The notes beneath the pieces were generated by a model, which searched no databases, had not been told where the DNA came from, and worked only from the letters and a program-made list of their open reading frames with translations. The translations under genes and the position numbers were made by a program. Shown piece after piece: positions 1-64,000 of a stretch of 64,000 nucleotides of DNA. Location: NCBI RefSeq assembly GCF_000023125.1, contig NC_013037.1, positions 6,426,501 through 6,490,500 on the forward strand. The letters run 5' to 3'. This DNA is from Dyadobacter fermentans DSM 18053. GTDB taxonomy: Bacteria; Bacteroidota; Bacteroidia; Cytophagales; Spirosomataceae. Every line of letters starts with the position of its first letter. Positions within the stretch are counted from its first letter, which is position 1.

Positions 1-1262
1 TCCTTCCACATGGAGCTCTGTACCCAGCCCGCCCAATACATGGGAATGGTATAGAAGATGATCCCCAGCGTGCCGATCCAGAAGTGGAAATTGGCGGCTT
101 TGGTAGAGTAAAGCGGGCGGTTGTATAACCTTGGGAACAGCCAGTAAAGGATACCGAATGTCAGGAAGCCGTTCCAGCCGAGCGCGCCTACGTGTACGTG
201 TGCCACGATCCAGTCGGTGTAGTGGGCAATGGCGTTGACGTTTTTAAGCGAAAGCATCGGCCCTTCGAAAGTGGCCATTCCATAGGCGGTAATCGCTACC
301 ACCATGAATTTCAGCACCACATCTTCGCGCACTTTGTCCCACGCACCACGCAGGGTCATGAGCCCGTTCATCATACCGCCCCACGACGGCGCGATGAGCA
401 TCACCGAAAACACCGTACCGAGCGTTTGCGCCCATTCGGGCAACGAGGTATAAAGCAAGTGGTGCGGCCCTGCCCAGATATACAGGAATATCAGCGCCCA
501 GAAGTGTACGATCGAAAGCCGGTAGGAGTAAATGGGCCGGTTGGCCGCTTTGGGCAAAAAGTAGTACATCAAACCCAGGTATGGCGTCGTAAGGAAAAAC
601 GCTACCGCATTATGGCCGTACCACCATTGCACGAGCGCATCCTGCACACCAGCATACACCGAGTAGCTTTTCATGAAAGAGATCGGCAGCTCCACGCTGT
701 TTACCACGTGCAGCATGGCCACGGTCACGAAGGAGGCGATGTAGAACCATACCGCGGCATAAATGTGCTCTACGCGGCGGTTGATGGTCGTCATAATGAT
801 GTTCACCAATGCGGAAACCCACACGACGGCGATGGCAATGTCGAATGGCCATTCCAGCTCGGCATATTCTTTGGAGGTGGTGAAACCCATGGGTAGCGAA
901 ATGGCCGCGCCGAGGATAATGGCCTGCCATGCCCAGAAATGGAAGCGGCTCAGCGCCGGACTCCAGATCGGCGTCCGCAGCACGCGCGGCACGGAATAAT
1001 AAAGCCCGGTAAAGAAGCCGTTTCCGACAAATGCAAAAATCACCGCATTGGTATGCAGCGGCCGGATGCGACTGAACGTCAGGAACGGCAGGTCAAAATT
1101 GAGGTTCGGGAAAACGAGCTGCAAAGCCGCCAGCAAGCCCACGAGCATACCGATAAGCCCGAAAAGGATGGTAGCGATAGCGAAGTCCCGGACAATGCGG
1201 TTGTCGTATTGAAATTCATCCAACTCAACGGAGGCGAGGTCGGGATGGGGAACGTTTGACAT
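1..1262 (-). CDS. ccoN: cbb3-type cytochrome c oxidase subunit I (CcoN), 3' end outside window
   Basis: Catalytic haem-copper subunit of the high-affinity cbb3 terminal oxidase in the inner membrane. The ATG is at 1262 and 420 codons are visible before the window edge; the frame stays open. Family motifs can be read: RIRPLHTNAV (low-spin haem His), WWYGHNAVAFF (Cu-B His), AGPHHLLYTSLPEW (paired Cu-B His) and HYTDWIVAHVHVGALGW (haem ligands), within many hydrophobic helices. In Bacteroidota this subunit is often fused to CcoO, which cannot be judged here. It is the third gene of a minus-strand run ccoI-ccoS-ccoN, the usual order for oxidase and copper-insertion genes. Confidence 0.95.
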   Translation of the reverse strand, partial: MSNVPHPDLASVELDEFQYDNRIVRDFAIATILFGLIGMLVGLLAALQLVFPNLNFDLPFLTFSRIRPLHTNAVIFAFVGNGFFTGLYYSVPRVLRTPIWSPALSRFHFWAWQAIILGAAISLPMGFTTSKEYAELEWPFDIAIAVVWVSALVNIIMTTINRRVEHIYAAVWFYIASFVTVAMLHVVNSVELPISFMKSYSVYAGVQDALVQWWYGHNAVAFFLTTPYLGLMYYFLPKAANRPIYSYRLSIVHFWALIFLYIWAGPHHLLYTSLPEWAQTLGTVFSVMLIAPSWGGMMNGLMTLRGAWDKVREDVVLKFMVVAITAYGMATFEGPMLSLKNVNAIAHYTDWIVAHVHVGALGWNGFLTFGILYWLFPRLYNRPLYSTKAANFHFWIGTLGIIFYTIPMYWAGWVQSSMWK

Positions 1263-1307
1263 AACTTGGTGGAGATAAATGGTAAAAATCAGTTCAGATG
1301 AGTGGCG

Positions 1308-1466
1308 TCAGGTAGTGCTGTTCTTTTCGGAATCATCGAGCAGGATGCGCACCGAAGGCGTGTAATCGTCGTCGTAATGGCCCTTCCGGACCGACCAGAT
1401 GAACGCGCCGAGGAATCCCAGCGCCACCAGCAAGCTGGCGATGATCAGCAGATATAATGCGCTCAT
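1308..1466 (-). CDS. ccoS: cbb3 oxidase assembly protein CcoS
   Basis: A 52-residue protein with one N-terminal membrane helix (SALYLLIIASLLVALGF) followed by FIWSVRKGHYDDDYTPSVRIL. This is the layout of CcoS, a small protein needed for cofactor insertion into cbb3 oxidase. The ATG at 1466 is chosen because it begins directly with the MSALYLL helix; a longer in-frame start at 1535 would add 23 residues with no family character. It lies 72 bp after ccoI and 45 bp before ccoN, so the three are probably co-transcribed. Confidence 0.9.
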   Translation of the reverse strand: MSALYLLIIASLLVALGFLGAFIWSVRKGHYDDDYTPSVRILLDDSEKNSTT

Positions 1467-1538
1467 GATGAGGATCACGTTGGTTGATTTTGATAGGTCA
1501 AAACTACCCGCGGCACGGCTGGCAAAGCATGACAACCG

Positions 1539-4010
1539 CTACGTCCGGTTTATGACATTGGTCAGTTTTTTGAGACAGCGCCGCGCAGCCGCATTGCTGG
1601 CCAGGGTGGTAAAGGCTACAATGGTGATGGAGCTGACAGGCATGAGGATTGCCGCAATAACCGGCGAAAGGTGCCCGGTGATGGCGAATGACAGTCCCAG
1701 AATGTTGTAAATCAAGGAAATGGCGAAGCTCTGCCGGATAATGCGCTGCCCGCTGCGGGCCAGGGCAATGTAGCCGGGCAACAGGCTGAGCTGGCTGCCC
1801 TCCACAATGGCGTCGCACGAAGGCGAGAAGTTGTTGATATCGTCCGACACCGCCAGCCCGACGTTGCTCTGCCGCAATGCGCCGGCGTCGTTCAGGCCGT
1901 CGCCGACCATCAATACGTGGCGGCCTTCGCGTTGCAGGTTCCGCACGAAGTCCAGTTTCTGTTCGGGTTTTTGGTTAAATAAAAGGGTAGCATTCGGACC
2001 GAAAAGCGGCGTGAGCAACTCGCGGTCGGTAGGGCGGTCGCCGGACAGCAGGTAGGTGCCGATGCCCGCGTCGCGCAGCGCGGCAAGCGTTTCAGGAAGT
2101 TCGGGGCGGTATTTGCTGCGGATGGTGAAATAGCCTTTCACCGCACCGTCGATCGCAATGTACACCCGGCTCGATTGCCCTGCATCGTCATCGGCAGCAG
2201 CGCCCACCCAGCCCGCCGACCCGACCCGCACCGTTTGCGCGCCCCATTGTGCCGTCATACCCTTGCCGCTCGTTTCCGAAAAGCCGCTCAGCACGCGCTT
2301 GCTCGCGGGCACATCTGCCAAATGCTTCGCCAGCAGCCTGCTCAGCGGGTGCGACGATTGCGTGACCAGCGACTTGATCATCACCAGCTCTTCCCGGGTG
2401 GAAGGCTCTCCCGTAAAGTCGATTTCGGCGTCGTCGGGCAGGGTAATGGTGCCCGTTTTATCAAATACAACCGCGTCGATCTGCGCCAGCCGTTCGATGC
2501 TGTGGGCATTTTTGGGATAAAAGCGATTGCGGCTGAAAACGCTCAGCAGATTACCGTTCGTGAATGTAGACGATAGTAGCAGCGCGCACGGGCAGGCCAC
2601 GAGAAGGGTAGTGGTGAATGCGAGAAAAGCGGTTTCCGCATTATTAAAGGCAAAAAACCAGACTAAAAACGTGACCGTGGCGATGCCCAGCACCACGAGG
2701 GAAAAGTAACGGTTAATGCGTGCCGCAAGCGAGGTATTGGCGTCGTCTTTTTCCCTGGCAAATGCTTCGTTGTTCCAAAGTTGCGTGAGGTAGCTTTGCG
2801 ACACCGCGCGAAGCACTTCGAGCTCGATGGCCGCGCCCTTATGCTTGCCGCCGGCGTAAATGGTATCGCCCTTCCGCCGCTCTACCGGCTGCGATTCGCC
2901 CGATACGAAGCTGTAATCGATCATCGCGAGCGGGCTTTGCAATACCGCGTCGGCCGGGATCAATTCCTCATTGCGGACCAGCATCCGGTCGCCCTTTTGA
3001 AGGTCGGTAATGGGTTTGCGCGTTTCGGTTTCACCGTCGGTCATCGAAATGGCGACAGGGAAATAGGATTTGTAATCGCGGTCGAAGGACACCCCGGCGT
3101 AGGTTTTGTCCTGAAAATACCGGCCAACGAGCATAAAAAACACCGCGCCGGCGAACGAATCGAGGTAGCCGGGGCCGGATTGCGTGGCCAGTTGGTAAAT
3201 GCTGATCAGGAATACACAGCTCAATGCCAGTGCAATCGGCGCGTCGATGTTCAGGTAACGACCTTTCAGCGCCGCCCACGCCGATTTATAAAAATCCGCT
3301 GCGCAGTAGAAAAGGACGGGCAGGCTCAATGCGAGGTTCAGCACACCGAAAAGCGTACGCAGGTTCTGATCGGACGTGTTTTGTCCCAAATGAAAATATT
3401 CCGGGAAGCTCAGCATCATAATGTTCCCGAAAGCGAAACCGGCTATCCCGATTTTGTAAAGTCGCGTACGGTTCCATTTGCCGGCTTTTTTGCCCGAAAG
3501 GTCGTCCATGCTCAGGTAGGGCTCGTAGCCGATCCGCGTGAGCAGTGCCGCGAGCCCGCTCAGGCGCAATGCGGCCGCATCGAATGTGATGCGGACCTTT
3601 TTTTCAGGGAAATTCACCACCGAGCTTCGCACGGCCGGGTGGAGTCGATAGAGATGTTCTAGCAGCCAGATGCATGAGCTGCAATGCATTTTGGGCAAAT
3701 ACCAGTACACCGTCGTGAGCCGCCCGTCCGTGAACTCGATCATTTTATCGTGAACTTCCGGCAGGTCGAGGTGGTCGTATTTGTTTTTGTAAAAAGAAGG
3801 GTCGGGCGAAATGCCCTGGGCGCCGTCGATGGAATAATACTGACATAAGTCACTCTCTTTCAGTAATCCATAAACGGTCAGGCAACCGTCGCAGCAAAAA
3901 TCGTGGTCGTCGGCGTGCAGTACTTCGTCGCGGCAGTCTTCACCGCAATGGTAACAAACGTGCCGGGTATCGGGAGTAGCCTCGGGGGCCGTTAATATGC
4001 TCATGGTCAT
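1539..4010 (-). CDS. ccoI: Copper-translocating P-type ATPase CcoI (FixI-type)
   Basis: P1B-type ATPase, 823 residues, that exports copper for cbb3 oxidase maturation. Visible in order: an N-terminal cysteine cluster (CYHCGEDC...CCDGC, about residues 19-45); a heavy-metal-associated domain with MHCSSC (Cys110/Cys113); six to eight membrane helices; an SGES actuator loop; the CPC metal-path motif (473-475); the phosphorylation site DKTGT (Asp517); the SSHPLS nucleotide motif; and GDGLND (about 703-708). The extended Cys-rich N-terminus is typical of the FixI/CcoI branch rather than general CopA. The start could also be the second Met at 4004. It leads the ccoI-ccoS-ccoN operon. Confidence 0.95.
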   Translation of the reverse strand: MTMSILTAPEATPDTRHVCYHCGEDCRDEVLHADDHDFCCDGCLTVYGLLKESDLCQYYSIDGAQGISPDPSFYKNKYDHLDLPEVHDKMIEFTDGRLTTVYWYLPKMHCSSCIWLLEHLYRLHPAVRSSVVNFPEKKVRITFDAAALRLSGLAALLTRIGYEPYLSMDDLSGKKAGKWNRTRLYKIGIAGFAFGNIMMLSFPEYFHLGQNTSDQNLRTLFGVLNLALSLPVLFYCAADFYKSAWAALKGRYLNIDAPIALALSCVFLISIYQLATQSGPGYLDSFAGAVFFMLVGRYFQDKTYAGVSFDRDYKSYFPVAISMTDGETETRKPITDLQKGDRMLVRNEELIPADAVLQSPLAMIDYSFVSGESQPVERRKGDTIYAGGKHKGAAIELEVLRAVSQSYLTQLWNNEAFAREKDDANTSLAARINRYFSLVVLGIATVTFLVWFFAFNNAETAFLAFTTTLLVACPCALLLSSTFTNGNLLSVFSRNRFYPKNAHSIERLAQIDAVVFDKTGTITLPDDAEIDFTGEPSTREELVMIKSLVTQSSHPLSRLLAKHLADVPASKRVLSGFSETSGKGMTAQWGAQTVRVGSAGWVGAAADDDAGQSSRVYIAIDGAVKGYFTIRSKYRPELPETLAALRDAGIGTYLLSGDRPTDRELLTPLFGPNATLLFNQKPEQKLDFVRNLQREGRHVLMVGDGLNDAGALRQSNVGLAVSDDINNFSPSCDAIVEGSQLSLLPGYIALARSGQRIIRQSFAISLIYNILGLSFAITGHLSPVIAAILMPVSSITIVAFTTLASNAAARRCLKKLTNVINRT

Positions 4011-4082
4011 GGTCTTGTTAACCTTCGCTCAAAATTGGAGCAAATGACCAGCCCGCCGGATGACGCCGGGATGTTGGGAAAA

Positions 4083-4096
4083 CTGACTTTTGTCAG
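4083..4096. promoter_or_regulatory. Possible FNR/CRP-family operator upstream of ccoI
   Basis: A perfect palindrome CTGAC-TTTT-GTCAG, with the 5-4-5 spacing of FNR-family sites and the TGA/TCA cores of the TTGAT-N4-ATCAA consensus. Its centre is about 80 bp before the ccoI ATG. cbb3 oxidase operons are commonly under FNR-type oxygen control, which is why I record it. It overlaps the antitoxin stop codon, so a short hairpin at that gene's 3' end is an equally simple reading. Confidence 0.35.
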
Positions 4097-5079
4097 GAAA
4101 TGGGCTTTATCCCCTGGCGGAGCTCGAACGCATACCGATAATTGATGAGCGCTTTTTGATCGGCATTGTCCATCCAGCCCGTTTCTTCATGGCTGAGTTT
4201 CACGATATCGTCGGTAGATAGTTTTGCATATCGATTTGCCACGTGTTCAAGTACATCAAGTTCTTCCGGCGAAAACAGCGTTTGGTCGAACGCAACTTTT
4301 GCATTGATCTCGTCGCCGTAAGCACCATTTCCGAAATACTGCTCGTCTATGCTGATTTGCCCGGTTTCAGACAGATTGACGTACATTTTCTGAAATTGCG
4401 AAGGCACCGGGCCGAATTGTATCGCCCGGTATTCCAGTCCCGTTGTGGAATAGCCGGTTAGTTTGTAAGTGTTGAAGTCCGTATAAAACAGTAGTTTATT
4501 GAGTTTTGTCTTAAACAGCGGACTCTTCAAAAATCCCTGAAAGAAAGCGATAATGCCAGCTATTTTGGAAAGATCAGGCTGGCGGTAGCCGTTGAGTTTT
4601 GATGGAAAAACAGCCTCCTGGGCGGGTTGTGCACGCAGGTTTTCGGCCGCGAGTGTAAGTTTGGCAACTTCTTTTGCGGTCAGAAAGCAGGCGCTGGCGG
4701 ATACCTGCTGTATGAATGTTTCAGGGTTTCGGATCGACATGATTAGCCGGCCAATCGCGACCGACGGTACTTCTCCTGACTCATACAAGCGATACGAATT
4801 TGCACCTAGCCCCAGGATTTCGGACATTTTGCTGGCCGAGATCCCATACCGCTCCCTGATACGCCTGATTTCATCCGGAAACGGTATCCCGTACTTTTCG
4901 CGGTACTGGTTGTGCACCTGCACGATGCTCAACTCGTCCAGACGATCGTCGGTAAACCGCTCACCGGAATCTCCGCATTCATAATAATGGCTGACGATCG
5001 AAAACTCTTCCTTTCTGAACGCCACTTTGCTCGCTTCATGCCTTAAAAGCATTTCCTTACCTGTAATGGGACTTTTCAT
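4093..5079 (-). CDS. Panacea (DUF4065/SocA-like) antitoxin with MqsA-like N-terminal half
   Basis: A 328-residue protein with two parts. The first about 125 residues resemble MqsA/YgiT antitoxins: a degenerate zinc-finger region (SPITGKEM ... YYECGDSGE, where three of the four classical cysteines are replaced) and a helix-turn-helix (EIRRIRERYGISASKMSEILG ... RLYESGEVPS). The second half (about 165-290) is a Panacea/SocA domain (FLKSPLFKTKLNKLLFYTDF, GLEYRAIQFGPVPSQF). Panacea domains neutralise unrelated toxins. The ATG overlaps the toxin stop by 4 bp, so the two are translationally coupled, toxin first, as in mqsRA. The HTH probably autoregulates the promoter. Confidence 0.85.
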   Translation of the reverse strand: MKSPITGKEMLLRHEASKVAFRKEEFSIVSHYYECGDSGERFTDDRLDELSIVQVHNQYREKYGIPFPDEIRRIRERYGISASKMSEILGLGANSYRLYESGEVPSVAIGRLIMSIRNPETFIQQVSASACFLTAKEVAKLTLAAENLRAQPAQEAVFPSKLNGYRQPDLSKIAGIIAFFQGFLKSPLFKTKLNKLLFYTDFNTYKLTGYSTTGLEYRAIQFGPVPSQFQKMYVNLSETGQISIDEQYFGNGAYGDEINAKVAFDQTLFSPEELDVLEHVANRYAKLSTDDIVKLSHEETGWMDNADQKALINYRYAFELRQGIKPIS

Positions 5080-5435
5080 AATGATTTTTTAAATGGATAC
5101 TCCATAGTTCTTTCCGCTTCATGAAATGATATACACAAGACATTCGAATTAACCCGACCCATTGAAATCTTGATGTAAAGCTCATGATTGTGATAATTTC
5201 TGCCAAAAAACCACATGTCTCCGCATTGATATAATGTATCTGCCAACGGCCCCTCCACATAGTCATCGGTACTAATGGCCTCGATAATCTGCCGCCGTTT
5301 CGCAGTCGAAATTTCGAGGCGTAGGAGCGTTTCCGCATTTTTAGGATTTTTCCTTTCAATGAACAGAATGTCAAATATTCGGTATTTCACAAAAAAGTCA
5401 TCCAGGAAGCGCTGCACTTCATGACGGGTAGGCAT
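5076..5435 (-). CDS. MqsR-like mRNA interferase toxin
   Basis: A 119-residue protein that I align by eye to MqsR: ISTDDYVEGPLADTLYQCGDMWFFGR matches the Ser-Asp-Phe-Tyr block of MqsR, and ELYIKISM ... VLCISFHEAE matches its YLKITV ... LIVSFKEK C-terminus. MqsR is a RelE-fold, ribosome-independent ribonuclease. The gene precedes and overlaps an antitoxin with an MqsA-like N-terminus, which supports the call. The region upstream is much more AT-rich than the surrounding DNA, consistent with acquisition by transfer. Activity is inferred from family only. Confidence 0.7.
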   Translation of the reverse strand: MPTRHEVQRFLDDFFVKYRIFDILFIERKNPKNAETLLRLEISTAKRRQIIEAISTDDYVEGPLADTLYQCGDMWFFGRNYHNHELYIKISMGRVNSNVLCISFHEAERTMEYPFKKSL

Positions 5436-5456
5436 AGTGTTGTACAGTGTGTTAAT

Positions 5457-5504
5457 TTTATAGTTTTAAATCTATTTATTTTTAATAGTATATTCAACTA
5501 TAAA
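5457..5504. promoter_or_regulatory. Inverted repeat, candidate autoregulatory operator of the toxin-antitoxin genes
   Basis: A 9-bp perfect inverted repeat, TTTATAGTT (5457-5465) and AACTATAAA (5496-5504), separated by 30 AT-rich bases. It lies 22 to 69 bp upstream of the toxin ATG (5435). Antitoxins with an HTH normally bind such repeats over their own promoter. AT-richness makes chance repeats more likely here. Confidence 0.4.
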
Positions 5505-5680
5505 GTTTAATCACTTAGCTATCGGCGGCTAAGATCTTTCTGCCAGCCCGGTCGGGCGATCTAAAAATCTTTTCACTTCCAGGTTTTCCCATCGTTTTAA
5601 ACCAACGGAAATGCGAAATTGCGGCTTCCCAAACTCTTCCGACCATCGTTCCTGAAAATCCAAATAGCATCGACGACACT

Positions 5681-6235
5681 TTGCTTGCCCGCATGAAGGC
5701 GGGTGATAGCGACGCTTTTGCTACGCTGTACCGCAAATACTGGCGCCGTCTTTTTGATGCCGCGTACCGGCGGATCATGCTGCGCGAGGAATGTGAGGAG
5801 CTCATCCAGGAGATTTTCACCGATCTCTGGACGAAGCGCGAGACGCTGCTCATATCGGTCACGCTGGAAGCTTATCTTTTCGGTGCATTGCGGTACAGCA
5901 TCTATAATATGATCCGTTCGCGTAAAATCTGGGAGGCGTATCTCGAACATTTACTGCAAATGCCCGGTGATGCCGGCAACGATACCGAGGACCGCCTGCA
6001 CTACGAGGAACTTGCGCTGGCGCTGGAAAACAGCATTCAGAACTTGCCCGAAAAACTGCGGAAAGTGTATCAGCTGAGCAGGAAGGAACATCTTACTTAC
6101 AAGGAAATCGCCGAGCGGGAGCAGATTCCGGTGGACACGGTCGAGAAACAAATGGGCCGGGCCCTGAAAATCCTGCGCGACAATCTAAAAGAGTTTGCCT
6201 GGGCGTGGATCGTGCTGGAAATGTGGGATTTGTAG
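5681..6235 (+). CDS. ECF RNA polymerase sigma factor (FecI-like), 5' end uncertain
   Basis: Sigma-70 family factor. Region 2 is visible as GDSDAFATLYRKYWRRLFDAAYRRI...ECEELIQEIF..LW, and region 4 as LTYKEIAEREQIPVDTVEKQM, an HTH for the -35 element. With the next gene it forms a FecI/FecR pair. The start is odd: the only standard in-frame initiators near the expected N-terminus are TTG at 5681 and ATG at 5693. The codons just upstream read NSIDDTLLARMKAGD, which looks like the real conserved N-terminus of this family. The frame is open back to a stop at 5516 without ATG or GTG, so a rare start (for example ATC 5645 or ATT 5618) is possible. Confidence 0.88.
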   Translation: MLARMKAGDSDAFATLYRKYWRRLFDAAYRRIMLREECEELIQEIFTDLWTKRETLLISVTLEAYLFGALRYSIYNMIRSRKIWEAYLEHLLQMPGDAGNDTEDRLHYEELALALENSIQNLPEKLRKVYQLSRKEHLTYKEIAEREQIPVDTVEKQMGRALKILRDNLKEFAWAWIVLEMWDL

Positions 6236-6308
6236 AAAAATCAGGCCGGAGATGGCGGTAGTGGCGCGGAAATGTTACTATATCAAAAGCGGAGAAGCAT
6301 ACTGACAA

Positions 6309-7277
6309 ATGGATAAAGATCGCTTGCTGTATTTACTGGAAAACGACAAGAACGGGCAGAATTCGCCCGCGGAGGCCGAGGAACTCGAAGCTTGGTACCG
6401 CTCTGCGGAAGAGCGTCCGGCATTTACGGCCGGGCTTTCGGCAAAGGGCTTGTCGGCCTTGGAAGATAAAATGTTTTTCAGGATTCAGGCGACGGCTCTG
6501 GGTGAAGAGCAGCGGGTTGAGCCGGAGGGAAAAAGCCGCAGCTGGTTCGGTTGGGGCAGGATTGCGGCGGCGGTGCTGTTTCTGATCGTCGCCGGGATCG
6601 GAATATATATGTTCCAGCGGCAGAGCGGACGCATTGTAGAAAGGACTGCCTTTGGAGAAACCCGGTTGATCACATTACCCGACGGCTCGGAAGTGACATT
6701 GAACGGCAATTCTGAGCTTTCGTACGAAGCCGGGTGGCCCGCGCTGCGGGAAGTGCGGCTGGATGGCGAGGCGTATTTCAATGTCGTGCACACCTCCGAC
6801 CACCGGAAGTTCCGCGTGCGGACAGGCGCAGATTTCAGTCTGGATGTGCTGGGAACCCAATTCAATGTCAGCAAGCGCAAAAGCGGCACAAGGGTCGTGC
6901 TCGACGAGGGCAAAGTGCAATGTAACCTCGGCGACGCCACGGGCGATACGCTCGTCCTCAAACCGGGTGAAATGGTGCAATTCCGCAAGCCGGCGGAATA
7001 CCAGCGATCGCACGTGGAAAAAGGCCTGTATTCCGCCTGGAAAGATCACAAACTGGTTTTCAAAAATACCTCACTCCGCGAAGTAGCGGCCATATTGCAG
7101 GATACTTACGGCTTCGAAACAGAAGCCAGTCACCCAGATTTACTCGATCGGCAGATTTCCGGCTCCGTTCCGACGGATAATGTGGAGCTGCTCCTGCAAG
7201 GCATCGCCGAAGCGTCCTCCATTACCATCACCCGAGACGGCGACCAGCTTGTTATCGGTCCCAAGTCCAATCAATAG
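6309..7277 (+). CDS. FecR-family anti-sigma factor
   Basis: A 322-residue inner-membrane anti-sigma factor. It has a cytoplasmic N-terminal segment, one membrane helix at about 81-99 (IAAAVLFLIVAGIGIYMF), a periplasmic FecR domain (FGETRLITLPDGSEVTLN ... RVVLDEGKVQC) and a C-terminal DUF4974-type segment (HKLVFKNTSLREVAAILQDTYG). It would hold the preceding sigma factor inactive until a TonB receptor signals through the periplasm. It is 73 bp after the sigma gene and just ahead of a SusC with an STN domain, so the three probably form one signalling chain. Confidence 0.92.
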   Translation: MDKDRLLYLLENDKNGQNSPAEAEELEAWYRSAEERPAFTAGLSAKGLSALEDKMFFRIQATALGEEQRVEPEGKSRSWFGWGRIAAAVLFLIVAGIGIYMFQRQSGRIVERTAFGETRLITLPDGSEVTLNGNSELSYEAGWPALREVRLDGEAYFNVVHTSDHRKFRVRTGADFSLDVLGTQFNVSKRKSGTRVVLDEGKVQCNLGDATGDTLVLKPGEMVQFRKPAEYQRSHVEKGLYSAWKDHKLVFKNTSLREVAAILQDTYGFETEASHPDLLDRQISGSVPTDNVELLLQGIAEASSITITRDGDQLVIGPKSNQ

Positions 7278-7555
7278 TCTTACGTATTCAGCTTTCCGGC
7301 GGTCAAAATCACAATCATTAGTTAATATTTTATATTATTAAGTAGGCTTATATTTAGTATATTAATGCTAAATTGATTAATACGAAGCCGGTAAACGCAG
7401 CTTTTTGAACTTTTTTAAAAAAAATGCGAAAAAACTTTCGTCGCTAATGGCGGTATGCCAAACGAAATGGTACTCTATGTTCAGAACCGCGGAATATTGT
7501 TGTACGTGTTTCGGATTATGGCTATTTAAACTAACCCTGTAACCTGCTTGCGCCT
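7278..7555 (+). promoter_or_regulatory. AT-rich leader upstream of susC
   Basis: 278 bases without a gene, markedly AT-rich between about 7315 and 7440, including A and T runs at 7406-7430. It separates the sigma/anti-sigma pair from susC and is the natural place for a promoter read by that sigma factor. I see no convincing TAnnTTTG element or hairpin, so no exact site is called. Confidence 0.4.
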
Positions 7556-10500
7556 ATGAAACGACTGATTACCACACTTCACCTGATCGCCATCTGCCTC
7601 TGCGCCGTGCCCCGGGCAGAGGCGCAGCCGGTCGCCCTGTCGAGGCTCGAACCGGGCGGTCGTCCCGACGTCCGGCCTCGCCAAGCGGTATCCCTCGAAA
7701 CAAAATTGCGGGCCCTGGAAAAGCAGTTTCAAGTGTCTTTCCTGTACAACTCGGAGTATGTCAACGGCAAAACCGTGAAGGAAATGGGCAAGGCTGGCTC
7801 GCTGGAAAATTCGTTGCGCAAAATCCTTGAACCAAATAACCTGGCATTCAAGAAGCTGCGTGATAATTTTTACGTGATCTACATTAAAGACGAGGCCGGC
7901 GAAAAGGAAGGTGACCGCCCTGCAACGGAGCCCGGCACCCTGTTGAAGCAGCAGCCGACCGGACAATTGCCCGCCACCCAGCCCGTGAATACACTGGCTT
8001 CGCTATTCAAAGGCCCGGCAATGCGCAAGGCGGCCGACATGGCCCTTACGGTTTCGGGCGTGGTGGCGGATGCTGTCACCGGCGAGCCGCTGCCCGGCGC
8101 GAGTGTGATCGTGAAAGGCACGGGAATCGGCACGACCACCAACGGCGACGGTCGGTATGAACTGCCGAATGTGCCTGAAAATGCGACGCTTGTGTTTTCG
8201 TTCATCGGGTATTTGTCGTCCGAGTCGGCCGTGGAAAACCGATCGGTAATTGATATGAAGCTTTCGGCCGACTCCAAGTCGCTTTCGGAAGTGGTAGTTG
8301 TCGGCTACGGAACGGTGTCCAAAAAGGATGTGACCGGCTCGGTAGCTTCAATCGGAGGTGACGAAATCCGCAATATGCCCGTTCGCTCGGCGGCGGATGC
8401 ATTGCAGGGCAAGGCGGCCGGCGTGATGGTAACGCAGGCGAGCGGCAGCCCGGGCTCCGCGGGGGTGGTGCGTATACGCGGAATCGGTTCGATTAATAAC
8501 TCCAACGAGCCGCTTTACATCGTCGATGGCCTCCCGCAAACCAGCATCGGCTGGCTGAACCCGAACGACATCGAAACGATGGATATTCACAAGGACGCTT
8601 CGGCGGCGGCAATCTACGGCTCGCGCGCATCCAACGGATTGGTGATCATTACCACCAAAAAAGGGGCCAAATCGGAGTCGGTGAGCGTTTCGTTCGATAG
8701 TTACTATGGCTTGCAATCGCCCTGGAAGCGTCCGCACATGCTGAATGCGCAGGAATTTATCACCTACAAAAACCGGGCTGCGGAGGCTGTGGGCGTTACG
8801 CCGCCGATTTCGCCGGATATGCAAACGCAGGCGCTCAATTTCGTGCGGACCAATACCGGGCCGGAAGGAACCGACTGGTGGAAGCAGATCATGCACCAGA
8901 ATGCACCCGTGCAGAGCTACAATATCACGGTTTCGGGAGGCAGTAAAAAGGTCGATTTCGCTTCTGCATTGGGTTATATGGATCAGAAAGGCATCGTTCG
9001 CGGCTCGGATTACCGCCGTATTTCATGGCGGAACAATGTTAATGCGGAAATCAACGACCGCGTTCGGCTGGGCAGCAACATTGCCGTGGTGTATGAAAGT
9101 CGCCGCAATATCGATGAGAACAATCCGTATTCCGGCACCATTTTCAGTGCCATGACCGCCGACCCGATCACGCCGGTTTACCGGGATAACCTGAAAGATA
9201 TCCCTCCTTTTTATCAAACCATCATGCAGGGCTACGACGCCAGTAACCCGTTCTCGCGTTACGCCGGCATTTTGTATTCCAACAAACCGAACCCTGTGGG
9301 CCAGATCGAGCGGATGCGCCAGAGCATTTGGGAGGGGATCAGCATGAAGGGCGGTGCGAACCTCGAAGTGAAGATTTTTGAACCCCTCAAATTCCGCAGC
9401 AACTTTGGGCTGGACGTTCACAGGGGCCTTTCCAAAGGTTTTACGCCGCAATACTACCTGAATGGCTACGATTACGCGACCTACAACACCGTGAGCAATT
9501 ATTCCTACTGGTCTAATTACTTCGTTTGGGAAAATACGCTGGCGTTTGATCAGGCCTGGGGGCAGCACCGCCTCAATGTGCTCGCGGGTACTTCCGCGGA
9601 GTTGACGAAAGGCCTGGAATATGGTGCTTCGAAACAGGGAGTTGTTAATAATGAGGAAGATATGCGGATTATCAATGCAGCTACCATCAATCCCGGGGCC
9701 TCGGGTTACACCTATTCCAATGCATTGAACTCCTACTTCGGGCGGGTGAGCTATTCCTTCGGCGGTAAATACGTGCTCACGGCGAACGTGCGGCGCGACG
9801 GCACCTCACGTTTTGCGAAAGACTACCGCTGGGGGACATTTCCGTCGGTATCGGCAGCCTGGAACTTTACCAATGAAGGGTTTTTTAAAGATGCGGGCCT
9901 GAAATGGCTGTCGGAAGGTAAGTTACGGGCCAGCTACGGCCAGATCGGCAACCAGAACGTGGCGAACGGCGCTTATTTATCAACCTACGCGAACAACAAC
10001 CGCTACCTTTTCGGCGACAATAAAACATGGTACATGGGCGCAGGACGCAATAGCATCGGCAACCCGATCCTGCAATGGGAAACGTCCAACCAAACCGACA
10101 TCGGGCTCGACCTGGCGTTTTTGAATCATAAACTCACACTTACGGCCGATTATTTCAAAAAGGCGGTCGATAATATGCTGCTGATCGTGCCCCTGCCTAC
10201 CACGCTCGGCTATCCTAACTTTCCGTGGTCGAATGCGGGCAAGATGGTCAACAAAGGTTGGGATTTTGCGATTGGTTATGATGATGAAGTGGCTGGTTTT
10301 CAATATGGTATCAAAGCCACGCTCTCTACATTCACGAACAAGGTAACGACCCTTGGAGGCGGCGAGCCGATTTACTCCACGGCCCACCTCGGTGAAACCA
10401 TCACCAAAACCGAAGAAGGAATGCCGGTAGGTTACTATTTCGGATGGCTCACCGACGGTATTTTCCAAACCCAGGACGAGGTGGATGCAAGCGCGCAAAA

Positions 10501-11089
10501 AGGCCTGTCGACGCCCGGGGACATTCGTTTCCAAAACATCAATGGCGACCAGTTGCTAAATGCAGACGACCGTACGAAAATCGGTAATCCGTGGCCGGAC
10601 TTTATTTACGGATTAACGGTGAATGCTGCCTACAAGGGGTTCGATATCAGCGCTTTCGTGCAGGGGTCGCAGGGTAATGATGTGATGAATATCCTGCGCT
10701 ACGATACCGAGGCTGGAACCGGCTGGTACAATGCGCCAAAGGGTTTTCTGGAAAAGGCGTGGAGCGGCCCCGGCAGTACCAACGAATACTACAAAATCTC
10801 CCAGAATGCGGGTTTGAATACCAATGTTTCCAAGTATTTCGTGGAGGATGGCTCCTACCTGCGCATGAAAAACGTGCAGATCGGGTACAGCCTGCCGGGA
10901 GGTTTACTGCAAAAGGCGAAAATAAAGCAGGTGAGGTTTTATGTAGGTGCGCAAAACCTCTTTACCGTAACCAAATACAGTGGTCTGGACCCGGAAATGG
11001 GCTCGACGGACCCCAAGCTGACGGGCATCGACCAGGGATTTTTCCCGCAGGCCCGTACATGGATGTTTGGTATCAATGCAAAATTCTAA
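7556..11089 (+). CDS. SusC/RagA-family TonB-linked outer-membrane transporter with STN signalling domain
   Basis: A 1177-residue outer-membrane transporter for oligosaccharides. In order: a signal peptide ending near RAEAQ; an STN domain at about 45-105 (LEKQFQVSFLYNSEYVNGKTV), which contacts a FecR anti-sigma factor; a carboxypeptidase-like domain (VSGVVADAVTGEPLPGASVI); a plug domain (LQGKAAGVMVTQASGSPG ... IRGIGSINNSNEPLYIVDG); and a 22-strand barrel ending in MFGINAKF. The STN domain marks it as a transducing receptor controlled by the sigma/anti-sigma pair just upstream. It is paired with the SusD gene 10 bp later. The substrate is not readable from the sequence. Confidence 0.95.
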   Translation: MKRLITTLHLIAICLCAVPRAEAQPVALSRLEPGGRPDVRPRQAVSLETKLRALEKQFQVSFLYNSEYVNGKTVKEMGKAGSLENSLRKILEPNNLAFKKLRDNFYVIYIKDEAGEKEGDRPATEPGTLLKQQPTGQLPATQPVNTLASLFKGPAMRKAADMALTVSGVVADAVTGEPLPGASVIVKGTGIGTTTNGDGRYELPNVPENATLVFSFIGYLSSESAVENRSVIDMKLSADSKSLSEVVVVGYGTVSKKDVTGSVASIGGDEIRNMPVRSAADALQGKAAGVMVTQASGSPGSAGVVRIRGIGSINNSNEPLYIVDGLPQTSIGWLNPNDIETMDIHKDASAAAIYGSRASNGLVIITTKKGAKSESVSVSFDSYYGLQSPWKRPHMLNAQEFITYKNRAAEAVGVTPPISPDMQTQALNFVRTNTGPEGTDWWKQIMHQNAPVQSYNITVSGGSKKVDFASALGYMDQKGIVRGSDYRRISWRNNVNAEINDRVRLGSNIAVVYESRRNIDENNPYSGTIFSAMTADPITPVYRDNLKDIPPFYQTIMQGYDASNPFSRYAGILYSNKPNPVGQIERMRQSIWEGISMKGGANLEVKIFEPLKFRSNFGLDVHRGLSKGFTPQYYLNGYDYATYNTVSNYSYWSNYFVWENTLAFDQAWGQHRLNVLAGTSAELTKGLEYGASKQGVVNNEEDMRIINAATINPGASGYTYSNALNSYFGRVSYSFGGKYVLTANVRRDGTSRFAKDYRWGTFPSVSAAWNFTNEGFFKDAGLKWLSEGKLRASYGQIGNQNVANGAYLSTYANNNRYLFGDNKTWYMGAGRNSIGNPILQWETSNQTDIGLDLAFLNHKLTLTADYFKKAVDNMLLIVPLPTTLGYPNFPWSNAGKMVNKGWDFAIGYDDEVAGFQYGIKATLSTFTNKVTTLGGGEPIYSTAHLGETITKTEEGMPVGYYFGWLTDGIFQTQDEVDASAQKGLSTPGDIRFQNINGDQLLNADDRTKIGNPWPDFIYGLTVNAAYKGFDISAFVQGSQGNDVMNILRYDTEAGTGWYNAPKGFLEKAWSGPGSTNEYYKISQNAGLNTNVSKYFVEDGSYLRMKNVQIGYSLPGGLLQKAKIKQVRFYVGAQNLFTVTKYSGLDPEMGSTDPKLTGIDQGFFPQARTWMFGINAKF

Positions 11090-11099
11090 CATATTCATC

Positions 11100-12701
11100 A
11101 TGAGAAACTTATCATTCATTATACTCGCGTCGTTGCTCGTGCTGGCTTCGTCGTGCTCCGACGATTTCCTCGACCGCACGCCTCCGGGCAACCTCACCGA
11201 CGAAACATTCTATAAATCGCCGGATGCCGGTTTTAAATCGCTCGTAACCTGCTACCGCGGCTTTGTGAGCAACTTCTGGGGCTACGAGGCGGCGCGCGCC
11301 GAACTAGGCAATATGGCCACGGACGATGCCGACAAAGGCGGTTCCGATGCCGGCGACCGCCCATTCGTGACCGACCTCGGTTTTGGCCGTGCGCTGTCGT
11401 CCAACGAAACACTGGCAGGTTACTGGACCGCGCGGTACAGTGCCATTGGCAACTGCAATGTGGCGCTGGAACGGCTGCCCGAAGCGAACCTTATCGATGC
11501 GGGCGGCGCGCCGCTCAGTCCGGAGTTAAAGAGCCGGTACCTGGCCGAAATCCGCTTTTTGAGGGCATTCTTCTATTTTGAACTGGCGGAAGTATTCGGC
11601 GGGGTGCCGCTGGTGACGAAAACGCTCACCGTCGACGACCGCACGAAGCTCGCGAGGGCATCGGCAACCGAGGTTTTCCAGTTTATCGAAGCGGAACTGA
11701 CGGCCGTGGCCAACGATCCGGCCATGCTTTCGGCTACCAACCTGCAAGCTGCCGAGCTGGGCCGTGCCACCCGGGAGGCGGCCTGGGCGCTGCTGGCGCG
11801 TACTTATCTGTTTTTTGCCAAGGACGATGCGGCGCTTTTTGCCAAGGCGCGTGACGCGGCCAAAAAGGTGATCGACTCCGGTGCTTTTGCGTTACACCCT
11901 CAGTTTCAGGAGATATTCCTCGAAAACGGGTATAAAACCAAGGAGGCCGTGTTTTCAATCATCATGGGCGACGATCCGGCGGTCCCGATCATCGGGAGTA
12001 CGATTAATGTGTATTGCTCGCCGCGTGGTGCTACCGGTGGCTGGGGATTTGATTTGCCTACGCAAGACCTTGTCAATGAGTTCGAAGCGGGCGATCCGAG
12101 GTTGCTGTTCACTGTGCTGCAATCCGGCGACGAATTCCCGAAGCTGAATGGTACCAAAGAAGTGCTCGACTTTTCGACCTATCCGAATACGGGCTATCAC
12201 AGTCGTAAAGTGTATCTGCCGGAAGCGCGTCGCGGCCAGGGCTGGGGCAATGATGCCTGGACGTACCATCCGATTCGCTATGCCGATGTGCTGCTGATGT
12301 ATGCCGAGGCATTGATCGAAAGCGGCGGCGACAAGGCAGAGGCCGTGAATTATATCAACCAGGTGCGCAAGCGCGCGTCGGGCTCGCAGCGCAAGGACGT
12401 GGAAGCAGCGTCACGCGTGTTGAAAGTGGCTGAAAAACCGCTCCCCGACATCAAAACAAGCGACGACCTTCGCAAAGCCGTCCGCCACGAACGCCGTGTG
12501 GAGCTGGCCATGGAATACCACCGCCTGTTCGACCTTATGCGCTGGAACACACTCGTGCCGACCATGAAGGCCTATTCGACCAAACCACTAACAAACGGCA
12601 AAGGAGGCAACTTCACAGCCGGCAGAAACGAAATCTTCCCAATCCCACAAATCGAGATCGACAGGTCAGGAGGATCGATTGGGCAGAATCCGAATTATTA
12701 A
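11100..12701 (+). CDS. SusD/RagB-family surface glycan-binding lipoprotein
   Basis: A 533-residue lipoprotein with the lipobox LASSC (Cys19) followed by SDDFLDRTPPGNLTDETFY, the standard SusD opening, and an acidic stretch after the Cys consistent with surface export. The TPR-like helices and the C-terminal RHERRVELAMEYHRLFDLMRW block are typical. It forms the lid on the preceding SusC transporter. The ATG at 11100 is chosen over 11067 because it starts at the signal peptide; the longer start would overlap susC. It is the last gene before a repeat-rich spacer. Confidence 0.95.
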   Translation: MRNLSFIILASLLVLASSCSDDFLDRTPPGNLTDETFYKSPDAGFKSLVTCYRGFVSNFWGYEAARAELGNMATDDADKGGSDAGDRPFVTDLGFGRALSSNETLAGYWTARYSAIGNCNVALERLPEANLIDAGGAPLSPELKSRYLAEIRFLRAFFYFELAEVFGGVPLVTKTLTVDDRTKLARASATEVFQFIEAELTAVANDPAMLSATNLQAAELGRATREAAWALLARTYLFFAKDDAALFAKARDAAKKVIDSGAFALHPQFQEIFLENGYKTKEAVFSIIMGDDPAVPIIGSTINVYCSPRGATGGWGFDLPTQDLVNEFEAGDPRLLFTVLQSGDEFPKLNGTKEVLDFSTYPNTGYHSRKVYLPEARRGQGWGNDAWTYHPIRYADVLLMYAEALIESGGDKAEAVNYINQVRKRASGSQRKDVEAASRVLKVAEKPLPDIKTSDDLRKAVRHERRVELAMEYHRLFDLMRWNTLVPTMKAYSTKPLTNGKGGNFTAGRNEIFPIPQIEIDRSGGSIGQNPNY

Positions 12702-12709
12702 TGAGCCGC

Positions 12710-12812
12710 CGTGGAACGGGGAATGATTGAATGATTGAATGATTGAATGATTGAATGATTGAATGATTGAATGATTGAATGATTGAATGATTGAATGATT
12801 GCGTGGAACGGG
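12710..12812. repeat. Tandem array of ten GAATGATT units flanked by direct repeats
   Basis: Exactly ten copies of the 8-mer GAATGATT occupy 12721-12800 with no variation. The array is bounded by an 11-bp direct repeat CGTGGAACGGG at 12710-12720 and 12802-12812. It starts 19 bases after the susD stop. Perfect identity of the units suggests recent expansion by slippage. Confidence 0.97.
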
Positions 12813-12874
12813 TAAATGAATAGTCATGAACGAAGAATAGCTGTATACGCTTGCTGATTTACCAAATACAAACT

Positions 12875-12902
12875 ATTCAATCATTCAATCATTCAATCAT
12901 TC
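12875..12902. repeat. Inverted partner array (AATCATTC units)
   Basis: Three and a half copies of AATCATTC, the reverse complement of the unit at 12721-12800, lie 74 bp after that array. A transcript through the susD-dehydrogenase spacer could fold the two into a long AU-rich stem. The rest of the spacer (12903-12986) is AT-rich and probably holds the promoter of the next gene; no clear element was seen. Confidence 0.9.
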
Positions 12903-12986
12903 AAAATTTACAACCCATCGTTCAAAATTTAAATCAACAACGTTAGTTTATTTCATAATCTATTTTATTAAGTTTATCGGGTGAAG

Positions 12987-15716
12987 ATGTTCAGATCTAC
13001 ATTTGGGTTATTGGTGGCTGCGGGGCTTTGTGTGGCTTCGGTAGGGCGGTATGACCGGCCGTTGTTCAGGGAGGTAGTGGGTAATCCGGACGGCGGTGGT
13101 GCTGTTCGGGCGGGGGGAGCCGTGCAGTTGGAAGGGCCGGATTCGAGCCGGTTTACGTATACCAAACTCGTTTCAGGGCTGGATGAGCCGATGGGGATGG
13201 CGATACTGCCGAATTTTGATGTCGTGGTGGCGGAGCGGAAAGGGGCTGTCCGGTACTTCAACAATGCTACCAAGGAAGTTTCGACCATTGCGCAGTTCAA
13301 TGTTTTCAGCGGCATCGAGGATGGTTTGCTGGGCGTGGCTGCCGACCCGGATTTTAAGAACAACAACTGGATTTACTTCTATTACGGCGTGGGCGGCGAG
13401 AAAAGCGTGAGCCATCTCGCACGGTTTGAGCTGAAAGGGCAGAAACTGAATCAGCAGTCGAAAAAAGTGCTGCTCGAAGTGCCCACGCAGCGGCAATATT
13501 GCTGCCATTCCGCCGGTCATATCACCTTTTCGGACGGCCTGCTCTATTTATCAATCGGCGACAATACCAATGCTGAGGAAATAGAAGGCCACACGCCGAT
13601 CGACGAGCGCCCCGGTCGCGAACTGTCCGATGACCAGGCCGCTACCGCCAACAGCAACGATTACCGGGGCAAAATTCTGCGGATCAAGCCCGAGGCCGAT
13701 GGCACTTACAGCATTCCCGACGGAAACCTTTTTCCGAAGGACGGTTCGCAGGGAAAGCCGGAGATCTACGCCATGGGCGTTCGTAACCCGTTCCGCATTT
13801 CAGTTGACCCGAAAACAAAGTTTCTGTACTGGGGCGACGTCGGTCCGGATACCGAAGTGCCTGGTAGCGAGGGAAAAATGAGCTACGACGAGATCAACCA
13901 GGCGCGGAAGCCCGGGTTTTTTGGCTACCCCTATTTCCTGGGCGATAACGAGGTGTTTCCCGACTACGACTTTGCTACCAAAAAAGAAGGTCCGGGTAAA
14001 GACCCGCAAAAGCCGGTGAACGATTCGCCGCATAACACGGGCATCCGCGACCTGCCGCCTGCGCAGCCGGCGTTTATCTGGTATGGGAAAGGGCCTTCCA
14101 AAAAATACCCGCTGGTAGGAAAAGGAGGGGCGAGCGCGATGGCCGGGCCGGTGTATTACAGCGACTTGTACCCCAATGCCCCCTATAAGCTCCCCGAATA
14201 TTACAATGGCAAGCTGTTTATTTTTGAATGGATCAGGAAGTGGATCATGGCCGTAACCATGGACGCCAATGGCGACTATGTGGCTATGGAGCCGTTCCTG
14301 CCCCAGTTGAAAGTGGTCGCGCCCATCGACATGCAGATCGCCCGCGATGGCGCCATCTACCTGCTGGCCTACGGTACCAACTGGTTTGCCCGGAACACCG
14401 ATTCGGGCATTATCCGCGTGGAATATACCGAAGGTAACCGCAACCCCATTGCGGCAGTTTCTACCGGCAAAACAATCGGTGCTGCACCGTTTAAGGCTAC
14501 ACTTTCGGCCAAAGGATCGAAGGACTACGATGCGGCCGACAAGCTGACTTATGAATGGAAAATCGGGACGAAAAAGCTGGCGGGTGAGGAAATCACGCAT
14601 ACTTTCACCAAACCAGGCACCTACAATGTGGTCCTGACCGTTTCCGACCAGCACGGCGGCAAAGGCACAGCCACAACCGAATTCAAGATCGGTAACACGC
14701 CGCCAGACGTGAAAATCGAGACGACCGCAAACCGGAGCTTTTATTGGGACAATGCACCATTTAATTACACCATTAAAGTAACCGATAAAGAAGACGGCAA
14801 GATCCAGCGGTCGCGCATCCACGCCGGGTTCACTTACCTGGCATTTGGGAAAGACCTGGCCGGTGCATTGTCGGGCGGGGAAGGGGAGAATATCCGCTAT
14901 GCCGCCACGGCTAAGCTGTACGCGTCGCTCGATTGCAAAGCCTGCCACACGATGGAAACCAAATCCATTGGTCCGGCTTTGAAAGAAATCTCAAAGAAAT
15001 ACGCCTCGGACACAGGCGCGGAGCGTATGCTTGCACGGAAAATCATCACCGGCGGAAGCGGTAACTGGGGTTCTTACCCGATGCCCCCGCATGCCGATTT
15101 GCCCGAGAAAGATGCGCGCGAAATTGCCGGTTATATTCTGTCGCTGTCGAAAACTACCGGCCCGACACCGCTCTCTGCGCAGCTGAAACTGACCGAGCAT
15201 ATCGGCAAGGGAACGGAAGGCGCCTATGTATTGCAGGCTTCGTACACCGACAATGGCGCAAACGGAATAGGCCCCCAGAAAACCGCCAGCCACATTGTGC
15301 TGCGCAATCCGCTCATCCAGATGGAGGATTACCAGGAAGGCAACGTAGGCGTGGTGATTGCCACGCAGCATACGGGTTACGTATCCTACATTGCCAATAT
15401 TACCAATGGAAAATACACCAGGTTCAACCAGATCGACCTTTCGCACATTAAGAACATTCGATTGCGCATTCAGGAACATGGCGCGGGCGGAACCATCGAG
15501 CTGCGGCAGGGGAGCAGGGATGGGCAGTTGCTGGGCAAAACAGAAGTCCCCGGCGGACGCCTGGAAGACCTGAAAACCGGTTGGAAAGAAATTTTACTGC
15601 CGGTGAACGGCGGTGCGGGCGTTCATGACCTTTTTCTGGTGTTCAAAAACGAAAAGTTTAAGAGCCCCATGTTCCATATTGACTGGATGTATTTCGAAAG
15701 CGATTTTAACCCTTAA
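12987..15716 (+). CDS. Secreted PQQ-type sugar dehydrogenase with PKD, cytochrome c and carbohydrate-binding-like domains
   Basis: A 909-residue exported multidomain protein. After a signal peptide comes a glucose/sorbosone-dehydrogenase-like beta-propeller at about 50-490 (LVSGLDEPMGMAI, CCHSAGHITFSDGLLYLSIGD, AMGVRNPFRISVDPKT). Then follow a PKD domain (about 495-575, GTYNVVLTVSDQHGGKG), a c-type haem domain with CKACH starting near residue 650 and a distal SYPMPPH Met ligand, and a C-terminal CBM6-like sandwich (PLIQMEDYQEGNVGVV). It probably oxidises a sugar outside the cytoplasmic membrane and passes electrons to its own haem. The ATG at 12987 is preferred to the GTG at 12981. It follows susCD in the same direction. 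Confidence 0.88.
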   Translation: MFRSTFGLLVAAGLCVASVGRYDRPLFREVVGNPDGGGAVRAGGAVQLEGPDSSRFTYTKLVSGLDEPMGMAILPNFDVVVAERKGAVRYFNNATKEVSTIAQFNVFSGIEDGLLGVAADPDFKNNNWIYFYYGVGGEKSVSHLARFELKGQKLNQQSKKVLLEVPTQRQYCCHSAGHITFSDGLLYLSIGDNTNAEEIEGHTPIDERPGRELSDDQAATANSNDYRGKILRIKPEADGTYSIPDGNLFPKDGSQGKPEIYAMGVRNPFRISVDPKTKFLYWGDVGPDTEVPGSEGKMSYDEINQARKPGFFGYPYFLGDNEVFPDYDFATKKEGPGKDPQKPVNDSPHNTGIRDLPPAQPAFIWYGKGPSKKYPLVGKGGASAMAGPVYYSDLYPNAPYKLPEYYNGKLFIFEWIRKWIMAVTMDANGDYVAMEPFLPQLKVVAPIDMQIARDGAIYLLAYGTNWFARNTDSGIIRVEYTEGNRNPIAAVSTGKTIGAAPFKATLSAKGSKDYDAADKLTYEWKIGTKKLAGEEITHTFTKPGTYNVVLTVSDQHGGKGTATTEFKIGNTPPDVKIETTANRSFYWDNAPFNYTIKVTDKEDGKIQRSRIHAGFTYLAFGKDLAGALSGGEGENIRYAATAKLYASLDCKACHTMETKSIGPALKEISKKYASDTGAERMLARKIITGGSGNWGSYPMPPHADLPEKDAREIAGYILSLSKTTGPTPLSAQLKLTEHIGKGTEGAYVLQASYTDNGANGIGPQKTASHIVLRNPLIQMEDYQEGNVGVVIATQHTGYVSYIANITNGKYTRFNQIDLSHIKNIRLRIQEHGAGGTIELRQGSRDGQLLGKTEVPGGRLEDLKTGWKEILLPVNGGAGVHDLFLVFKNEKFKSPMFHIDWMYFESDFNP

Positions 15717-15757
15717 CCTTCAACAAAGGACTATTCCTGAACCTTAACCTGATTTTC

Positions 15758-16963
15758 ATGCAACCCGAAAAGTATATTGAGCAGTACCGCCGCGCACTGT
15801 TGGATGATGTGATCCCTTTCTGGATGAAAAACTCTCCCGACCGCGAATCGGGCGGCTTTTTTACCTGCCTCGACCGGGACGGCAATGTGTTCGATACCGA
15901 CAAATTTATGTGGCTCCAATGCCGGCAGGTGTGGTGCTTTGCCATGCTTTACAACCAGGTGGAAGCCCGGCAGGAATGGCTGGATATGGCGCTTTCGGGT
16001 GCTGCATTTTTGCAAAAATTCGGGCGCGCGCAGCACAACGGCCCGGACGGCGGCGCTAATAGCTGGTATTTCTCGGTCGACCGCCACGGAAACCCGCTCA
16101 TGCAGCCGCACAGCATTTTTTCCGATTGTTTCGCCACCATGGCGTTCGGGCAACTTTACAAGGCTACCGGCCGGGAGGAATTCAAAACCATTGCCACAGA
16201 CACTTTTTACGATATTCTCAAACGGCAGGGCAATCCCAAAGGTATTTACAACAAGGGCGTGCCCGGTGCGCGGCCGTTGGAAAGCTTCGCGCTGCCGATG
16301 ATCCTTTGTAACCTCGTCCTTGAAATCGAGCCGCTGCTGGAACCGGCGTTGGTGGACGAGGTGATCCAAAACGGCATTGATACGGTGATGAACAAGTTTT
16401 ACCGGCCTGAGCTAGGCGTAATCCTCGAAAATATAGCACCGGACGGTTCCTTTTCGGATTCATTCGAAGGCAGGCTGGTGAACCCGGGCCACGGGCTGGA
16501 ATCGATGTGGTTTATCATGGATCTGGCCGAGCGCACTAACGACAGCCAACTGGCGCAAAAGGCGGTGGACATCGCGATCCAGCTCATCGAATACGGCTGG
16601 GATGATGAGCACGGCGGGATATTCTATTTTATGGATATAAAAGGCAACCCGCCCCAGCAGCTCGAATGGGACCAGAAGCTCTGGTGGGTGCACATGGAAA
16701 CGCTCATCACGCTGCTCAAAGGCTACCTGCACACGGGCGACGAGCGCTGCGCGCAATGGTTCGAGCGCCTGCATGCATACACATGGAGCCATTTCCCTGA
16801 TCCCGAATACGGCGAATGGTTCGGCTATCTCAACCGCCAGGGCCAGCCGCTGCTCACCTTGAAGGGCGGTAAATGGAAAGGCTGTTTCCATGTGCCGCGC
16901 GGGCTGTACCAATGCTGGAAAACCCTGGAAGCCATTCAGGCCAAAGTAACCATGAACGTCTGA
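15758..16963 (+). CDS. AGE-family sugar 2-epimerase (N-acylglucosamine 2-epimerase / cellobiose epimerase type)
   Basis: A 401-residue cytoplasmic enzyme of the (alpha/alpha)6-barrel AGE family, at the usual family length. Family signatures are visible: NSPDRESGGFFTCLDRDGNVF at the N-terminus, the catalytic-His segments LVNPGHGLESMWF and KLWWVHMETL, and GCFHVPRGLYQC at the end. Members interconvert C2 epimers such as GlcNAc/ManNAc, glucose/mannose or cellobiose; which one cannot be decided here. Its stop is 2 bp before the permease ATG, so the two are co-translated, and the pair suggests import followed by epimerisation of a mono- or disaccharide. Confidence 0.9.
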   Translation: MQPEKYIEQYRRALLDDVIPFWMKNSPDRESGGFFTCLDRDGNVFDTDKFMWLQCRQVWCFAMLYNQVEARQEWLDMALSGAAFLQKFGRAQHNGPDGGANSWYFSVDRHGNPLMQPHSIFSDCFATMAFGQLYKATGREEFKTIATDTFYDILKRQGNPKGIYNKGVPGARPLESFALPMILCNLVLEIEPLLEPALVDEVIQNGIDTVMNKFYRPELGVILENIAPDGSFSDSFEGRLVNPGHGLESMWFIMDLAERTNDSQLAQKAVDIAIQLIEYGWDDEHGGIFYFMDIKGNPPQQLEWDQKLWWVHMETLITLLKGYLHTGDERCAQWFERLHAYTWSHFPDPEYGEWFGYLNRQGQPLLTLKGGKWKGCFHVPRGLYQCWKTLEAIQAKVTMNV

Positions 16964-16965
16964 CC

Positions 16966-18183
16966 ATGGCCTTCGCACCCGTCACTCCCGATGCCTCCGC
17001 GGAAACCGCCACAGGCCAGAACTACCGGCCGGCGCTCGTTACGCTGGCGATATTGTACTTCATGATGGGGTTCATCACCTGTATGAACGACACCCTCGTA
17101 CCGTTTTTTAAAGACAGCTTCGAACTCACCTACGCCCAGTCGGCGCTGGTGCAGTTTTACTTCTTTCTCACTTACGGCATTATGTCCATTCCGGCGGGTG
17201 TGCTGGTGAGTAAATTTGGATTTAAGAAAGGAATGGTCGCCGGTTTCGCAGTGGCCGCATTCGGTGCGACGCTGTTTTTTCCGGCTTCGCTCTGGCATGA
17301 ATACTACCTTTTTCTGGCCGCGTTGTTTGTGCTGGCGATCGGGATTGTGCTGTTGCAGGTGGCTGCCAATCCTTACATTACCCTGCTCGGCCCGGCGAAG
17401 ACGGCTTCGTCCCGGTTTAACCTGATCCAGGCCGTGGGGTCTCTTGGAACGACGGTGGCGCCTGTTTTCGGGAGTATGTACATCCTGTCGAACGCCGGCG
17501 AGCTGGCGGGAAGCAGCGAACCCGTGCGGTTACCTTACCTGGGATTGGCCGCATTGCTCGTCGTGATTGCGCTGGTGGTGAGCAGGCTCAAATTGCCGGT
17601 ACCGGTGGTGCAGGCCGCAAGCGATGGCGGGAAACCGCTGTTTGGATTCAGGAATCTGCGTTTCGGTGTGGTAGCATTGTTTTGCTATGTCGGCGCGGAA
17701 GTGGCGGTCGGATCTTTTCTGGCTAATTATATCGTCGATGTATCTTCCACGTCGCTCAATGAGGCCGGGACGATGGTGGCATTGTATTGGGGAAGCATGT
17801 TTGTAGGCCGGTTTATCGGCGCGGCGATCCTCAAAACGGTCAAGGCGTCCACAGTGCTTTGTGTTGCGGCCACTGCTGCTATTTTATTGATTATCATTTC
17901 AATAAGTTCAACCGGCCCGGTGGCGGTGTGGACGATGATCGCCGTTGGCTTGTTCAATTCCATCATGTTTGCTACCATTTTCTCGCTTTCCGTCGCAGGG
18001 CTCGAATCGTACGCGACCCGCGCCTCAGGCTGGCTATCGACCGCCATTGTGGGAGGCTCGGCCATTTCGTTCGGGCAGGGATGGCTGATCGACCATTACA
18101 ATTGGCAAATCGCATTCATGCTTCCGTTGTTATGCTACGTTTTCATTCTGTTTTTTGGGTTAAATGGGTATAGAACAAAGTGA
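16966..18183 (+). CDS. Sugar MFS transporter (FucP/GluP-like)
   Basis: About 405 residues and twelve hydrophobic segments. It opens with LYFMMGFITCMNDTLVPFFKDSF, characteristic of the FucP-like sugar:proton symporter family, and includes AANPYITLLGPAKTASSRFNLIQAVGSLGT, another hallmark. It would move the product of outer-membrane SusCD import across the inner membrane. The ATG at 16966 lies 2 bp after the epimerase stop; a longer frame from 16873 overlaps that gene and lacks family character. No signal peptide is expected. Confidence 0.92.
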   Translation: MAFAPVTPDASAETATGQNYRPALVTLAILYFMMGFITCMNDTLVPFFKDSFELTYAQSALVQFYFFLTYGIMSIPAGVLVSKFGFKKGMVAGFAVAAFGATLFFPASLWHEYYLFLAALFVLAIGIVLLQVAANPYITLLGPAKTASSRFNLIQAVGSLGTTVAPVFGSMYILSNAGELAGSSEPVRLPYLGLAALLVVIALVVSRLKLPVPVVQAASDGGKPLFGFRNLRFGVVALFCYVGAEVAVGSFLANYIVDVSSTSLNEAGTMVALYWGSMFVGRFIGAAILKTVKASTVLCVAATAAILLIIISISSTGPVAVWTMIAVGLFNSIMFATIFSLSVAGLESYATRASGWLSTAIVGGSAISFGQGWLIDHYNWQIAFMLPLLCYVFILFFGLNGYRTK

Positions 18184-18225
18184 ATATGTCCTTAATTTAG
18201 CCGCCCCATTTGTTTTCAATACTCC

Positions 18226-19431
18226 ATGAGCAGACCCCTTCGTGTCGCAACGAACTATAAAACGCAAGACCCTGCGCAGATCATTCTCGGGTATATGGCC
18301 AACCATGGCAGCATGACGTTGCCCGAACTTGGCAAGCGGCTGAACATCAGTGTGCCCAAGGTTACCGTGCTGGTGAATGCATTGCGGAGCGAAGGCCTCG
18401 TGAGTGATTACGGAAAAATAGAATCTTCGGGTGGACGAAAGCCGATCCTCTACGGCGTGGCGCCCGATGCGGCCTATTTCATCGGCGTGGATGTGAAGCA
18501 GAACCACATGAAAGTCGGCCTTATGAACCTCGACAAAGCGCTGGTGGCCAATTCGGGACAAATCCCGTTTGAACTGGCCAATACAGTGGAGTCGCGGGAC
18601 GAACTTTGCCACCATATCGTCGATTTTATAGCAGGCCTTTCGCTGCCTGAGGGCCGGATCAAAGGCGTGGGTATCAACCTTTCCGGTCGGGTCAATTACC
18701 GGACCGGGCACAGTTACAGCTACTTCCATTTCGACGACCGACCGCTGAGCAGCATCGTCAGTGAAAAAATTGGTTATCCCGTTTTTCTCGAAAACGATTC
18801 CCGGGCGATGGCTTACGGAGAATTCTGCCTCGGCGCCGTGGAAAGCGAGAAGGACGTGCTTTTCCTGAACCTCGACTACGGGATTGCAGTCGGTATTTTG
18901 ATGGATGGAAAGCTGTATTACGGCAAATCGGGCTATGCGGGCGAGTTTGGGCATATGCCGGTTTTTAACAACGAATACATTTGTCGGTGTGGCAAAAAAG
19001 GTTGCCTGGAAACCGAAGCGGCCGGCTGGGCGCTGGAACGGATGTTCCGCGATAAAATCTGCCAGGGTTCATCCTCCCTCGTGACCGCCAGAATCCCGGA
19101 CCCCGACCGCATTACAATGGACGACATTATCGAAGCGGCCATTTCTGACGACGTGCTCGCGATCGAACTCATTGCCCAGCTGGGCGAAAATCTTGGTCGG
19201 GGTATCGCGTCGCTGATCAACGTCTTCAATCCCGAGCTCGTGATCATCGGCGGCAGTCTGCTCGCAACGGGCGATTACATAGGTTTACCCATTAAAACCG
19301 CCATTAACAAATATTCCCTGAGCCTGGTGAGTAACGATACCAGGCTGGTGCATTCCAAACTGGGCGAAGAAGCAGGATTGCTCGGTGCTTGCCTGCTGGT
19401 GCGGAATCGCTTCCTGGGCATTCACGAGTAG
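18226..19431 (+). CDS. ROK-family transcriptional regulator (NagC/XylR type)
   Basis: A 401-residue regulator. It has an N-terminal winged HTH (MTLPELGKRLNISVPKVTVLVNALRSEGLV), a sugar-kinase-like ROK fold with FIGVDVKQNHMKVGL and an ENDSRAMAYGE active-site region, and the zinc motif CRCGKKGCLE near 258-267. NagC/Mlc-type proteins bind a sugar or sugar phosphate and release DNA. Its position at the end of the epimerase-permease run suggests it senses the imported sugar. It offers a second, cytoplasmic control beside the sigma/FecR system. Confidence 0.92.
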   Translation: MSRPLRVATNYKTQDPAQIILGYMANHGSMTLPELGKRLNISVPKVTVLVNALRSEGLVSDYGKIESSGGRKPILYGVAPDAAYFIGVDVKQNHMKVGLMNLDKALVANSGQIPFELANTVESRDELCHHIVDFIAGLSLPEGRIKGVGINLSGRVNYRTGHSYSYFHFDDRPLSSIVSEKIGYPVFLENDSRAMAYGEFCLGAVESEKDVLFLNLDYGIAVGILMDGKLYYGKSGYAGEFGHMPVFNNEYICRCGKKGCLETEAAGWALERMFRDKICQGSSSLVTARIPDPDRITMDDIIEAAISDDVLAIELIAQLGENLGRGIASLINVFNPELVIIGGSLLATGDYIGLPIKTAINKYSLSLVSNDTRLVHSKLGEEAGLLGACLLVRNRFLGIHE

Positions 19432-19443
19432 GCCACAGCGTGG

Positions 19444-19552
19444 CTTCCTGTTTGTAGCAATGGTCCTTCCCCGACCTTTTTGCCGACTCCGGCAGGAGTC
19501 TCCTGCCGGAGACGACCCATGAATTGCAAACATTCCTGCTACAAACAGAAAG
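19444..19552. repeat. Nested palindromic element between convergent genes
   Basis: An outer 16-base inverted repeat (19444-19459 with 19537-19552, one mismatch; core CTGTTTGTAGCA / TGCTACAAACAG) encloses a second, perfect 11-bp hairpin: CTCCGGCAGGA at 19487-19497 and TCCTGCCGGAG at 19501-19511, loop GTC. It fills the gap between the ROK gene and the converging glycosidase gene and could end transcription from both sides. The architecture looks like a dispersed REP/MITE-type element. Confidence 0.75.
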
Positions 19553-19569
19553 CACCTACGGAGCTTTTC

Positions 19570-21963
19570 TTACGGCCGTTTCAATAACCACACGTCCGAA
19601 ATCTTCGATTGCTTGCGCCAGTTCAAATGCGATTCTTCCGGACCGTCGAATGTGACCGAAATTTTGCCGTCCTGCGTGAGCGATAAGGGCACGATCCATT
19701 CCTTAAATGTCTCAGGCTCTTTATTGTACAGGATAGGAGAGAGGCGGTGCCCGTCCACCCGCAGGAGCGCGTCGCCTTCGCCTGCTACGCGCAGGATGTA
19801 GCGGGCGCGAGGATCGAGGTTTTCGTAATCCAGCGCGGGCTCCCGCTGGAAGAGCTGGGTAGAGAGGCGTTTGCGGCTCATGCCATTGTCCCACCACGCC
19901 ACGTCGGTGGCATCTTCGGAAATGGTTTTCACACGCGGCCCTTTTGCTACGCTTGAAATATCGTCGTAATAGCTTCCCGGCCCCGGATTTTCCCAGGATG
20001 CAATTGTTTTCAGTCTCGCCAGCTGCTCGTCGGGATTGTTCATCTTTTTGATCTTCTCAAATTCATCGGCCAGCCACCAGCGGTTATTCAATGGATAATT
20101 TACAAAATCCATCACCACGCCGCGCTCGGGGTTACGGGGCTTGTGCTTTTCGGTACTGGTTTGCAGGCCGATGGAAGTGTACAATGCGTCGGTTAACTCG
20201 ACGATGTGCTTGTAAATATCCCGTTCTATCGGCTCCTGGTTGGCATTGTTGACGATCGCGAGCGCCGCTTCCATCGATTTTGCAATTGTATTCCGATCTG
20301 CCGCTGCGAGGATCGTATTGGCTTGTTTTTCAAGTGCTTGTTCGCGGATCAGGCGCAGGCGCGTGTATTGGTCATAATAGGCACGCAGCAAAAGCATTTG
20401 CCAGCGCCAGTTCTTCGCGAGCGACTGTTCCGTTTTTTCAAGAATCCGCCAATTGATATAGGTCATTTCCACCCCGCCGTTTTCAGCCAGCGGACCTTTC
20501 CAGTTTTGTTCCAATCCTTCAATGGCGCTTGCAGCAGCCGCTTCCACGGTAGGGCCAAAGAAAAACGCAGCATATTCCTTCATAATCCCATGCACATCCG
20601 CCTGCGGGTCCCAGCCGCGCATGCTCCACAGCACCTTGTTCACGTCGTCGTGGCTGCCGTCGGAATAGGACACGAAACCGTCCGTGAACGGCGCGTATTT
20701 TTCGTGGATTTTGGCAAATGCAAATGGTCGCGGGTTCACCGACTCCCTTCCGAGCGTAAGCGCAAACGCCTGATCGAAGTGCTCGACCGGAAATTCACAA
20801 CGCACGGAATGGGTAATGTCCGGATACTGCCGGTGCTGGTATTGTTGCGGCAGCCGGTAGCGTGTTTCGGCCATCGGCGGACTCCCCGGGCCCGACACCA
20901 CGCCTTGCAGCCAGGCCGGCTTTTCAGTTTCCAGGTATTTGTAAAAATAGTCTATCTGCTCGGTGTCGAAGCCTTGGAGCGAGATCCACATTTTGGCATT
21001 CGGATGGTATTTCACCAGCTTCGCATGCAGCTCCTGGATGAAGGGCAGTACTTCCGATGGGTGATTATCGCCCGGGTCGCCGCCGGGAAAGAAGATATGG
21101 TCGAGGCGCGGGCATTCCTTGTAAAACTGTTCGTGCAGTTCCATTTCTGCCCGACGTTTTTCACGATCTTTCAGGTCGAACGTCGCGGGCGTCCATACCC
21201 AATAATCCATGTCGTACTTCCGGCATATTTCGCTCATTTTAATCCGCATTTCCCTCGCCGGGATTTTGAAATGCGGGCTCGGTTTGTCGTCTTCGTGGAA
21301 CGGGATGCCTTCTACCGCATTGCTGCCGAAAATGGCCAGTTCGCGGATGTACTGGTCGTACTGCGCCACGCTCCATGCATCGTAGGTATTGGCCGTAGAC
21401 CGGTACCCGAGCTGATGCCCGCGGATGGGGTAAGCGGGCGACGTGGCCGTATTAACCGGCCCTGGCAGCTCCACCAGCGGCTTGCCCATATAGGAACTAC
21501 TCATTTTCAAATGCCGCAGCAGCCATCCGGTGCCGAAAAGCAACCCACGGGCATCGGCCCCGATGATCCAGACCATCGTGGCATTCCCCGATTTTTCGGT
21601 CACCACCCTGAAACCTTCCGGCTTGAACTCCGGTCCGCCCGGCTGCACGGCCGTCGGCAGGTTTCGCGACAGCAGCGCTTTGTCGTTCGATAACACCAAT
21701 GCAATCACCGGCGCATTTCCTTTCGGCCACGCCGACGAATTTTTCAATGTAACACCGCTTCGCTCCCGGATTTCCTCGGTTAGCACAGCCGGGGCCGTTT
21801 CTTTCATGGGCGAAGGAACACCCGGCGAAACGATCCAAGTTGCATTTTTAAGGTCAATCGCCTGGGCGAAGCACGTCGAAGAGGTTGCGGGAAATAGTAG
21901 GATTGCGGTAAAAAGCAGTAACCATTTTACAAAGCAGGTATTCGGGCAGGTTTGGGAATGCAT
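19570..21963 (-). CDS. Secreted glycoside-hydrolase-like protein with GH20b/GH67-type N-terminal domain
   Basis: A 797-residue exported protein. A signal peptide (FVKWLLLFTAILLFPATSSTCFAQA) is followed by an alpha/beta domain of the kind found before GH20 and GH67 catalytic domains (WIIGADARGLLFGTGWLLRHL at about 130-150), then what looks like a TIM barrel beginning YPIRGHQLGYRS. Conserved-looking acidic clusters are VEGIPFHEDD and IFFPGGDPGDNHPSEV. The C-terminal 100 residues look like a beta-sandwich. I cannot assign a CAZy family or substrate. The ATG at 21963 starts the signal peptide. It converges on the sugar locus and is probably part of it functionally. Confidence 0.7.
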   Translation of the reverse strand: MHSQTCPNTCFVKWLLLFTAILLFPATSSTCFAQAIDLKNATWIVSPGVPSPMKETAPAVLTEEIRERSGVTLKNSSAWPKGNAPVIALVLSNDKALLSRNLPTAVQPGGPEFKPEGFRVVTEKSGNATMVWIIGADARGLLFGTGWLLRHLKMSSSYMGKPLVELPGPVNTATSPAYPIRGHQLGYRSTANTYDAWSVAQYDQYIRELAIFGSNAVEGIPFHEDDKPSPHFKIPAREMRIKMSEICRKYDMDYWVWTPATFDLKDREKRRAEMELHEQFYKECPRLDHIFFPGGDPGDNHPSEVLPFIQELHAKLVKYHPNAKMWISLQGFDTEQIDYFYKYLETEKPAWLQGVVSGPGSPPMAETRYRLPQQYQHRQYPDITHSVRCEFPVEHFDQAFALTLGRESVNPRPFAFAKIHEKYAPFTDGFVSYSDGSHDDVNKVLWSMRGWDPQADVHGIMKEYAAFFFGPTVEAAAASAIEGLEQNWKGPLAENGGVEMTYINWRILEKTEQSLAKNWRWQMLLLRAYYDQYTRLRLIREQALEKQANTILAAADRNTIAKSMEAALAIVNNANQEPIERDIYKHIVELTDALYTSIGLQTSTEKHKPRNPERGVVMDFVNYPLNNRWWLADEFEKIKKMNNPDEQLARLKTIASWENPGPGSYYDDISSVAKGPRVKTISEDATDVAWWDNGMSRKRLSTQLFQREPALDYENLDPRARYILRVAGEGDALLRVDGHRLSPILYNKEPETFKEWIVPLSLTQDGKISVTFDGPEESHLNWRKQSKISDVWLLKRP

Positions 21964-22122
21964 GATAAATGCTGATTCATTGTGTTTCGAATGTATTACT
22001 GCACCCTGGCGGTTTTGGGCCAATCGGTAAGCGGTCCGGGGTACAAGATTGTCCGTAACATAACGGTAAAGTAGAAGTTAAGCGCTTTGGTTATTTTAAG
22101 ATTTGAAAACTTCCATCACATC

Positions 22123-22929
22123 ATGCTCCTTTCACGATCCCTGACATTTTATGTGCTCTCAATAATTTTGGCCGCGTTTCAGCCGTCATTCGCCCAAACC
22201 CTCACCCTGACCCAAGCATTCGACGTCAAAGAAGCCAAGCAAGCGGTGGCCGTCGATGCGCAGCATTTTTATGTGATTAATAACAGCACCATTACCAAGC
22301 ATACCAAAACGGACGGCAAACTCGTGGCGATGTGGGATGGAACGAAGGAGGGAATTGTCCACCTGAACAGCGGCGTGGTCATTCTTGGGAAGCTGTATTG
22401 CGCCAATTCCAACTATCCGGAAATACCGATGACGAGTTCGGTGGAAATTTTCGACGTGCGAACGCTTACGCATGTGGACACGCACAGTTTTGGCATTGCG
22501 CAGCACGGCTCGCTCACCTGGCTCGATCAGAAGGATGGGTATTGGTACATTGGCTTCGCGCATTATGCGGGCAAGGAGGCGAGCGAGGGGCGGGATGTGC
22601 GGTGGACGTCGCTCGTGAAGTACGATCCGGAATGGCGGCAGGTGGAGGCGTGGGTTTTTCCTAAAAACCTCATCGACCTCTTTACGCCCAAAAGCAACTC
22701 CGGAGGCGCCTGGGGAGCGGATGGCCTGCTGTACTGCACCGGCCACGACCGGGCAGAGGTGTATGTTTTAAAACTTCCGAAATCGGGCTATACTTTGCAG
22801 CATGTGAGCACATTACCCGCTCCGGTCGAAGGGCAGGGCATTGCCATCGACCGCTCGGTTACGGGTAAAACGGCGCTATATGGCATTCAGCGCAGCAAAC
22901 ACACGGTTACTGTTTCAGAAATCCGATAA
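22123..22929 (+). CDS. Secreted beta-propeller-like protein of unknown function
   Basis: 268 residues with a signal peptide (LTFYVLSIILAAFQPSFAQ) and repeated short strand-rich blocks such as FYVINNSTITKHTKTDGK, VVILGKLYCANSNYPEIPM, YWYIGFAHYAG and GADGLLYCTGHD. These suggest a propeller fold related to SMP-30/quinoprotein-type repeats. No catalytic residues can be named. The ATG at 22123 is used because an upstream TTG frame adds only non-signal residues. It precedes the phosphodiesterase gene by 12 bp and is probably co-transcribed with it. Confidence 0.65.
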   Translation: MLLSRSLTFYVLSIILAAFQPSFAQTLTLTQAFDVKEAKQAVAVDAQHFYVINNSTITKHTKTDGKLVAMWDGTKEGIVHLNSGVVILGKLYCANSNYPEIPMTSSVEIFDVRTLTHVDTHSFGIAQHGSLTWLDQKDGYWYIGFAHYAGKEASEGRDVRWTSLVKYDPEWRQVEAWVFPKNLIDLFTPKSNSGGAWGADGLLYCTGHDRAEVYVLKLPKSGYTLQHVSTLPAPVEGQGIAIDRSVTGKTALYGIQRSKHTVTVSEIR

Positions 22930-22941
22930 CTTCTTTTATTG

Positions 22942-24471
22942 ATGAAGGCTTACTTTTACACAATAATGACGGGTATTTTGCTGATTGTGAACAATTTTGC
23001 TCAGGCGCAGGAAAGCAACCCGCGCTTCAAGACCAGGACATTGATTGTTTTCTTCGACGGTCTGCGACCGGATTACATTACCGAAGCACAAATGCCCAAC
23101 CTGTTCGCCTTCCAAAAAACTGCGGCGTGGGGCAAGCACCATCACAGCGTTTTTCCGACGGTTACGCGTGTCAATTCCGCGTCTTATGCCACCGGCTCGT
23201 ACCCCGGCACACACGGATTGCTCGGTAATGCGATTTACATCCCGGAAGTAGCGGCCAATAAGCCGATCGGCACCGCCTATGCCGATCTGAACAAGATTCC
23301 CGCCGCGACTTCCGGCCCGATCCTCACGGCCAAATCGCTCGGCGAAGTGCTGGCGGATGCGGGGCAGAAGATGATGGTTTTCAGTTCCGGAACGACCGGT
23401 CAGGCATTCCTCCAAAATCACACCGTGAACGGCGCCGTGGTAAATCCGGACCTGATTTTGCCGGAAGCATTCAAAAAGCAGGTTTTGGAAGAAATTGGTC
23501 TGGTTAGCCAGGGAGCCGATGAGGAATTCGGACGCCATAAATGGATCACTGATGCATTGCTGAAATACGGTTTGGCAAAAGACGGCCCGCTCGTGAATGC
23601 CATCTGGTTTTCGGACCCGGACGGCGCGGCGCACGAGCACGGAATCGGGTCAGAACAGGCTGTGAAGGCGATTAAATATGTGGATGGCCAATTCGGCAGA
23701 ATCCTGGCCGCATTGCAGGCAAAAGGTGCCGGAGAGCCGTATAACATCATCATATCTACCGACCACGGCTTTGTGACCCACAAGGAAAAGCCGGGGCTAG
23801 CCGATTTTCTGATCCGCGAAGGTTTCAAGAAGGACAAGGAATCCGACGATGTAGTGGTTGCCGAAGGCGCGATTTATGTCAAAAATCACGACGAAAAGAC
23901 CATCTCCAACATCGTAGCTGCATTGCACCAGCAGGAATGGACAGGCGCAGTTTTCACAAAGGGGATTAAAAAAGGAAATACTCAGGGCCGTGTGAAAGGA
24001 ACACTCTCCTTTGACCTGATACATTACAACCATCCCAAACGCTCCGGCGACATTCTCGTGGCGCCCAATTGGAATGATGCCAAAAATGACAAAGGTTACG
24101 CCGGTACCGATTATGCAGGCGGTGTCGCGGGGCATGGTGGTGCAAGTCCCTATGAAATCAATATCGCATTGCTGGCTACGGGCCCCGATTTCAAGCAGGG
24201 TGCAATGACAGAATTGCCTACCTCGAATGTTGATATTGTCCCTACAATCCTCAATATCTACAACTTGCCCCAGCCGCCGGCTATGGGTGGCCGGGCGGTT
24301 ATCGAGCTTTTGAAGAGGCCGGGGAAAGGGCAGGGCGTATCCAGAAAGCAGCTTGTCAAAACCGAAGCGACCTATCCGTGGGGTACTTATAAATTATCGG
24401 CGGAAATGTCTGTTTTAGGTGAGTATCAGTATTTCAATTATGCCAAAACAGAAAGACTACCGGTACGCTGA
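22942..24471 (+). CDS. Secreted type I phosphodiesterase / nucleotide pyrophosphatase (alkaline phosphatase superfamily)
   Basis: About 509 residues with a signal peptide ending near NFAQAQ. Two-zinc alkaline-phosphatase-fold motifs are all present: FFDGLRPDYI (metal Asp), SVFPTVTRVNSASYATG (Thr nucleophile), WFSDPDGAAHEHG (Asp...His), ISTDHGF (Asp-His) and GVAGHGGASPYE (His). Members hydrolyse phosphodiester or pyrophosphate bonds of nucleotides, lipids or sugars in the periplasm. The ATG at 22942 follows a TTG at 22939. A hairpin follows the stop codon. The precise substrate is unknown. Confidence 0.88.
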   Translation: MKAYFYTIMTGILLIVNNFAQAQESNPRFKTRTLIVFFDGLRPDYITEAQMPNLFAFQKTAAWGKHHHSVFPTVTRVNSASYATGSYPGTHGLLGNAIYIPEVAANKPIGTAYADLNKIPAATSGPILTAKSLGEVLADAGQKMMVFSSGTTGQAFLQNHTVNGAVVNPDLILPEAFKKQVLEEIGLVSQGADEEFGRHKWITDALLKYGLAKDGPLVNAIWFSDPDGAAHEHGIGSEQAVKAIKYVDGQFGRILAALQAKGAGEPYNIIISTDHGFVTHKEKPGLADFLIREGFKKDKESDDVVVAEGAIYVKNHDEKTISNIVAALHQQEWTGAVFTKGIKKGNTQGRVKGTLSFDLIHYNHPKRSGDILVAPNWNDAKNDKGYAGTDYAGGVAGHGGASPYEINIALLATGPDFKQGAMTELPTSNVDIVPTILNIYNLPQPPAMGGRAVIELLKRPGKGQGVSRKQLVKTEATYPWGTYKLSAEMSVLGEYQYFNYAKTERLPVR

Positions 24472-24477
24472 CCGATT

Positions 24478-24499
24478 TTCTGGAATGTGCATTCCAGAA
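24478..24499. terminator. Bidirectional hairpin between convergent genes
   Basis: A near-perfect 22-bp palindrome, TTCTGGAATG / CATTCCAGAA with a two-base centre, sits in the 32-bp gap between the stops at 24471 and 24504. There is no strong T run, so termination strength is unclear. Confidence 0.6.
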
Positions 24500-24503
24500 T
24501 TCA

Positions 24504-25013
24504 TTATTTGGCAAATGCAATCTTAATCCTTCTCACTTCCCGAATCCAGCGGGCTGGCTTTTTGTCTTTGGGCGTAATGATGCGGAACGGCCCTTCGCCG
24601 GACGGTAACGGCTGCCCGTCTTTTTCGGTAGCCAGCAAAATCACCTGGTCCGTAAATTCGGGATCGATTTCAGCCAATGCATAGAGCACTTCGTAGCCAT
24701 CCGCAGCGGTGATTAATGCATATTTGGCCAGATTTTCACCCCGCAGTTTCGCACCGGTGGTCACACCCGCTTTTTCCAGTATTTCAATCAGCGCGACGCC
24801 TTTAAACTCGTGCTCTTTGCCGTCGCGGTCTTTTACTTTCTGGCTGAACTGCTTCATTGCGGCCAGGTCTTGTACTTTCAGTTCAAGCGGCGTGGCTACT
24901 TCGCCGGAAACGGTGAGCGTGGCGGCGGTTTGTGCGTGTATCTGCGTTACGAGTGCGCACACGAGCATTGCACACAAGAGGATTTTGTTTTTGAATGTCT
25001 TGACTGCTTGCAT
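24504..25013 (-). CDS. Secreted sulfite-oxidase-fold (Oxidored_molyb-like) protein lacking the catalytic cysteine
   Basis: 169 residues with a signal peptide (ILLCAMLVCALVTQIHAQ), then a domain resembling the molybdopterin-binding fold of sulfite-oxidase-type enzymes: LTVSGEVATPLELKVQDLAAM ... HEFKGVALIEILEKAGV ... GPFRIITPKDKKPARWIREVRRI. The mature part contains no cysteine at all, so the Cys that ligates molybdenum in true family enzymes is absent. It may bind a ligand or cofactor without redox catalysis. It is the last gene of a tight run, 1 bp after the peroxidase gene, and is linked through it to a TonB receptor and a ModE-like regulator. Confidence 0.8.
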   Translation of the reverse strand: MQAVKTFKNKILLCAMLVCALVTQIHAQTAATLTVSGEVATPLELKVQDLAAMKQFSQKVKDRDGKEHEFKGVALIEILEKAGVTTGAKLRGENLAKYALITAADGYEVLYALAEIDPEFTDQVILLATEKDGQPLPSGEGPFRIITPKDKKPARWIREVRRIKIAFAK

Positions 25014-25014
25014 G

Positions 25015-26148
25015 TTATCGGGCTTTTGAAATGGAATGCGGGTTTGAAAATGCGGGATTGGTAATGAATGTCGAGTCGGTGAGCATACCGAGGAAAGCGA
25101 TGATATCCTGCTTTTCCTGCGGTTTGAGGCTCAGGTTTTTGCCATTTACTTCATTGGAAATGTCCTGTAAAAAACTGCTCAGCGTTTCGCTTTGTTGAAT
25201 GTGGTCGCTGTAATGATCGAGCACGGCTTCGATGGTTTTGAAGCGGCCGTCGTGCATGTAGGGCGCGGTGAGCAGGATGTTGCGCAGCGTCGGCACGCGG
25301 AACCGGCCTTTATCCATGGCTTGGCCGGTGATTTTTTCACGACCCAAATCGGTGAATGCGCTGTCGAGGCCATTGTTGTGAAAGAGCTCTTTGAAGGTCT
25401 TCGGGCCGCCGTGGCAATGGCCGCAGTTGGCGCCGCGAATGCCGCGTTTGGGGTCGGGGCTGTTTTCAAAAAGCTGCATTCCGCGCAGTTCGGCGGCGGT
25501 GGGCTGGTATTGGCCCGCCAGGTAGCGGTCGTAGGGTGCGTCGGCGGAAATCAAGGTGCGTTCAAACTGTGCGAGGGCTTTCAGGATATTTTGCTCGGTA
25601 ATACCGGATGCGCCAAACGCGCTGGTAAAAAGAGCGGTGTAGCGGGGCATTTTGCGCAGTTTTTTGGCCGAAACCGCCAGCGACTGGCCCATTTCGTGCG
25701 GGTCGGTGAGGGGGAATGCAGCCTGTTCTTCCAAACCCTGCGAGCGCCCGTCCCAGAAGAAGTTTCGCACCCAAAGCAGGTTCGCGAGCGACATCGAACT
25801 ACGCGGGGTGAAACTGCCGTCGACGCCCTGGCTCACAGGCCGGCCGTCGGTGAATGCGAGTTTTTGCTCGTGACAGCTTTCGCAGGATAATTGGTTGTTA
25901 GCTGAAAGCTTTTTCTCATAAAACAGCATCCTGCCGAGGTGCACGCCTTCCTGCGTGGTCGGATTGTCGGCTGGGATGGTGAACCGCGACCCGAAGTTTG
26001 CGGGGTATTTCAGTTCGTAAGGCACCGGCGTTTGGCGCGTGACCGATATCATCCCGGTGAAGACGCAGAAAGTGGCGCTCAGGATGGTAACGATCCACCC
26101 GAAACCCCTGGCCTTGTACCGCGTTAATGCCTTGCGACTTCCCGACAT
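25015..26148 (-). CDS. Di-haem cytochrome c peroxidase / MauG family protein
   Basis: 377 residues with an N-terminal membrane anchor or signal (GWIVTILSATFCVFTGMI), then two c-type haem sites: CESCHEQKLAFTDGRP at about 90-105 and CGHCHGGPKTF at about 237-247. The blocks between them (TPRSSMSLANLLWVRNFFWDGRS, FRVPTLRNILLTAPYMHDGRF) are typical of the CCP/MauG family. These act in the periplasm as peroxidases or as oxidases of protein or metal substrates. It begins 4 bp after the TonB receptor stop, so it is transcribed with that receptor, which is unusual for a simple peroxidase. Confidence 0.92.
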   Translation of the reverse strand: MSGSRKALTRYKARGFGWIVTILSATFCVFTGMISVTRQTPVPYELKYPANFGSRFTIPADNPTTQEGVHLGRMLFYEKKLSANNQLSCESCHEQKLAFTDGRPVSQGVDGSFTPRSSMSLANLLWVRNFFWDGRSQGLEEQAAFPLTDPHEMGQSLAVSAKKLRKMPRYTALFTSAFGASGITEQNILKALAQFERTLISADAPYDRYLAGQYQPTAAELRGMQLFENSPDPKRGIRGANCGHCHGGPKTFKELFHNNGLDSAFTDLGREKITGQAMDKGRFRVPTLRNILLTAPYMHDGRFKTIEAVLDHYSDHIQQSETLSSFLQDISNEVNGKNLSLKPQEKQDIIAFLGMLTDSTFITNPAFSNPHSISKAR

Positions 26149-26152
26149 TGAT

Positions 26153-28126
26153 TTAAAAATAATTGAAAACCAGGTTGATAAAGAAATTCCTTCCCGCTTC
26201 GGGAAAACCTTCGATCAAAGTATAATTCTTATCCAGAATATTGTTGATACCGGCTTCGGTAGAAATGAATTTGTACAATTTTACCGACACCTTGGCATCC
26301 AGGAGCGTGTATGCTCCTGCTTTTGTGCCATAACTCGTGCTGTAACGACTGCTATTGTTTTCCAGGCTCGCGAGCAGATTAGCTACTTTCAGGAACGAAA
26401 AGTCGGCGTAGGCGAAAACCTTGTGCTCCGGCACGTTCGTGAATGGGATCGACGGGTTGGTTTTGTTTTTCCGTTTGATAAAAGAATAGTTCGAGCCGAG
26501 TTTCAGGCCGGTGGTGATCTGATATTCAAAACCAGCTTCCGCGCCGTAGAAACGCGCTTTTCCGGCGTTTTGTAGCTGAAAGCGGTTCGGTTGTACATTG
26601 TCCACCTGCTGGATAATGTCGTCGATATTGCTTTGGAAAATGCTGGCCTGTAATGCAAGTTTATCCGCTATTTTGCCCGAATAGCTCAGGTCGAAGTTCA
26701 GGGCTACTTCGGCGTGCAGGTCGGGATTGGGGATGGCCTGGCCCATGCGGTAGGAGTAGCGGTCCTTGATCGTAGCAAACCGGGTCTTACGGGCAACGCT
26801 CCCGCGCAGCGAGTGGCTGGCGGTAATGTCCCAGAAAAGGCCGATTTGTGCATTGACGGCATTGTTTTTACTATCGGAAAAGTCGCTCAGCTCCTTGGTG
26901 GTGGCATTGTATTCCTGCGCCTGGCTTGCATTCCGGGCATTGAAACTGACGCCCGGCACCACAGCGAGCGACGGGATGATCTGGTAGGTGTTTTCGATGC
27001 CGATGGAGATCGTGTTGTCGATGTAGGATTGGACGGGTTCGCCTTTGTCGTTTTCCCGGTGGATGTCGCGCTTGTACTGAACATTGAATTTGAACACATT
27101 GTTTTCCCACGCCCGCGACTCGAATTCTGCATTTCCGCCCAATGTGTAATCATCATAAAAGCTCTGAAACGCGTATCCCTTCGTTTGCGCGGTGTAGGTC
27201 GTATCGTCGAAGCTGAACAGCGAATTCACGAAGGTGTCGTAGTACAGCCGCGTTTTGACTTTGCTTTTCGCGCCCACCGCCGTATTTGAGATAAAATAAA
27301 GACTCTGCTTGTTCCATTTCGGCCATTTCCAGAAGCGCGTGGTGATTTTGGAGTCGTCGCCCACGTACGGCGGCGTACCTTTTTCGCCGTGCTGGTTGAT
27401 GTAGCCGATCACATATTCGTCCGTTGCATTGGGCGTGAACCCGGCTTTGACACTGAATTTCAGATCGTCGCGGTAGGCATTTTCCCGGTCGTCGGTTTGC
27501 TGGAATTTGCGGGGTTTGAAATCGGCCGAAAGCGGGTAAGTATCCTGTTTTAATTGCGAAGCGCCGACCTGGTAGAAGAATTTGCCTAAACGCGAGCCGG
27601 CGTTCACATTCCAGCGGTAGCCGCCTCCACTGAAAACACCGGCGCGACCATTGATCTCGAACTTATTTACCGGCTTTCGCGACACGAGGTTGATCGCGCC
27701 GCCCATTGTGTTGGCGCCGTACAATATCGAAGCAAAGCCTTTGGAAACATTCACTTCGGCCAGGTCGAAGGTCGTGAAGCGGCCCTTGTCCACATAGCCG
27801 TCGTACGGCACGTACACGGGCACGCCGTCGATGTAAACCGGCACCTGGCGCAGGTCGAACCCGCGTACATACACCACCGACTCGTTGCGTGGGCCGACGT
27901 TCGCCATCGTCACGCCGGGTAGAATGTTCAGTGCATTGGAAAGATCGTTGCGGCTGAATTGTTCGATCGTGCGGTAGGTGAGGCGCGACGAAAGGCTGTC
28001 GCGATGGCTGATTCCGGAGACCCGCACTTCGCCAAGCTGGAAAGTTCGGTCGGTCAAAGACGACGGCTCCTGGGCCAGGGTGGGAAATACAAGCAGGGAG
28101 AGCAGCGGAAGGAGAAGTTTTCTCAT
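26153..28126 (-). CDS. TonB-dependent outer-membrane receptor, candidate molybdate/tungstate or metal-complex transporter
   Basis: A 657-residue receptor. The signal peptide ends at TLAQ; the plug begins LGEVRVSGI and includes ALNILPGVTMANVGPRNESVVYVRGFDLRQVPVYIDGVPVY and YGANTMGGAINLVSRKP; the barrel ends in NFFINLVFNYF with a terminal aromatic residue. Substrate is not shown by sequence alone. The context is informative: a ModE-box-like operator lies 8 to 31 bp before its start, a ModE-like gene lies directly upstream, and a MauG-type peroxidase and sulfite-oxidase-fold protein follow in the same operon. I infer uptake of an oxyanion or metal complex under ModE control. Confidence 0.9.
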   Translation of the reverse strand: MRKLLLPLLSLLVFPTLAQEPSSLTDRTFQLGEVRVSGISHRDSLSSRLTYRTIEQFSRNDLSNALNILPGVTMANVGPRNESVVYVRGFDLRQVPVYIDGVPVYVPYDGYVDKGRFTTFDLAEVNVSKGFASILYGANTMGGAINLVSRKPVNKFEINGRAGVFSGGGYRWNVNAGSRLGKFFYQVGASQLKQDTYPLSADFKPRKFQQTDDRENAYRDDLKFSVKAGFTPNATDEYVIGYINQHGEKGTPPYVGDDSKITTRFWKWPKWNKQSLYFISNTAVGAKSKVKTRLYYDTFVNSLFSFDDTTYTAQTKGYAFQSFYDDYTLGGNAEFESRAWENNVFKFNVQYKRDIHRENDKGEPVQSYIDNTISIGIENTYQIIPSLAVVPGVSFNARNASQAQEYNATTKELSDFSDSKNNAVNAQIGLFWDITASHSLRGSVARKTRFATIKDRYSYRMGQAIPNPDLHAEVALNFDLSYSGKIADKLALQASIFQSNIDDIIQQVDNVQPNRFQLQNAGKARFYGAEAGFEYQITTGLKLGSNYSFIKRKNKTNPSIPFTNVPEHKVFAYADFSFLKVANLLASLENNSSRYSTSYGTKAGAYTLLDAKVSVKLYKFISTEAGINNILDKNYTLIEGFPEAGRNFFINLVFNYF

Positions 28127-28133
28127 TAGAAAG

Positions 28134-28157
28134 CGATATGTACGTGTGGATATATCG
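28134..28157. promoter_or_regulatory. ModE-box-like operator upstream of the TonB receptor
   Basis: Two half-sites, CGATATGTA (28134-28142) and GATATATCG (28149-28157), are separated by six bases. This is the geometry of the ModE consensus as I recall it (CGnTATATA, N6, TATATAnCG) with one mismatch per half. The flanking bases extend the symmetry to GCGATAT / ATATCGC. It sits in the 81-bp gap between the ModE-like gene and the receptor start, so binding would block transcription of the receptor-peroxidase operon. Confidence 0.6.
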
Positions 28158-28207
28158 CAAATATAATGAGTCCCTCGTAATCTTGGGGAAAAATTTGATG
28201 GGGTTTG

Positions 28208-28552
28208 TCAGATCAATGACAAAAGATCCGGTTCTTCGGCCAATGCGGCGAGCAGTTTATCGTTCAGGCGCTTGTAGGCTTGCATGACGTTCTTCGCTGT
28301 TTCCGTGAGCACCGTACCGCCGCCCCTGGTACCGCCTTTCTGCGTGATTACATAGGGCCCTTTACCGAGGGTGTTCAGCGCGTCCACCATCGCCCAGGCT
28401 TTTTTGTACGACAGTCCCATCTCCTTGGCGGCCTGCGCGATGGAACCGGTTTCGGCTATGCGTTCGAGCAGTTCGTAACGTCCCGGTCCAAAGAATTTGA
28501 CCTCGTCCACAAACACCCAATGCCTGACCCGGATCTCGACTTTTCTTTCCAT
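28208..28552 (-). CDS. ModE-like winged-helix regulator (DNA-binding domain only)
   Basis: 114 residues matching the N-terminal domain of ModE: RYELLERIAETGSIAQAAKEMGLSYKKAWAMVDALNTLG (HTH with the ModE SYKKAW segment), then VITQKGGTRGGGTVLTETAKNVMQAYKRL. E. coli ModE continues with two TOBE/MOP domains that bind molybdate; here the protein stops after the DNA-binding part. Such short forms are common outside Proteobacteria, and how they sense metal is unclear. It is upstream of, and in the same direction as, the TonB receptor operon. Confidence 0.88.
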   Translation of the reverse strand: MERKVEIRVRHWVFVDEVKFFGPGRYELLERIAETGSIAQAAKEMGLSYKKAWAMVDALNTLGKGPYVITQKGGTRGGGTVLTETAKNVMQAYKRLNDKLLAALAEEPDLLSLI

Positions 28553-28758
28553 GCGGCAACTATTAAAGTGATTTGAGTTCTTTATTCAATGCCGCAAACT
28601 ATCATTAAATCATCAGATTTGCGCCTCAAAAGACTTCTTTAATTATTGACTGCCAGGGCTGGGTGGATGCTTTCCCGGGGTTTAATTTTGATGCCACGAA
28701 GGCACGAATACGCACGAATGCCTTCGTGTATATTCGTGCCTTCGTGGCATTAAAAAAG
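28553..28758. repeat. 28-bp-arm inverted repeat element (arms 28691-28718 and 28723-28750)
   Basis: The gap holds one striking element: arms of 28 bases beginning ATGCCACGAAGGCACGAATA at 28691, with the reverse complement ending at 28750, loop TGCC, and only two mismatched positions (CG against TA at 28711-28712). The arms also contain internal CACGAA direct repeats. It lies between the start of the ModE-like operon and the 3' end of the siderophore operon, where it may block read-through. The remaining bases, 28553-28690, show no other feature. Confidence 0.85.
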
Positions 28759-28932
28759 CTAAGCCCAGCCTTTCCTCAAAAACCAAAACCCAACCACCAC
28801 CGGAAACCCGAGCGTGAGCCAGGAAATTGCGTCCCAGATGTCGTCGCCGGTGAGGGCGGAAATGAGTCCTATGCCGGAGAGGATGCCGATGACAATGGGC
28901 ATGCCCCACACTTTCCAAAAGTTACTTTTCAT
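28759..28932 (-). CDS. Small two-helix membrane protein, unknown function
   Basis: 57 residues consisting almost wholly of two hydrophobic segments (WGMPIVIGILSGIGLISALTG and ISWLTLGFPVVVGFWFL). It follows the PepSY gene by 31 bp and ends the siderophore-type operon. Short membrane proteins of this kind often sit at the end of PepSY-containing iron operons in Bacteroidota. A start at 28971 is also possible but would overlap the previous gene. Confidence 0.65.
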   Translation of the reverse strand: MKSNFWKVWGMPIVIGILSGIGLISALTGDDIWDAISWLTLGFPVVVGFWFLRKGWA

Positions 28933-28963
28933 TGTCTGAATGTTTTTTGAATGATCGTTCCGG

Positions 28964-30139
28964 TCAGGCATTTTCTTTCTGGGCGATGACGGTCAGGATC
29001 TCCGTGTCGTTCTTGCTCAGTCGGTTGATATGTGCCTTGGTGGCTTTGTTTCGGGCAAACCATAAGTAAAGCCCGCTGCCGAGGATCACGATCGTCGCGA
29101 TGTCGAATAGCGCCCAGATGATTTTCAGCGGAAGCCCGCCGTAGTCGCCGAAATGCAATGGCTGCGAAACGAAGAGCGTGTTGACATACCACGGCATATC
29201 GCGCATATCCGTGAGCGTGCCGTTTTTGGCGTCGATCAGCGCCGGCTTGATAATGCGCTTCGTGAGTGGTGTGTTGCCTTTCATAAACACGCCGTAATGG
29301 TGTTTGCTGGTGAATGGCGTGCCCGGGTAGGCGATGATCGAAGGCTCCATTTCGGGCGCTTTGTTACGGGCGGTGGCCATGGCCTGGTCGAGCGAGCTGA
29401 GCTTGCCGGAGAGCGGCCCGGCATTTTTGTAGGGCGCCGTCATTTCCGAAAGCTGCCCCATTTGCCAAAGCCCCAGCACGATTTCCGACGCCGTGTTGAT
29501 CACGCCGGTTAGCCCTACCACCGTTCCCCAAACGATCGTCACCACGCCCAGCAGGTTATGCAGGTCGAGCCATTTCAGGCGTGTGGACCGTTGCGAGCGG
29601 ATCATGCCAAAGTCGAAACGCTTCATAATCGGCCCGTAAAGCATAATGCCTGATACGATGGCCGCCACAAACAGCAATCCCATGAGCCCCAGAAACAGCT
29701 TGCCGCCGATGCCCATGAACATATCCACGTGCAATTGGAGCATGATGTACATGAAGCCTTCCTGGTAATTAGGCTCGTCGAGCAGTTCCGCCGTATGGTC
29801 GTCCACAATCACCGTCGTGAAGTTATCCGGCGGAGCGTCAATCGAGTCCGAAAGGCTGAATGCGGTGGTATTCGGCTCGTGTTCGTCCCAATAAATGTAC
29901 CGGATCACCTTTTGCGGATATTTGGCCTGTGCGGTTTCCGCCCGCTTGTCGAGCCCGGCCAGCGGCGTGCCGGCCGGCACCTGTTTGGCCAGATGCGGCT
30001 TGCCTTCGAGTTCTTCGATTTCTTCATGGAAGATCAGCGGCAGGCCGGTGATGCAAAGCATCAGCAGGAAGGCCGTGCAGATCAGGCTCGTCCATTTGTG
30101 GATCAGGAACCAGGTTTTGATTTGCTTGACAGAGCTCAT
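28964..30139 (-). CDS. PepSY-TM inner-membrane protein (XusC-like, putative siderophore reductase)
   Basis: 391 residues. PepSY-associated membrane family: TWFLIHKWTSLICTAFLLMLCITGLPLIFHEEI at the N-terminus, about four membrane helices, histidines suited to haem (HKW, FHEE, HVDMF, DLHNLLG) and a C-terminal helix (ATIVILGSGLYLWF). Relatives are thought to reduce ferric siderophores at the inner membrane. In Bacteroides thetaiotaomicron the equivalent of this gene is XusC, encoded with XusA and XusB in the same order as here. It is 22 bp after the DUF4374 gene. Confidence 0.88.
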   Translation of the reverse strand: MSSVKQIKTWFLIHKWTSLICTAFLLMLCITGLPLIFHEEIEELEGKPHLAKQVPAGTPLAGLDKRAETAQAKYPQKVIRYIYWDEHEPNTTAFSLSDSIDAPPDNFTTVIVDDHTAELLDEPNYQEGFMYIMLQLHVDMFMGIGGKLFLGLMGLLFVAAIVSGIMLYGPIMKRFDFGMIRSQRSTRLKWLDLHNLLGVVTIVWGTVVGLTGVINTASEIVLGLWQMGQLSEMTAPYKNAGPLSGKLSSLDQAMATARNKAPEMEPSIIAYPGTPFTSKHHYGVFMKGNTPLTKRIIKPALIDAKNGTLTDMRDMPWYVNTLFVSQPLHFGDYGGLPLKIIWALFDIATIVILGSGLYLWFARNKATKAHINRLSKNDTEILTVIAQKENA

Positions 30140-30161
30140 GGGAATGGTTGTTTAAAAAAGA

Positions 30162-31370
30162 TTAGTTAGGAAGCTTTACGAAGCCCTGGATCGCGCCGTC
30201 CAGCGCTACTTTGAACACCTGCGTCGCTTTGTTGCCATCCACTATATAATAGCTTTCCAGTTTGTCGGTAGAATTTTTGACCCACAAGTAAACTTTGCCG
30301 TCGATTTCTGTGATGGCCTGTTCGTTGGCAAATGCAAATTCATGCTGGGGCATTCCTTCGATCTTCGTAATCTGCTTGGTAGTGAGGTCGTAGGTGTAGT
30401 AATCAAAAATAGGGGCATTCTGAAGGTTTGAAAAGTCGGTCTTCAAGGGAACTGACGGCGATTCAAAATAGAGTTTACCGCCTTTCACGAGCGCGGTTAC
30501 GATCGAGTTGACCGGCTGTAAGTCGTTGGTCGAAAAGGTCCAGGTTTTGTCGAAGTCCGTCTCGCCTTTTTTGATGCGGATGATCGATGTTTTGGCCAGG
30601 CCGACGTTTAATCCGGTGCTATACAGGTAGAGGGCACCGTCGTCACCGATGGTCCACATTTTGTTGCCCGACGATCCCCAGCCGATGCCTCTGATACCGT
30701 CGTATTTGATCGTTTTTTCGTACTTGTCTGTGGCCAGGTCCACCACCGCAAATTCCACAGCGTTGAACACGTCGCCGCCGAATCCTGCCAACGCCGTTGT
30801 ACTGTAAGTAATGCCAACATACAGTTTCCCCTCCTTCGCGGCGATGGTATGCTTTCCTACCGCCTGATATTCAACACCCTGCTTCTGAACGACCGACAGA
30901 TCCACTTCGCCGGTACGCAGCATGGTGGAAGGGTTGAACTTCTGAAGTTTTAAAAGGCCGCGGGTTTCGTCGAGGTAATAGCCGGTCGTTTCATTAACCA
31001 CCAGGTATTGCGTTGATCCGGCAATGAAACCTTCGTCTTTCAAACTGCCGTCCGCATTGAGCGAATATTTTTGAAGTCCTGTCTCGCCGGCTGCATTGGT
31101 GCGGTTGAAAAACCACTTGCCAAATGTCCGGAAACCAAATGCCTGCTTCACCTGAAGGGATTTGGGATTGGTAGCCTGGATCGTCCCCGATGGAAGGCCA
31201 TCCAGCGCCGTGAAATAGCCCGCTCCGAAGCGTTCGATCGACGTCATCAGTACGTATTTGTCTTTCGTTTCGGGAGTGGGCGTGGTGCCGTCGTTATCGT
31301 CCGACGAGCAGCCGAGGAATGCCGTAAATGCAAGGCCGAAAAGGAGTGATCTGAACAAAGATGTTTTCAT
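30162..31370 (-). CDS. DUF4374 surface lipoprotein (XusB-like siderophore-binding propeller)
   Basis: 402 residues with a lipoprotein signal (LFGLAFTAFLGC, Cys21) followed by SSDDNDG, an acidic tail that matches the Bacteroidota surface-export signal. The rest is repetitive beta structure typical of DUF4374 (YVLMTSIERFGAGYFTALDGLPSG ... FGFRTFGKWFFNRTN). In B. thetaiotaomicron XusB, a protein of this family, captures ferric enterobactin at the cell surface for import by XusA. The gene sits 24 bp after the receptor gene and 22 bp before the PepSY gene. Confidence 0.88.
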   Translation of the reverse strand: MKTSLFRSLLFGLAFTAFLGCSSDDNDGTTPTPETKDKYVLMTSIERFGAGYFTALDGLPSGTIQATNPKSLQVKQAFGFRTFGKWFFNRTNAAGETGLQKYSLNADGSLKDEGFIAGSTQYLVVNETTGYYLDETRGLLKLQKFNPSTMLRTGEVDLSVVQKQGVEYQAVGKHTIAAKEGKLYVGITYSTTALAGFGGDVFNAVEFAVVDLATDKYEKTIKYDGIRGIGWGSSGNKMWTIGDDGALYLYSTGLNVGLAKTSIIRIKKGETDFDKTWTFSTNDLQPVNSIVTALVKGGKLYFESPSVPLKTDFSNLQNAPIFDYYTYDLTTKQITKIEGMPQHEFAFANEQAITEIDGKVYLWVKNSTDKLESYYIVDGNKATQVFKVALDGAIQGFVKLPN

Positions 31371-31394
31371 GATTTTGGTTGTAAAATGGATAAT

Positions 31395-33782
31395 TTATTT
31401 GAGGGTATAGTTGACTTTCAAATGGAGACTGCGGCCGGCATTCTGAATCCGGAAATTGTCGTAAACGTTGGTATTGAAGATGTTTTTAGCCTGAAAACCA
31501 ACGGAAAAGCGATCGTTCACCGGGTGGTAGGTAAAGCCCAAAGAGTGCAATGCCTGGCTCGGGATAATGTTGGGCGCCTCGAATTTGGCCTTTCCCCAAA
31601 GCCCGAGGAAACCGTCCGGTTCGAGGGATTTCGGGATGTAGTCGAGGTAGTATTCGCGGACAAACGTGAAATAGTAATACAGCTGCAAACGTCCCTTTCC
31701 CGGCATGCGGGTGATATTGGCATTCAGGCCAAGGTTGGCGAAGAAATAGGGCGTATTGCGTAGCCTGGCATCCTCCGTCAGGCGGTTGCCGGTGTCGAAC
31801 ACGCGGAAATCCTGGTAGGTGAAATTGCCGTTTGCGCGCAGCCAGCGGGTAAGGTTCACGTTCAGGTCGGTTTCCAGCCCGAGGCCTTTCACATTGCTTA
31901 CGTTCTGGTTTTGGGTGAACAGGAAATCGATCGGCATTTTGAGGATCAGGTCGCGGGTAATGCGATAAAATGCATTGATTTCCAGGTTGTAAGCATTGCG
32001 TTTCTCGGTACGGAAGCCGGCATTGATATTCACGCTCTTTTCCGGTTTGAGTAAAAAGTTGGAGCGGTGGAAATTACCGTCGCCGAACATTTCGTCCTGC
32101 TCGGGCAGGCGCGTGGCCACCTCGGCCGAAACCCTGAAAAACGTAGAAGGCGTAACGGCCAGTTTCAAAGCCTCCGCAATGCCGAAACTGCCGTCGGAAG
32201 TGTACCGGTGCTCGCCCAATGCGGAGCCGTAGACGTCCACATTAATGGTAGACGTGTTGTAATAATAGTATTTGGCAATCAGGTGATTGGTCAGTTTTTC
32301 ATCCCAAAATACGGATTGCAGGCCGGCAGCGCCTACCAGTTTGTAATACTTTGCCGGAAGCGAAAGAATATCCTGCCCCGTCTGCGGAAGTTTCAGGCCC
32401 CTCGGGTCGTTCCCGTCGCGGCCAATGTTGGTCGATACCACGTTGATTTCCGCCTTGTGCACGTCATTGAACCGGTATCCGACGTGTGTGCGGCTCGTGA
32501 AGTAGAAAAAAGTAATGTCCGAGAGGCTGCCGGTGGCTGTAATCTCGCCCTGGCGGGACGGGCTCGGGATGAATTTGCCAAACCAATCGTAGGTTCCGCG
32601 AGCGGTGTCCACCTGCTGGGTATGGATATTACTCACGGTGAGGAACTGGTCCAGGCTCAGTCGGTTGAATGCCTTGCGGTAGCGCAGGGTAGGGATCACC
32701 GAGTATTGCCTGCTCAACGCCGCCCCGAACGGCTGCGACATCGAGGAGCCATACTGGTTTTGCCGGTTAATGCGGAACCACGTCACGCCCACGCGCAGCT
32801 CATCGGCCCAGCGCTTGCCTGTCAGCCCGCCGTATGCTTCGGCATAGTAATTGGTGAATTGGTTATGGAAAAGCCGTACGGTGGCGTCGCGGCGGGCGGC
32901 GGTTTCGTGGTCGGTGACGGTTACGTCCACTTTGTAATTATTGTCGGAACGGTTCACGAATGCGTCGCCGCCGATGAAAAAATGGCGTGTGGTATCCGTG
33001 TAGAGCCCATTCAGCGACGCACGGTGGGTGTTGAACGAAGCGATTTCGTACGACGCCTCGGCATAGCGGTACAGCGATTTCTTGGTTACCAGGTTCACCG
33101 CCCCGCCCAGCGCATCCGCGCCCAGGTTGGTGGGCAGCACGCCCTTGTACACCTCTACGCGTTCGAGCATATTTACAGGCACGAGCCCGATGTTGTAGCC
33201 TGCACCGAGGTAATCCATCGGAATACCATCTTTGAAATTCTTGATCGCGCGGTCCTGGAAACCATTCATCATCAGGCCCGCATTGGACCCGAGGCCGCCC
33301 GTCTGGCGAATCCGGATGCCCGCCGAGCGGTTCATCAGTTCTACGAGCGTGGAGGGCTGCTCCTGCACCGCCCGGGTGTTGATCACCTCCGCTTTGATGG
33401 GCTGCAACCGCGCTTCCTGGGTTTCGGTGCGGCCGGTAACCTGCACTTCCGAGAGCTGTTTGGGGTCGTCTTTCAATGTTAAAACCAATGGTTGCGACAA
33501 ATCCCCAAACGCCACCGTGCGGCTCACCTCCACAAAACCAATGTGCCGCGCACTCACCGCATAGCTGCTGCGGCGCGGGACACTGAGTGTGAATTCTCCT
33601 TTTTCGTTGGTAATTTCATGAAGATCCAGTTTCGAGATCGAGACAGAGGCGCCTGCCAGCGGCTCGCCCCGCTGATCTTTTACCAACCCCTGTATTTTAT
33701 AACTATCTTGTGCAGAAGATGTTATAGGGGAAATGCAAGCCAGTGTAATAAAAAATCGTAACAGGAGGAGGAAAGGTCTCAA
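31395..33782 (-). CDS. TonB-dependent siderophore-type receptor (XusA-like)
   Basis: 795 residues. A signal peptide (FFITLACISPITSSAQ) precedes a carboxypeptidase-regulatory domain (IQGLVKDQRGEPLAGASVSISKLDL), a plug (SEVQVTGRTETQEARLQPI ... LMNRSAGIRIRQTGGLGS ... LPTNLGADALGGAVNLVTKKS) and a beta-barrel ending SLHLKVNYTLK. First gene of a minus-strand operon with DUF4374 and PepSY-TM genes, the XusABC arrangement for xenosiderophore use. A divergent AraC regulator starts 118 bp away, so the shared gap (33783-33899) probably holds iron- or siderophore-dependent promoters. Confidence 0.93.
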   Translation of the reverse strand: MRPFLLLLRFFITLACISPITSSAQDSYKIQGLVKDQRGEPLAGASVSISKLDLHEITNEKGEFTLSVPRRSSYAVSARHIGFVEVSRTVAFGDLSQPLVLTLKDDPKQLSEVQVTGRTETQEARLQPIKAEVINTRAVQEQPSTLVELMNRSAGIRIRQTGGLGSNAGLMMNGFQDRAIKNFKDGIPMDYLGAGYNIGLVPVNMLERVEVYKGVLPTNLGADALGGAVNLVTKKSLYRYAEASYEIASFNTHRASLNGLYTDTTRHFFIGGDAFVNRSDNNYKVDVTVTDHETAARRDATVRLFHNQFTNYYAEAYGGLTGKRWADELRVGVTWFRINRQNQYGSSMSQPFGAALSRQYSVIPTLRYRKAFNRLSLDQFLTVSNIHTQQVDTARGTYDWFGKFIPSPSRQGEITATGSLSDITFFYFTSRTHVGYRFNDVHKAEINVVSTNIGRDGNDPRGLKLPQTGQDILSLPAKYYKLVGAAGLQSVFWDEKLTNHLIAKYYYYNTSTINVDVYGSALGEHRYTSDGSFGIAEALKLAVTPSTFFRVSAEVATRLPEQDEMFGDGNFHRSNFLLKPEKSVNINAGFRTEKRNAYNLEINAFYRITRDLILKMPIDFLFTQNQNVSNVKGLGLETDLNVNLTRWLRANGNFTYQDFRVFDTGNRLTEDARLRNTPYFFANLGLNANITRMPGKGRLQLYYYFTFVREYYLDYIPKSLEPDGFLGLWGKAKFEAPNIIPSQALHSLGFTYHPVNDRFSVGFQAKNIFNTNVYDNFRIQNAGRSLHLKVNYTLK

Positions 33783-33899
33783 TGGTCTGTTAATTTTACT
33801 TAATTAAGACTGTTTAAAAATAACGGCAAATGTACCGATCTGCCCCCGGGTGCGGTTAACGTCAAAAGCAGTATTAATGCCGCCAAAAACAGGACTTTG

Positions 33900-34898
33900 A
33901 TGAAAATCGTATTCACTTCGGAAGAATTTGCGGAACTCAACTTCGAGCGGGGATATTCGGAGGGCTTCGGCGTGGCCGACCGGTCGGGTATTTGGGAGGA
34001 AAAGAGTGAGTACAGCCACCTGGGCATGTATTCCCGCATTCACCGGATCTTTTGTCCGGGGATCATCATTTCCATGGCGGAGGGAATGCTGGACCGCGAC
34101 CTGGTGCAAATCCTCGAAAGCGATTTTCCTTACCTGCAAATGCATTTCGAGCTTTCCACCACCGGATGCCTGTACATTCCGCAAGCCGAGGCCGAAATCG
34201 AAACGGTGATTTACGGCGGCACGCATTCGCTGCTCTTTTACCCGGCGCTGAAAGGCCGCCTGCATTATCTCAAAAAACCGATGTCGCAGAGCGTCGAAAT
34301 AGAATTGTCGCTCGATTTCCTGCGCCGGCTGTTTCATAACGACCTGGAGGTGCTGGGCGAGTTTGGGAAGAACATCGAGCAAAACCAGCCGGCGATCATG
34401 GGAAGCCGCAGCTTTCCGATCACCCAGGCGATGAAAAGGCTGCTGGCGGAAATACGGGACTGCCCCTACACCGGCGCATTGAAAAAGGCTTTTATCGAAG
34501 CAAAAGTGATTGAACTGCTCACGATGCAGATCGGTCAGATCAACGCCGCGGAGCCTGGACGGAAAAGCCTCAAACGGTCGGATATCGACAAGCTCCACGA
34601 GGTGAAAAACCTGCTTTTGCGCAACATCGAAAACCCGTTTTCAATCGAAGAACTTGCCCGTGTGGCGGGGCTGAACCGGACCAAATTGCAGGAAGGGTTC
34701 AAGGAGCTTTTCGGGACAACCGTTTTCGGCTACATTGCCGATACCCGGCTCGAAGAAGCCCGGAGGCACATTCTCGACCCGGGTTCGGCGCTTTCAATCG
34801 GTGAAATTGCAGCGCTTTCCGGCTATAAAAACCCGCAGCATTTCACGGCTGCATTCAAGAAAAAATTCGGTTATCTCCCCCGCGACGCCCGCCGCTAA
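33900..34898 (+). CDS. AraC-family transcriptional regulator (PchR-like)
   Basis: 332 residues with the two-helix AraC DNA-binding domain at the C-terminus: NPFSIEELARVAGLNRTKLQEGFKELFGTTVFGYIADTRLEEARRHI ... SIGEIAALSGYKNPQHFTAAFKKKFGYLP. The N-terminal half (ISMAEGMLDRDLVQIL ... FELSTTG) resembles PchR-type regulators, which sense ferric siderophore in the cytoplasm. It is divergent from the XusABC-like operon and probably activates it. The ATG at 33900 is preferred over the TTG at 33897. Confidence 0.9.
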   Translation: MKIVFTSEEFAELNFERGYSEGFGVADRSGIWEEKSEYSHLGMYSRIHRIFCPGIIISMAEGMLDRDLVQILESDFPYLQMHFELSTTGCLYIPQAEAEIETVIYGGTHSLLFYPALKGRLHYLKKPMSQSVEIELSLDFLRRLFHNDLEVLGEFGKNIEQNQPAIMGSRSFPITQAMKRLLAEIRDCPYTGALKKAFIEAKVIELLTMQIGQINAAEPGRKSLKRSDIDKLHEVKNLLLRNIENPFSIEELARVAGLNRTKLQEGFKELFGTTVFGYIADTRLEEARRHILDPGSALSIGEIAALSGYKNPQHFTAAFKKKFGYLPRDARR

Positions 34899-35072
34899 CC
34901 CTTCTTTCCGCAACACCAAAAAATAGTGTTCGAAATATTTGTTATTTCAATGTTAGAATTAATTTTACGACTGCATCTCATAAAGTTTGACAAGTGGCTG
35001 TCGGTTATGTGCTTTCAGCCGGGGATGCCTGATTTTGAAGAATAATAAGCCGATAAACGAACAGTAATGTAG

Positions 35073-35105
35073 AAGCGTGTCACAGGGTGCTGTAACACGC
35101 TTTTT
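35073..35105 (+). terminator. Rho-independent terminator
   Basis: A hairpin AAGCGTGT (35073-35080) / ACACGCTT (35095-35102), extended inside by ACAG/CTGT, followed by TTTTT on the plus strand. It lies 174 bp after the AraC stop, with nothing coding between (34899-35072), and just outside the converging barrel gene. The T run indicates plus-strand use. Confidence 0.75.
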
Positions 35106-35111
35106 GTGTTT

Positions 35112-37952
35112 TCAGCTTCCGAATTTCCTGAGGTTGTACACGAGGGTCAACAGAAAGTAGCGCTTCAATACGCGGCTGCGCACATCCTCGATGTACGTGT
35201 CACCGGTGTTGCGGATGAGGCTGCGGTTTTGATTGAGCAGATCGAAAACCTGCAACCGGACCTCCGCCTGGCGCGTCCGCAGAAATTGCTTTGCAATAGC
35301 CGCGTTCCAAAGCAGGAATCGCTGGTTATACCCCTCCGCCCGACCAGTGTTGCCGATATAAGTGACGTCGGACGTGATCACCAGGTTGCCGGGGAGTTGC
35401 CAGTGCACATCGGCCGTGGCGTATTGCGACCAGAACTGCATATTTTGTTGAGATAACAACGAATACCGCGCCTGCTGGTAGGTAACGCGCGCGCTCAGGC
35501 CATAGTCGATACGGCCATTGTAATCCGATTGCAGCCGGATGCCCTGCCCGAGCGACGTGGTCGTGGTGACATTGTCAGCGTCGTTAATGAAGTTCGTGTT
35601 CCGGGCAAGATTTCCCTGCGTGCTCAGGTTGACCGACAGCCGCAAAGGCTGGATTTTCTTGCCTAGCGAAACAAAGCCATTCGCCGAAACAAAACCGCTC
35701 GTATTCACCGGCGTGGTTACCAGCACACCCGACGCATTGGTGCGCGTAGACAGCCCGATGCGGTTGTTACTTTGATTTAAACTCCCGAAAACGAACAGGT
35801 TATCCGCACCGCCGCGCGCGGAAATGTTAAACGAGAGTGTGAGATTATGGTAATATTCCGGCCGCAATGTTGGGTTGCCGGTCGTGATATTGAGCGGGTT
35901 GGAATTGTCGGCAACCGGAATGAGCTGTGTGATCCCCGGCGAGGCCACGCGGGTCCGGTATTGCAGCCGGAGGTTTTTGTTACCCCTGAATGTGTATGAA
36001 AAAAGCGCATTGGGCATAAAATAGGCGTAACTGGTGCGGTACCTGGCGTCGTTGGAGCGGTCTTCGGGCCGCAGCGACGCGAGCTGGGCATCGGCGCCGA
36101 ATGCGAGTGTATAGCGCAAGCGCCGGGTCTGAAAAGTGGCACCCAGGCGGTTTGTTTCAAATGTATTCTCAAAATCGCGGCTCAGCAGGCTGTCGCGGGT
36201 GTCATAACCATTCGTTTCCACGCTTTTGTCGGCGACATTCCGCAGCAGTTTGCCGTAGCTATTGCTGTAAGCATACCTGAATTCCAGTTTTTGTGTAAAA
36301 GAAATCGGTTCTGTGAAAGAGACATTCACCGTATTCTGAATTGCGAACTGGTCTTGTGCATTCCGCTGATCGATGCGTTGCGGCCCGCGCGGGGTCGTGA
36401 GCGTGTCGAAGAAGGTATTTGCCGACCGGTTGTAGGCCGTCGTGCCGCCGGTTGTCAGTATCGAATTCAGGTTAGCCGACAGCGAGCGGCCTTCTTTTCG
36501 GTATTTGCGCATGAGGAGCAGGTTGTTATAGGCATTCAGGCCGTAGCCGCGGAGGTTATAGTTGGTCAAACCTTTGTTGAGTGAATCTTCCGGCGAACGG
36601 TAGGAGTAACTCGCGTTGCTGCTTCGAAAATCCTTCGTTTGAAAGCTGATGTTGGGGGTGAAGCGCAGGCTCGTGAGCGAGTCGAGTGGCAACTCGAAAC
36701 GGCCGTTGATGCGGTGCGATAGCATAGTGTTTTTGGAATAACTGCTTTGATCGGCGATGAACGACTGCCCGGGAAGGATGTTTTCACGCCGCGCTTGCTG
36801 GTCGGTGGTAGTCACGGCACGGCTGGCGAAATAGCTCGCGGTCATTTCGGTACGCTTGCCCCACTTCACGGCATTGCTTTCGGTACGATAGTTGGCTCCC
36901 AATGCGGCCACAGTCGTAATGTTGGATGGCGCAACCTGCCCTTCTGACCCTTCACCGCCCGGCTGGCCCACCTGCTGCGGCCCGCCCGATCCCGGACCCG
37001 GCAGGTTGCCGTCGGACATGGTAAAGTTCTGCTGGTTGAGGTTATTGGCCTGTCCGATCACCGAAAGCTGCCTGTTGGGGCCGCCATTGTGGTTATTGAA
37101 CCGGTTCACGTTCAGCCGGGCCTGATACCGCGCCGACTGGCTGGCAGCGGACTGCCCGCCCGATCGCGGCCCGACCGCCCGCGGCCCGCCTGTCCGCGGC
37201 CCGACTCCCACCGCGTTCTGACCAAAATAACCCTTGCCTTTGTCTTTTTTGATGGTAATGTTGATCGTGCGCTCGCGGTCGCCGTCGTCCACACCCGAAA
37301 ACTGCGATTGATCCGAAGATTGATCGTACATCTGCACCTTATCGACAATGTCGGCAGGGAGGTTGCGGGTCGCCATTTTGGGGTCGTTGCCAAAGAACGG
37401 CTTGCCATCCACGAGGACCTTGTTCACGGCTACGCCGTTCGCCTTGATCGAGCCGTCGCGGGCTACTTCAATGCCCGGCAATTTGCGCAGCAATTCTTCC
37501 ACCTGCGCATTGGGCTGCGTTTTGAATGCCCCTGCATTGAATTCCAGCGTGTCCTGTTTAATCGTCACCGGCGCAATCTCCTGCCGGATCACCACCTCGC
37601 TCAGATCGGTGCCTTGCTCGGTCATCAGCAGCGTGCCTGCGTCCGAATGCGCATCGCGGGCTACCGACACCGGCCGGGATACATTTTTATATCCTACAAA
37701 AGTCACCAGCAGGCGGTAGGAGCCGGGCGCCACTTTTCGGAATGCGAAATCGCCGTCGCCGCCGGTGATCGTCGCGCTCACGTATGCGGAGTCGCGGGCC
37801 TGCAAGAGGGATACCGAGGCCATTCGCATCGGCTTCCGCGTGGCCGAATCGAGCACGATTCCGGTGATTTTGCCGGCTCCGGGCGTGTTCTGGGCCAATG
37901 CCGGCACGAGCGAAACCAGCCACAGGCAGAGTATCAGTTTAAATGCCTCCAC
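35112..37952 (-). CDS. Outer-membrane beta-barrel (TonB-receptor-like, OMP_b-brl_3 type) with carboxypeptidase-like domain
   Basis: 946 residues. Signal peptide, then a carboxypeptidase-regulatory domain (ITGIVLDSATRKPMRMASVSLL), a plug-like domain (VEELLRKLPGIEVARDGSIKANGVAVNKVLVDGKPFF) and a long barrel of the outer-membrane-protein-beta family ending YFLLTLVYNLRKFGS. Between plug and barrel (about 240-360) is a low-complexity Gly/Pro/Arg/Gln stretch with repeated GPR units. It overlaps the GLPGLI gene by 14 bp, a pairing seen repeatedly in Bacteroidota. The cargo is unknown. Note the absence of a standard TonB box, so energised uptake is not certain. Confidence 0.9.
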   Translation of the reverse strand: MEAFKLILCLWLVSLVPALAQNTPGAGKITGIVLDSATRKPMRMASVSLLQARDSAYVSATITGGDGDFAFRKVAPGSYRLLVTFVGYKNVSRPVSVARDAHSDAGTLLMTEQGTDLSEVVIRQEIAPVTIKQDTLEFNAGAFKTQPNAQVEELLRKLPGIEVARDGSIKANGVAVNKVLVDGKPFFGNDPKMATRNLPADIVDKVQMYDQSSDQSQFSGVDDGDRERTINITIKKDKGKGYFGQNAVGVGPRTGGPRAVGPRSGGQSAASQSARYQARLNVNRFNNHNGGPNRQLSVIGQANNLNQQNFTMSDGNLPGPGSGGPQQVGQPGGEGSEGQVAPSNITTVAALGANYRTESNAVKWGKRTEMTASYFASRAVTTTDQQARRENILPGQSFIADQSSYSKNTMLSHRINGRFELPLDSLTSLRFTPNISFQTKDFRSSNASYSYRSPEDSLNKGLTNYNLRGYGLNAYNNLLLMRKYRKEGRSLSANLNSILTTGGTTAYNRSANTFFDTLTTPRGPQRIDQRNAQDQFAIQNTVNVSFTEPISFTQKLEFRYAYSNSYGKLLRNVADKSVETNGYDTRDSLLSRDFENTFETNRLGATFQTRRLRYTLAFGADAQLASLRPEDRSNDARYRTSYAYFMPNALFSYTFRGNKNLRLQYRTRVASPGITQLIPVADNSNPLNITTGNPTLRPEYYHNLTLSFNISARGGADNLFVFGSLNQSNNRIGLSTRTNASGVLVTTPVNTSGFVSANGFVSLGKKIQPLRLSVNLSTQGNLARNTNFINDADNVTTTTSLGQGIRLQSDYNGRIDYGLSARVTYQQARYSLLSQQNMQFWSQYATADVHWQLPGNLVITSDVTYIGNTGRAEGYNQRFLLWNAAIAKQFLRTRQAEVRLQVFDLLNQNRSLIRNTGDTYIEDVRSRVLKRYFLLTLVYNLRKFGS

Positions 37953-38712
37953 CTCCCGGTCCCATTTTCTGGTGGAAATCGGCCATAGCTTTCTGGCGGA
38001 TGTCTTTCAGCTGCGCTTCGCTCACAGTTTCCGCCTGGACGTCGGGCATGACGGTTTTCGCATCGACTTTCCCCGTCTGCACTTTCGTGGCCCTGTACTG
38101 TTCGCGGCTTCCCTCGATCAGCAGCACGGCGCCTTTTTCGGGTGTGAGCGCGGGAACCGGCGAGTATCGGAGCGGCAATTCGGTCGTGAACCAGACTGCG
38201 TATGGCTCATTCCGGTAGTTCACCACCGCTTTCCGGCACGAATAGCCTGCGATTTTTTTCGTTTGCTGCGTGAGCTGCCAACCGCCGGCGGGCGTAATCG
38301 GCGCTTCGTATTTGTAGGTTTGCGCGTTGTTACCGGCGCCTACCGTCACGAATGTCACGATTTTCTGCCCGGCCATGTCTGTCACGGCATATTCTTCAAA
38401 CGGCCGCCCGGCGTCGGCGGTTTGCGGGATGCCGCCCGGCTGCATGATTACTCTTTTCATCATGTTTTCCTCGTCGCGGTTTTCGCGCACGAAATTGCCG
38501 GCAAAGGTCACTTTCTGTCCGATCGTGCGGGTGTCGGGAACGTCTGTCGGGAAGTTGGGATCGCCTTGCTTCACTTCTTCGCCATTCACCATGAAGCGCA
38601 GTCGCGACTGGTCGATCTTATGCACGATTTCGTAATTGATCTGGCCCGAGGCTTGTGCAAAAATGTCGGGCGCCGCAAAAAGCAGCATTACAATCGGAAG
38701 GAGCTTTTTCAT
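37939..38712 (-). CDS. GLPGLI family protein
   Basis: 257 residues, exported (MLLFAAPDIFAQA signal). It has the usual GLPGLI layout: GQINYEIVHKIDQSRLRF near the start, repeated strands, KIAGYSCRKAVVNYRNEPYAVWFTTELPL, and AEPITPAGG-like conserved turns. The C-terminus is Gly-rich and basic (MGPGGGGI). Function of the family is not established. Members are regularly encoded next to an outer-membrane barrel, as here (14-bp overlap), and near two-component systems. It is the first gene of the pair; a direct-repeat operator lies 71 bp upstream. Confidence 0.88.
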   Translation of the reverse strand: MKKLLPIVMLLFAAPDIFAQASGQINYEIVHKIDQSRLRFMVNGEEVKQGDPNFPTDVPDTRTIGQKVTFAGNFVRENRDEENMMKRVIMQPGGIPQTADAGRPFEEYAVTDMAGQKIVTFVTVGAGNNAQTYKYEAPITPAGGWQLTQQTKKIAGYSCRKAVVNYRNEPYAVWFTTELPLRYSPVPALTPEKGAVLLIEGSREQYRATKVQTGKVDAKTVMPDVQAETVSEAQLKDIRQKAMADFHQKMGPGGGGI

Positions 38713-38782
38713 ATTGTCACCGTGGTTTTGATTTTGAATACATCAAAGGTCAGGCGACGGTTTGTAAGGTTCTGCTATTTAA

Positions 38783-38798
38783 TGTTAAGTAGTGTTAA
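38783..38798. promoter_or_regulatory. TGTTAA direct-repeat operator, copy 1
   Basis: Two TGTTAA hexamers with a 10-bp period (38783-38788 and 38793-38798), in the context TTAATGTTAAGTAGTGTTAA. The spacing suits tandem binding of OmpR-type regulators on one face of DNA. It lies between the GLPGLI gene (start 38712) and the plus-strand membrane protein (start 38948). A nearly identical block precedes the histidine kinase at 40619. Confidence 0.6.
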
Positions 38799-38947
38799 GG
38801 CTGAAAATCCCGGCATAAGTCAATAAAAAGCCGGCTCGATGCCAGCTTTGCGCCGTAAACTAAGAAAAGTCTGAGTTTGTGGTGAAGGAGGTGGCGACCG
38901 TCCTTATATTGTTTCACAAACTCAACCTGACAATCCTCTGTATACTA

Positions 38948-40591
38948 ATGATTTATACCTTCTACTTCAAACTGTTCCTGTTTGTCGCCTTTCTTCTATT
39001 GACTTTGTGGGGTTACCGGGCCTATTTCAAAAACCCGGATGGCACGGTTTCGGCAAAGCAGGCAGCAGTGGCCATCGCCGCGATGCTGCTCGTAGTGTGG
39101 GCTGCCAGGCTGCCCTTTCTGCGCGACAGGGAATATGATATCGACACCAGCACGTGGCTAAGCGCCGTGATCGCCATTAACCATTATCCCGACAAGCTCT
39201 GGACGCTGCTCAACTACACCGACGCCCGTCCGCTGACGGTCTTTCCCTTACTCGCAGGCTCCTGGGCCGGCATGCCAGTCAGCTACGCAAGCGCCGAGCT
39301 CATCGGTCTTGTATTGTGGACGGGAACGCTCCTGCTGCTGTACCAGGTATGCCAACTATTTGCCGGGAAAAGGCTCAGCCTCATCCTGACGTGGAGCCTG
39401 GGGCTGTTTCTGGGCACGATCTGCCATATTTTCGCCGCCTATAATTCCGAACACAACAGCATTCTGATGGTCACCGCGGGTGTGGCGCTGTTCTTTTTGT
39501 ATATATTTCAGCGATGGACCAGCCCGGTGATCGCTGCTGCAACGGGCCTGTTGCTGGGCAGCCTCATTTACGCCAAATTCCAGAATGCCCCCATGGGATT
39601 GCTCACCGGGGCATTTTTGTTGTTCGCGATGGCGCAGCGGAAAGACTGGCGCAACATGGCCGCATTGCTCGCAGGCTGTTTGTTCCCCACGGTTTTCGTG
39701 AATGTGTTTTATGCATTGCGCGGAAAGCTGGACGTATTTTGGAACAACTACTTTTGGAATTACTTCTATTATTCGTTCACGACCCAGTTTTCGCCCATGC
39801 CCATGGCTGAGCGGTTCAGTCCCGGGCGTGTGGTGCGGTTTGTCTTTTACGCTACGAGTTCGGGCATTTACGTGCTTACCTTATTTGCGCTGGCCGCGGT
39901 GTTGCCGGTGGTATCGTTCAGGCAATGGGTTTCAGGGTTCAGGACAAACCGGATGCCGCTCATTTTTACCGTTTTGCTCATGCTTCTGAGCATGTATGCG
40001 GTATTGCAGTCGGGTAATAATTTCGAACATTACAAGCTCTTTGTTTTTGTCCCTGTGTTGATATTCATTGCGTTAATGCTGTCGATGAGCACGCTGGCTG
40101 TGCGTCGATACGCGGTCGGTTTTCTGCTGCTCGGGGGCTTGCTGCAAACGGCTGTGAGCCTGAAATACCTCGATCGCGACCTGGCTTATGATAAACGTAC
40201 GGATACCGATCGAAAAGTCGTGGGGCATATCGTCCGGAATAGCCGGCCGTCGGACCCCGTGGTGGTGTGGGGCTGGCGCGATGGGCTGCTGGTCACTTCG
40301 CAGCGGCCCATGGGCTACCGCGATGTGCATACGTTTCATTTTTCGATGAAATCGCCGTTGATCCCGAACTGGACGCGCGACTTCGTGGAGGATATGGAGG
40401 AAAACAAACCGAAAATCTTCGTCGAAGCCATGTTGCCCGAATATTCCGAAAAGGGCGACATCTTTCTGCCGCACGACCGGGTTCCTGTGGTGCGCGAATA
40501 TGTGCAGCGGCATTACCAGTTTGTACGGGAGCTGGATGGTGTGAGGATCTTCCACCGGAGGGCTACGCCCGCGCTGTCGCTTGCTCGCTAG
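38948..40591 (+). CDS. Polytopic membrane glycosyltransferase-like protein (GT-C/GT39 type)
   Basis: About 547 residues with roughly eleven hydrophobic helices. The first periplasmic loop contains LPFLRDREYDIDTSTWLSAVIAINHYPDKLW, resembling the acidic loop of GT-C transferases that use lipid-linked sugars. The C-terminal soluble part (RNSRPSDPVVVWGWRDGLLVTSQRP ... HFSMKSPLIPNWTRDFVEDMEENKPKIFVEAM) is like other bacterial ArnT/PMT-like proteins. The ATG at 38948 is chosen because a GTG start at 38879 adds only a weakly hydrophobic lead. Donor and acceptor cannot be named. Confidence 0.7.
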   Translation: MIYTFYFKLFLFVAFLLLTLWGYRAYFKNPDGTVSAKQAAVAIAAMLLVVWAARLPFLRDREYDIDTSTWLSAVIAINHYPDKLWTLLNYTDARPLTVFPLLAGSWAGMPVSYASAELIGLVLWTGTLLLLYQVCQLFAGKRLSLILTWSLGLFLGTICHIFAAYNSEHNSILMVTAGVALFFLYIFQRWTSPVIAAATGLLLGSLIYAKFQNAPMGLLTGAFLLFAMAQRKDWRNMAALLAGCLFPTVFVNVFYALRGKLDVFWNNYFWNYFYYSFTTQFSPMPMAERFSPGRVVRFVFYATSSGIYVLTLFALAAVLPVVSFRQWVSGFRTNRMPLIFTVLLMLLSMYAVLQSGNNFEHYKLFVFVPVLIFIALMLSMSTLAVRRYAVGFLLLGGLLQTAVSLKYLDRDLAYDKRTDTDRKVVGHIVRNSRPSDPVVVWGWRDGLLVTSQRPMGYRDVHTFHFSMKSPLIPNWTRDFVEDMEENKPKIFVEAMLPEYSEKGDIFLPHDRVPVVREYVQRHYQFVRELDGVRIFHRRATPALSLAR

Positions 40592-40618
40592 AATGCCTTC
40601 TTAATCAATTCTGTTTAG

Positions 40619-40634
40619 TGTTAAATAGTGTTAA
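40619..40634. promoter_or_regulatory. TGTTAA direct-repeat operator, copy 2
   Basis: TGTTAA at 40619-40624 and 40629-40634 with the same 10-bp period and near-identical flanks as the copy at 38783; twenty of twenty-two bases of the longer block agree. It lies 41 to 56 bp before the histidine kinase ATG. Autoregulation by the adjacent response regulator is the simplest reading. Confidence 0.6.
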
Positions 40635-40662
40635 GGTGCCCAAAATCGTCGGGCCGGAAGCG

Positions 40663-40670
40663 TAGCTTTG
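40663..40670 (+). promoter_or_regulatory. Bacteroidota -7 promoter element TAGCTTTG
   Basis: A perfect match to the TAnnTTTG -7 element, 29 bp after the second TGTTAA repeat and only 5 bases before the kinase ATG at 40675. If used, the transcript would be leaderless or nearly so. No clear -33 TTG is seen, as expected for an activator-dependent promoter. Confidence 0.5.
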
Positions 40671-40674
40671 TGGT

Positions 40675-42066
40675 ATGACGAACCGCCGCATCCGTTCCAT
40701 TTTCTGGCTGATGACCGCCTGCATTGTAGCGATCAATGCATTCCAGGGATATTGGCTTTGGACGACCTATAAGCTGAACCGTCAGCAGTTTGGCAATGTG
40801 GTCCAGGATGCGCTGTTTCAGGTGATCGAAGGGCAGCAGATCGACGAGGCCCGCAAGCTATTCAGGCCGGGTGCCCCGGGGCCGCCGGCATTGCCGGGAT
40901 CGCAGGTAGTGGTCAGGCGGATGGATGCAAACGGCTCAGGATCAAGATTTTATTATAAGTTCAATAACGACAGCGTCACCATCGCCCCGGCGGACACGCT
41001 TGCGCGCCGCATTTCCAGGTATGTCGTGCAAGACTGGGCCGACGGCGGACAGGTGGACATGCGGAAGGTGTACTCGGCCTACCGCCAGGAATTGCAGAGG
41101 CGAAACATCGACGCCGCTTTCCTGCTCGATACCCTCTACATCCTGCCTAACCCCGGCTCCAATAACGTGATCGTTTTCAACGGTTTGAGGAAGCAGACCG
41201 ACAGTCGTTTCAGCACGCTGCCGCTGCCGATTAACCCGGTGAAGCATTTGTTTGTACAGGCTACCTTCGAAACACCCGTGCCCTACCTGTTGAAAAGAAT
41301 GGGCTGGCTGCTAGGCTGTTCGGTGCTGCTGCTGCTGCTCACGACGGGTTGCTTCGTGTTTATGCTGCGGACGATCCTACGCCAGAAAAAGCTGTCGGAA
41401 ATCAAAAATGATTTTATCAATAACATGACCCACGAGCTCAAAACGCCCATCGCGACCGTCTCTGCGGCAGTGGATGCGATGCTGCATTTCGGGGCTTTGA
41501 AAGATCCGCGAAAGGCCGAAGAATACCTGCATGTTTCTCAAAACAACCTCCAACGGCTGTCCGACCTCGTCGAAAAAGTGCTGAACCTGGCTGTGGACGA
41601 GAAACAGGAGCTGGAATTCCATACCGAGCCGGTGAGCCTGGCCGAACTGCTGTGCGAGCTCGTGGCCGACCATCGCATCAAATCACCTAAAACGGTGACT
41701 TTCAATATGCATATCCCGTTTGGCACTACGGTGAATGTCGATAAGGTCCACTTCGGAAATGTGCTGAACAACCTGATCGACAATGCGATCAAGTATTCCT
41801 ACGAGCGCGTCACCATCTCATTCGATTTTCAGCGAGAGCGGCAGGGCTGGCAGCTCACGGTCACCGACAACGGCATTGGCATTCCCAAAGCATATCAAGC
41901 CTCGGTTTTCGACCGGTTCTTTCGCGTGCCCACCGGCGACCTTCATCAGGTAAAAGGCTTTGGCCTCGGCCTGGCGTATGTGCGGCAGGTGGTGGAAAAG
42001 CATGGCGGGAGCATCAGTCTGGCGAGCGAGCCGGGGAAGGGGAGTGCATTTGTATTAAAATTCTGA
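40675..42066 (+). CDS. Sensor histidine kinase
   Basis: 463 residues. Two membrane helices (about 9-30 and 205-228) enclose a periplasmic sensor of about 170 residues. The phosphoacceptor motif is FINNMTHELKTPIATV, and ATPase boxes are NNLIDNAIKYSYE (N), TDNGIGIP (G1) and GFGLGLAYV (G2). It lies 3 bp before an OmpR-type regulator and downstream of a TGTTAA operator that also appears beside the GLPGLI/barrel pair, suggesting that pair is its regulon. Confidence 0.95.
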   Translation: MTNRRIRSIFWLMTACIVAINAFQGYWLWTTYKLNRQQFGNVVQDALFQVIEGQQIDEARKLFRPGAPGPPALPGSQVVVRRMDANGSGSRFYYKFNNDSVTIAPADTLARRISRYVVQDWADGGQVDMRKVYSAYRQELQRRNIDAAFLLDTLYILPNPGSNNVIVFNGLRKQTDSRFSTLPLPINPVKHLFVQATFETPVPYLLKRMGWLLGCSVLLLLLTTGCFVFMLRTILRQKKLSEIKNDFINNMTHELKTPIATVSAAVDAMLHFGALKDPRKAEEYLHVSQNNLQRLSDLVEKVLNLAVDEKQELEFHTEPVSLAELLCELVADHRIKSPKTVTFNMHIPFGTTVNVDKVHFGNVLNNLIDNAIKYSYERVTISFDFQRERQGWQLTVTDNGIGIPKAYQASVFDRFFRVPTGDLHQVKGFGLGLAYVRQVVEKHGGSISLASEPGKGSAFVLKF

Positions 42067-42069
42067 AAA

Positions 42070-42744
42070 ATGGCTACGGTATTATTCATCGAGGACGAAC
42101 CAGCGCTGGGCATGATCGTGAAAGACAGCCTCACTTACAGGGGCTTTGAAGTGCTGTATGCTGCCAACGGAGTCGAAGGGCTGGAACAATTCCGGCTGCA
42201 CCGGCCCGACATCGTCGTAGCCGACATTATGATGCCCGATATGGACGGCTTCACCATGGCCGAGCATATCCGCCGAGACGATCCGCACGTTCCGATCATG
42301 TTCCTCACGGCCCGCTCGCAAACCGCCGACGTGGTGCGCGGCTTCGAGCTGGGCGGGAACGATTACCTCAAAAAGCCATTCAGCCTCGAAGAGCTCATTG
42401 TGCGCATTAATGCCCTCCTGCGTGCCGGTGCGCACCGCAGTACCGGCAACGGAACATTCAAAATCGGGCGGTATTCGTTCGATCCGGCCAAGCAAAGGCT
42501 CTCATTGGACGGCCGGGAAATTGCCTTGTCGCACCGCGAAGCCGAACTCCTGCGCCGACTTTACCTGCAACGCAACGAGGTGCTCGGCCGCAGCGAAGTG
42601 CTCATGGAACTCTGGGGCGACGATTCCTTCTTCAACGGACGCAGTCTCGACGTATTCATCACCAAACTCCGCCGTCACCTGCGGGAAGATCCTAAAATCC
42701 AGATTATCAATATCCGAGGCAGAGGTTACAAGCTGGTACTTTGA
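42070..42744 (+). CDS. OmpR-family response regulator
   Basis: 224 residues. Receiver domain with EDEP acidic pocket, phosphorylation site in VVADIMMPDMDGF (Asp53), the T/S position in MFLTARSQ and Lys in YLKKPF. The C-terminal winged helix ends RSLDVFITKLRRHLREDPKIQIINIRGRGYKLV. Regulators of this family bind direct repeats with a period near 10-11 bp, matching the TGTTAA repeats at 38783 and 40619. It is co-transcribed with the kinase. Confidence 0.95.
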   Translation: MATVLFIEDEPALGMIVKDSLTYRGFEVLYAANGVEGLEQFRLHRPDIVVADIMMPDMDGFTMAEHIRRDDPHVPIMFLTARSQTADVVRGFELGGNDYLKKPFSLEELIVRINALLRAGAHRSTGNGTFKIGRYSFDPAKQRLSLDGREIALSHREAELLRRLYLQRNEVLGRSEVLMELWGDDSFFNGRSLDVFITKLRRHLREDPKIQIINIRGRGYKLVL

Positions 42745-42796
42745 TGATGGGGACGGGAATATTTACTAACTTCTCCGCTCATCAGACGCAACGAAC

Positions 42797-43165
42797 ATGG
42801 CCGCTTCAAAACCAAAGACCATTGATGAATACATTGCCGGCTTCCCGGACGACGTCCAGGCAGTATTGCGGCAGATCCGCGCGGAAATCAGGACCGTCGC
42901 GCCGGAGGCGGTGGAGACGATTTCGTACGATATGCCCACCTTTAACCTGAATGGGACTTATCTGATTTATTTTGCAGGTTGGAAGAAACACGTGGCACTA
43001 TACCCGATTTCGGAAAGCATTTTTCAAAAGCTCTCCGAAGAACTTTCCGGCTACAAAGGATCGAAAGGCTCCGTCCATTTTCCGCTGAACAAGCCCATGC
43101 CGCTCGGACTGATCCGGAAGATCGTAGCATTGCGGATCGGAGAGAACGAAGCGGCCGCCAAGTGA
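42797..43165 (+). CDS. DUF1801 (YdhG/frataxin-like iron-chaperone) family protein
   Basis: 122 residues with the family pattern KTIDEYIAGFPDDVQAVLRQIRAEIRTVAPEAVETISYDMPTF, then YLIYFAGWKKHVALYPI and KGSVHFPLNKPMPLGLIRKIVALRI. The fold is frataxin-like; a Bacillus member was described as an iron chaperone, but many relatives lack evidence for that role. It starts 52 bp after the response regulator and may or may not share its transcript. Confidence 0.85.
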   Translation: MAASKPKTIDEYIAGFPDDVQAVLRQIRAEIRTVAPEAVETISYDMPTFNLNGTYLIYFAGWKKHVALYPISESIFQKLSEELSGYKGSKGSVHFPLNKPMPLGLIRKIVALRIGENEAAAK

Positions 43166-43297
43166 CCAGCGCGTAGCCGGGAAATGTATTTGCGCACGGC
43201 ATTACGGCCGCAGGCTCATCAAAAAGTGGGGCTATAAGTATAAATCTGGTAGGGGATTGCTTTACTCTCAGTTCCTGACAGAGATTTTCCTAAACAG

Positions 43298-46153
43298 ATG
43301 AATATGATAAGGTTGACACACTTTTTGGTCCCGCTGGCGCTCGCCATCGTGACGCCCCCGGTAGCCCCTGCCATTGCACAGCAAACCCAAACCACGCAAT
43401 CCACCGAGAAATTCGACCGCGACTATGCGCTCGAAGCCACCATGCTGGGCTTTTTTGCCAAAGACGGCGCCAGAAACCCGACCTTGAAAGCCAACAAGGG
43501 CGACCGCGTCCGGATCACGATCACGAACGGGGAGCTCATGACGCACGATATCGCATTGGAAAAGCTGGGGATCAAAAGCAAGGTGATTATCGAAAAAGGG
43601 ACCAGCACCAGCATTACTTTCAAGGCGGAGCAGAGCGACACCTATTATTGCTCCGTGCCCGGGCACCGTGCTGCGGGGATGGTGGGCGCTTTTGAGGTGG
43701 TGGAAGGCGTAATTTCCAATGAAACCGTTGCAGGCCAGCTGCCGACCAGGGACGGACAGCCGCTGAACCTCGGTTTCGAAACGGGCGATCTGCAAAACTG
43801 GACGGCCACGGGCGATGCATTCAAGCAGGCACTTTACAGCTCCGATCCTTCGCCGGTGCATGAAAAAGAAATGAGTATCGGGTATGAAGGCAAATTCTTC
43901 CTCAGCAGCGGCGGCACGCTCAACTACAAGCAAACCGGCACGCTCACTTCCGTGCCTTTCCAGGTAACGCAGCCGTTTGCGGCCTTCCGTGTGTCGGGAG
44001 GTGCATTGCAGGATACCCGCGTGGAAATCGTTACTGCGGCAGATAACAAGGTCATTTACCACATTACCGGGCAGGGGAGGGCTACATTGCAGCCGGCGGT
44101 GGTGGATTTGCAGCCTTATCTGAACAAGGTAGTATTCATCAGGATCGTCGACAATGAAACGGGCATTTCTCAAATTCCCTACATTCCGAACGACAAATGG
44201 GCGCACATCAATTTCGACGATTTTCGCTTCTACGCCAGCCGTCCCGAGTTTCCGAATGAGCTGAAACAGAAAGACATTATCATTCTTCCCCCGCTGGACC
44301 CGGTTTTGAACGCCGGCCTTTCCGGCACGGAAGCAGCGAAGGCCATGACGCCGCCCACAGGCTTCAAAATAGCATTGGCGGCGGCTGAGCCGGATATTAT
44401 CCGCCCCATCAGCTTCACGATCGACTACCGCGGAAGGTTATGGGTAGTAGAAGGCCACACTTATCCCTTGCGTGCCCCGGAAGGGCAGGGAAGGGACAAG
44501 ATCCTCATTTTTGAAGACACCAATGGCGATGGCACGCTCGACAAGCGGAAGGTATTTGCCGAAAACCTGAACCTCATCAGCGGCATTGAAGTAGGAATGG
44601 GTGGAGTATGGCTCGGTTCTGCACCGCATCTGCTGTTTATCCCGGCCGATTTTAAAAATGACAAACCCGCCGGTCCGCCGCAGATTCTGCTCGACGGCTG
44701 GGGGCTGGAAGATACCCATGAGGTGCTCAACAACCTGCGCTGGGGGCCGGATGGCTGGCTGTATGGCACGCATGGCGTGTTTACGCATTCCAACGTAGGC
44801 AAGCCCGGCGCCCCGGATTCCGAAAGGACGAAAATCAATGCCGGAGTGTGGCGGTACCATCCTGTGTCGCACAAATTCGAAGTGTTCGCAGAGGGGTCGA
44901 GCAACCCTTGGGGGATTGATTTCAACGATTACGGACATCCGTTCATTACCGTGTGCGTGATACCGCATATGTACCACGTGATCCAGGGCGCACGCTACCA
45001 GCGGCAGGCGGGCAAGCATTTCAACCCATACACTTACGACGACATCAAGACCATTGCCGATCACGTGCATTGGGTGGGAGAGCGCGGGCCGCACGCGGGC
45101 AACTTCCGCTCGGCTTCGGCCGGTGGCGGGCATGCGCACGCAGGGGCGATGATCTACCTCGGCAACAGTTGGCCGAAGGAATACCGCAACGATATTTTTA
45201 TGAACAATATCAACGGCGCACGCCTCAATATCGATCACCTCACCCGCTCGGGCTCCGGCTACGAGGCCACGCATAAAAACGACTTTATGGCCATGAACGA
45301 CTCATGGTCGCAGTGGCTGAACTTCAAATACGACGCCAGCGGGTCGGTGTGGGCGATCGACTGGTACGATAAGAACCAATGCCATAGCCCCAACCCCGAC
45401 GTGCATAACAAAACCATGGGCCGCATTTTCAAGATTTCGCACGAGAACGATAAATGGGTGCAGGTGGATTTGTCTAAAGCCTCTGATATGGAACTCGTTA
45501 ACTATCAGCTCCATGCCAATGAATGGTACGTAAGGCAGGCGCGCACGATTTTGCAGGAACGCGGCCCGAACAAAAAAGTGCACAAGGCATTGAAACAAAT
45601 CCTCGCCAACAACCCAGACGAAACCCGCAAACTGCGCGCATTGTGGACATTGCACGTCACCAAAGGATTGACGGAGAAAGAACTCGCCGACCTGCTTTCG
45701 AATGACAGCGAGTACATCCGTAGCTGGTCGGTGCAGTTGCTGACTGAAAACAAGGCTGTTTCACCGGAAACGTTGAAAAAGTTCGCTGAAATGGCCCAAA
45801 CCGATAATTCCAAACTCGTGCGCCTGTACCTGACCTCAGGCATGCTCCGCCTCGACCCGGCACAGCGCTGGGACGTGCTGGATGCGCTGGTGCAAAAAGA
45901 CGAAGACAAAGACGACCACAACCTTCCGCTACTGGAATGGTACGCCGCCGAGCCGCTGGCGCCGATTGATGCCAAACGGGCATTACAGCTGGCGGGCAAA
46001 TCGAAATTCCCGAAAATGCTGCCTTATATGATCCAACGCGTGGAGGCGATCGGGACGGAAGAGGCTAAAAAGGTTTTGAAAGATTATAACAAAGTGGGAA
46101 AAACCGGCGATGTCCATGAGCACCATGGCACGGGCACGGCAATGAACCATTAA
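43298..46153 (+). CDS. Secreted cupredoxin / PVC-type dehydrogenase propeller / HEAT-like repeat fusion
   Basis: 951 residues, exported. After the signal peptide an azurin/plastocyanin-like domain (about 45-145) shows type-1 copper ligands: His in LMTHDIAL, and Cys, His and Met in YYCSVPGHRAAGM. A discoidin/CBM-like sandwich follows (about 150-310). Next is a PVC-type membrane-bound dehydrogenase propeller (about 345-740: GFKIALAAAEPDIIRPISFTID, RLWVVEGHTYP, NPWGIDFNDYGHPFIT), then helical HEAT-like repeats. Relatives usually end in a haem domain; no CxxCH is present anywhere here, so the copper domain may replace it as electron carrier. Substrate unknown, probably sugar or alcohol. Confidence 0.85.
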   Translation: MNMIRLTHFLVPLALAIVTPPVAPAIAQQTQTTQSTEKFDRDYALEATMLGFFAKDGARNPTLKANKGDRVRITITNGELMTHDIALEKLGIKSKVIIEKGTSTSITFKAEQSDTYYCSVPGHRAAGMVGAFEVVEGVISNETVAGQLPTRDGQPLNLGFETGDLQNWTATGDAFKQALYSSDPSPVHEKEMSIGYEGKFFLSSGGTLNYKQTGTLTSVPFQVTQPFAAFRVSGGALQDTRVEIVTAADNKVIYHITGQGRATLQPAVVDLQPYLNKVVFIRIVDNETGISQIPYIPNDKWAHINFDDFRFYASRPEFPNELKQKDIIILPPLDPVLNAGLSGTEAAKAMTPPTGFKIALAAAEPDIIRPISFTIDYRGRLWVVEGHTYPLRAPEGQGRDKILIFEDTNGDGTLDKRKVFAENLNLISGIEVGMGGVWLGSAPHLLFIPADFKNDKPAGPPQILLDGWGLEDTHEVLNNLRWGPDGWLYGTHGVFTHSNVGKPGAPDSERTKINAGVWRYHPVSHKFEVFAEGSSNPWGIDFNDYGHPFITVCVIPHMYHVIQGARYQRQAGKHFNPYTYDDIKTIADHVHWVGERGPHAGNFRSASAGGGHAHAGAMIYLGNSWPKEYRNDIFMNNINGARLNIDHLTRSGSGYEATHKNDFMAMNDSWSQWLNFKYDASGSVWAIDWYDKNQCHSPNPDVHNKTMGRIFKISHENDKWVQVDLSKASDMELVNYQLHANEWYVRQARTILQERGPNKKVHKALKQILANNPDETRKLRALWTLHVTKGLTEKELADLLSNDSEYIRSWSVQLLTENKAVSPETLKKFAEMAQTDNSKLVRLYLTSGMLRLDPAQRWDVLDALVQKDEDKDDHNLPLLEWYAAEPLAPIDAKRALQLAGKSKFPKMLPYMIQRVEAIGTEEAKKVLKDYNKVGKTGDVHEHHGTGTAMNH

Positions 46154-46155
46154 CC

Positions 46156-46184
46156 AAAAAGGGCTTCACGAAGAAGCCCTTTTT
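46156..46184. terminator. Bidirectional rho-independent terminator
   Basis: A perfect 12-bp stem AAAAAGGGCTTC (46156-46167) / GAAGCCCTTTTT (46173-46184) with loop ACGAA. A and T runs on both sides make it work on either strand. It lies between the converging stops at 46153 and 46189. Confidence 0.95.
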
Positions 46185-46188
46185 GCTG

Positions 46189-47370
46189 TTACTTATCCTT
46201 TTTCTTGTCCTTTTTGTCCTTGTCTTTCGGCTTGTCGTCATCCTTGGAGAAGATCTTTTGAAGGAAAGTCTTCTTATCTTTTTTCTCATCCTTCACCGAA
46301 GCAATGCTGATTTCATTATCGATTGAAGGCTGGATGGCGTGGATGAATGCATTTTGAAGAACGCTGGCAATGGCTACCCACATATTCGTTTTCGGATCGT
46401 CCAGGCGGCCCTGGAATGGAATTTTGGTCGCTACCTGGTCTTTGTTTTTGTTTTCGAACAGCTTTCCGGCACCTCCGGCAAGGGCTTCCCAGAGTTTTTG
46501 CAGCAGGTTGTCTTTCCGGTCCTCCTGTCCCAAAACGTCGAGATTTTTGATTACCGGCTTCACATATCCCTTGAATTCTTCGTCCTTCGCAGCTACTTCG
46601 GTGTATAATCCGAAGCGCCCGTCGTTGACGTCGATTTTGGCATATGCTTTAAAAAAATCATTGAGCTTCACCAGGTTGGTGTTGTTGAGCTCGGCGCTCA
46701 TATCGAATGTCGGAGCGTCGGCCAGCGGGTTGAGTTTGGCATCAAAGCGCAGCTTGCCTTCGTATATTTCCGCTGTGGCGTGCACGCTTGCCGGAAGCAC
46801 GGCGGAGGAATCGTAGCTGTTGCGGAGGTTCTGGGCCAGCAGGTTTAAGTTCGTCATCGCAATGTCCACCTTCGGGCTGGAACTGTTATCGCGGTACTGA
46901 ATCGCGCCGCCGCGCAGCTCGCAGCGGTTAATGCTCAGCGGCATGAACTTGTCGAGGATCTGCCGGAAATCGGCGGAGTCTTTTACCACTTCCTGGGGCT
47001 CCACTTTGTCTTTGGTAAAAAGCAGGTAGGGCCGCTGAAAAACCAGTTCACCCACAATAGAACCCTTGAAAAGTGCCTTCCATTCTACCGACAGGTCGAT
47101 GGTTTGCGAGGCGAAAAAAGGCGTTTGCTTTTGGGTAACGGAGTCTTCCTTGTTGATGTAAATGCTATCGATCTGATAAGCGCCTCGGATAATCGCCAGG
47201 TCGATATCTTTAATGTGCCCATAGTACCCGTTCATATTCGCCAGACTACGGTTGGCAAAATGAAGGACAATGTACGGCAGCGCCAGCCTGATGAGGACGA
47301 TTGCGATCAAAATCCCCAGCAGGATCTTGATAGTCCGTCTTTTTTTCGAATGCGTGCGTGTGGTGGTCAT
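46189..47370 (-). CDS. DUF748 / AsmA-like membrane-anchored protein
   Basis: About 393 residues. One N-terminal membrane helix (IKILLGILIAIVLIRLALPYIVLHFAN) then a large periplasmic part of the DUF748 kind: GSIVGELVFQRPYLLFTKD, INRCELRGGAIQYRDNS, IAMTNLNLLAQNLRNS. These proteins belong to the AsmA/TamB-like group linked to lipid transport and outer-membrane homeostasis. The last 45 residues are extremely Lys/Asp-rich (KDDDKPKDKDKKDKKKDK). The start at 47370 is chosen over 47427. It stands alone between a terminator and the divergent YCII gene. Confidence 0.82.
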   Translation of the reverse strand: MTTTRTHSKKRRTIKILLGILIAIVLIRLALPYIVLHFANRSLANMNGYYGHIKDIDLAIIRGAYQIDSIYINKEDSVTQKQTPFFASQTIDLSVEWKALFKGSIVGELVFQRPYLLFTKDKVEPQEVVKDSADFRQILDKFMPLSINRCELRGGAIQYRDNSSSPKVDIAMTNLNLLAQNLRNSYDSSAVLPASVHATAEIYEGKLRFDAKLNPLADAPTFDMSAELNNTNLVKLNDFFKAYAKIDVNDGRFGLYTEVAAKDEEFKGYVKPVIKNLDVLGQEDRKDNLLQKLWEALAGGAGKLFENKNKDQVATKIPFQGRLDDPKTNMWVAIASVLQNAFIHAIQPSIDNEISIASVKDEKKDKKTFLQKIFSKDDDKPKDKDKKDKKKDK

Positions 47371-47480
47371 TTCCGGTTTATTTTGCAGATTGATTTTCGA
47401 TCCCGTCTTATCAAACAATCGTACCAAAGCGCATGGCCGGAAGGCGGGGTTTTAAATTTTTGTAAAAAAACCGAATCCTT

Positions 47481-47507
47481 TGTCCAGTCCCGCCGCGGCC
47501 GTTCGTC
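47481..47507 (+). promoter_or_regulatory. Candidate ECF42-dependent promoter
   Basis: TGTCCA (47481-47486) and CGTC (47504-47507), spacer 17 bp, 33 bp before the YCII start. As I recall, the ECF42 consensus in Streptomyces venezuelae is TGTCGA at -35 and CGA/TC at -10; this differs by one base. ECF42 sigma factors commonly direct transcription of their neighbouring DGPF/YCII genes. Confidence 0.5.
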
Positions 47508-47539
47508 AACAGGCTTTAAAACTTAAACCTCATGTTCCA

Positions 47540-47881
47540 ATGAATGACTTCCTGTTTGTTTTCAGAAACGATCCCACCGTTATGCCCGGACTTTCGCCGG
47601 AAGAATTGCAGAGCAGTATGCAACAATGGATGGACTGGATCGGCGGTATCGCAGCCCAGGGCAAGCTCATCGACCGTGGTAACCGCCTCGCCAACGAAGG
47701 GAACGTCGTGCGGCCGTCGCAGGTCGTTACCGATGGGCCTTACATTGAAACGAAGGAATCGGTAGGCGGATTCATCATGGTGCGGGCCGAATCGCTCGCA
47801 GAGGCAACGGACATGGCCAAAGGCTGCCCGATTCTTCTCGCAGGCGGGAATGTAGAAGTCCGCCCGATTATCCGGATGTAG
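47540..47881 (+). CDS. YCII/DGPF-domain protein of an ECF42 module
   Basis: 113 residues. YCII-fold protein with FVFRNDPTVMPGLSPEELQSSMQQW, TDGPYIETKESVGGFIMVRAESLAEATDMAKGCPIL and VEVRPI, the DGPF subfamily pattern (here TDGPYIE). Function of the family is unknown beyond structural similarity to small ferredoxin-fold enzymes. The ATG at 47540 is used because upstream residues are not conserved in character. It sits 60 bp before an ECF42-type sigma gene, the usual partnership. Confidence 0.9.
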   Translation: MNDFLFVFRNDPTVMPGLSPEELQSSMQQWMDWIGGIAAQGKLIDRGNRLANEGNVVRPSQVVTDGPYIETKESVGGFIMVRAESLAEATDMAKGCPILLAGGNVEVRPIIRM

Positions 47882-47898
47882 TTTCCTCAAACCATCGC

Positions 47899-47929
47899 AA
47901 TAAGCCTTTGTAACCGTCAAAGGCTTATT
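47899..47929 (+). terminator. Intergenic hairpin between YCII gene and sigma gene
   Basis: A perfect 12-bp stem AATAAGCCTTTG / CAAAGGCTTATT with a 7-base loop, followed by TAATTT. It lies between the YCII stop (47881) and the sigma start (47942). It may act as a partial terminator or processing signal that makes the first gene more abundant than the sigma factor. Confidence 0.8.
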
Positions 47930-47941
47930 TAATTTACAGCC

Positions 47942-49177
47942 ATGAAAAACCCGGACCTGATTCCGCATTTATTCCGAACCGAATACCGGAAGATTACCGC
48001 CGTGCTCAGCAAAACGTTCGGTCTCGAACACATTGAAACCGCCCAGGACATAGCCAGCGATACCTTTTTGCAGGCTTCCGAAATGTGGGGCATCAAAGGT
48101 GTGCCCGACAATCCCGTAGGGTGGCTGTACACCGTTGCACGTAACAAAACGCTCGATTACCTGCGGCGTGACAAGCTGTTTCGGGAAAAAATCAGCGGCC
48201 AGGTAGTGCGGGACAGTCCCGGGGCCGACGAGCTGGAAATTGATTTATCCGCGCAAAACATTACCGACAGCCAGTTACAGATGATGTTCGCCATTTGCCA
48301 TCCGTCGCTTCCGGTGGAATCGCAGATCGGGCTGGCGCTGAATGTGCTTTGCGCGTTTGGTATCAACGAAATCGCCAGCGCCTTCCTTACCAGCAAGGAG
48401 ACGATCAATAAGCGGCTTTACCGGGCGCGGGAGAAACTGAGGGCCGAACAGGTGAAAATGGAGTTTCCGGACGAAACCGAGATCGAGCAGCGGCTGGAAG
48501 CGGTTTTGAAGACGTTGTACCTGCTTTTTAATGAAGGATATTACTCGGCGGGAAAGGACATTACGCTGCGAAAGGACGTTTGCATTGAAGCCATGTGGCT
48601 CACCAAAATGCTGATCGAAAACCCGGGTACCGACAGGCCGCAGGTGAATGCATTGCTCGCCCTCATGTGCTTCCACGCCTCACGGTTCGAGGCGCGTACG
48701 AACCCGGCCGGCGAAACGGTGCTGTACCAGGACCAGGACGACCGGCTTTGGGACACGGCGCTCATCAGTCGCGGCGAACATTACCTCAACCGCGCCTCCG
48801 TAGGTTCGCAGCTCTCGCGTTACCACCTCGAAGCGGCCATTGGTTACTGGCACACGATCAAGGCCGATACAACGGAGAAATGGGAGCACATTCTTCAATA
48901 TTACAACCATTTACTCATCCTCGAATACTCGCCCATTGCCGCGCTGAACCGCACCTACGCCCTGGCCAAAGCCCGCTCGAAAGCCGAAGCGATCCGCGAG
49001 GCGGAAAAGCTCAACCTGGAAGGCAACCATTTGTATCATTCATTGCTGGGAGAACTGTATTCGGGGATTAATGACGCGCAGGCGCTGGATCATTTCAAAA
49101 CTTCGCTATCGCTTGCAAAATCCCGCGCCGACAGACAGTTGCTCACAGAAAAGATTCGCAAACTAAGGGAAGCATAA
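47942..49177 (+). CDS. ECF42-type RNA polymerase sigma factor with C-terminal TPR-like extension
   Basis: 411 residues, about twice the length of ordinary ECF factors. Sigma region 2: DIASDTFLQASEMWGIKGVPDNPVGWLYTVARNKTLDYLRRDK; region 4: LCAFGINEIASAFLTSKETINKRLYRAREKLR. The remaining about 230 residues (LLFNEGYYSAGKDITLRKDVCIEAMWLTKML ... LEYSPIAALNRTYALAKA) are the DUF6596/TPR-like extension that defines ECF42 and is required for activity in studied members. No anti-sigma factor is encoded nearby, as is usual for this group. Confidence 0.93.
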   Translation: MKNPDLIPHLFRTEYRKITAVLSKTFGLEHIETAQDIASDTFLQASEMWGIKGVPDNPVGWLYTVARNKTLDYLRRDKLFREKISGQVVRDSPGADELEIDLSAQNITDSQLQMMFAICHPSLPVESQIGLALNVLCAFGINEIASAFLTSKETINKRLYRAREKLRAEQVKMEFPDETEIEQRLEAVLKTLYLLFNEGYYSAGKDITLRKDVCIEAMWLTKMLIENPGTDRPQVNALLALMCFHASRFEARTNPAGETVLYQDQDDRLWDTALISRGEHYLNRASVGSQLSRYHLEAAIGYWHTIKADTTEKWEHILQYYNHLLILEYSPIAALNRTYALAKARSKAEAIREAEKLNLEGNHLYHSLLGELYSGINDAQALDHFKTSLSLAKSRADRQLLTEKIRKLREA

Positions 49178-49201
49178 CATGCCGCGCAGCCGGCAAATGT
49201 G

Positions 49202-49909
49202 CTATTGGGTGATTACCTGCATGACTTCTTCCCTGTAATTCCGTCCGATTGGGATCTGATGATTGCCCCAAACGATGCGGTTGCGTTCGATGCGCCGGAT
49301 TTTGTCGATCCCCACAATGAAGGACTTATGCACGCGCAGGAACCGCGCTGGCGGGAAAATTTCGAGCATGGCTTTCACCGATCCTTTAATAACTACTTTG
49401 CCGGCGCCGGTGTGGATGATGGCGTAATCTTTCAGACCCTGGATGTAAGCGATGTCGTCAAAAGCGAGCCTTACGCGTTGCACGCCGCTTTTTACAAAAA
49501 TGAAATCGGGCTTTTCTTCCGTAAGGTTCTGTTCGAGATTGGTGTTTTGCTCTTTGAGTTGCAGGAAGTCCCGCACTTTGTCCAGCGCGTGCCCGAAGCG
49601 CGCGTAGGAAATGGGTTTGAGCAAAAAATCGATCACGCCCAATTCGTAGCCTTCGAATGCATAGCCGCGGTAAGCAGTGGTGAAAACCGTTACCGGCGGC
49701 TGGGCGAGCGATTTGAGGAAGTCGATTCCATTCATTTCCGGCATTTCAATGTCCAGAAAAAGCACGTCGGTCTCGTGTGTTTGCAGGTGCGCGAGGGCAT
49801 CGCGGGCGTTCGCGAAGCTGGCAGCGCCCGTAATACCCGATTTTTGCAGGAATTCTTCCAGTATGCCCCTCGCGAGAGGCTCGTCGTCGATGATCACGCA
49901 TTGCAGCAT
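49202..49909 (-). CDS. LytTR-family response regulator
   Basis: 235 residues. Receiver domain with CVIIDDEPLARGILEEFL, phosphorylation Asp in VLFLDIEMPEMNG and Lys in FLLKPIS, followed by a LytTR DNA-binding domain (FIFVKSGVQRVRLAFDDIAYIQGLKDYAIIHTGAG ... FLRVHKSFIVGIDKIRRIERNRI). It is the last gene of a four-gene minus-strand run that begins with its cognate kinase; two NlpE-like genes lie between them. The stop is 24 bp from the convergent sigma gene. Confidence 0.94.
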   Translation of the reverse strand: MLQCVIIDDEPLARGILEEFLQKSGITGAASFANARDALAHLQTHETDVLFLDIEMPEMNGIDFLKSLAQPPVTVFTTAYRGYAFEGYELGVIDFLLKPISYARFGHALDKVRDFLQLKEQNTNLEQNLTEEKPDFIFVKSGVQRVRLAFDDIAYIQGLKDYAIIHTGAGKVVIKGSVKAMLEIFPPARFLRVHKSFIVGIDKIRRIERNRIVWGNHQIPIGRNYREEVMQVITQ

Positions 49910-49933
49910 ACGTCGCGTTTTTGCGGAGATGGT

Positions 49934-50434
49934 TCAGTTTGTCACCCGGTTGAAAGTATAGCTCAGGTAATCGCCGCCTACCATGGGCTTTTTGGAACGG
50001 TCGAGTATAAATAGCACATTTTCATCACCTTTCAATAGGTACACCGTTTTTTCAGGCTGGTCGGGATCGAGCTGGATGACCGTCGCATGCGGGTCGTCGG
50101 CTGTGCCGCGCACGAGCGCCCATTTGCCCGTGCGGGGTTGTTCACGGTAAAGCGAGCCGTCCCATTGATAGGTGGTAGGCTTTCTTGTTTGCGGATCGTG
50201 GTTAAAAGTGAAGGCCCATTTGAGCACCTCACAATTGGCCTCCACGCCGATGGCCATCATTTTGGCCGTGGCCTGGCAGGGAACGCGACCATGAAAAACG
50301 CCCCACACGCTCGCGCCTTCGGCCACGGGTTTGCGGGAAGTGGTTTTGGATGGCTTGTTGGCAAGCGCAACGGATTGCGCGGGCGCTTCGTGCCAAAACA
50401 GGAAGCAGGCGGCGGTGATCAATAACTTTTTCAT
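49934..50434 (-). CDS. Secreted NlpE-like domain protein, copy 1
   Basis: 166 residues with a signal peptide (LLITAACFLFWHEAPAQ). The core FHGRVPCQATAKMMAIGVEANCEVLKWAFTF ... GKWALVRGTADDPHATVIQL ... VLFILDRSKKPMVGGDYLSYTFNR follows the plan of the NlpE N-terminal domain: a GxxPC entry, strand repeats, then a LLDR...Y.L-like end. The assignment is by eye and moderate. It is a paralogue of the next gene upstream (shared KW.FTF.DP, LD..G and YTFN blocks). It lies between a LytS-type kinase and LytR-type regulator, 24 bp before the latter. Confidence 0.65.
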   Translation of the reverse strand: MKKLLITAACFLFWHEAPAQSVALANKPSKTTSRKPVAEGASVWGVFHGRVPCQATAKMMAIGVEANCEVLKWAFTFNHDPQTRKPTTYQWDGSLYREQPRTGKWALVRGTADDPHATVIQLDPDQPEKTVYLLKGDENVLFILDRSKKPMVGGDYLSYTFNRVTN

Positions 50435-50437
50435 GGC

Positions 50438-50932
50438 TTACAGATGGGTGTTCTGTTTGTTGAAAGTGTAGCTAAAACCTGCATTACCGATCATCAGATG
50501 GCCTTGCTGATCGAGCAGGTGTAAGAGATGCTCGTTCAGTTGGAGGAATGCGATGGGCGTTTTGGAGCCGGTTGGTTGCAGCGTAAAAATGTACCTGCCG
50601 GTTGTAGCACCCTTGTTTTCGGTAATGCGGAATGTGCCGGAAATTTCATTACTGGTGCCGTTATTCATGAATCCTCGGGTGCCCGGTTTGGTCATGCCGT
50701 AGGTGTATTGAAGCCTGAAATCGTCGCGCCCCTGGCGGCGCGGATCGCGGCGGAAGGTGAGGCGCCATTTGATCATCTCACATTCCAGGTCGGCCGGAAT
50801 GCCTAGCTGGTGCCTCGGCACGTCGCCGCACGGGGTGGCTGCGACGAATGTGTCGGGCGTGGGCGAAACGTTGTAGTCGGGCGCGGCCGAGCCGGTGAAC
50901 AGCAAAAGCGGAAGCCAGATGGATTTTTTCAT
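50438..50932 (-). CDS. Secreted NlpE-like domain protein, copy 2
   Basis: 164 residues with a short signal sequence (MKKSIWLPLLLFTGSAAP). Shared plan with copy 1: VAATPCGDVPRHQLGIPADLECEMIKWRLTFRRDP ... GRYIFTLQPTGSKTPIAFLQL ... LLHLLDQQGHLMIGNAGFSYTFNK. NlpE is an envelope-stress and copper-related lipoprotein in E. coli, but these copies lack an obvious lipobox Cys. It starts 11 bp after the kinase stop and ends 3 bp before copy 1, so all are one operon. A role as sensor accessory of the kinase is inference. Confidence 0.65.
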   Translation of the reverse strand: MKKSIWLPLLLFTGSAAPDYNVSPTPDTFVAATPCGDVPRHQLGIPADLECEMIKWRLTFRRDPRRQGRDDFRLQYTYGMTKPGTRGFMNNGTSNEISGTFRITENKGATTGRYIFTLQPTGSKTPIAFLQLNEHLLHLLDQQGHLMIGNAGFSYTFNKQNTHL

Positions 50933-50943
50933 AGCGGTATACA

Positions 50944-52017
50944 TTAAGCATTGGCAAGATTGATTTCCATAAAAACACTGAAACGTTCCTGCTGGTCGTC
51001 TATCCGCAGGCTGTGGCGCGAAGGGTACAGCAGTTCCAGCCGCTTGCGGAGGTTGGCGAGGCCGATGCCGCCCTTGCTCTCCCTCGCTGCATTGGACTTG
51101 CTGTTTTCGATCGTCACTTCGATGGCCGACGGGCCCACATGGATTTTGCCATGCAGCCAGCCGTGGTCCGATTTGCGGCTTACGCCGTGTTTGAATGCAT
51201 TTTCCACCAGCGGCAGCAGGAGTAGCGGGGCAATTTCCTTTCCATCCGGGTTCCCGGCGACTTCGAGGGAAATATCGGGGTTGTTGTCGTAGCGGATGCG
51301 TTCGAGCTCGATGTAATTGTGCAGGTAGCTGATCTCCTTGTCGAGAGAAACTGTGGTATCGTCGCTGTCGTAGAGCATGTATTCCATCATTTCGGAGAGT
51401 TTCAGCACCACTTCCGGCGCTAGGTCAGATTTTTTCAGGGTAAGCGCATATAAATTGTTGAGGATATTGAACAGAAAATGCGGGTTCACCTGCGAGCGTA
51501 GGAAGTTGACTTCGGCATTCAGCTTTTCGACTACGATCTTTTGCAAAATGCGCTGCTGTTCGTACCAGTCGATGCTCAGTTTGAGCGCCAGCATCAGCGC
51601 GAGGTACCAGAGCGTGCTGAAAAAGTTGTACGACACGGCCTCTACGAGGTTGCTGTTCCGCAACGGGCCGATCACGTAGCCGTAGAGGTAATAGTCGAAA
51701 AGCGATTGGATGAACAGATAACCGAGGATCGAAACGAACACCAGCCCGAAATACCGGGCATACCGCTTTTTGAGCAGGTACCGGGGCAGGAAATAGTGGA
51801 TGTTCAGGTAGGCGATCACCATCAGCAGCACCACGCGGGCGATCACGCATATTGCGAAGAAATTGAGGCTTGCCTTCACAATCAGGTAGCGCTTTTCGTA
51901 AAGGAAAAAGCCCGTCACCAGCAGCCAGTAGCAGGCATGCACCAGCGCATATTTGACCGTCACGGGGCGGTTCGAGAACGGCAGCCGGACTTGCTTTTCG
52001 AAAAAGGCCTTTTCCAT
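50944..52017 (-). CDS. LytS/YehU-type sensor histidine kinase
   Basis: About 357 residues. Four N-terminal membrane helices (about 25-160), then the His_kinase domain with LNAEVNFLRSQVNPHFLFNILNNLYAL (phosphoacceptor His in NPHFLFN), and a HATPase domain (LLLLPLVENAFKHGV, GGIGLANLRKRLELLY). The ATG at 52017 begins a plausible protein, whereas the longer frame from 52200 adds an unlikely basic lead. It heads an operon that ends in its LytTR-type regulator with two NlpE-like genes between. Confidence 0.92.
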   Translation of the reverse strand: MEKAFFEKQVRLPFSNRPVTVKYALVHACYWLLVTGFFLYEKRYLIVKASLNFFAICVIARVVLLMVIAYLNIHYFLPRYLLKKRYARYFGLVFVSILGYLFIQSLFDYYLYGYVIGPLRNSNLVEAVSYNFFSTLWYLALMLALKLSIDWYEQQRILQKIVVEKLNAEVNFLRSQVNPHFLFNILNNLYALTLKKSDLAPEVVLKLSEMMEYMLYDSDDTTVSLDKEISYLHNYIELERIRYDNNPDISLEVAGNPDGKEIAPLLLLPLVENAFKHGVSRKSDHGWLHGKIHVGPSAIEVTIENSKSNAARESKGGIGLANLRKRLELLYPSRHSLRIDDQQERFSVFMEINLANA

Positions 52018-52190
52018 TGTCGCGGGTTTTAAATATTGCTGTAAATGAATGGAAAAGAATGCAATCCCGGAAATTATATCGACCAACGCACTGAAAAGTA
52101 GAGGAACAGCGGGTTGGGTGATGTTTCTCGAAATTTTACTAATTTCGGAGCGCCTTACCGGCCTTGATCTCACGTTCCGTTCGATATTAC

Positions 52191-53165
52191 ATGCCCTCAA
52201 CTTTTTGGCGAAGTCCCTTCGCTTTACTTCTCTGTTTCTTTCTGGTGGTCGCAGTGCGTTTCAACCGGAATGATCTGCTGGTGGAACGTTCGCTGGGAGA
52301 TGCCAGGTTTTACATTGGGAACGTCGAGTTTCTCAGAGGCGCGCCCCTCGCATTCAACGTGCAGGCGCCTTTCAACGAGCGCTTGCTGGTGACCCTGGCC
52401 GCGGCGCCGCTGCCGTTTGATCCGATGACGTCCATTAACATCGTCAATGTCGTTTTCCTGCTCGCGTCGCTCTGGTTCCTTTATCAATTGCTGGAACATT
52501 TCCGGTTGGACGATAAGCTGGTTTGGATTGGTTTGTACTTGTTCGTGCTTTCTTTCCCCACATTTTACTACGGTACGATCGGTTACGTTGATTCGGGCGT
52601 TCTGCTGATGATTTTTGCGGGGACTTATGCTATTTATAAGGAAAAACACGCGCTTTTCCTGCTCAGCATCTTTCTGGGGACCATCGCGAAGGAAGGCATT
52701 GTGCTGCTGATCCCCGTCGCGATGGCTTATGCATTTGCCCGGAAAAACTATCGCTGGTACTTTTCGGCGGCTGCGGGGATGGTCGTATACCTGCTGGCGT
52801 GGGGGCTCGTGAAACGGTACATTCCCAACGGGCATGGCGATACGCCGGTGCTCTTCTGGCAGCCGATCACCTGGCGAATCATCTCTAATTTCACCCGTCC
52901 GAATGCTTACATCAGCTCAATCCTGAGCTTCGGGATTCCCGGAGCGATGTGCTGCTACTACCTGTACCGGTTCGGCGGGGCGGTAAAAAGTGCCTGGAAA
53001 GACGAGCTTCCGCTCTGGGTAGGCACAATAGGAGGATACCTGCTGTGGTTTTACACACTTTTCTCCGCCCATACCGACGGCCGTTTCTTCTGGATCGCCT
53101 ACTGCTTTCCGATAGCCCTGGCCATGCTCTGGTGGCGGCGTTTCGGTCCGCCTTACAAGGCGTAG
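52191..53165 (+). CDS. Polytopic membrane protein, glycosyltransferase-like, unknown function
   Basis: 324 residues and about eight membrane helices. The first extracytoplasmic loop (VERSLGDARFYIGNVEFLRGAPLAFNVQAPFNERLL) has an acidic GDARFY motif that resembles the catalytic Asp region of GT-C-type glycosyltransferases. Without a soluble C-terminal domain or conserved neighbours I cannot assign substrate. The ATG at 52191 is used. It diverges from the LytS operon, leaving a 173-bp gap that probably holds both promoters. Confidence 0.6.
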   Translation: MPSTFWRSPFALLLCFFLVVAVRFNRNDLLVERSLGDARFYIGNVEFLRGAPLAFNVQAPFNERLLVTLAAAPLPFDPMTSINIVNVVFLLASLWFLYQLLEHFRLDDKLVWIGLYLFVLSFPTFYYGTIGYVDSGVLLMIFAGTYAIYKEKHALFLLSIFLGTIAKEGIVLLIPVAMAYAFARKNYRWYFSAAAGMVVYLLAWGLVKRYIPNGHGDTPVLFWQPITWRIISNFTRPNAYISSILSFGIPGAMCCYYLYRFGGAVKSAWKDELPLWVGTIGGYLLWFYTLFSAHTDGRFFWIAYCFPIALAMLWWRRFGPPYKA

Positions 53166-53315
53166 GTCGCAAGCGGGCCTATTGGGTTGAGGTTTGCTGT
53201 TACTACTTCATTCTTAACGTTTTATTGATGCGGATACGGTGAAAAGTCTGCATAAATAATTGTAATTTTAGATGAATAGTTTAGCTAAATCTTCTAACTC
53301 AACCCAACAAGCCAA

Positions 53316-54164
53316 ATGATGAAAATTCTATGCAAGTTTGGACTGGTATGGCTGTTCGTCGCGCTGTGCGCGGCATGTGACGACCATGAGACGCCGCAGG
53401 ATGTTGTCATGCAGAAAGGTTTACCGCTGAGTGGTTCCCAAGAGTTTCCGGCGAAGCAAACGCAGGCGACAGGATGGGCCGATGTTTCGTATAATAAAAC
53501 CACGCACATGCTCACGTTCACGCTCAACTGGGCCAACCTCACGGATGTTCCCACAGGCGCGCACATTCATGGAACGGCGGCGCGAGGGAGTAATGCGGGA
53601 ATCAAATTCGATTTTTTTGCCGCTGTTCCAAGGACAACAACCGGCTCCTACTCATCATCGGTGCCTGTGGACGGAACAAGCCTCAATGAAAGCGATCTGC
53701 TGAACGGGCTTTACTATTTCAACATCCACACATCCGTAAATCCCGGCGGCGAGATCAGAGGTCAGATTGAGTTCTACGACCAGCCTCACGTCGTGGTCAA
53801 AAAAGGTATTCCGCTGACGGGCTTGCAGCAAGTGCCGCCGGTGTCGACCGTTTCGTGGGGTACGGTGGATGTGATGTATAACAAATCGACCCATTTGCTG
53901 AGCTATTTTATCAAATGGCAGGATCTGACGGCCACACCTACCGGCGCGCACATTCACGGAACAGCCACCAGAGGTGCCAATGCAGGCATCCAGCACGACT
54001 TTTTTACCAATTTCCCGAAAACTCGTTCCGGTGAATATTCCAATTCGGTGATGGTGGACGGTGTGAAAATCAAGGAAGCAGAGTTGCTCAATGGACTGTA
54101 CTACTTCAATATCCACAACATCATTCATCCAGCGGGCGAAATCCGCGGGCAAATTGAGTTCTGA
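53316..54164 (+). CDS. Lipoprotein with two CHRD domains
   Basis: 282 residues. Lipobox LCAAC (Cys near 21) followed by DDHETPQ. Two tandem CHRD domains, about 28-150 and 155-282, each with the family pattern LPLSGSQEFP / IPLTGLQQVPP, a TGAHIHGTA(A/T)RG block and LLNGLYYFNIH...NPGGEIRGQIEF (second copy HPAGEIRGQIEF). CHRD domains occur in chordin and in many bacterial surface proteins, and their binding role is not settled. The two copies are about half identical, a clear internal duplication. Confidence 0.92.
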   Translation: MMKILCKFGLVWLFVALCAACDDHETPQDVVMQKGLPLSGSQEFPAKQTQATGWADVSYNKTTHMLTFTLNWANLTDVPTGAHIHGTAARGSNAGIKFDFFAAVPRTTTGSYSSSVPVDGTSLNESDLLNGLYYFNIHTSVNPGGEIRGQIEFYDQPHVVVKKGIPLTGLQQVPPVSTVSWGTVDVMYNKSTHLLSYFIKWQDLTATPTGAHIHGTATRGANAGIQHDFFTNFPKTRSGEYSNSVMVDGVKIKEAELLNGLYYFNIHNIIHPAGEIRGQIEF

Positions 54165-54180
54165 TATCATTAGCCCATTA

Positions 54181-54225
54181 CCAAACGATCCCACCCTGTA
54201 TCACGGGGCGGGATCGTTTGGTTTT
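54181..54225 (+). terminator. Rho-independent terminator
   Basis: A 12-bp perfect stem CCAAACGATCCC (54181-54192) / GGGATCGTTTGG (54210-54221) followed by TTTT. It lies 16 bp after the CHRD stop and before the convergent BtuB-like gene. Confidence 0.92.
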
Positions 54226-54249
54226 AGCACGCGGATGCAGAAGTAGATA

Positions 54250-56439
54250 TCAGAAATTCTTCATATACCGAACCGACAATGCCCGGCCCGGCAGGTTGTA
54301 GCCGCGTTTTTCGTAGTAATTCTCGTCGGTCACATTGTTCAGTTTCAATGCGATGGTGTGGCCGCCGGTAATCCGGAACTGAGCCACGAAATCGAGCACC
54401 ATGTATTGCGGATATTCGATTTCCGGGTTGATAGGATCGGTGTAGTCGATGTCCTTTCTTGTTCCCACCGATCTGCCCGAAAGCCGCAGTTGCAGCCACT
54501 TCATATTATCGTAAGCGAGGCCGAAGTTAAAGGTATTCCGGGCCACATTCTGAATGTCGCGCCGAATCCCGGATGCATCCGTGCTCACGATCAGCTCCTT
54601 TGCCTTGATAATTGAATTGCCGTTCCAGAATGCCCTTAATGAATAGCGATAGTCGGCTTTTGCACCAAAATCGTACGACAGTTCCGTTTCGAGACCGGTA
54701 ATTTCCGCGTCGGCAGCATTCACGAACGAAGCGCGGGAGGTAATGACGTCGCCGTTTTCCAGCGGCTCATTCACGACGGTGATGATCTTGGCAATGCGGT
54801 TATTGACTTTGGTTTGATAAAACGTCGCGCTGGCCGCGAAGCCGGATTTCGGTTTGTTGAAATCAAGCCCTAAGTCCCAGCTCAGGCTGCTCTCATTCTT
54901 CAAATCGGGATTTCCTGCTGTGACGGCAATGCGGCCTTTCGAATCGCGCACTTCATTATAGCCGGCCACGCTGTACGCGTCGGTGGTCACGAATGCGCGG
55001 CCGATATTCGCCTTCACGCGCAGCGATGGGCGTAACGCGTACGTAACCCCCAGGCTCGGGCTGGTGAACGGGGTTGTTTTCTTACCGGCTTTGTAGCTGG
55101 GCAGCAGCGGCGTTTCGCGCACGTCGAACGTGATATGATCCAGCCGAATGCCCGGTTGCAGGGTAAGGTTACCGATATTCAGCAGGGCTTGTCCGAAGAA
55201 TGCGCTCGAAATCAGCGCATATTCCGGCTGCGTCGGGGCACGTTCGGTGGTGTCGTTGGTCCAGCGGCGGCTGTTGGTGGACGCTTGCAGGTAGTCGTAG
55301 CCCAATATCACCGAATGCCGGCCCAGGTTCCAGACATCCTTCACCTGCACGCCTTTCCATGCATTGTGGCCCTGCGCCGATTGGAACGGTATTACCCGCT
55401 TGCCTGAGACGTTTTGTGTGTAGTTCCGGGTGTTTTCTTCCGAAGCATAAACCTTTACGCTCGGGCTGTGCTGCCCGATCTGGCCCGTCAATGCAACGTC
55501 CAGCGCCTGGCGGTCCACATCTTTGGTGCTGGCTTCCGTACTGCCCGACGACAGTTCGCCCGGCGACTCCACATCCCCGGCCTGGAACCGCTCGCCGCGC
55601 GCATCCACACGCCAGCGGTCGCTAAGCTGATAGCCCAGCCGCAGCGATCCCGAGAAATAATGCAGTTTCGTGAATGGCCGCCGGTCGCCGTCACCGGTCG
55701 TTTCGTCGGTTTCCACGACAGGGCGGTCGGTGTAGTTTTTCTGCGCGTGTTGATAGCCAAATGCATTCCGCAGCCAGTTATCATCCCCGATTTTATAATC
55801 TTTCGACCTTTCCAGATAGCTGAAAATCAGATCATAGTCGAGTTTAGATGTGATATTGCCGCCGGTATTGACCCCCGCCTGCACGGTTTTAAAACTGCCG
55901 TATTCCAGGAACGCATTGCCGGAAGGAGCGCCTTTGGAGCGTTTAGTGATGACGTTGATCACCCCGCCCATTGCCTGCGAGCCGTAAAGCGACGACGCCG
56001 GGCCTTTCAGCACTTCAATCCGCTCAATGCCATTCAAATTGATCTGCGAAAGATTGGTGGCCCCCGCGGGGCGGCCGTCTATCAGCAGCAGCGTGCGCTG
56101 GTTCAGACCGGAAAATTGCGGCCGAAAACCGCGGATGCCGATGCCGGAAGAGAGGTTGGGATACTGGATCACATCTACTGCCGCGGTCTTCCTGACGATG
56201 TCGGTGAGGTCATTCGCGGGCGTCATTTGGACATCTTCCCTGGAAATAAGGTCGAGCTTCTGCGCGATCTTTTCTTTTTTGGTTTCAAAGCGTGTGGCCG
56301 TCACCACCACCGCATCAAGCGTTTTGCGGCCGGTTGAATCGGCAGCCGTTTCTTGCGCGGAAACAATGGAAGTGACTAAAAATGAGAGCAATAGTCCGCC
56401 CGCGGAAATGCGGGCCGTCTGGTAAAATAGGGTATGCAT
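54250..56439 (-). CDS. TonB-dependent cobalamin receptor (BtuB-like)
   Basis: 729 residues. Signal peptide, then a TonB-box-like start (TLDAVVVTATRFE), plug (DIVRKTAAVDVIQYPNLSSGIGIRGFRP ... NQRTLLLIDGRPAGATNLSQINLNGIERIEVLKGPASSLYGSQAMGGVINVITKRS) and a barrel ending ALSVRYMKNF. On its own this would be called a generic TonB receptor. The cobalamin call rests on its position: second gene of an operon led by a cobalamin riboswitch, 3 bp after a cobalt-type permease, and next to B12 synthesis genes. Confidence 0.85.
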   Translation of the reverse strand: MHTLFYQTARISAGGLLLSFLVTSIVSAQETAADSTGRKTLDAVVVTATRFETKKEKIAQKLDLISREDVQMTPANDLTDIVRKTAAVDVIQYPNLSSGIGIRGFRPQFSGLNQRTLLLIDGRPAGATNLSQINLNGIERIEVLKGPASSLYGSQAMGGVINVITKRSKGAPSGNAFLEYGSFKTVQAGVNTGGNITSKLDYDLIFSYLERSKDYKIGDDNWLRNAFGYQHAQKNYTDRPVVETDETTGDGDRRPFTKLHYFSGSLRLGYQLSDRWRVDARGERFQAGDVESPGELSSGSTEASTKDVDRQALDVALTGQIGQHSPSVKVYASEENTRNYTQNVSGKRVIPFQSAQGHNAWKGVQVKDVWNLGRHSVILGYDYLQASTNSRRWTNDTTERAPTQPEYALISSAFFGQALLNIGNLTLQPGIRLDHITFDVRETPLLPSYKAGKKTTPFTSPSLGVTYALRPSLRVKANIGRAFVTTDAYSVAGYNEVRDSKGRIAVTAGNPDLKNESSLSWDLGLDFNKPKSGFAASATFYQTKVNNRIAKIITVVNEPLENGDVITSRASFVNAADAEITGLETELSYDFGAKADYRYSLRAFWNGNSIIKAKELIVSTDASGIRRDIQNVARNTFNFGLAYDNMKWLQLRLSGRSVGTRKDIDYTDPINPEIEYPQYMVLDFVAQFRITGGHTIALKLNNVTDENYYEKRGYNLPGRALSVRYMKNF

Positions 56440-56442
56440 TGA

Positions 56443-57102
56443 TTAGGATTGAAATGATTCAAAAAGTGTTGCGGCACCGATAAAGATCGAAAATGCGCCG
56501 ACGAGGTAGTTCACCACCATCAGAAAACGCTCACGTTTTCCCGCAAACCGACCGACCGAAAAAGCAAAGAAATAGCCATAGGCGGACATCGAAAGGATAA
56601 TCCCGACGCTTTGCAGGACGATAATCCACACAGCCGTGGTGGCATCCCGCGCCGCCAGCGTAAGCGCCACGGCACAAGCACCGCCGGTCCCGGCCAGGCC
56701 ATGAACCATTCCCACCCAGAACGAACGGCTAACCTTGCCCTCCTGGACAGTGGCAGCGGGCTTTTGCGTCCGGAAATTCCGACGGATCGCCAGAATGCCC
56801 AACCAGATCATCAGCGGGCCTACGAGCAACTCCACCTGATCGGCCACTTGCAGGGATAGCGTGGATTTGAGCAAAAGCACCAGCACGGCAAACGAAATGA
56901 GCGTAACCGAATGCCCGAGCGCCCAATGCGACGACCGCCAGATGAGTTTCCACCGGAGGGCCGCGCTCGGCCGGGCTGTGCCCCGCCGGTCCGGACCTTC
57001 ACTTTCTTCTGTGGCAAGAACCGAAACCGCGGCCATGTGGTCGGGCTCGAAGGAATGCTGCACGCCAAGCAGCAACGAGTCAATTAGCAGATACTGAATC
57101 AT
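56443..57102 (-). CDS. Inner-membrane cobalt/nickel permease-like protein (UreH/NicO-type)
   Basis: 219 residues with six hydrophobic segments. The first carries GVQHSFEPDHMAAVSVL, matching the His-x4-Asp-His metal motif of NiCoT/UreH-like transporters; the second hallmark is GHSVTLISF. A Gly-rich helix (GMVHGLAGTGGACAVAL) is also typical. Directly downstream of a cobalamin riboswitch and 3 bp before a BtuB-like receptor, cobalt is the probable substrate. Whether it transports alone or with another component is unknown. Confidence 0.8.
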   Translation of the reverse strand: MIQYLLIDSLLLGVQHSFEPDHMAAVSVLATEESEGPDRRGTARPSAALRWKLIWRSSHWALGHSVTLISFAVLVLLLKSTLSLQVADQVELLVGPLMIWLGILAIRRNFRTQKPAATVQEGKVSRSFWVGMVHGLAGTGGACAVALTLAARDATTAVWIIVLQSVGIILSMSAYGYFFAFSVGRFAGKRERFLMVVNYLVGAFSIFIGAATLFESFQS

Positions 57103-57220
57103 TTGGATTTCCGCATAAATTAGAAAATAACTTATGGGAGAATGCAGGGAAGAGCGAAGCCGCCATGCAGCCCGCCGTTTCCTCTTGCCTTTCTTCCCGA
57201 AAGCAAAACCGGAACATTCA

Positions 57221-57460
57221 ACGGCAGGTCTTCTGGCTCGTTCAACTCTTGCGCCTTCCCGGGGGAATGATTGAATGACTGAATGATTGAATGACCGAAT
57301 AAATTCTATTCAATCATTCAATCATTCAGTCATTCGATCATTCAAATTTCGATCCCAGTGACATCAGACAAGAGCATCGTTAGTGAACTTACAGCAGCGG
57401 GTACTGCTCCGGATTTGCACCGGATTCCCTTTTAATCACGCCGGAGGCGCGAACCAATGA
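57221..57460 (-). ncRNA. Cobalamin riboswitch controlling the permease-receptor operon
   Basis: Read on the minus strand: GGGAATCCGGTGCAAATCCG, then a GTACCCGCTGCTGTAAG segment, GTCACTGGG, CCCGGGAAGGCGCAAGAG, and the B12 box AGCCAGAAGACCTGCC (57238-57223). These are the conserved blocks of the cobalamin aptamer in order. Between the CACTGGG and CCCGGGAAGG blocks, where a peripheral stem normally lies, is a long hairpin of GAATGATT-type repeats (57265-57343). The aptamer ends about 120 nt before the first gene's ATG; the intervening leader contains the expression platform, which I did not resolve. Confidence 0.93.
57265..57343. repeat. GAATGATT-type repeat hairpin inside the riboswitch
   Basis: Left arm 57265-57300 has four 8-mer units (GAATGATT, GAATGACT, GAATGATT, GAATGACC) plus GAAT. 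The right arm 57308-57343 is their reverse complement in order, with a 7-base loop. The variant second unit is matched in both arms. In the minus-strand RNA only one position of 36 is unpaired, counting G-U wobbles. The same unit forms the array at 12721-12800. Confidence 0.93.
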
Positions 57461-57466
57461 ATGTTG

Positions 57467-57474
57467 CAAAGCTA
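57467..57474 (-). promoter_or_regulatory. -7 promoter element of the minus-strand riboswitch transcript
   Basis: On the minus strand this reads TAGCTTTG, a perfect TAnnTTTG element. It lies about 7 bp upstream of the apparent 5' end of the riboswitch near 57460, just where a transcription start is expected. The plus-strand promoter should lie in the same 100-bp gap; TACCTTTA at 57519-57526 is the best, imperfect, candidate. Confidence 0.6.
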
Positions 57475-57564
57475 GGTGTTTTTGTCGGAGATAAGCCAGA
57501 AAAATACCCGAATACCGTTACCTTTACGGCACAAAAAGTTCTTTAACATACTTCTCCAACAGGA

Positions 57565-57700
57565 AATGGTACTGCGTATCAACGCATTACGGGGGAATCG
57601 TCGGGGCCACCCATGTGGTGGAAATCACGAGCTGTCGCGCAACTGTAAAGGGTTATCGATTCGATGACCTAAGCCAGAACACCCATCCTTTCCTTGTTGA
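57565..57700 (+). ncRNA. Cobalamin riboswitch controlling cobB-cobN
   Basis: Conserved aptamer blocks on the plus strand: GGGGGAATCG at 57591, the GGAAATCACGAGCTG segment, CGCGCAACTGTAAAGGG (57636-57652) and a degenerate B12 box AGCCAGAACACCC (57672-57684). Distal to it is TGCTTTCGCGGTATGAAGC, similar to TGCTTTCGGG downstream of the minus-strand aptamer, suggesting a shared expression-platform design. The aptamer ends about 165 nt before the cobB ATG; 57701-57864 holds the rest of the leader and no gene. Confidence 0.85.
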
Positions 57701-57864
57701 CAATGCTTTCGCGGTATGAAGCAGGGTCTCGTTTGGATATTCATCGGATTTTCGCCCGCCCCGGCAATCCGACGATCACCGGGTAACATCTCGTCCCGGG
57801 GAATGCCTTTCTGTTTTCTTTACTATCGAATGCGTTTGAAGTTGTCCATACTTTGAATTCAGCG

Positions 57865-59262
57865 ATGGTGAATATGTCTGTTTCAAAATCCAGTTTCCTG
57901 ATCTCTGCTCCGTCGAGCAACTCGGGCAAGACCACGCTGACGCTGGGATTGCTGCGGGCATTGCGCGACCGTGGGTTTGGTGTGCAGCCGTTCAAATGCG
58001 GGCCCGATTATATCGATACCATCCACCATACCAATGCCGCCGGCCGGCCGGGCGTGAACCTGGATACGTTCATGGCTTCGGAGGCGCACATGCGGGCGGT
58101 ATACGCGCATTATGCCTCGCAGGCGGACGTGAGCGTGGCCGAGGGCGTGATGGGGCTTTTCGATGGGGCCGACAAGATGAAAGGCAGCAGCGCGGAAATA
58201 GCGACGTTGCTCGATATTCCGGTGGTGCTGGTGATTAATGCGCAGTCGATGGCCTATTCCGCGGCGCCGCTCATTTACGGGCTGAAAAATTTCCATGCGG
58301 GCATTCGGGTCGTAGGCGCGATCTTCAATTTTGTGGGTACGGAATCGCATTACCGGTTTTTGCAGGATGCCTGCGCCGATGCTGGTGTGGAAGCCCTTGG
58401 CTACCTGCCCAGGAACGAGGCGCTGCATATTCCTTCGCGGCATCTGGGCCTGCGTATTTCCACCGAAACCAATTACGAACAAATTATCCGGCGGCTGGCG
58501 GAAGTTATCCCGCAGACGGTGGATCTTGATCGTTTGCTTGAAATCACTTCCAGTAAGCATTCAAGTGACGATGCAGGAGCACTGTCCGTTCAGGAAAAGA
58601 TTTTAAATATTGAAAATCAAACTATTGCATGGCCGCGTCAGTCCCCGAAACTCCGCATTACAATTGCACGGGACGAGGCATTCTCTTTCCTATACCATCA
58701 GAATGTGGAAACGCTGCGGGCATTTGGCGACGTGCAATGGTTCAGCCCGGTGCATGACGCCGGTTTACCCGAAACCGACCTGCTTTACCTGCCCGGAGGC
58801 TATCCCGAACTGTTTGCGGAACAATTGTCGGGCAACCAGTCCATGCGCGATAGCATACGCCAGTATTGTGAAAACGGCGGATTGGCCTACGCGGAATGCG
58901 GCGGGCTGATGTACCTCGGCAGGGAACTCATTGATGACCATGGAAATGCGTTCGAAATGGCCGGCGTGCTCGATTGCGTTACTACGCTCCAATATTCGAA
59001 AATGACGCTGGGTTACCGCACAATGCGCTGGGACGGGCTGGAAGTGAACGGCCACGAGTTTCACTACTCCACTTTTAGAGAGAATCCGCCGCAGGGGCCG
59101 CTCGCGCAAATGACCAATGCGCGCGGTGTGCCGGTGCCGACGCAGCTTTTTAATGTGAAAAATACATTCGCATCCTACACCCACTTCTACTGGGCCGATA
59201 AGCCGGAATTTATCCGGCACCTCATCAACCAAACCACCAAAAAAGCAGAAAGCCGCCCATGA
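57865..59262 (+). CDS. cobB: Cobyrinate a,c-diamide synthase (CobB/CbiA)
   Basis: About 465 residues. The N-terminal ATPase domain opens [22 protein letters not shown] (P-loop variant) with [24 protein letters not shown] and [13 protein letters not shown]; the C-terminal class-I glutamine amidotransferase domain has [14 protein letters not shown] and [15 protein letters not shown] with the nucleophile Cys. It amidates the a and c side chains of (hydrogeno)byrinate or cobyrinate using glutamine. The start is at 57865 or the next Met at 57874. Stop and cobN start overlap as ATGA, so the two are translationally coupled. It is the first gene after the plus-strand riboswitch. Confidence 0.95.
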
Positions 59263-62200
59263 AACGCCAGCGTGTTACCCGTTCCGATGGAAAATCGATC
59301 AACCTCGTGCAGCGGCGCGGGCATCTTTCATATTGCTACAATGCCTGCTGCTGCGGACGGGTCGACCGCGGCTATGCGCCCATTCCGGTGGAGTTGTATA
59401 AAAACGAATGGCTCCGGCGCAAGCTGCGCAACGTGGTGCACATGACTAAGGGCGGCTGCCTGGGACCATGCACGCTGGCAAACGTGGTAACGCTTCTGTT
59501 CGACGGGCATTCGGTGTGGTTCCATTCCATCAATTATGAATGGCAGATCATCGCGATTTTTGATTATATCGAAAGCATGGTGAAGGCCGACAGGTACCTC
59601 GTGCCGCCGTCGGACCTGGCCGAATATGTATTTCAATTTTATACGTGGAAAGGTTCCGAAGCCTCTACGGCACTCGGACAGACCGCCGTACCCACAGACG
59701 GTATCGTTTTTCTCACCCACGCCGACACCGACCTGCTTACGCTCGACCGCGCCATGCAGCTGCTGCCCGACGACTTTCCCAAAACGACCGGCATTGGCCT
59801 GATGGCGATCAAAAGCGAGGAGCAAATGCAGCAGCTATTACAGCGCGAAATCGCCGGGGCGAAAATCATCATCGTCCGCATTCACGGCAGGCTGAGCAGC
59901 ATTCCCGGGTTTAATGAACTCGTGAAACTGGCCGGCCAGCGCGGGCAGCACCTGATCGTCGTGAGCGGAACGGGCGAGCTGAACCCCGAGTTTGCGGCCG
60001 TTTCCACCGTGTCGCCCGCCATTTTGCACGAAACGTTGGCCTATTTGCAGGCAGGCGGATACAATAACCTGATTTCGCTGCTCAGCTACCTTTCCGACCA
60101 TTTGCTGATGACCGGCTTCGGGGCCGATGCACCGGTACATTTGCCCGAGCACGGCATTTACCACCCCGATCTGCCCGAGTTTGCAGACCTGGCCGACTGG
60201 CTGAAACACCGCGATCCCGCTCTGGCGACCATTGGCATTACCTTCTACCGCGCGCACTGGCTCAGCGGCAATACTGCTTTCGTGGATGCGATGATCCGTT
60301 CGCTCGAAGACCGTGGCGTGAATGTGCTGCCGGTATTTACGTCCTCGCTCAAATCCGTGGACAATGCCACCGGTAAGCCGCTTGCATTCAAGTACTTCGA
60401 TACTGCGGCGGGGACGGGTATTGATGTGCTGGTGAACACGATTTCCTTTGCCATGACGGACATCCGTCCGGCGGGGCAGACGAGTAATGCACCGGAGGCA
60501 CTACTTGACATGAATGTGCCTGTTTTGCAGGCTATTACGAGCGGTATGGGCGCTGGGCCGTGGGAATCATCGTCGCGCGGACTCAATCCGCTGGATACGG
60601 CCATGAATGTGGCTATCCCGGAGTTCGACGGACGCATTATCACCGTCCCGGTTTCATTCAAGGAGAAAGGAAAGGAAGCGCGCGGCTATGTGCCGTTGGA
60701 TAACCGCGTTGAGCGTGTTGCTGGTATAGCTGTTCGTTTTGCAAGACTAAAACATTTGAGGAATGCGGATAAGAAAGTCGCATTCATTTTAACCAATTCC
60801 AATACAAAGGCCTCGCAGATCGGTAATGCCGTGGGACTCGACGCGCCGGCTTCGCTGCTGCAAATCCTCCGGGCGATGCGCGACGAGGGCTACCGCATTG
60901 GCGACTTGCCGGCGAGCGGAACGGATCTGATCCATTCGCTGATCGACCGTTGCGCTTATGACGCGGACTTTCTCACGCCCGGGCAGCTGGCGCAGGCGGC
61001 CGCGCACGTGTCGGCAGCACGATATGCCGGTTGGTTTGAAGAACTGCCCGACACGGCACGCGGGAAAATGCTGAAACAATGGGACCCGCCTCCCGGCGAA
61101 ACTTACGTGCACGACGGGCACATTGCCCTGGCCGGGCTCGACCTGGGGAATGCATTTGTGGCATTGCAGCCGCCGAGGGGATACGGAATGGATCCCGATG
61201 CGATTTACCACAAGCCCGATCTGCCTCCCACGCACCATTATTACGCATTGTACCGCTGGCTCCGCGACGATTGGGGCGCCGACGCCATCGTGCATGTAGG
61301 CAAGCACGGCACGTTGGAATGGCTGCCGGGAAAAGGGATCGGATTGTCGGAAAACTGCTTTCCCGATGCATTTCTGGCCGATTTACCATTGTTTTACCCC
61401 TTTATCATCAACGACCCCGGCGAAGGTTCGCAGGCCAAACGGCGCGCGCACGCGGTGATCGTCGACCATCTCACGCCGCCTATGACTTCGGCGGATACTT
61501 ATGGCGAACTCGCGCAGCTTACGCAGCTGGTGGACGAGTATTACCAGGTCGAAAGCCTCGATCCCTCGAAACTGCCGCTGCTGCAAAGGCAGATCTGGGA
61601 CCTGATTCAACAGACTAACCTCGACGCCGACCTTTCGGCTATGCTCAGCCGCGACCACGGCGACCATAAACATGACTGGGACGATGAAATGACGCCCGAA
61701 GGCGTGCCGGTGAGCCTCACCGAAATGGATGGCAAGGACATTGCCCACCTGATCGAGGACATCGACGGATACCTGTGCGAGCTGGGCGCGGCGCAGATCC
61801 GCAACGGGCTGCACACTTTGGGTGAAATGCCCGAAGGCGAGGCGCTCATTGATATGCTGCAATCGCTTACAAGGCTCCCAAACGGCCCCATTCCGGGCAT
61901 GCAGGCGACATTGGCACATTTATATGGTTTAGAAATCAATACACTTCATCAACAAAAAGGACATAAACTACCCGAACCGGCCGAAAATCTGGCTGACTGG
62001 GCGGGAAGGCCGATCGTGACTGCCGCCGACGCGCTGGAAGTGCTCGATGAAATGGCCTCCCACATGATGCGCCTCTTCGAACATTACCGATTTGACGTAC
62101 AGGCTGCCGACCGAATAATATTCGAATCCATTCACCGCGATCCGACGCTGCCCGAAATGGCCGCCCTGCGTGCGATACTCGCATTTGTATCGCAGGAACT

Positions 62201-63539
62201 CGTTCCCAATCTGGCCCGCACCGACGAGGAGATCAGCAACCTGCTGCATGGCCTCTCGGGTGGATACGTTCCCGCGGGCCCGAGCGGCGCGCCTACCCGC
62301 GGGATGGCGCATGTGCTGCCTACGGGCAGGAATTTTTACGCCGTCGACCCGCGGGTGTTGCCTTCCAAAGCCGCCTGGGAAGTGGGGCAGCAGCTCGCGA
62401 AGGAAGTCCTGGACCGCCATTGGAAAGAAACCGGCCGCTATCCCGAGAGCGTGGGGATCAGTATCTGGGGCACAAGCGCGATGCGCACGCACGGCGACGA
62501 TGTGGCCGAAGTGCTCGCATTGCTTGGTGTGAGGCCGGTATGGCAAGCTGAGAGCCGGCGGGTCAATGGGTTGAAAATCATGTCATTGGAAGAGCTGGGC
62601 AGGCCGCGCGTTGATGTGACCACGCGCATCAGCGGGTTTTTCAGGGATGCATTCCCGCACCTGATCGAGCTCATGGACGAGGCTGTGCAGCTGGTAATTT
62701 CCGCGGATGAGCAACCGGAGGATAATTTTATCCGAAAGCACTATCTGAAAGAACTCGCCGAACTGCAAAAAGACGATGCATTGCCGATCGAAGAAGCGGA
62801 GGAGCGTGCCGCTTACCGCATTTTCGGAGCTGCGCCGGGGAGTTACGGCGCGGGTATTTTGCCGCTCATTAATGAAAAAAACTGGCAGAACGACGGAGAT
62901 TTTGCCAAAGCATATATCAACTGGGGAGGCTATGCCTACTCACGCAATGCACAGGGCGTAGATGCACGGAAGGAGTTTACCGAGCGGCTGGCCAGCGTGG
63001 AAGTGGCATTGCATAACCAGGACAACCGCGAGCACGACCTGTTCGATAGCGACGATTACCTGCAATTTCACGGCGGTATGATCGCCACCATCCGCAACCT
63101 CACGGGACAGCAGCCGCGGCATTATTTCGGGGATTCGCAGGACCCTGCCAAGCCGGTTGTGCGGGATTTGAAGGAGGAAGCGCTGCGCGTTTTCCGATCC
63201 CGGGTCGTGAATCCCAAATGGATCGAAAGCATTAAAAAACACGGTTATAAAGGTGGGCTTGAACTGACGGCCACGGTGGATTACCTGTTCGGCTACGATG
63301 CCACGGCGCATGTGGTGGACGACTGGATGTATGAAAAGGTAGCCGAAACCTATGCGCTCGATGCGGAAATGCAGCAGTTTTTTGAGCAAAATAATCCGTG
63401 GGCGCTGAATGCCATCGCGGAGCGGCTGCTCGAAGCGGAGCAGCGCGGGCTTTGGAAAGCACCCTCCGAGGAAGCATTGGAGGGTTTAAGGAATTTGTAT
63501 CTCAAAAGTGAAGCCCTGCTCGAATCGAGGACCGAGTAG
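59259..63539 (+). CDS. cobN: Cobaltochelatase subunit CobN fused to an N-terminal ferredoxin-like domain
   Basis: 1426 residues; typical CobN is about 1250-1300. The extra N-terminus (about 1-120) is a thioredoxin-like 2Fe-2S domain with cysteines at 26, 30, 31, 32, 67 and 71 ([16 protein letters not shown] ... [12 protein letters not shown]). The rest is CobN/BchH-type: [81 protein letters not shown] and [11 protein letters not shown]. It inserts cobalt into the corrin ring with an AAA+ ATPase partner. It overlaps cobB by 4 bp and is followed 16 bp later by a chelatase ATPase gene. Confidence 0.95.
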
Positions 63540-63555
63540 GGTAAACAGCAATTAT

Positions 63556-64000
63556 ATGGAGAAGAACTTGTACCCGTTTGCCGCGATCGTCGGGCAGGAT
63601 GAACTGAAAAAGGCATTGCTGCTCTGCGCCGTCAATCCGGGCATTGGCGGGGTGCTGATCAAAGGCGAAAAAGGCACGGCTAAAAGTACTGTGGTGCGCG
63701 GACTGGCGGCGATAATGCCCCCGCAGCCTCTCAGCGGCGAACCGGTGCCGTTTGTGGACATGCCGCTGGGCGCTTCCGAAGACCGTGTGCTGGGAAGTCT
63801 GGATATTGAGGCTGTTCTTTCCAGCAAAACGCGCAAACTGCTCCCCGGGCTGCTCGCTAGTGCGCACGAGGGTATTTTATATATCGATGAAGTGAACCTC
63901 CTGGCCGATCACCTGGTGGATGTGCTGCTGGATGTGGCAGCTTCGGGCACGAATACCGTGCAGCGGGAGGGGCTGTCGGTGAGCCATCCAGCGAAGTTTG
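63556..64000 (+). CDS. Magnesium/cobalt chelatase ATPase subunit (ChlI/BchI type), 3' end outside window
   Basis: 148 codons visible. AAA+ ATPase start: [46 protein letters not shown] (Walker [10 protein letters not shown]), [22 protein letters not shown], and Walker [24 protein letters not shown]. This is the ChlI/BchI pattern rather than CobS. In many bacteria that lack cobST, ChlI/ChlD-like proteins serve CobN, and the position 16 bp after cobN supports that here. The frame runs off the window; a BchD-like continuation or neighbour is expected. Confidence 0.92.

Follow-up and report, generated by a model that had tools for sequence, protein, structure and literature searches.

A ModE-type operator and a TonB-dependent receptor cassette in Dyadobacter suggest a route for molybdenum across the outer membrane

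A four-gene cluster of Dyadobacter fermentans DSM 18053 probably encodes a ModE-repressed, TonB-dependent system for outer-membrane uptake of molybdenum (or molybdenum/tungsten). The imported metal is probably complexed and would subsequently be handed to ModABC. The usual account of molybdenum uptake begins at periplasmic ModA and, to our knowledge, passage of the metal through the outer membrane is scarcely known, with hardly any transporter known for this step. A literature search that covered mostly titles and the openings of abstracts, and few subscription journals, returned no TonB-dependent molybdenum receptor. The ModE-boxed TonB receptor cassette is conserved in many Bacteroidota, which makes TonB-dependent molybdenum uptake directly testable. 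If true, such uptake would also give a function to proteins labelled "molybdopterin-dependent oxidoreductase" that have no Mo-ligating cysteine, and a new partner pairing to MauG/MbnH-type enzymes. A preliminary description of this DNA had already proposed a ModE-controlled outer-membrane molybdenum system; a ModE-type operator before the receptor now strengthens that proposal, but the ModE protein itself lacks the known molybdate sensor.

The cluster and its predicted operator

The window, i.e., the whole stretch of 64,000 nucleotides analysed here, encodes on its minus strand a short ModE-type winged-helix DNA-binding protein (28208..28552; 114 aa), the TonB-dependent outer-membrane receptor TonB1 (26153..28126; 657 aa), a MauG/MbnH-type di-haem protein (25015..26148; 377 aa), and a small sulfite-oxidase/PruR-fold protein with predicted export, termed Moly (24504..25013; 169 aa). 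Both the open reading frames and the Pfam/NCBIfam matches agree with the preliminary description, in which the four genes run in one direction with a 4-nt gap between the receptor and di-haem genes and a 1-nt gap between the di-haem and Moly genes. The same description suggested tracing this order across Bacteroidota; it recurs in relatives whose flanks are unrelated and is therefore not due to chance.

The regulator matches TIGR00637 (ModE_repress) over residues 21-100 (E 1.4e-24) with a score of 86 bits, below the cut-off of 98.5, and HTH_1 (E 2.3e-6) is its sole Pfam domain. The N-terminal winged-helix domain of ModE is thus present, if under the family cut-off, and the DNA-binding half of the original "ModE-type HTH protein" label stands. 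The sensor half does not: the C-terminal, molybdate-binding TOBE/Mop domains are missing, and we therefore class the protein as a ModE-type DNA-binding protein rather than canonical ModE. A genome search, with a control that was positive in 12 of 14 genomes, found no TOBE domain in the Dyadobacter genome. A molybdenum signal acting through the short regulator is inferred.

The receptor carries both domains of TonB-dependent receptors, Plug (PF07715, E 6e-19) and barrel (PF00593, E 4.5e-30). The di-haem protein matches CCP_MauG (PF03150, E 6.8e-58) and contains two haem motifs, CESCH at residue 89 and CGHCH at residue 242; two CxxCH motifs are likewise present in all 37 relatives scoring over 300 bits. 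Its best NCBIfam model is the MbnH family TIGR04039 (263 bits, under the cut-off of 363), and it reaches 187 bits against the MauG family, where the cut-off is 444.

Moly has the SUOX fold (Oxidored_molyb, E 1.3e-11) and resembles PruR and sulfite oxidase about equally. It had been described as free of cysteine, which holds for the mature protein but not for the N-terminal hydrophobic stretch, where there are two. This hydrophobic segment points to export. Mature Moly has no Mo-ligating cysteine; where sulfite dehydrogenase carries the loop with this residue, Moly is about 20 residues shorter and has no such loop.

Seven nucleotides ahead of the receptor gene, and overlooked in the preliminary description, lies a predicted ModE operator: the 24-nt palindrome CGATAT-N12-ATATCG (28134..28157). 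It differs by two mismatches from the published ModE-box consensus CGNTATATA-N6-TATATANCG (PMC545781). An equally good match arose in 0 of 100 shuffles. Immediately adjoining the palindrome is a promoter-like element, TATATTTG (28158..28165, minus strand), of the form TAnnTTTG, which may be a Bacteroidota -7 box; among 60 box-bearing receptor loci, 22 have this form at the box or next to it, compared with 3% in shuffles of those stretches. Because the operator comes after modE, that gene is probably transcribed apart from receptor, MauG, and Moly. The strict genus pattern has a single exact site in the 7-Mb genome, the one before the receptor. Relaxing it adds one site with one mismatch and 29 with two, a level at which the pattern is not rare, occurring in 29 of 100 window shuffles. 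Neither modABC nor moaA has such a box in this genome, even with one mismatch allowed, and ModABC therefore seems to lie outside the regulon here.

Distribution in Dyadobacter and across Bacteroidota

Within the genus, the box pattern occurs in 23 of the 25 genomes with short ModE versus 1 of the 12 without it (Fisher p 1e-6). Of 34 sites, 27 lie in front of a receptor, MauG, or Moly gene (some are decayed), and a reversed-pattern control gave one site. The box stays with the cluster even in genomes where modE is located elsewhere. Longer mapping covered 24 of the 27 genus ModE loci and two from other genera (G011, G003, and G028 were omitted). Among these genus loci, the box is present in 17/17 in which modE is followed by a receptor, MauG, or Moly gene and in 0/7 in which it is not; the three genus loci outside this mapping have both receptor and box. 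In three genomes, further sites stand before MoCoBD molybdoenzyme genes. A second type of TonB receptor has such a site ahead of it in one genome of the genus and, as a single case, in another genus.

ModB and MoaA are encoded in all 37 genus genomes searched, short ModE in only 25, and a full-length receptor in only 17; the cluster is therefore dispensable. Partial states occur as well. Two genomes (G007 and G034) have short ModE but lack both Moly and the box; another (G015) retains a receptor remnant and MauG, with ModE, Moly, and box all absent; and several genus loci (G011, G012, G013, L219, and L220) have a disrupted MauG gene or none.

We also surveyed the best 80 of 455 receptor relatives. 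The preliminary description had reasoned that its reading would fail if receptor orthologues usually occurred without modE; in this sample modE is within the locus in 58/80, immediately before the receptor in 48, and Moly is downstream in 68/80, counts that may be underestimates as several contigs end near the receptor. A perfect 24-nt palindrome lies upstream of the receptor in 60/80, while the published ModE consensus, at up to four mismatches, fits only 38/80 (1.8% of random windows); the half-site is CGATAT in the window versus CAGTAT in Flavobacterium.

The molybdenum link first proposed from the gene content gains from both neighbours and targets. Among these 80 loci, modABC is present in eight and Moco genes in three, and elsewhere we observed the arrangements modABC-Moly (G052), Moly-modABC (G194), and modABC-ModE-MauG-Moly (G226). 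The same type of operator precedes molybdoenzyme genes, as above, and also moeA genes: seven moeA/Moco loci contain short ModE and have a CGNTAT-N12-ATANCG box in front, which is exact in five of them and has one mismatch in two. A receptor-Moly pair also stands behind such boxes (one exact, two with one mismatch) in a different class of the phylum, in three genomes whose ModE is full-length and TOBE-bearing, so that relatives of the cassette extend to a class with canonical ModE.

Not every occurrence is so embedded. Of 26 Moly loci found in the phylum besides that of the window, 15 were mapped, and four of these (G305, G331, G339, and G380) have no ModE, receptor, MauG, mod, or Moco gene nearby, though a box precedes Moly in G305. 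Similarly, four of 24 mapped phylum short-ModE loci (G443, G246, G155, and G305) have no receptor, MauG, mod, or Moco genes nearby, and one of them, G155, has an exact box all the same. At a further short-ModE locus (G278), a receptor-sized neighbour was left unscanned.

MauG is associated with one type of Moly. In the 68 loci with a Moly match, where Moly type was scored (12 of the 80 were omitted; L224 and L251 are partial), MauG is found only beside cysteine-less Moly, in 37/41 loci, and in 0/27 beside long-loop Moly.

Proposed mechanism and alternatives

We propose that short ModE would bind the palindrome at 28134-28157, a site that covers the presumed transcription start, and, as long as the molybdenum supply is adequate, thereby shut off the receptor-MauG-Moly operon. 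Under molybdenum limitation, the receptor would carry the metal into the periplasm. A complex is a likelier cargo than free molybdate, since bulky or scarce ligands are what energised receptors usually serve. Moly, with its truncated sulfite-oxidase/PruR fold, may act as a periplasmic binder that takes the incoming molybdenum complex or a pterin-like ligand. The metal would then pass as molybdate to ModABC, whose genes are at a separate place in the Dyadobacter genome but adjoin the cluster in some relatives. MauG and MbnH/MbnP are systems of post-translational oxidation, and the MauG/MbnH-type enzyme may pair with cysteine-less Moly and oxidise it, building a binding site; alternatively, it may oxidise the cargo and release molybdate. 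What is observed for this enzyme is the association of its gene with that of cysteine-less Moly.

A more far-reaching version, which we regard as rather unlikely as a whole, is that a ModE-repressed TonB receptor serves Bacteroidota to capture molybdenum at the cell surface in an organic complex, perhaps Moco or a pterin-bound form; that a periplasmic sulfite-oxidase-fold protein receives it; and that in one lineage of this protein, in which the cysteine loop is missing, MauG/MbnH oxidation of protein or cargo replaces the cysteine ligand.

Among other explanations, salvage of molybdopterin, Moco, or another pterin is conceivable but carries modest weight with us. The receptor would then import a pterin or pterin-bound molybdenum, with Moly as periplasmic pterin-binding protein. 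PruR is a periplasmic pterin-binding protein (PDB 7kom, 7kos, 7rkb; PMC13259868), and Moly shares its small size, export, truncated SUOX fold, and missing Mo-ligating cysteine. However, the partner of PruR is the c-di-GMP enzyme DcpA (PMC13259868), whereas the genes linked with Moly are those for a TonB receptor, ModE, and, at some loci, ModABC; the neighbours of Moly in the window are MauG and an opposite-strand phosphodiesterase-type PF01663 gene, and no c-di-GMP domain suggestive of DcpA-type coupling was found in these adjoining genes. Also unlike PruR, a form related to Moly has a cysteine in the loop concerned.

It is improbable that the cluster is regulated by molybdenum yet imports something else, such as an iron, copper, or haem compound. 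Receptors for B12, haem, and siderophores are the nearest to this one by sequence; MbnH, the family most like the di-haem protein, belongs to copper systems; and siderophore-type TonB-PepSY genes flank the cluster in the window and in close relatives. These flanks, however, are not conserved past close relatives, whereas modE, Moly, and the box recur, as modABC and Moco genes do less often. We are more doubtful still that tungstate, not molybdate, is the physiological cargo: in known systems, ModE-type proteins and oxyanion transporters deal with molybdenum and tungsten alike, but the box in relatives is ahead of xanthine-dehydrogenase-family genes and moeA operons, in a comparison that had tungsten enzymes outside its scope. 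Finally, a sulfite-oxidase-like respiratory module, with Moly catalytic, MauG as electron acceptor, and the receptor unrelated, would suit an Oxidored_molyb gene adjoining a c-type haem gene but is scarcely credible for a protein with no cysteine ligand and so short a loop, and MauG is missing from 42/80 receptor loci (best 80 of 455) whereas Moly is present in 68.

Comparison with characterised systems

The molybdenum uptake reading has partial counterparts in several known systems. The ModE regulon with modABC of E. coli and Geobacter (PMC545781) shares with the Dyadobacter system the HTH domain and a palindromic box that agrees in half-site pattern and in the length of its core, 24 nt; modABC and molybdenum genes are targets or neighbours in relatives. 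It differs in that the Dyadobacter regulator has no molybdate-binding domain and the target is an outer-membrane receptor operon, with modABC bearing no box. The single-domain ModE of Desulfovibrio is closer in consisting of the DNA-binding domain alone; its sensing mechanism is called unclear in the part of that paper we draw on, which mentions no TonB receptor and gives an operator, CGGTCACG-N14-CGTGACCG, unlike the Dyadobacter box (PMC545781).

A dedicated outer-membrane route for molybdate exists in Pseudomonas aeruginosa, where the H2-T6SS-associated ModA-IcmP pathway combines secreted ModA with outer-membrane IcmP; the portions of these reports available to us make no mention of a ModE-boxed TonB receptor operon (PMC11734730, PMC9769707). 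In the MbnH/MbnP and MauG systems, too, a di-haem enzyme with two CxxCH motifs goes together with a TonB receptor and a small protein partner that is exported. Unlike in those systems, the Dyadobacter enzyme scores under both family cut-offs, its partner has a SUOX fold rather than being MbnP or methylamine dehydrogenase, and the metal is probably molybdenum rather than the copper to which MbnH/MbnP is linked.

The four-gene cluster and its predicted operator

The four genes of the preliminary description are present, and each name is backed by family scans. All lie on the minus strand and encode a ModE-type DNA-binding protein (114 aa; 28208-28552), a TonB receptor, TonB1 (657 aa; 26153-28126), a MauG/MbnH-type di-haem protein (377 aa; 25015-26148), and Moly, a small exported Oxidored_molyb protein (169 aa; 24504-25013); the successive gaps from modE to Moly are 81, 4, and 1 nt. 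The ModE protein is a DNA-binding domain alone (hereafter short ModE), and no TOBE domain was detected in the genome. Moly, earlier described as free of cysteine, indeed has none beyond its N-terminus, but Cys residues do occur in the N-terminal hydrophobic stretch.

A strict palindrome was found by comparing the sequence that follows modE in relatives. The predicted ModE operator of the window, CGATATATCCACACGTACATATCG (28134-28157, minus-strand reading), directly follows TATATTTG, and the receptor start codon lies 7 nt further on. The position of this box between modE and the receptor gene makes it probable that the last three genes are an operon in their own right and that modE has a transcript of its own. 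The E. coli ModE consensus, as excerpted from a 2004 comparative study (PMC545781), is ATCGNTATATA-[N6]-TATATANCGAT; the central 24 positions of this excerpted consensus gave one match in the window, at two mismatches, and 0 in 100 shuffles. The strict genus (Dyadobacter) pattern has a single exact match in the whole genome, the site at 28134-28157. With two mismatches it is commonplace, occurring at 29 more genome sites (versus 4 for a reversed-pattern control) and in 29 of 100 shuffled windows.

Two neighboring features lie upstream. A long inverted repeat (ATGCCACGAAGGCACGAAT... mirrored; about 28692-28755), intergenic and upstream of modE, looks like a repetitive extragenic palindrome. The module adjoining the cluster (28964-33782, minus; 33897-34898, plus) looks like siderophore uptake and comprises an AraC regulator, a PepSY membrane protein, a seemingly exported protein with no Pfam family, and a TonB receptor that resembles the myxochelin receptor MxcH (414 bits; cut-off 925).

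Co-occurrence within Dyadobacter

Across 37 genomes (the window genome and 36 of the same genus, taken as Dyadobacter, the name under which close Moly relatives are filed), 25 carry short ModE and 24 an exact match to the box pattern; both are found in 23, ModE only in 2, box only in 1, and neither in 11 (Fisher p 1e-6). Moly is encoded in 22 of the 25 ModE genomes (one a fragment, in G006) versus 1 of the 12 without ModE (p 5e-6). A full-length receptor is present in 17 of the 37; 14 of these receptors adjoin modE, and those of G022, G024, and G026 lie apart from it. Extended maps cover 24 of the 27 genus ModE loci. A box comes after modE in 17/17 of those in which receptor, MauG, or Moly is next (some genes decayed) and in 0/7 of those in which none is; the remaining three of the 27 all have receptor and box. 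Where the receptor or Moly gene is distant from modE, the box is still there (G022, G024 with two sites, G026, G023, G031, and G019, where it lies 362 nt upstream).

The genus holds 34 box sites, versus 1 for the reversed-pattern control, and 27 are upstream of receptor, MauG, or Moly genes. Three of the remaining seven lie 150-351 nt upstream of a molybdoenzyme gene pair, with MoCoBD domains in 3/3 (Pfam) and a preceding [2Fe-2S] gene that was scanned in G010 only; one such box, in G023, overlaps the end of a DUF3095 gene. Other sites precede an 863-aa TonB receptor (by 9 nt, G016) and a PF03601 membrane protein (by 45 nt, G026; L209 4070-5341), and two of the 34 fall inside ORFs. In G040, from another genus, the gap between a box and the following TonB receptor (915 aa) is 21 nt. 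This second, longer receptor type (about 850-915 aa; L208 4046-6793, L215 1400-3991, L144 6318-8879, L054 7372-9990) occurs in several genera downstream of either a ModE-type box or a short modE gene, and may be another molybdenum receptor.

Decayed cluster copies (L090 in G030:C15, L049, L040) point to duplication and loss; receptor and MauG are broken or truncated in them, while Moly is full-length in L090 and L049. Loci L037 (G007) and L046 (G034) retain short modE, yet searches of both genomes turned up neither a Moly gene nor a full-length receptor nor an exact box.

Relatives beyond the genus

Named genomes were scanned with the receptor alignment, and the best 80 of 455 loci were analyzed. 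Sixty-six are from outside Dyadobacter, and the genera include Emticicia, Runella, Spirosoma, Larkinella, Fibrisoma, Pedobacter, Chitinophaga, and many Flavobacterium. Among these 80, ModE is in the locus in 58 (immediately ahead of the receptor in 48), Moly downstream in 68, MauG near in 38, modABC in 8, and Moco genes in 3. The excerpted E. coli consensus (PMC545781) is matched in 23 of the 80 upstream stretches at up to two mismatches (random windows, 0.4%) and in 38 at up to four (1.8%). In 60 of the 80, a perfect CNNTAT-N12-ATANNG palindrome, a form picked after sites had been seen, lies no more than 350 nt ahead of the receptor; the corresponding counts are 357 of 20000 windows drawn at random from these loci and 16 of 16000 shuffles of the upstream sequence. 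The half-site of this palindrome tracks clade for the most part (CGATAT 20; CGTTAT 16; CAGTAT 23, all Flavobacterium; CACTAT 1), a pattern suggestive of joint change in operator and regulator. One contig filed as Thalassovita (Pseudomonadota; L230) carries an entire cluster of Dyadobacter type and is likely a mis-binned metagenome contig.

In a phylum sample of 395 genomes, 27 encode relatives of Moly and 103 encode relatives of the ModE domain; in one family, many of these ModE-domain frames could accommodate a full-length ModE. Fifteen of 26 other Moly loci were mapped; ModE, receptor, MauG, mod, or Moco genes are near in 11 and not in 4. For 24 mapped short-ModE loci, receptor, Moly, mod, or Moco genes are near in 19 and not in 4, and the remaining one, G278, has a receptor-sized neighbor. 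Gene orders include ModE-second receptor-TonB1-MauG-Moly-ModA-TOBE protein-ModB-ModC, all on one strand (G258), ModA-TOBE-ModB-ModC-ModE-MauG-Moly (G226), Moly-ModABC with Moco genes adjoining (G194), ModABC-Moly (G052), and ModE-receptor-Moly (G116). Short ModE also lies within moeA/Moco loci in G238, G368, G144, G282, G159, G210, and G258 (second copy); CGNTAT-N12-ATANCG boxes precede all seven, five exact and two with one mismatch. In G332, G177, and G090, of another class, full-length ModE with two TOBE domains is encoded elsewhere in the genome, and a box precedes a TonB receptor gene that has Moly next to it downstream. The box is exact in G177 and has one mismatch in each of the other two genomes; the receptor is close to that of the window in G332 (527 bits) and only distant in G177 and G090 (46 and 61 bits). 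Two phylum relatives encode a free-standing TOBE (Mop-like) protein between modA and modB (L144 1049-1450; L154 9994-10398), and ModE there thus seems to be split into DNA-binding and sensing proteins.

Moly, MauG, and a model of molybdenum import

The AlphaFold2 model of Moly is confident (mean pLDDT 92.1). Its top Foldseek match in the PDB is PruR, a periplasmic pterin-binding protein (PMC13259868; E 5.7e-8), followed by sulfite oxidase family chains, and Z scores are close (chicken sulfite oxidase 18.7, SoxCD 17.9, PruR 17.4). Moly is thus likelier to bind a ligand than to act as a sulfite-oxidase-type enzyme. Among the 68 Moly proteins from the named loci (best 80 of 455), 41 have a short loop without Cys, with MauG in the locus for 37; in the other 27 the loop is longer by seven residues, 26 of these loops contain Cys, and MauG is absent from all 27 loci. 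Alignment and the strand order of a second model would place this Cys at the Mo-ligating position of sulfite oxidases. MauG changes at least 7 times on supported branches of the receptor tree, and close receptor pairs, e.g., Flavobacterium sp. HJJ and F. fluviatile, differ in MauG and loop type together; the association offers just 4 independent contrasts, too few to reach significance. MauG is not indispensable, since several Dyadobacter loci with a receptor have a broken MauG gene or none.

The evidence best supports a model in which TonB drives molybdenum import, a ModE-type box serves as the site of repression, and the metal passes on to ModABC. This model builds on the observed gene order, the operator and its single exact genome copy, and the company of molybdoenzyme, Moco, and modABC genes in relatives. 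ModE would bind the box with molybdate as signal, the receptor would carry a Mo complex, Moly would receive this cargo, and MauG may oxidize either Moly or the cargo. Literature searches, judged mostly from titles and abstract openings, covered TonB-dependent uptake of molybdate or tungstate, regulons joining ModE and TonB, receptors for molybdenum siderophores, and MauG alongside TonB and molybdopterin, and yielded no such receptor; the closest outer-membrane molybdate route found is the secreted ModA-IcmP system of P. aeruginosa (PMC11734730, PMC9769707).
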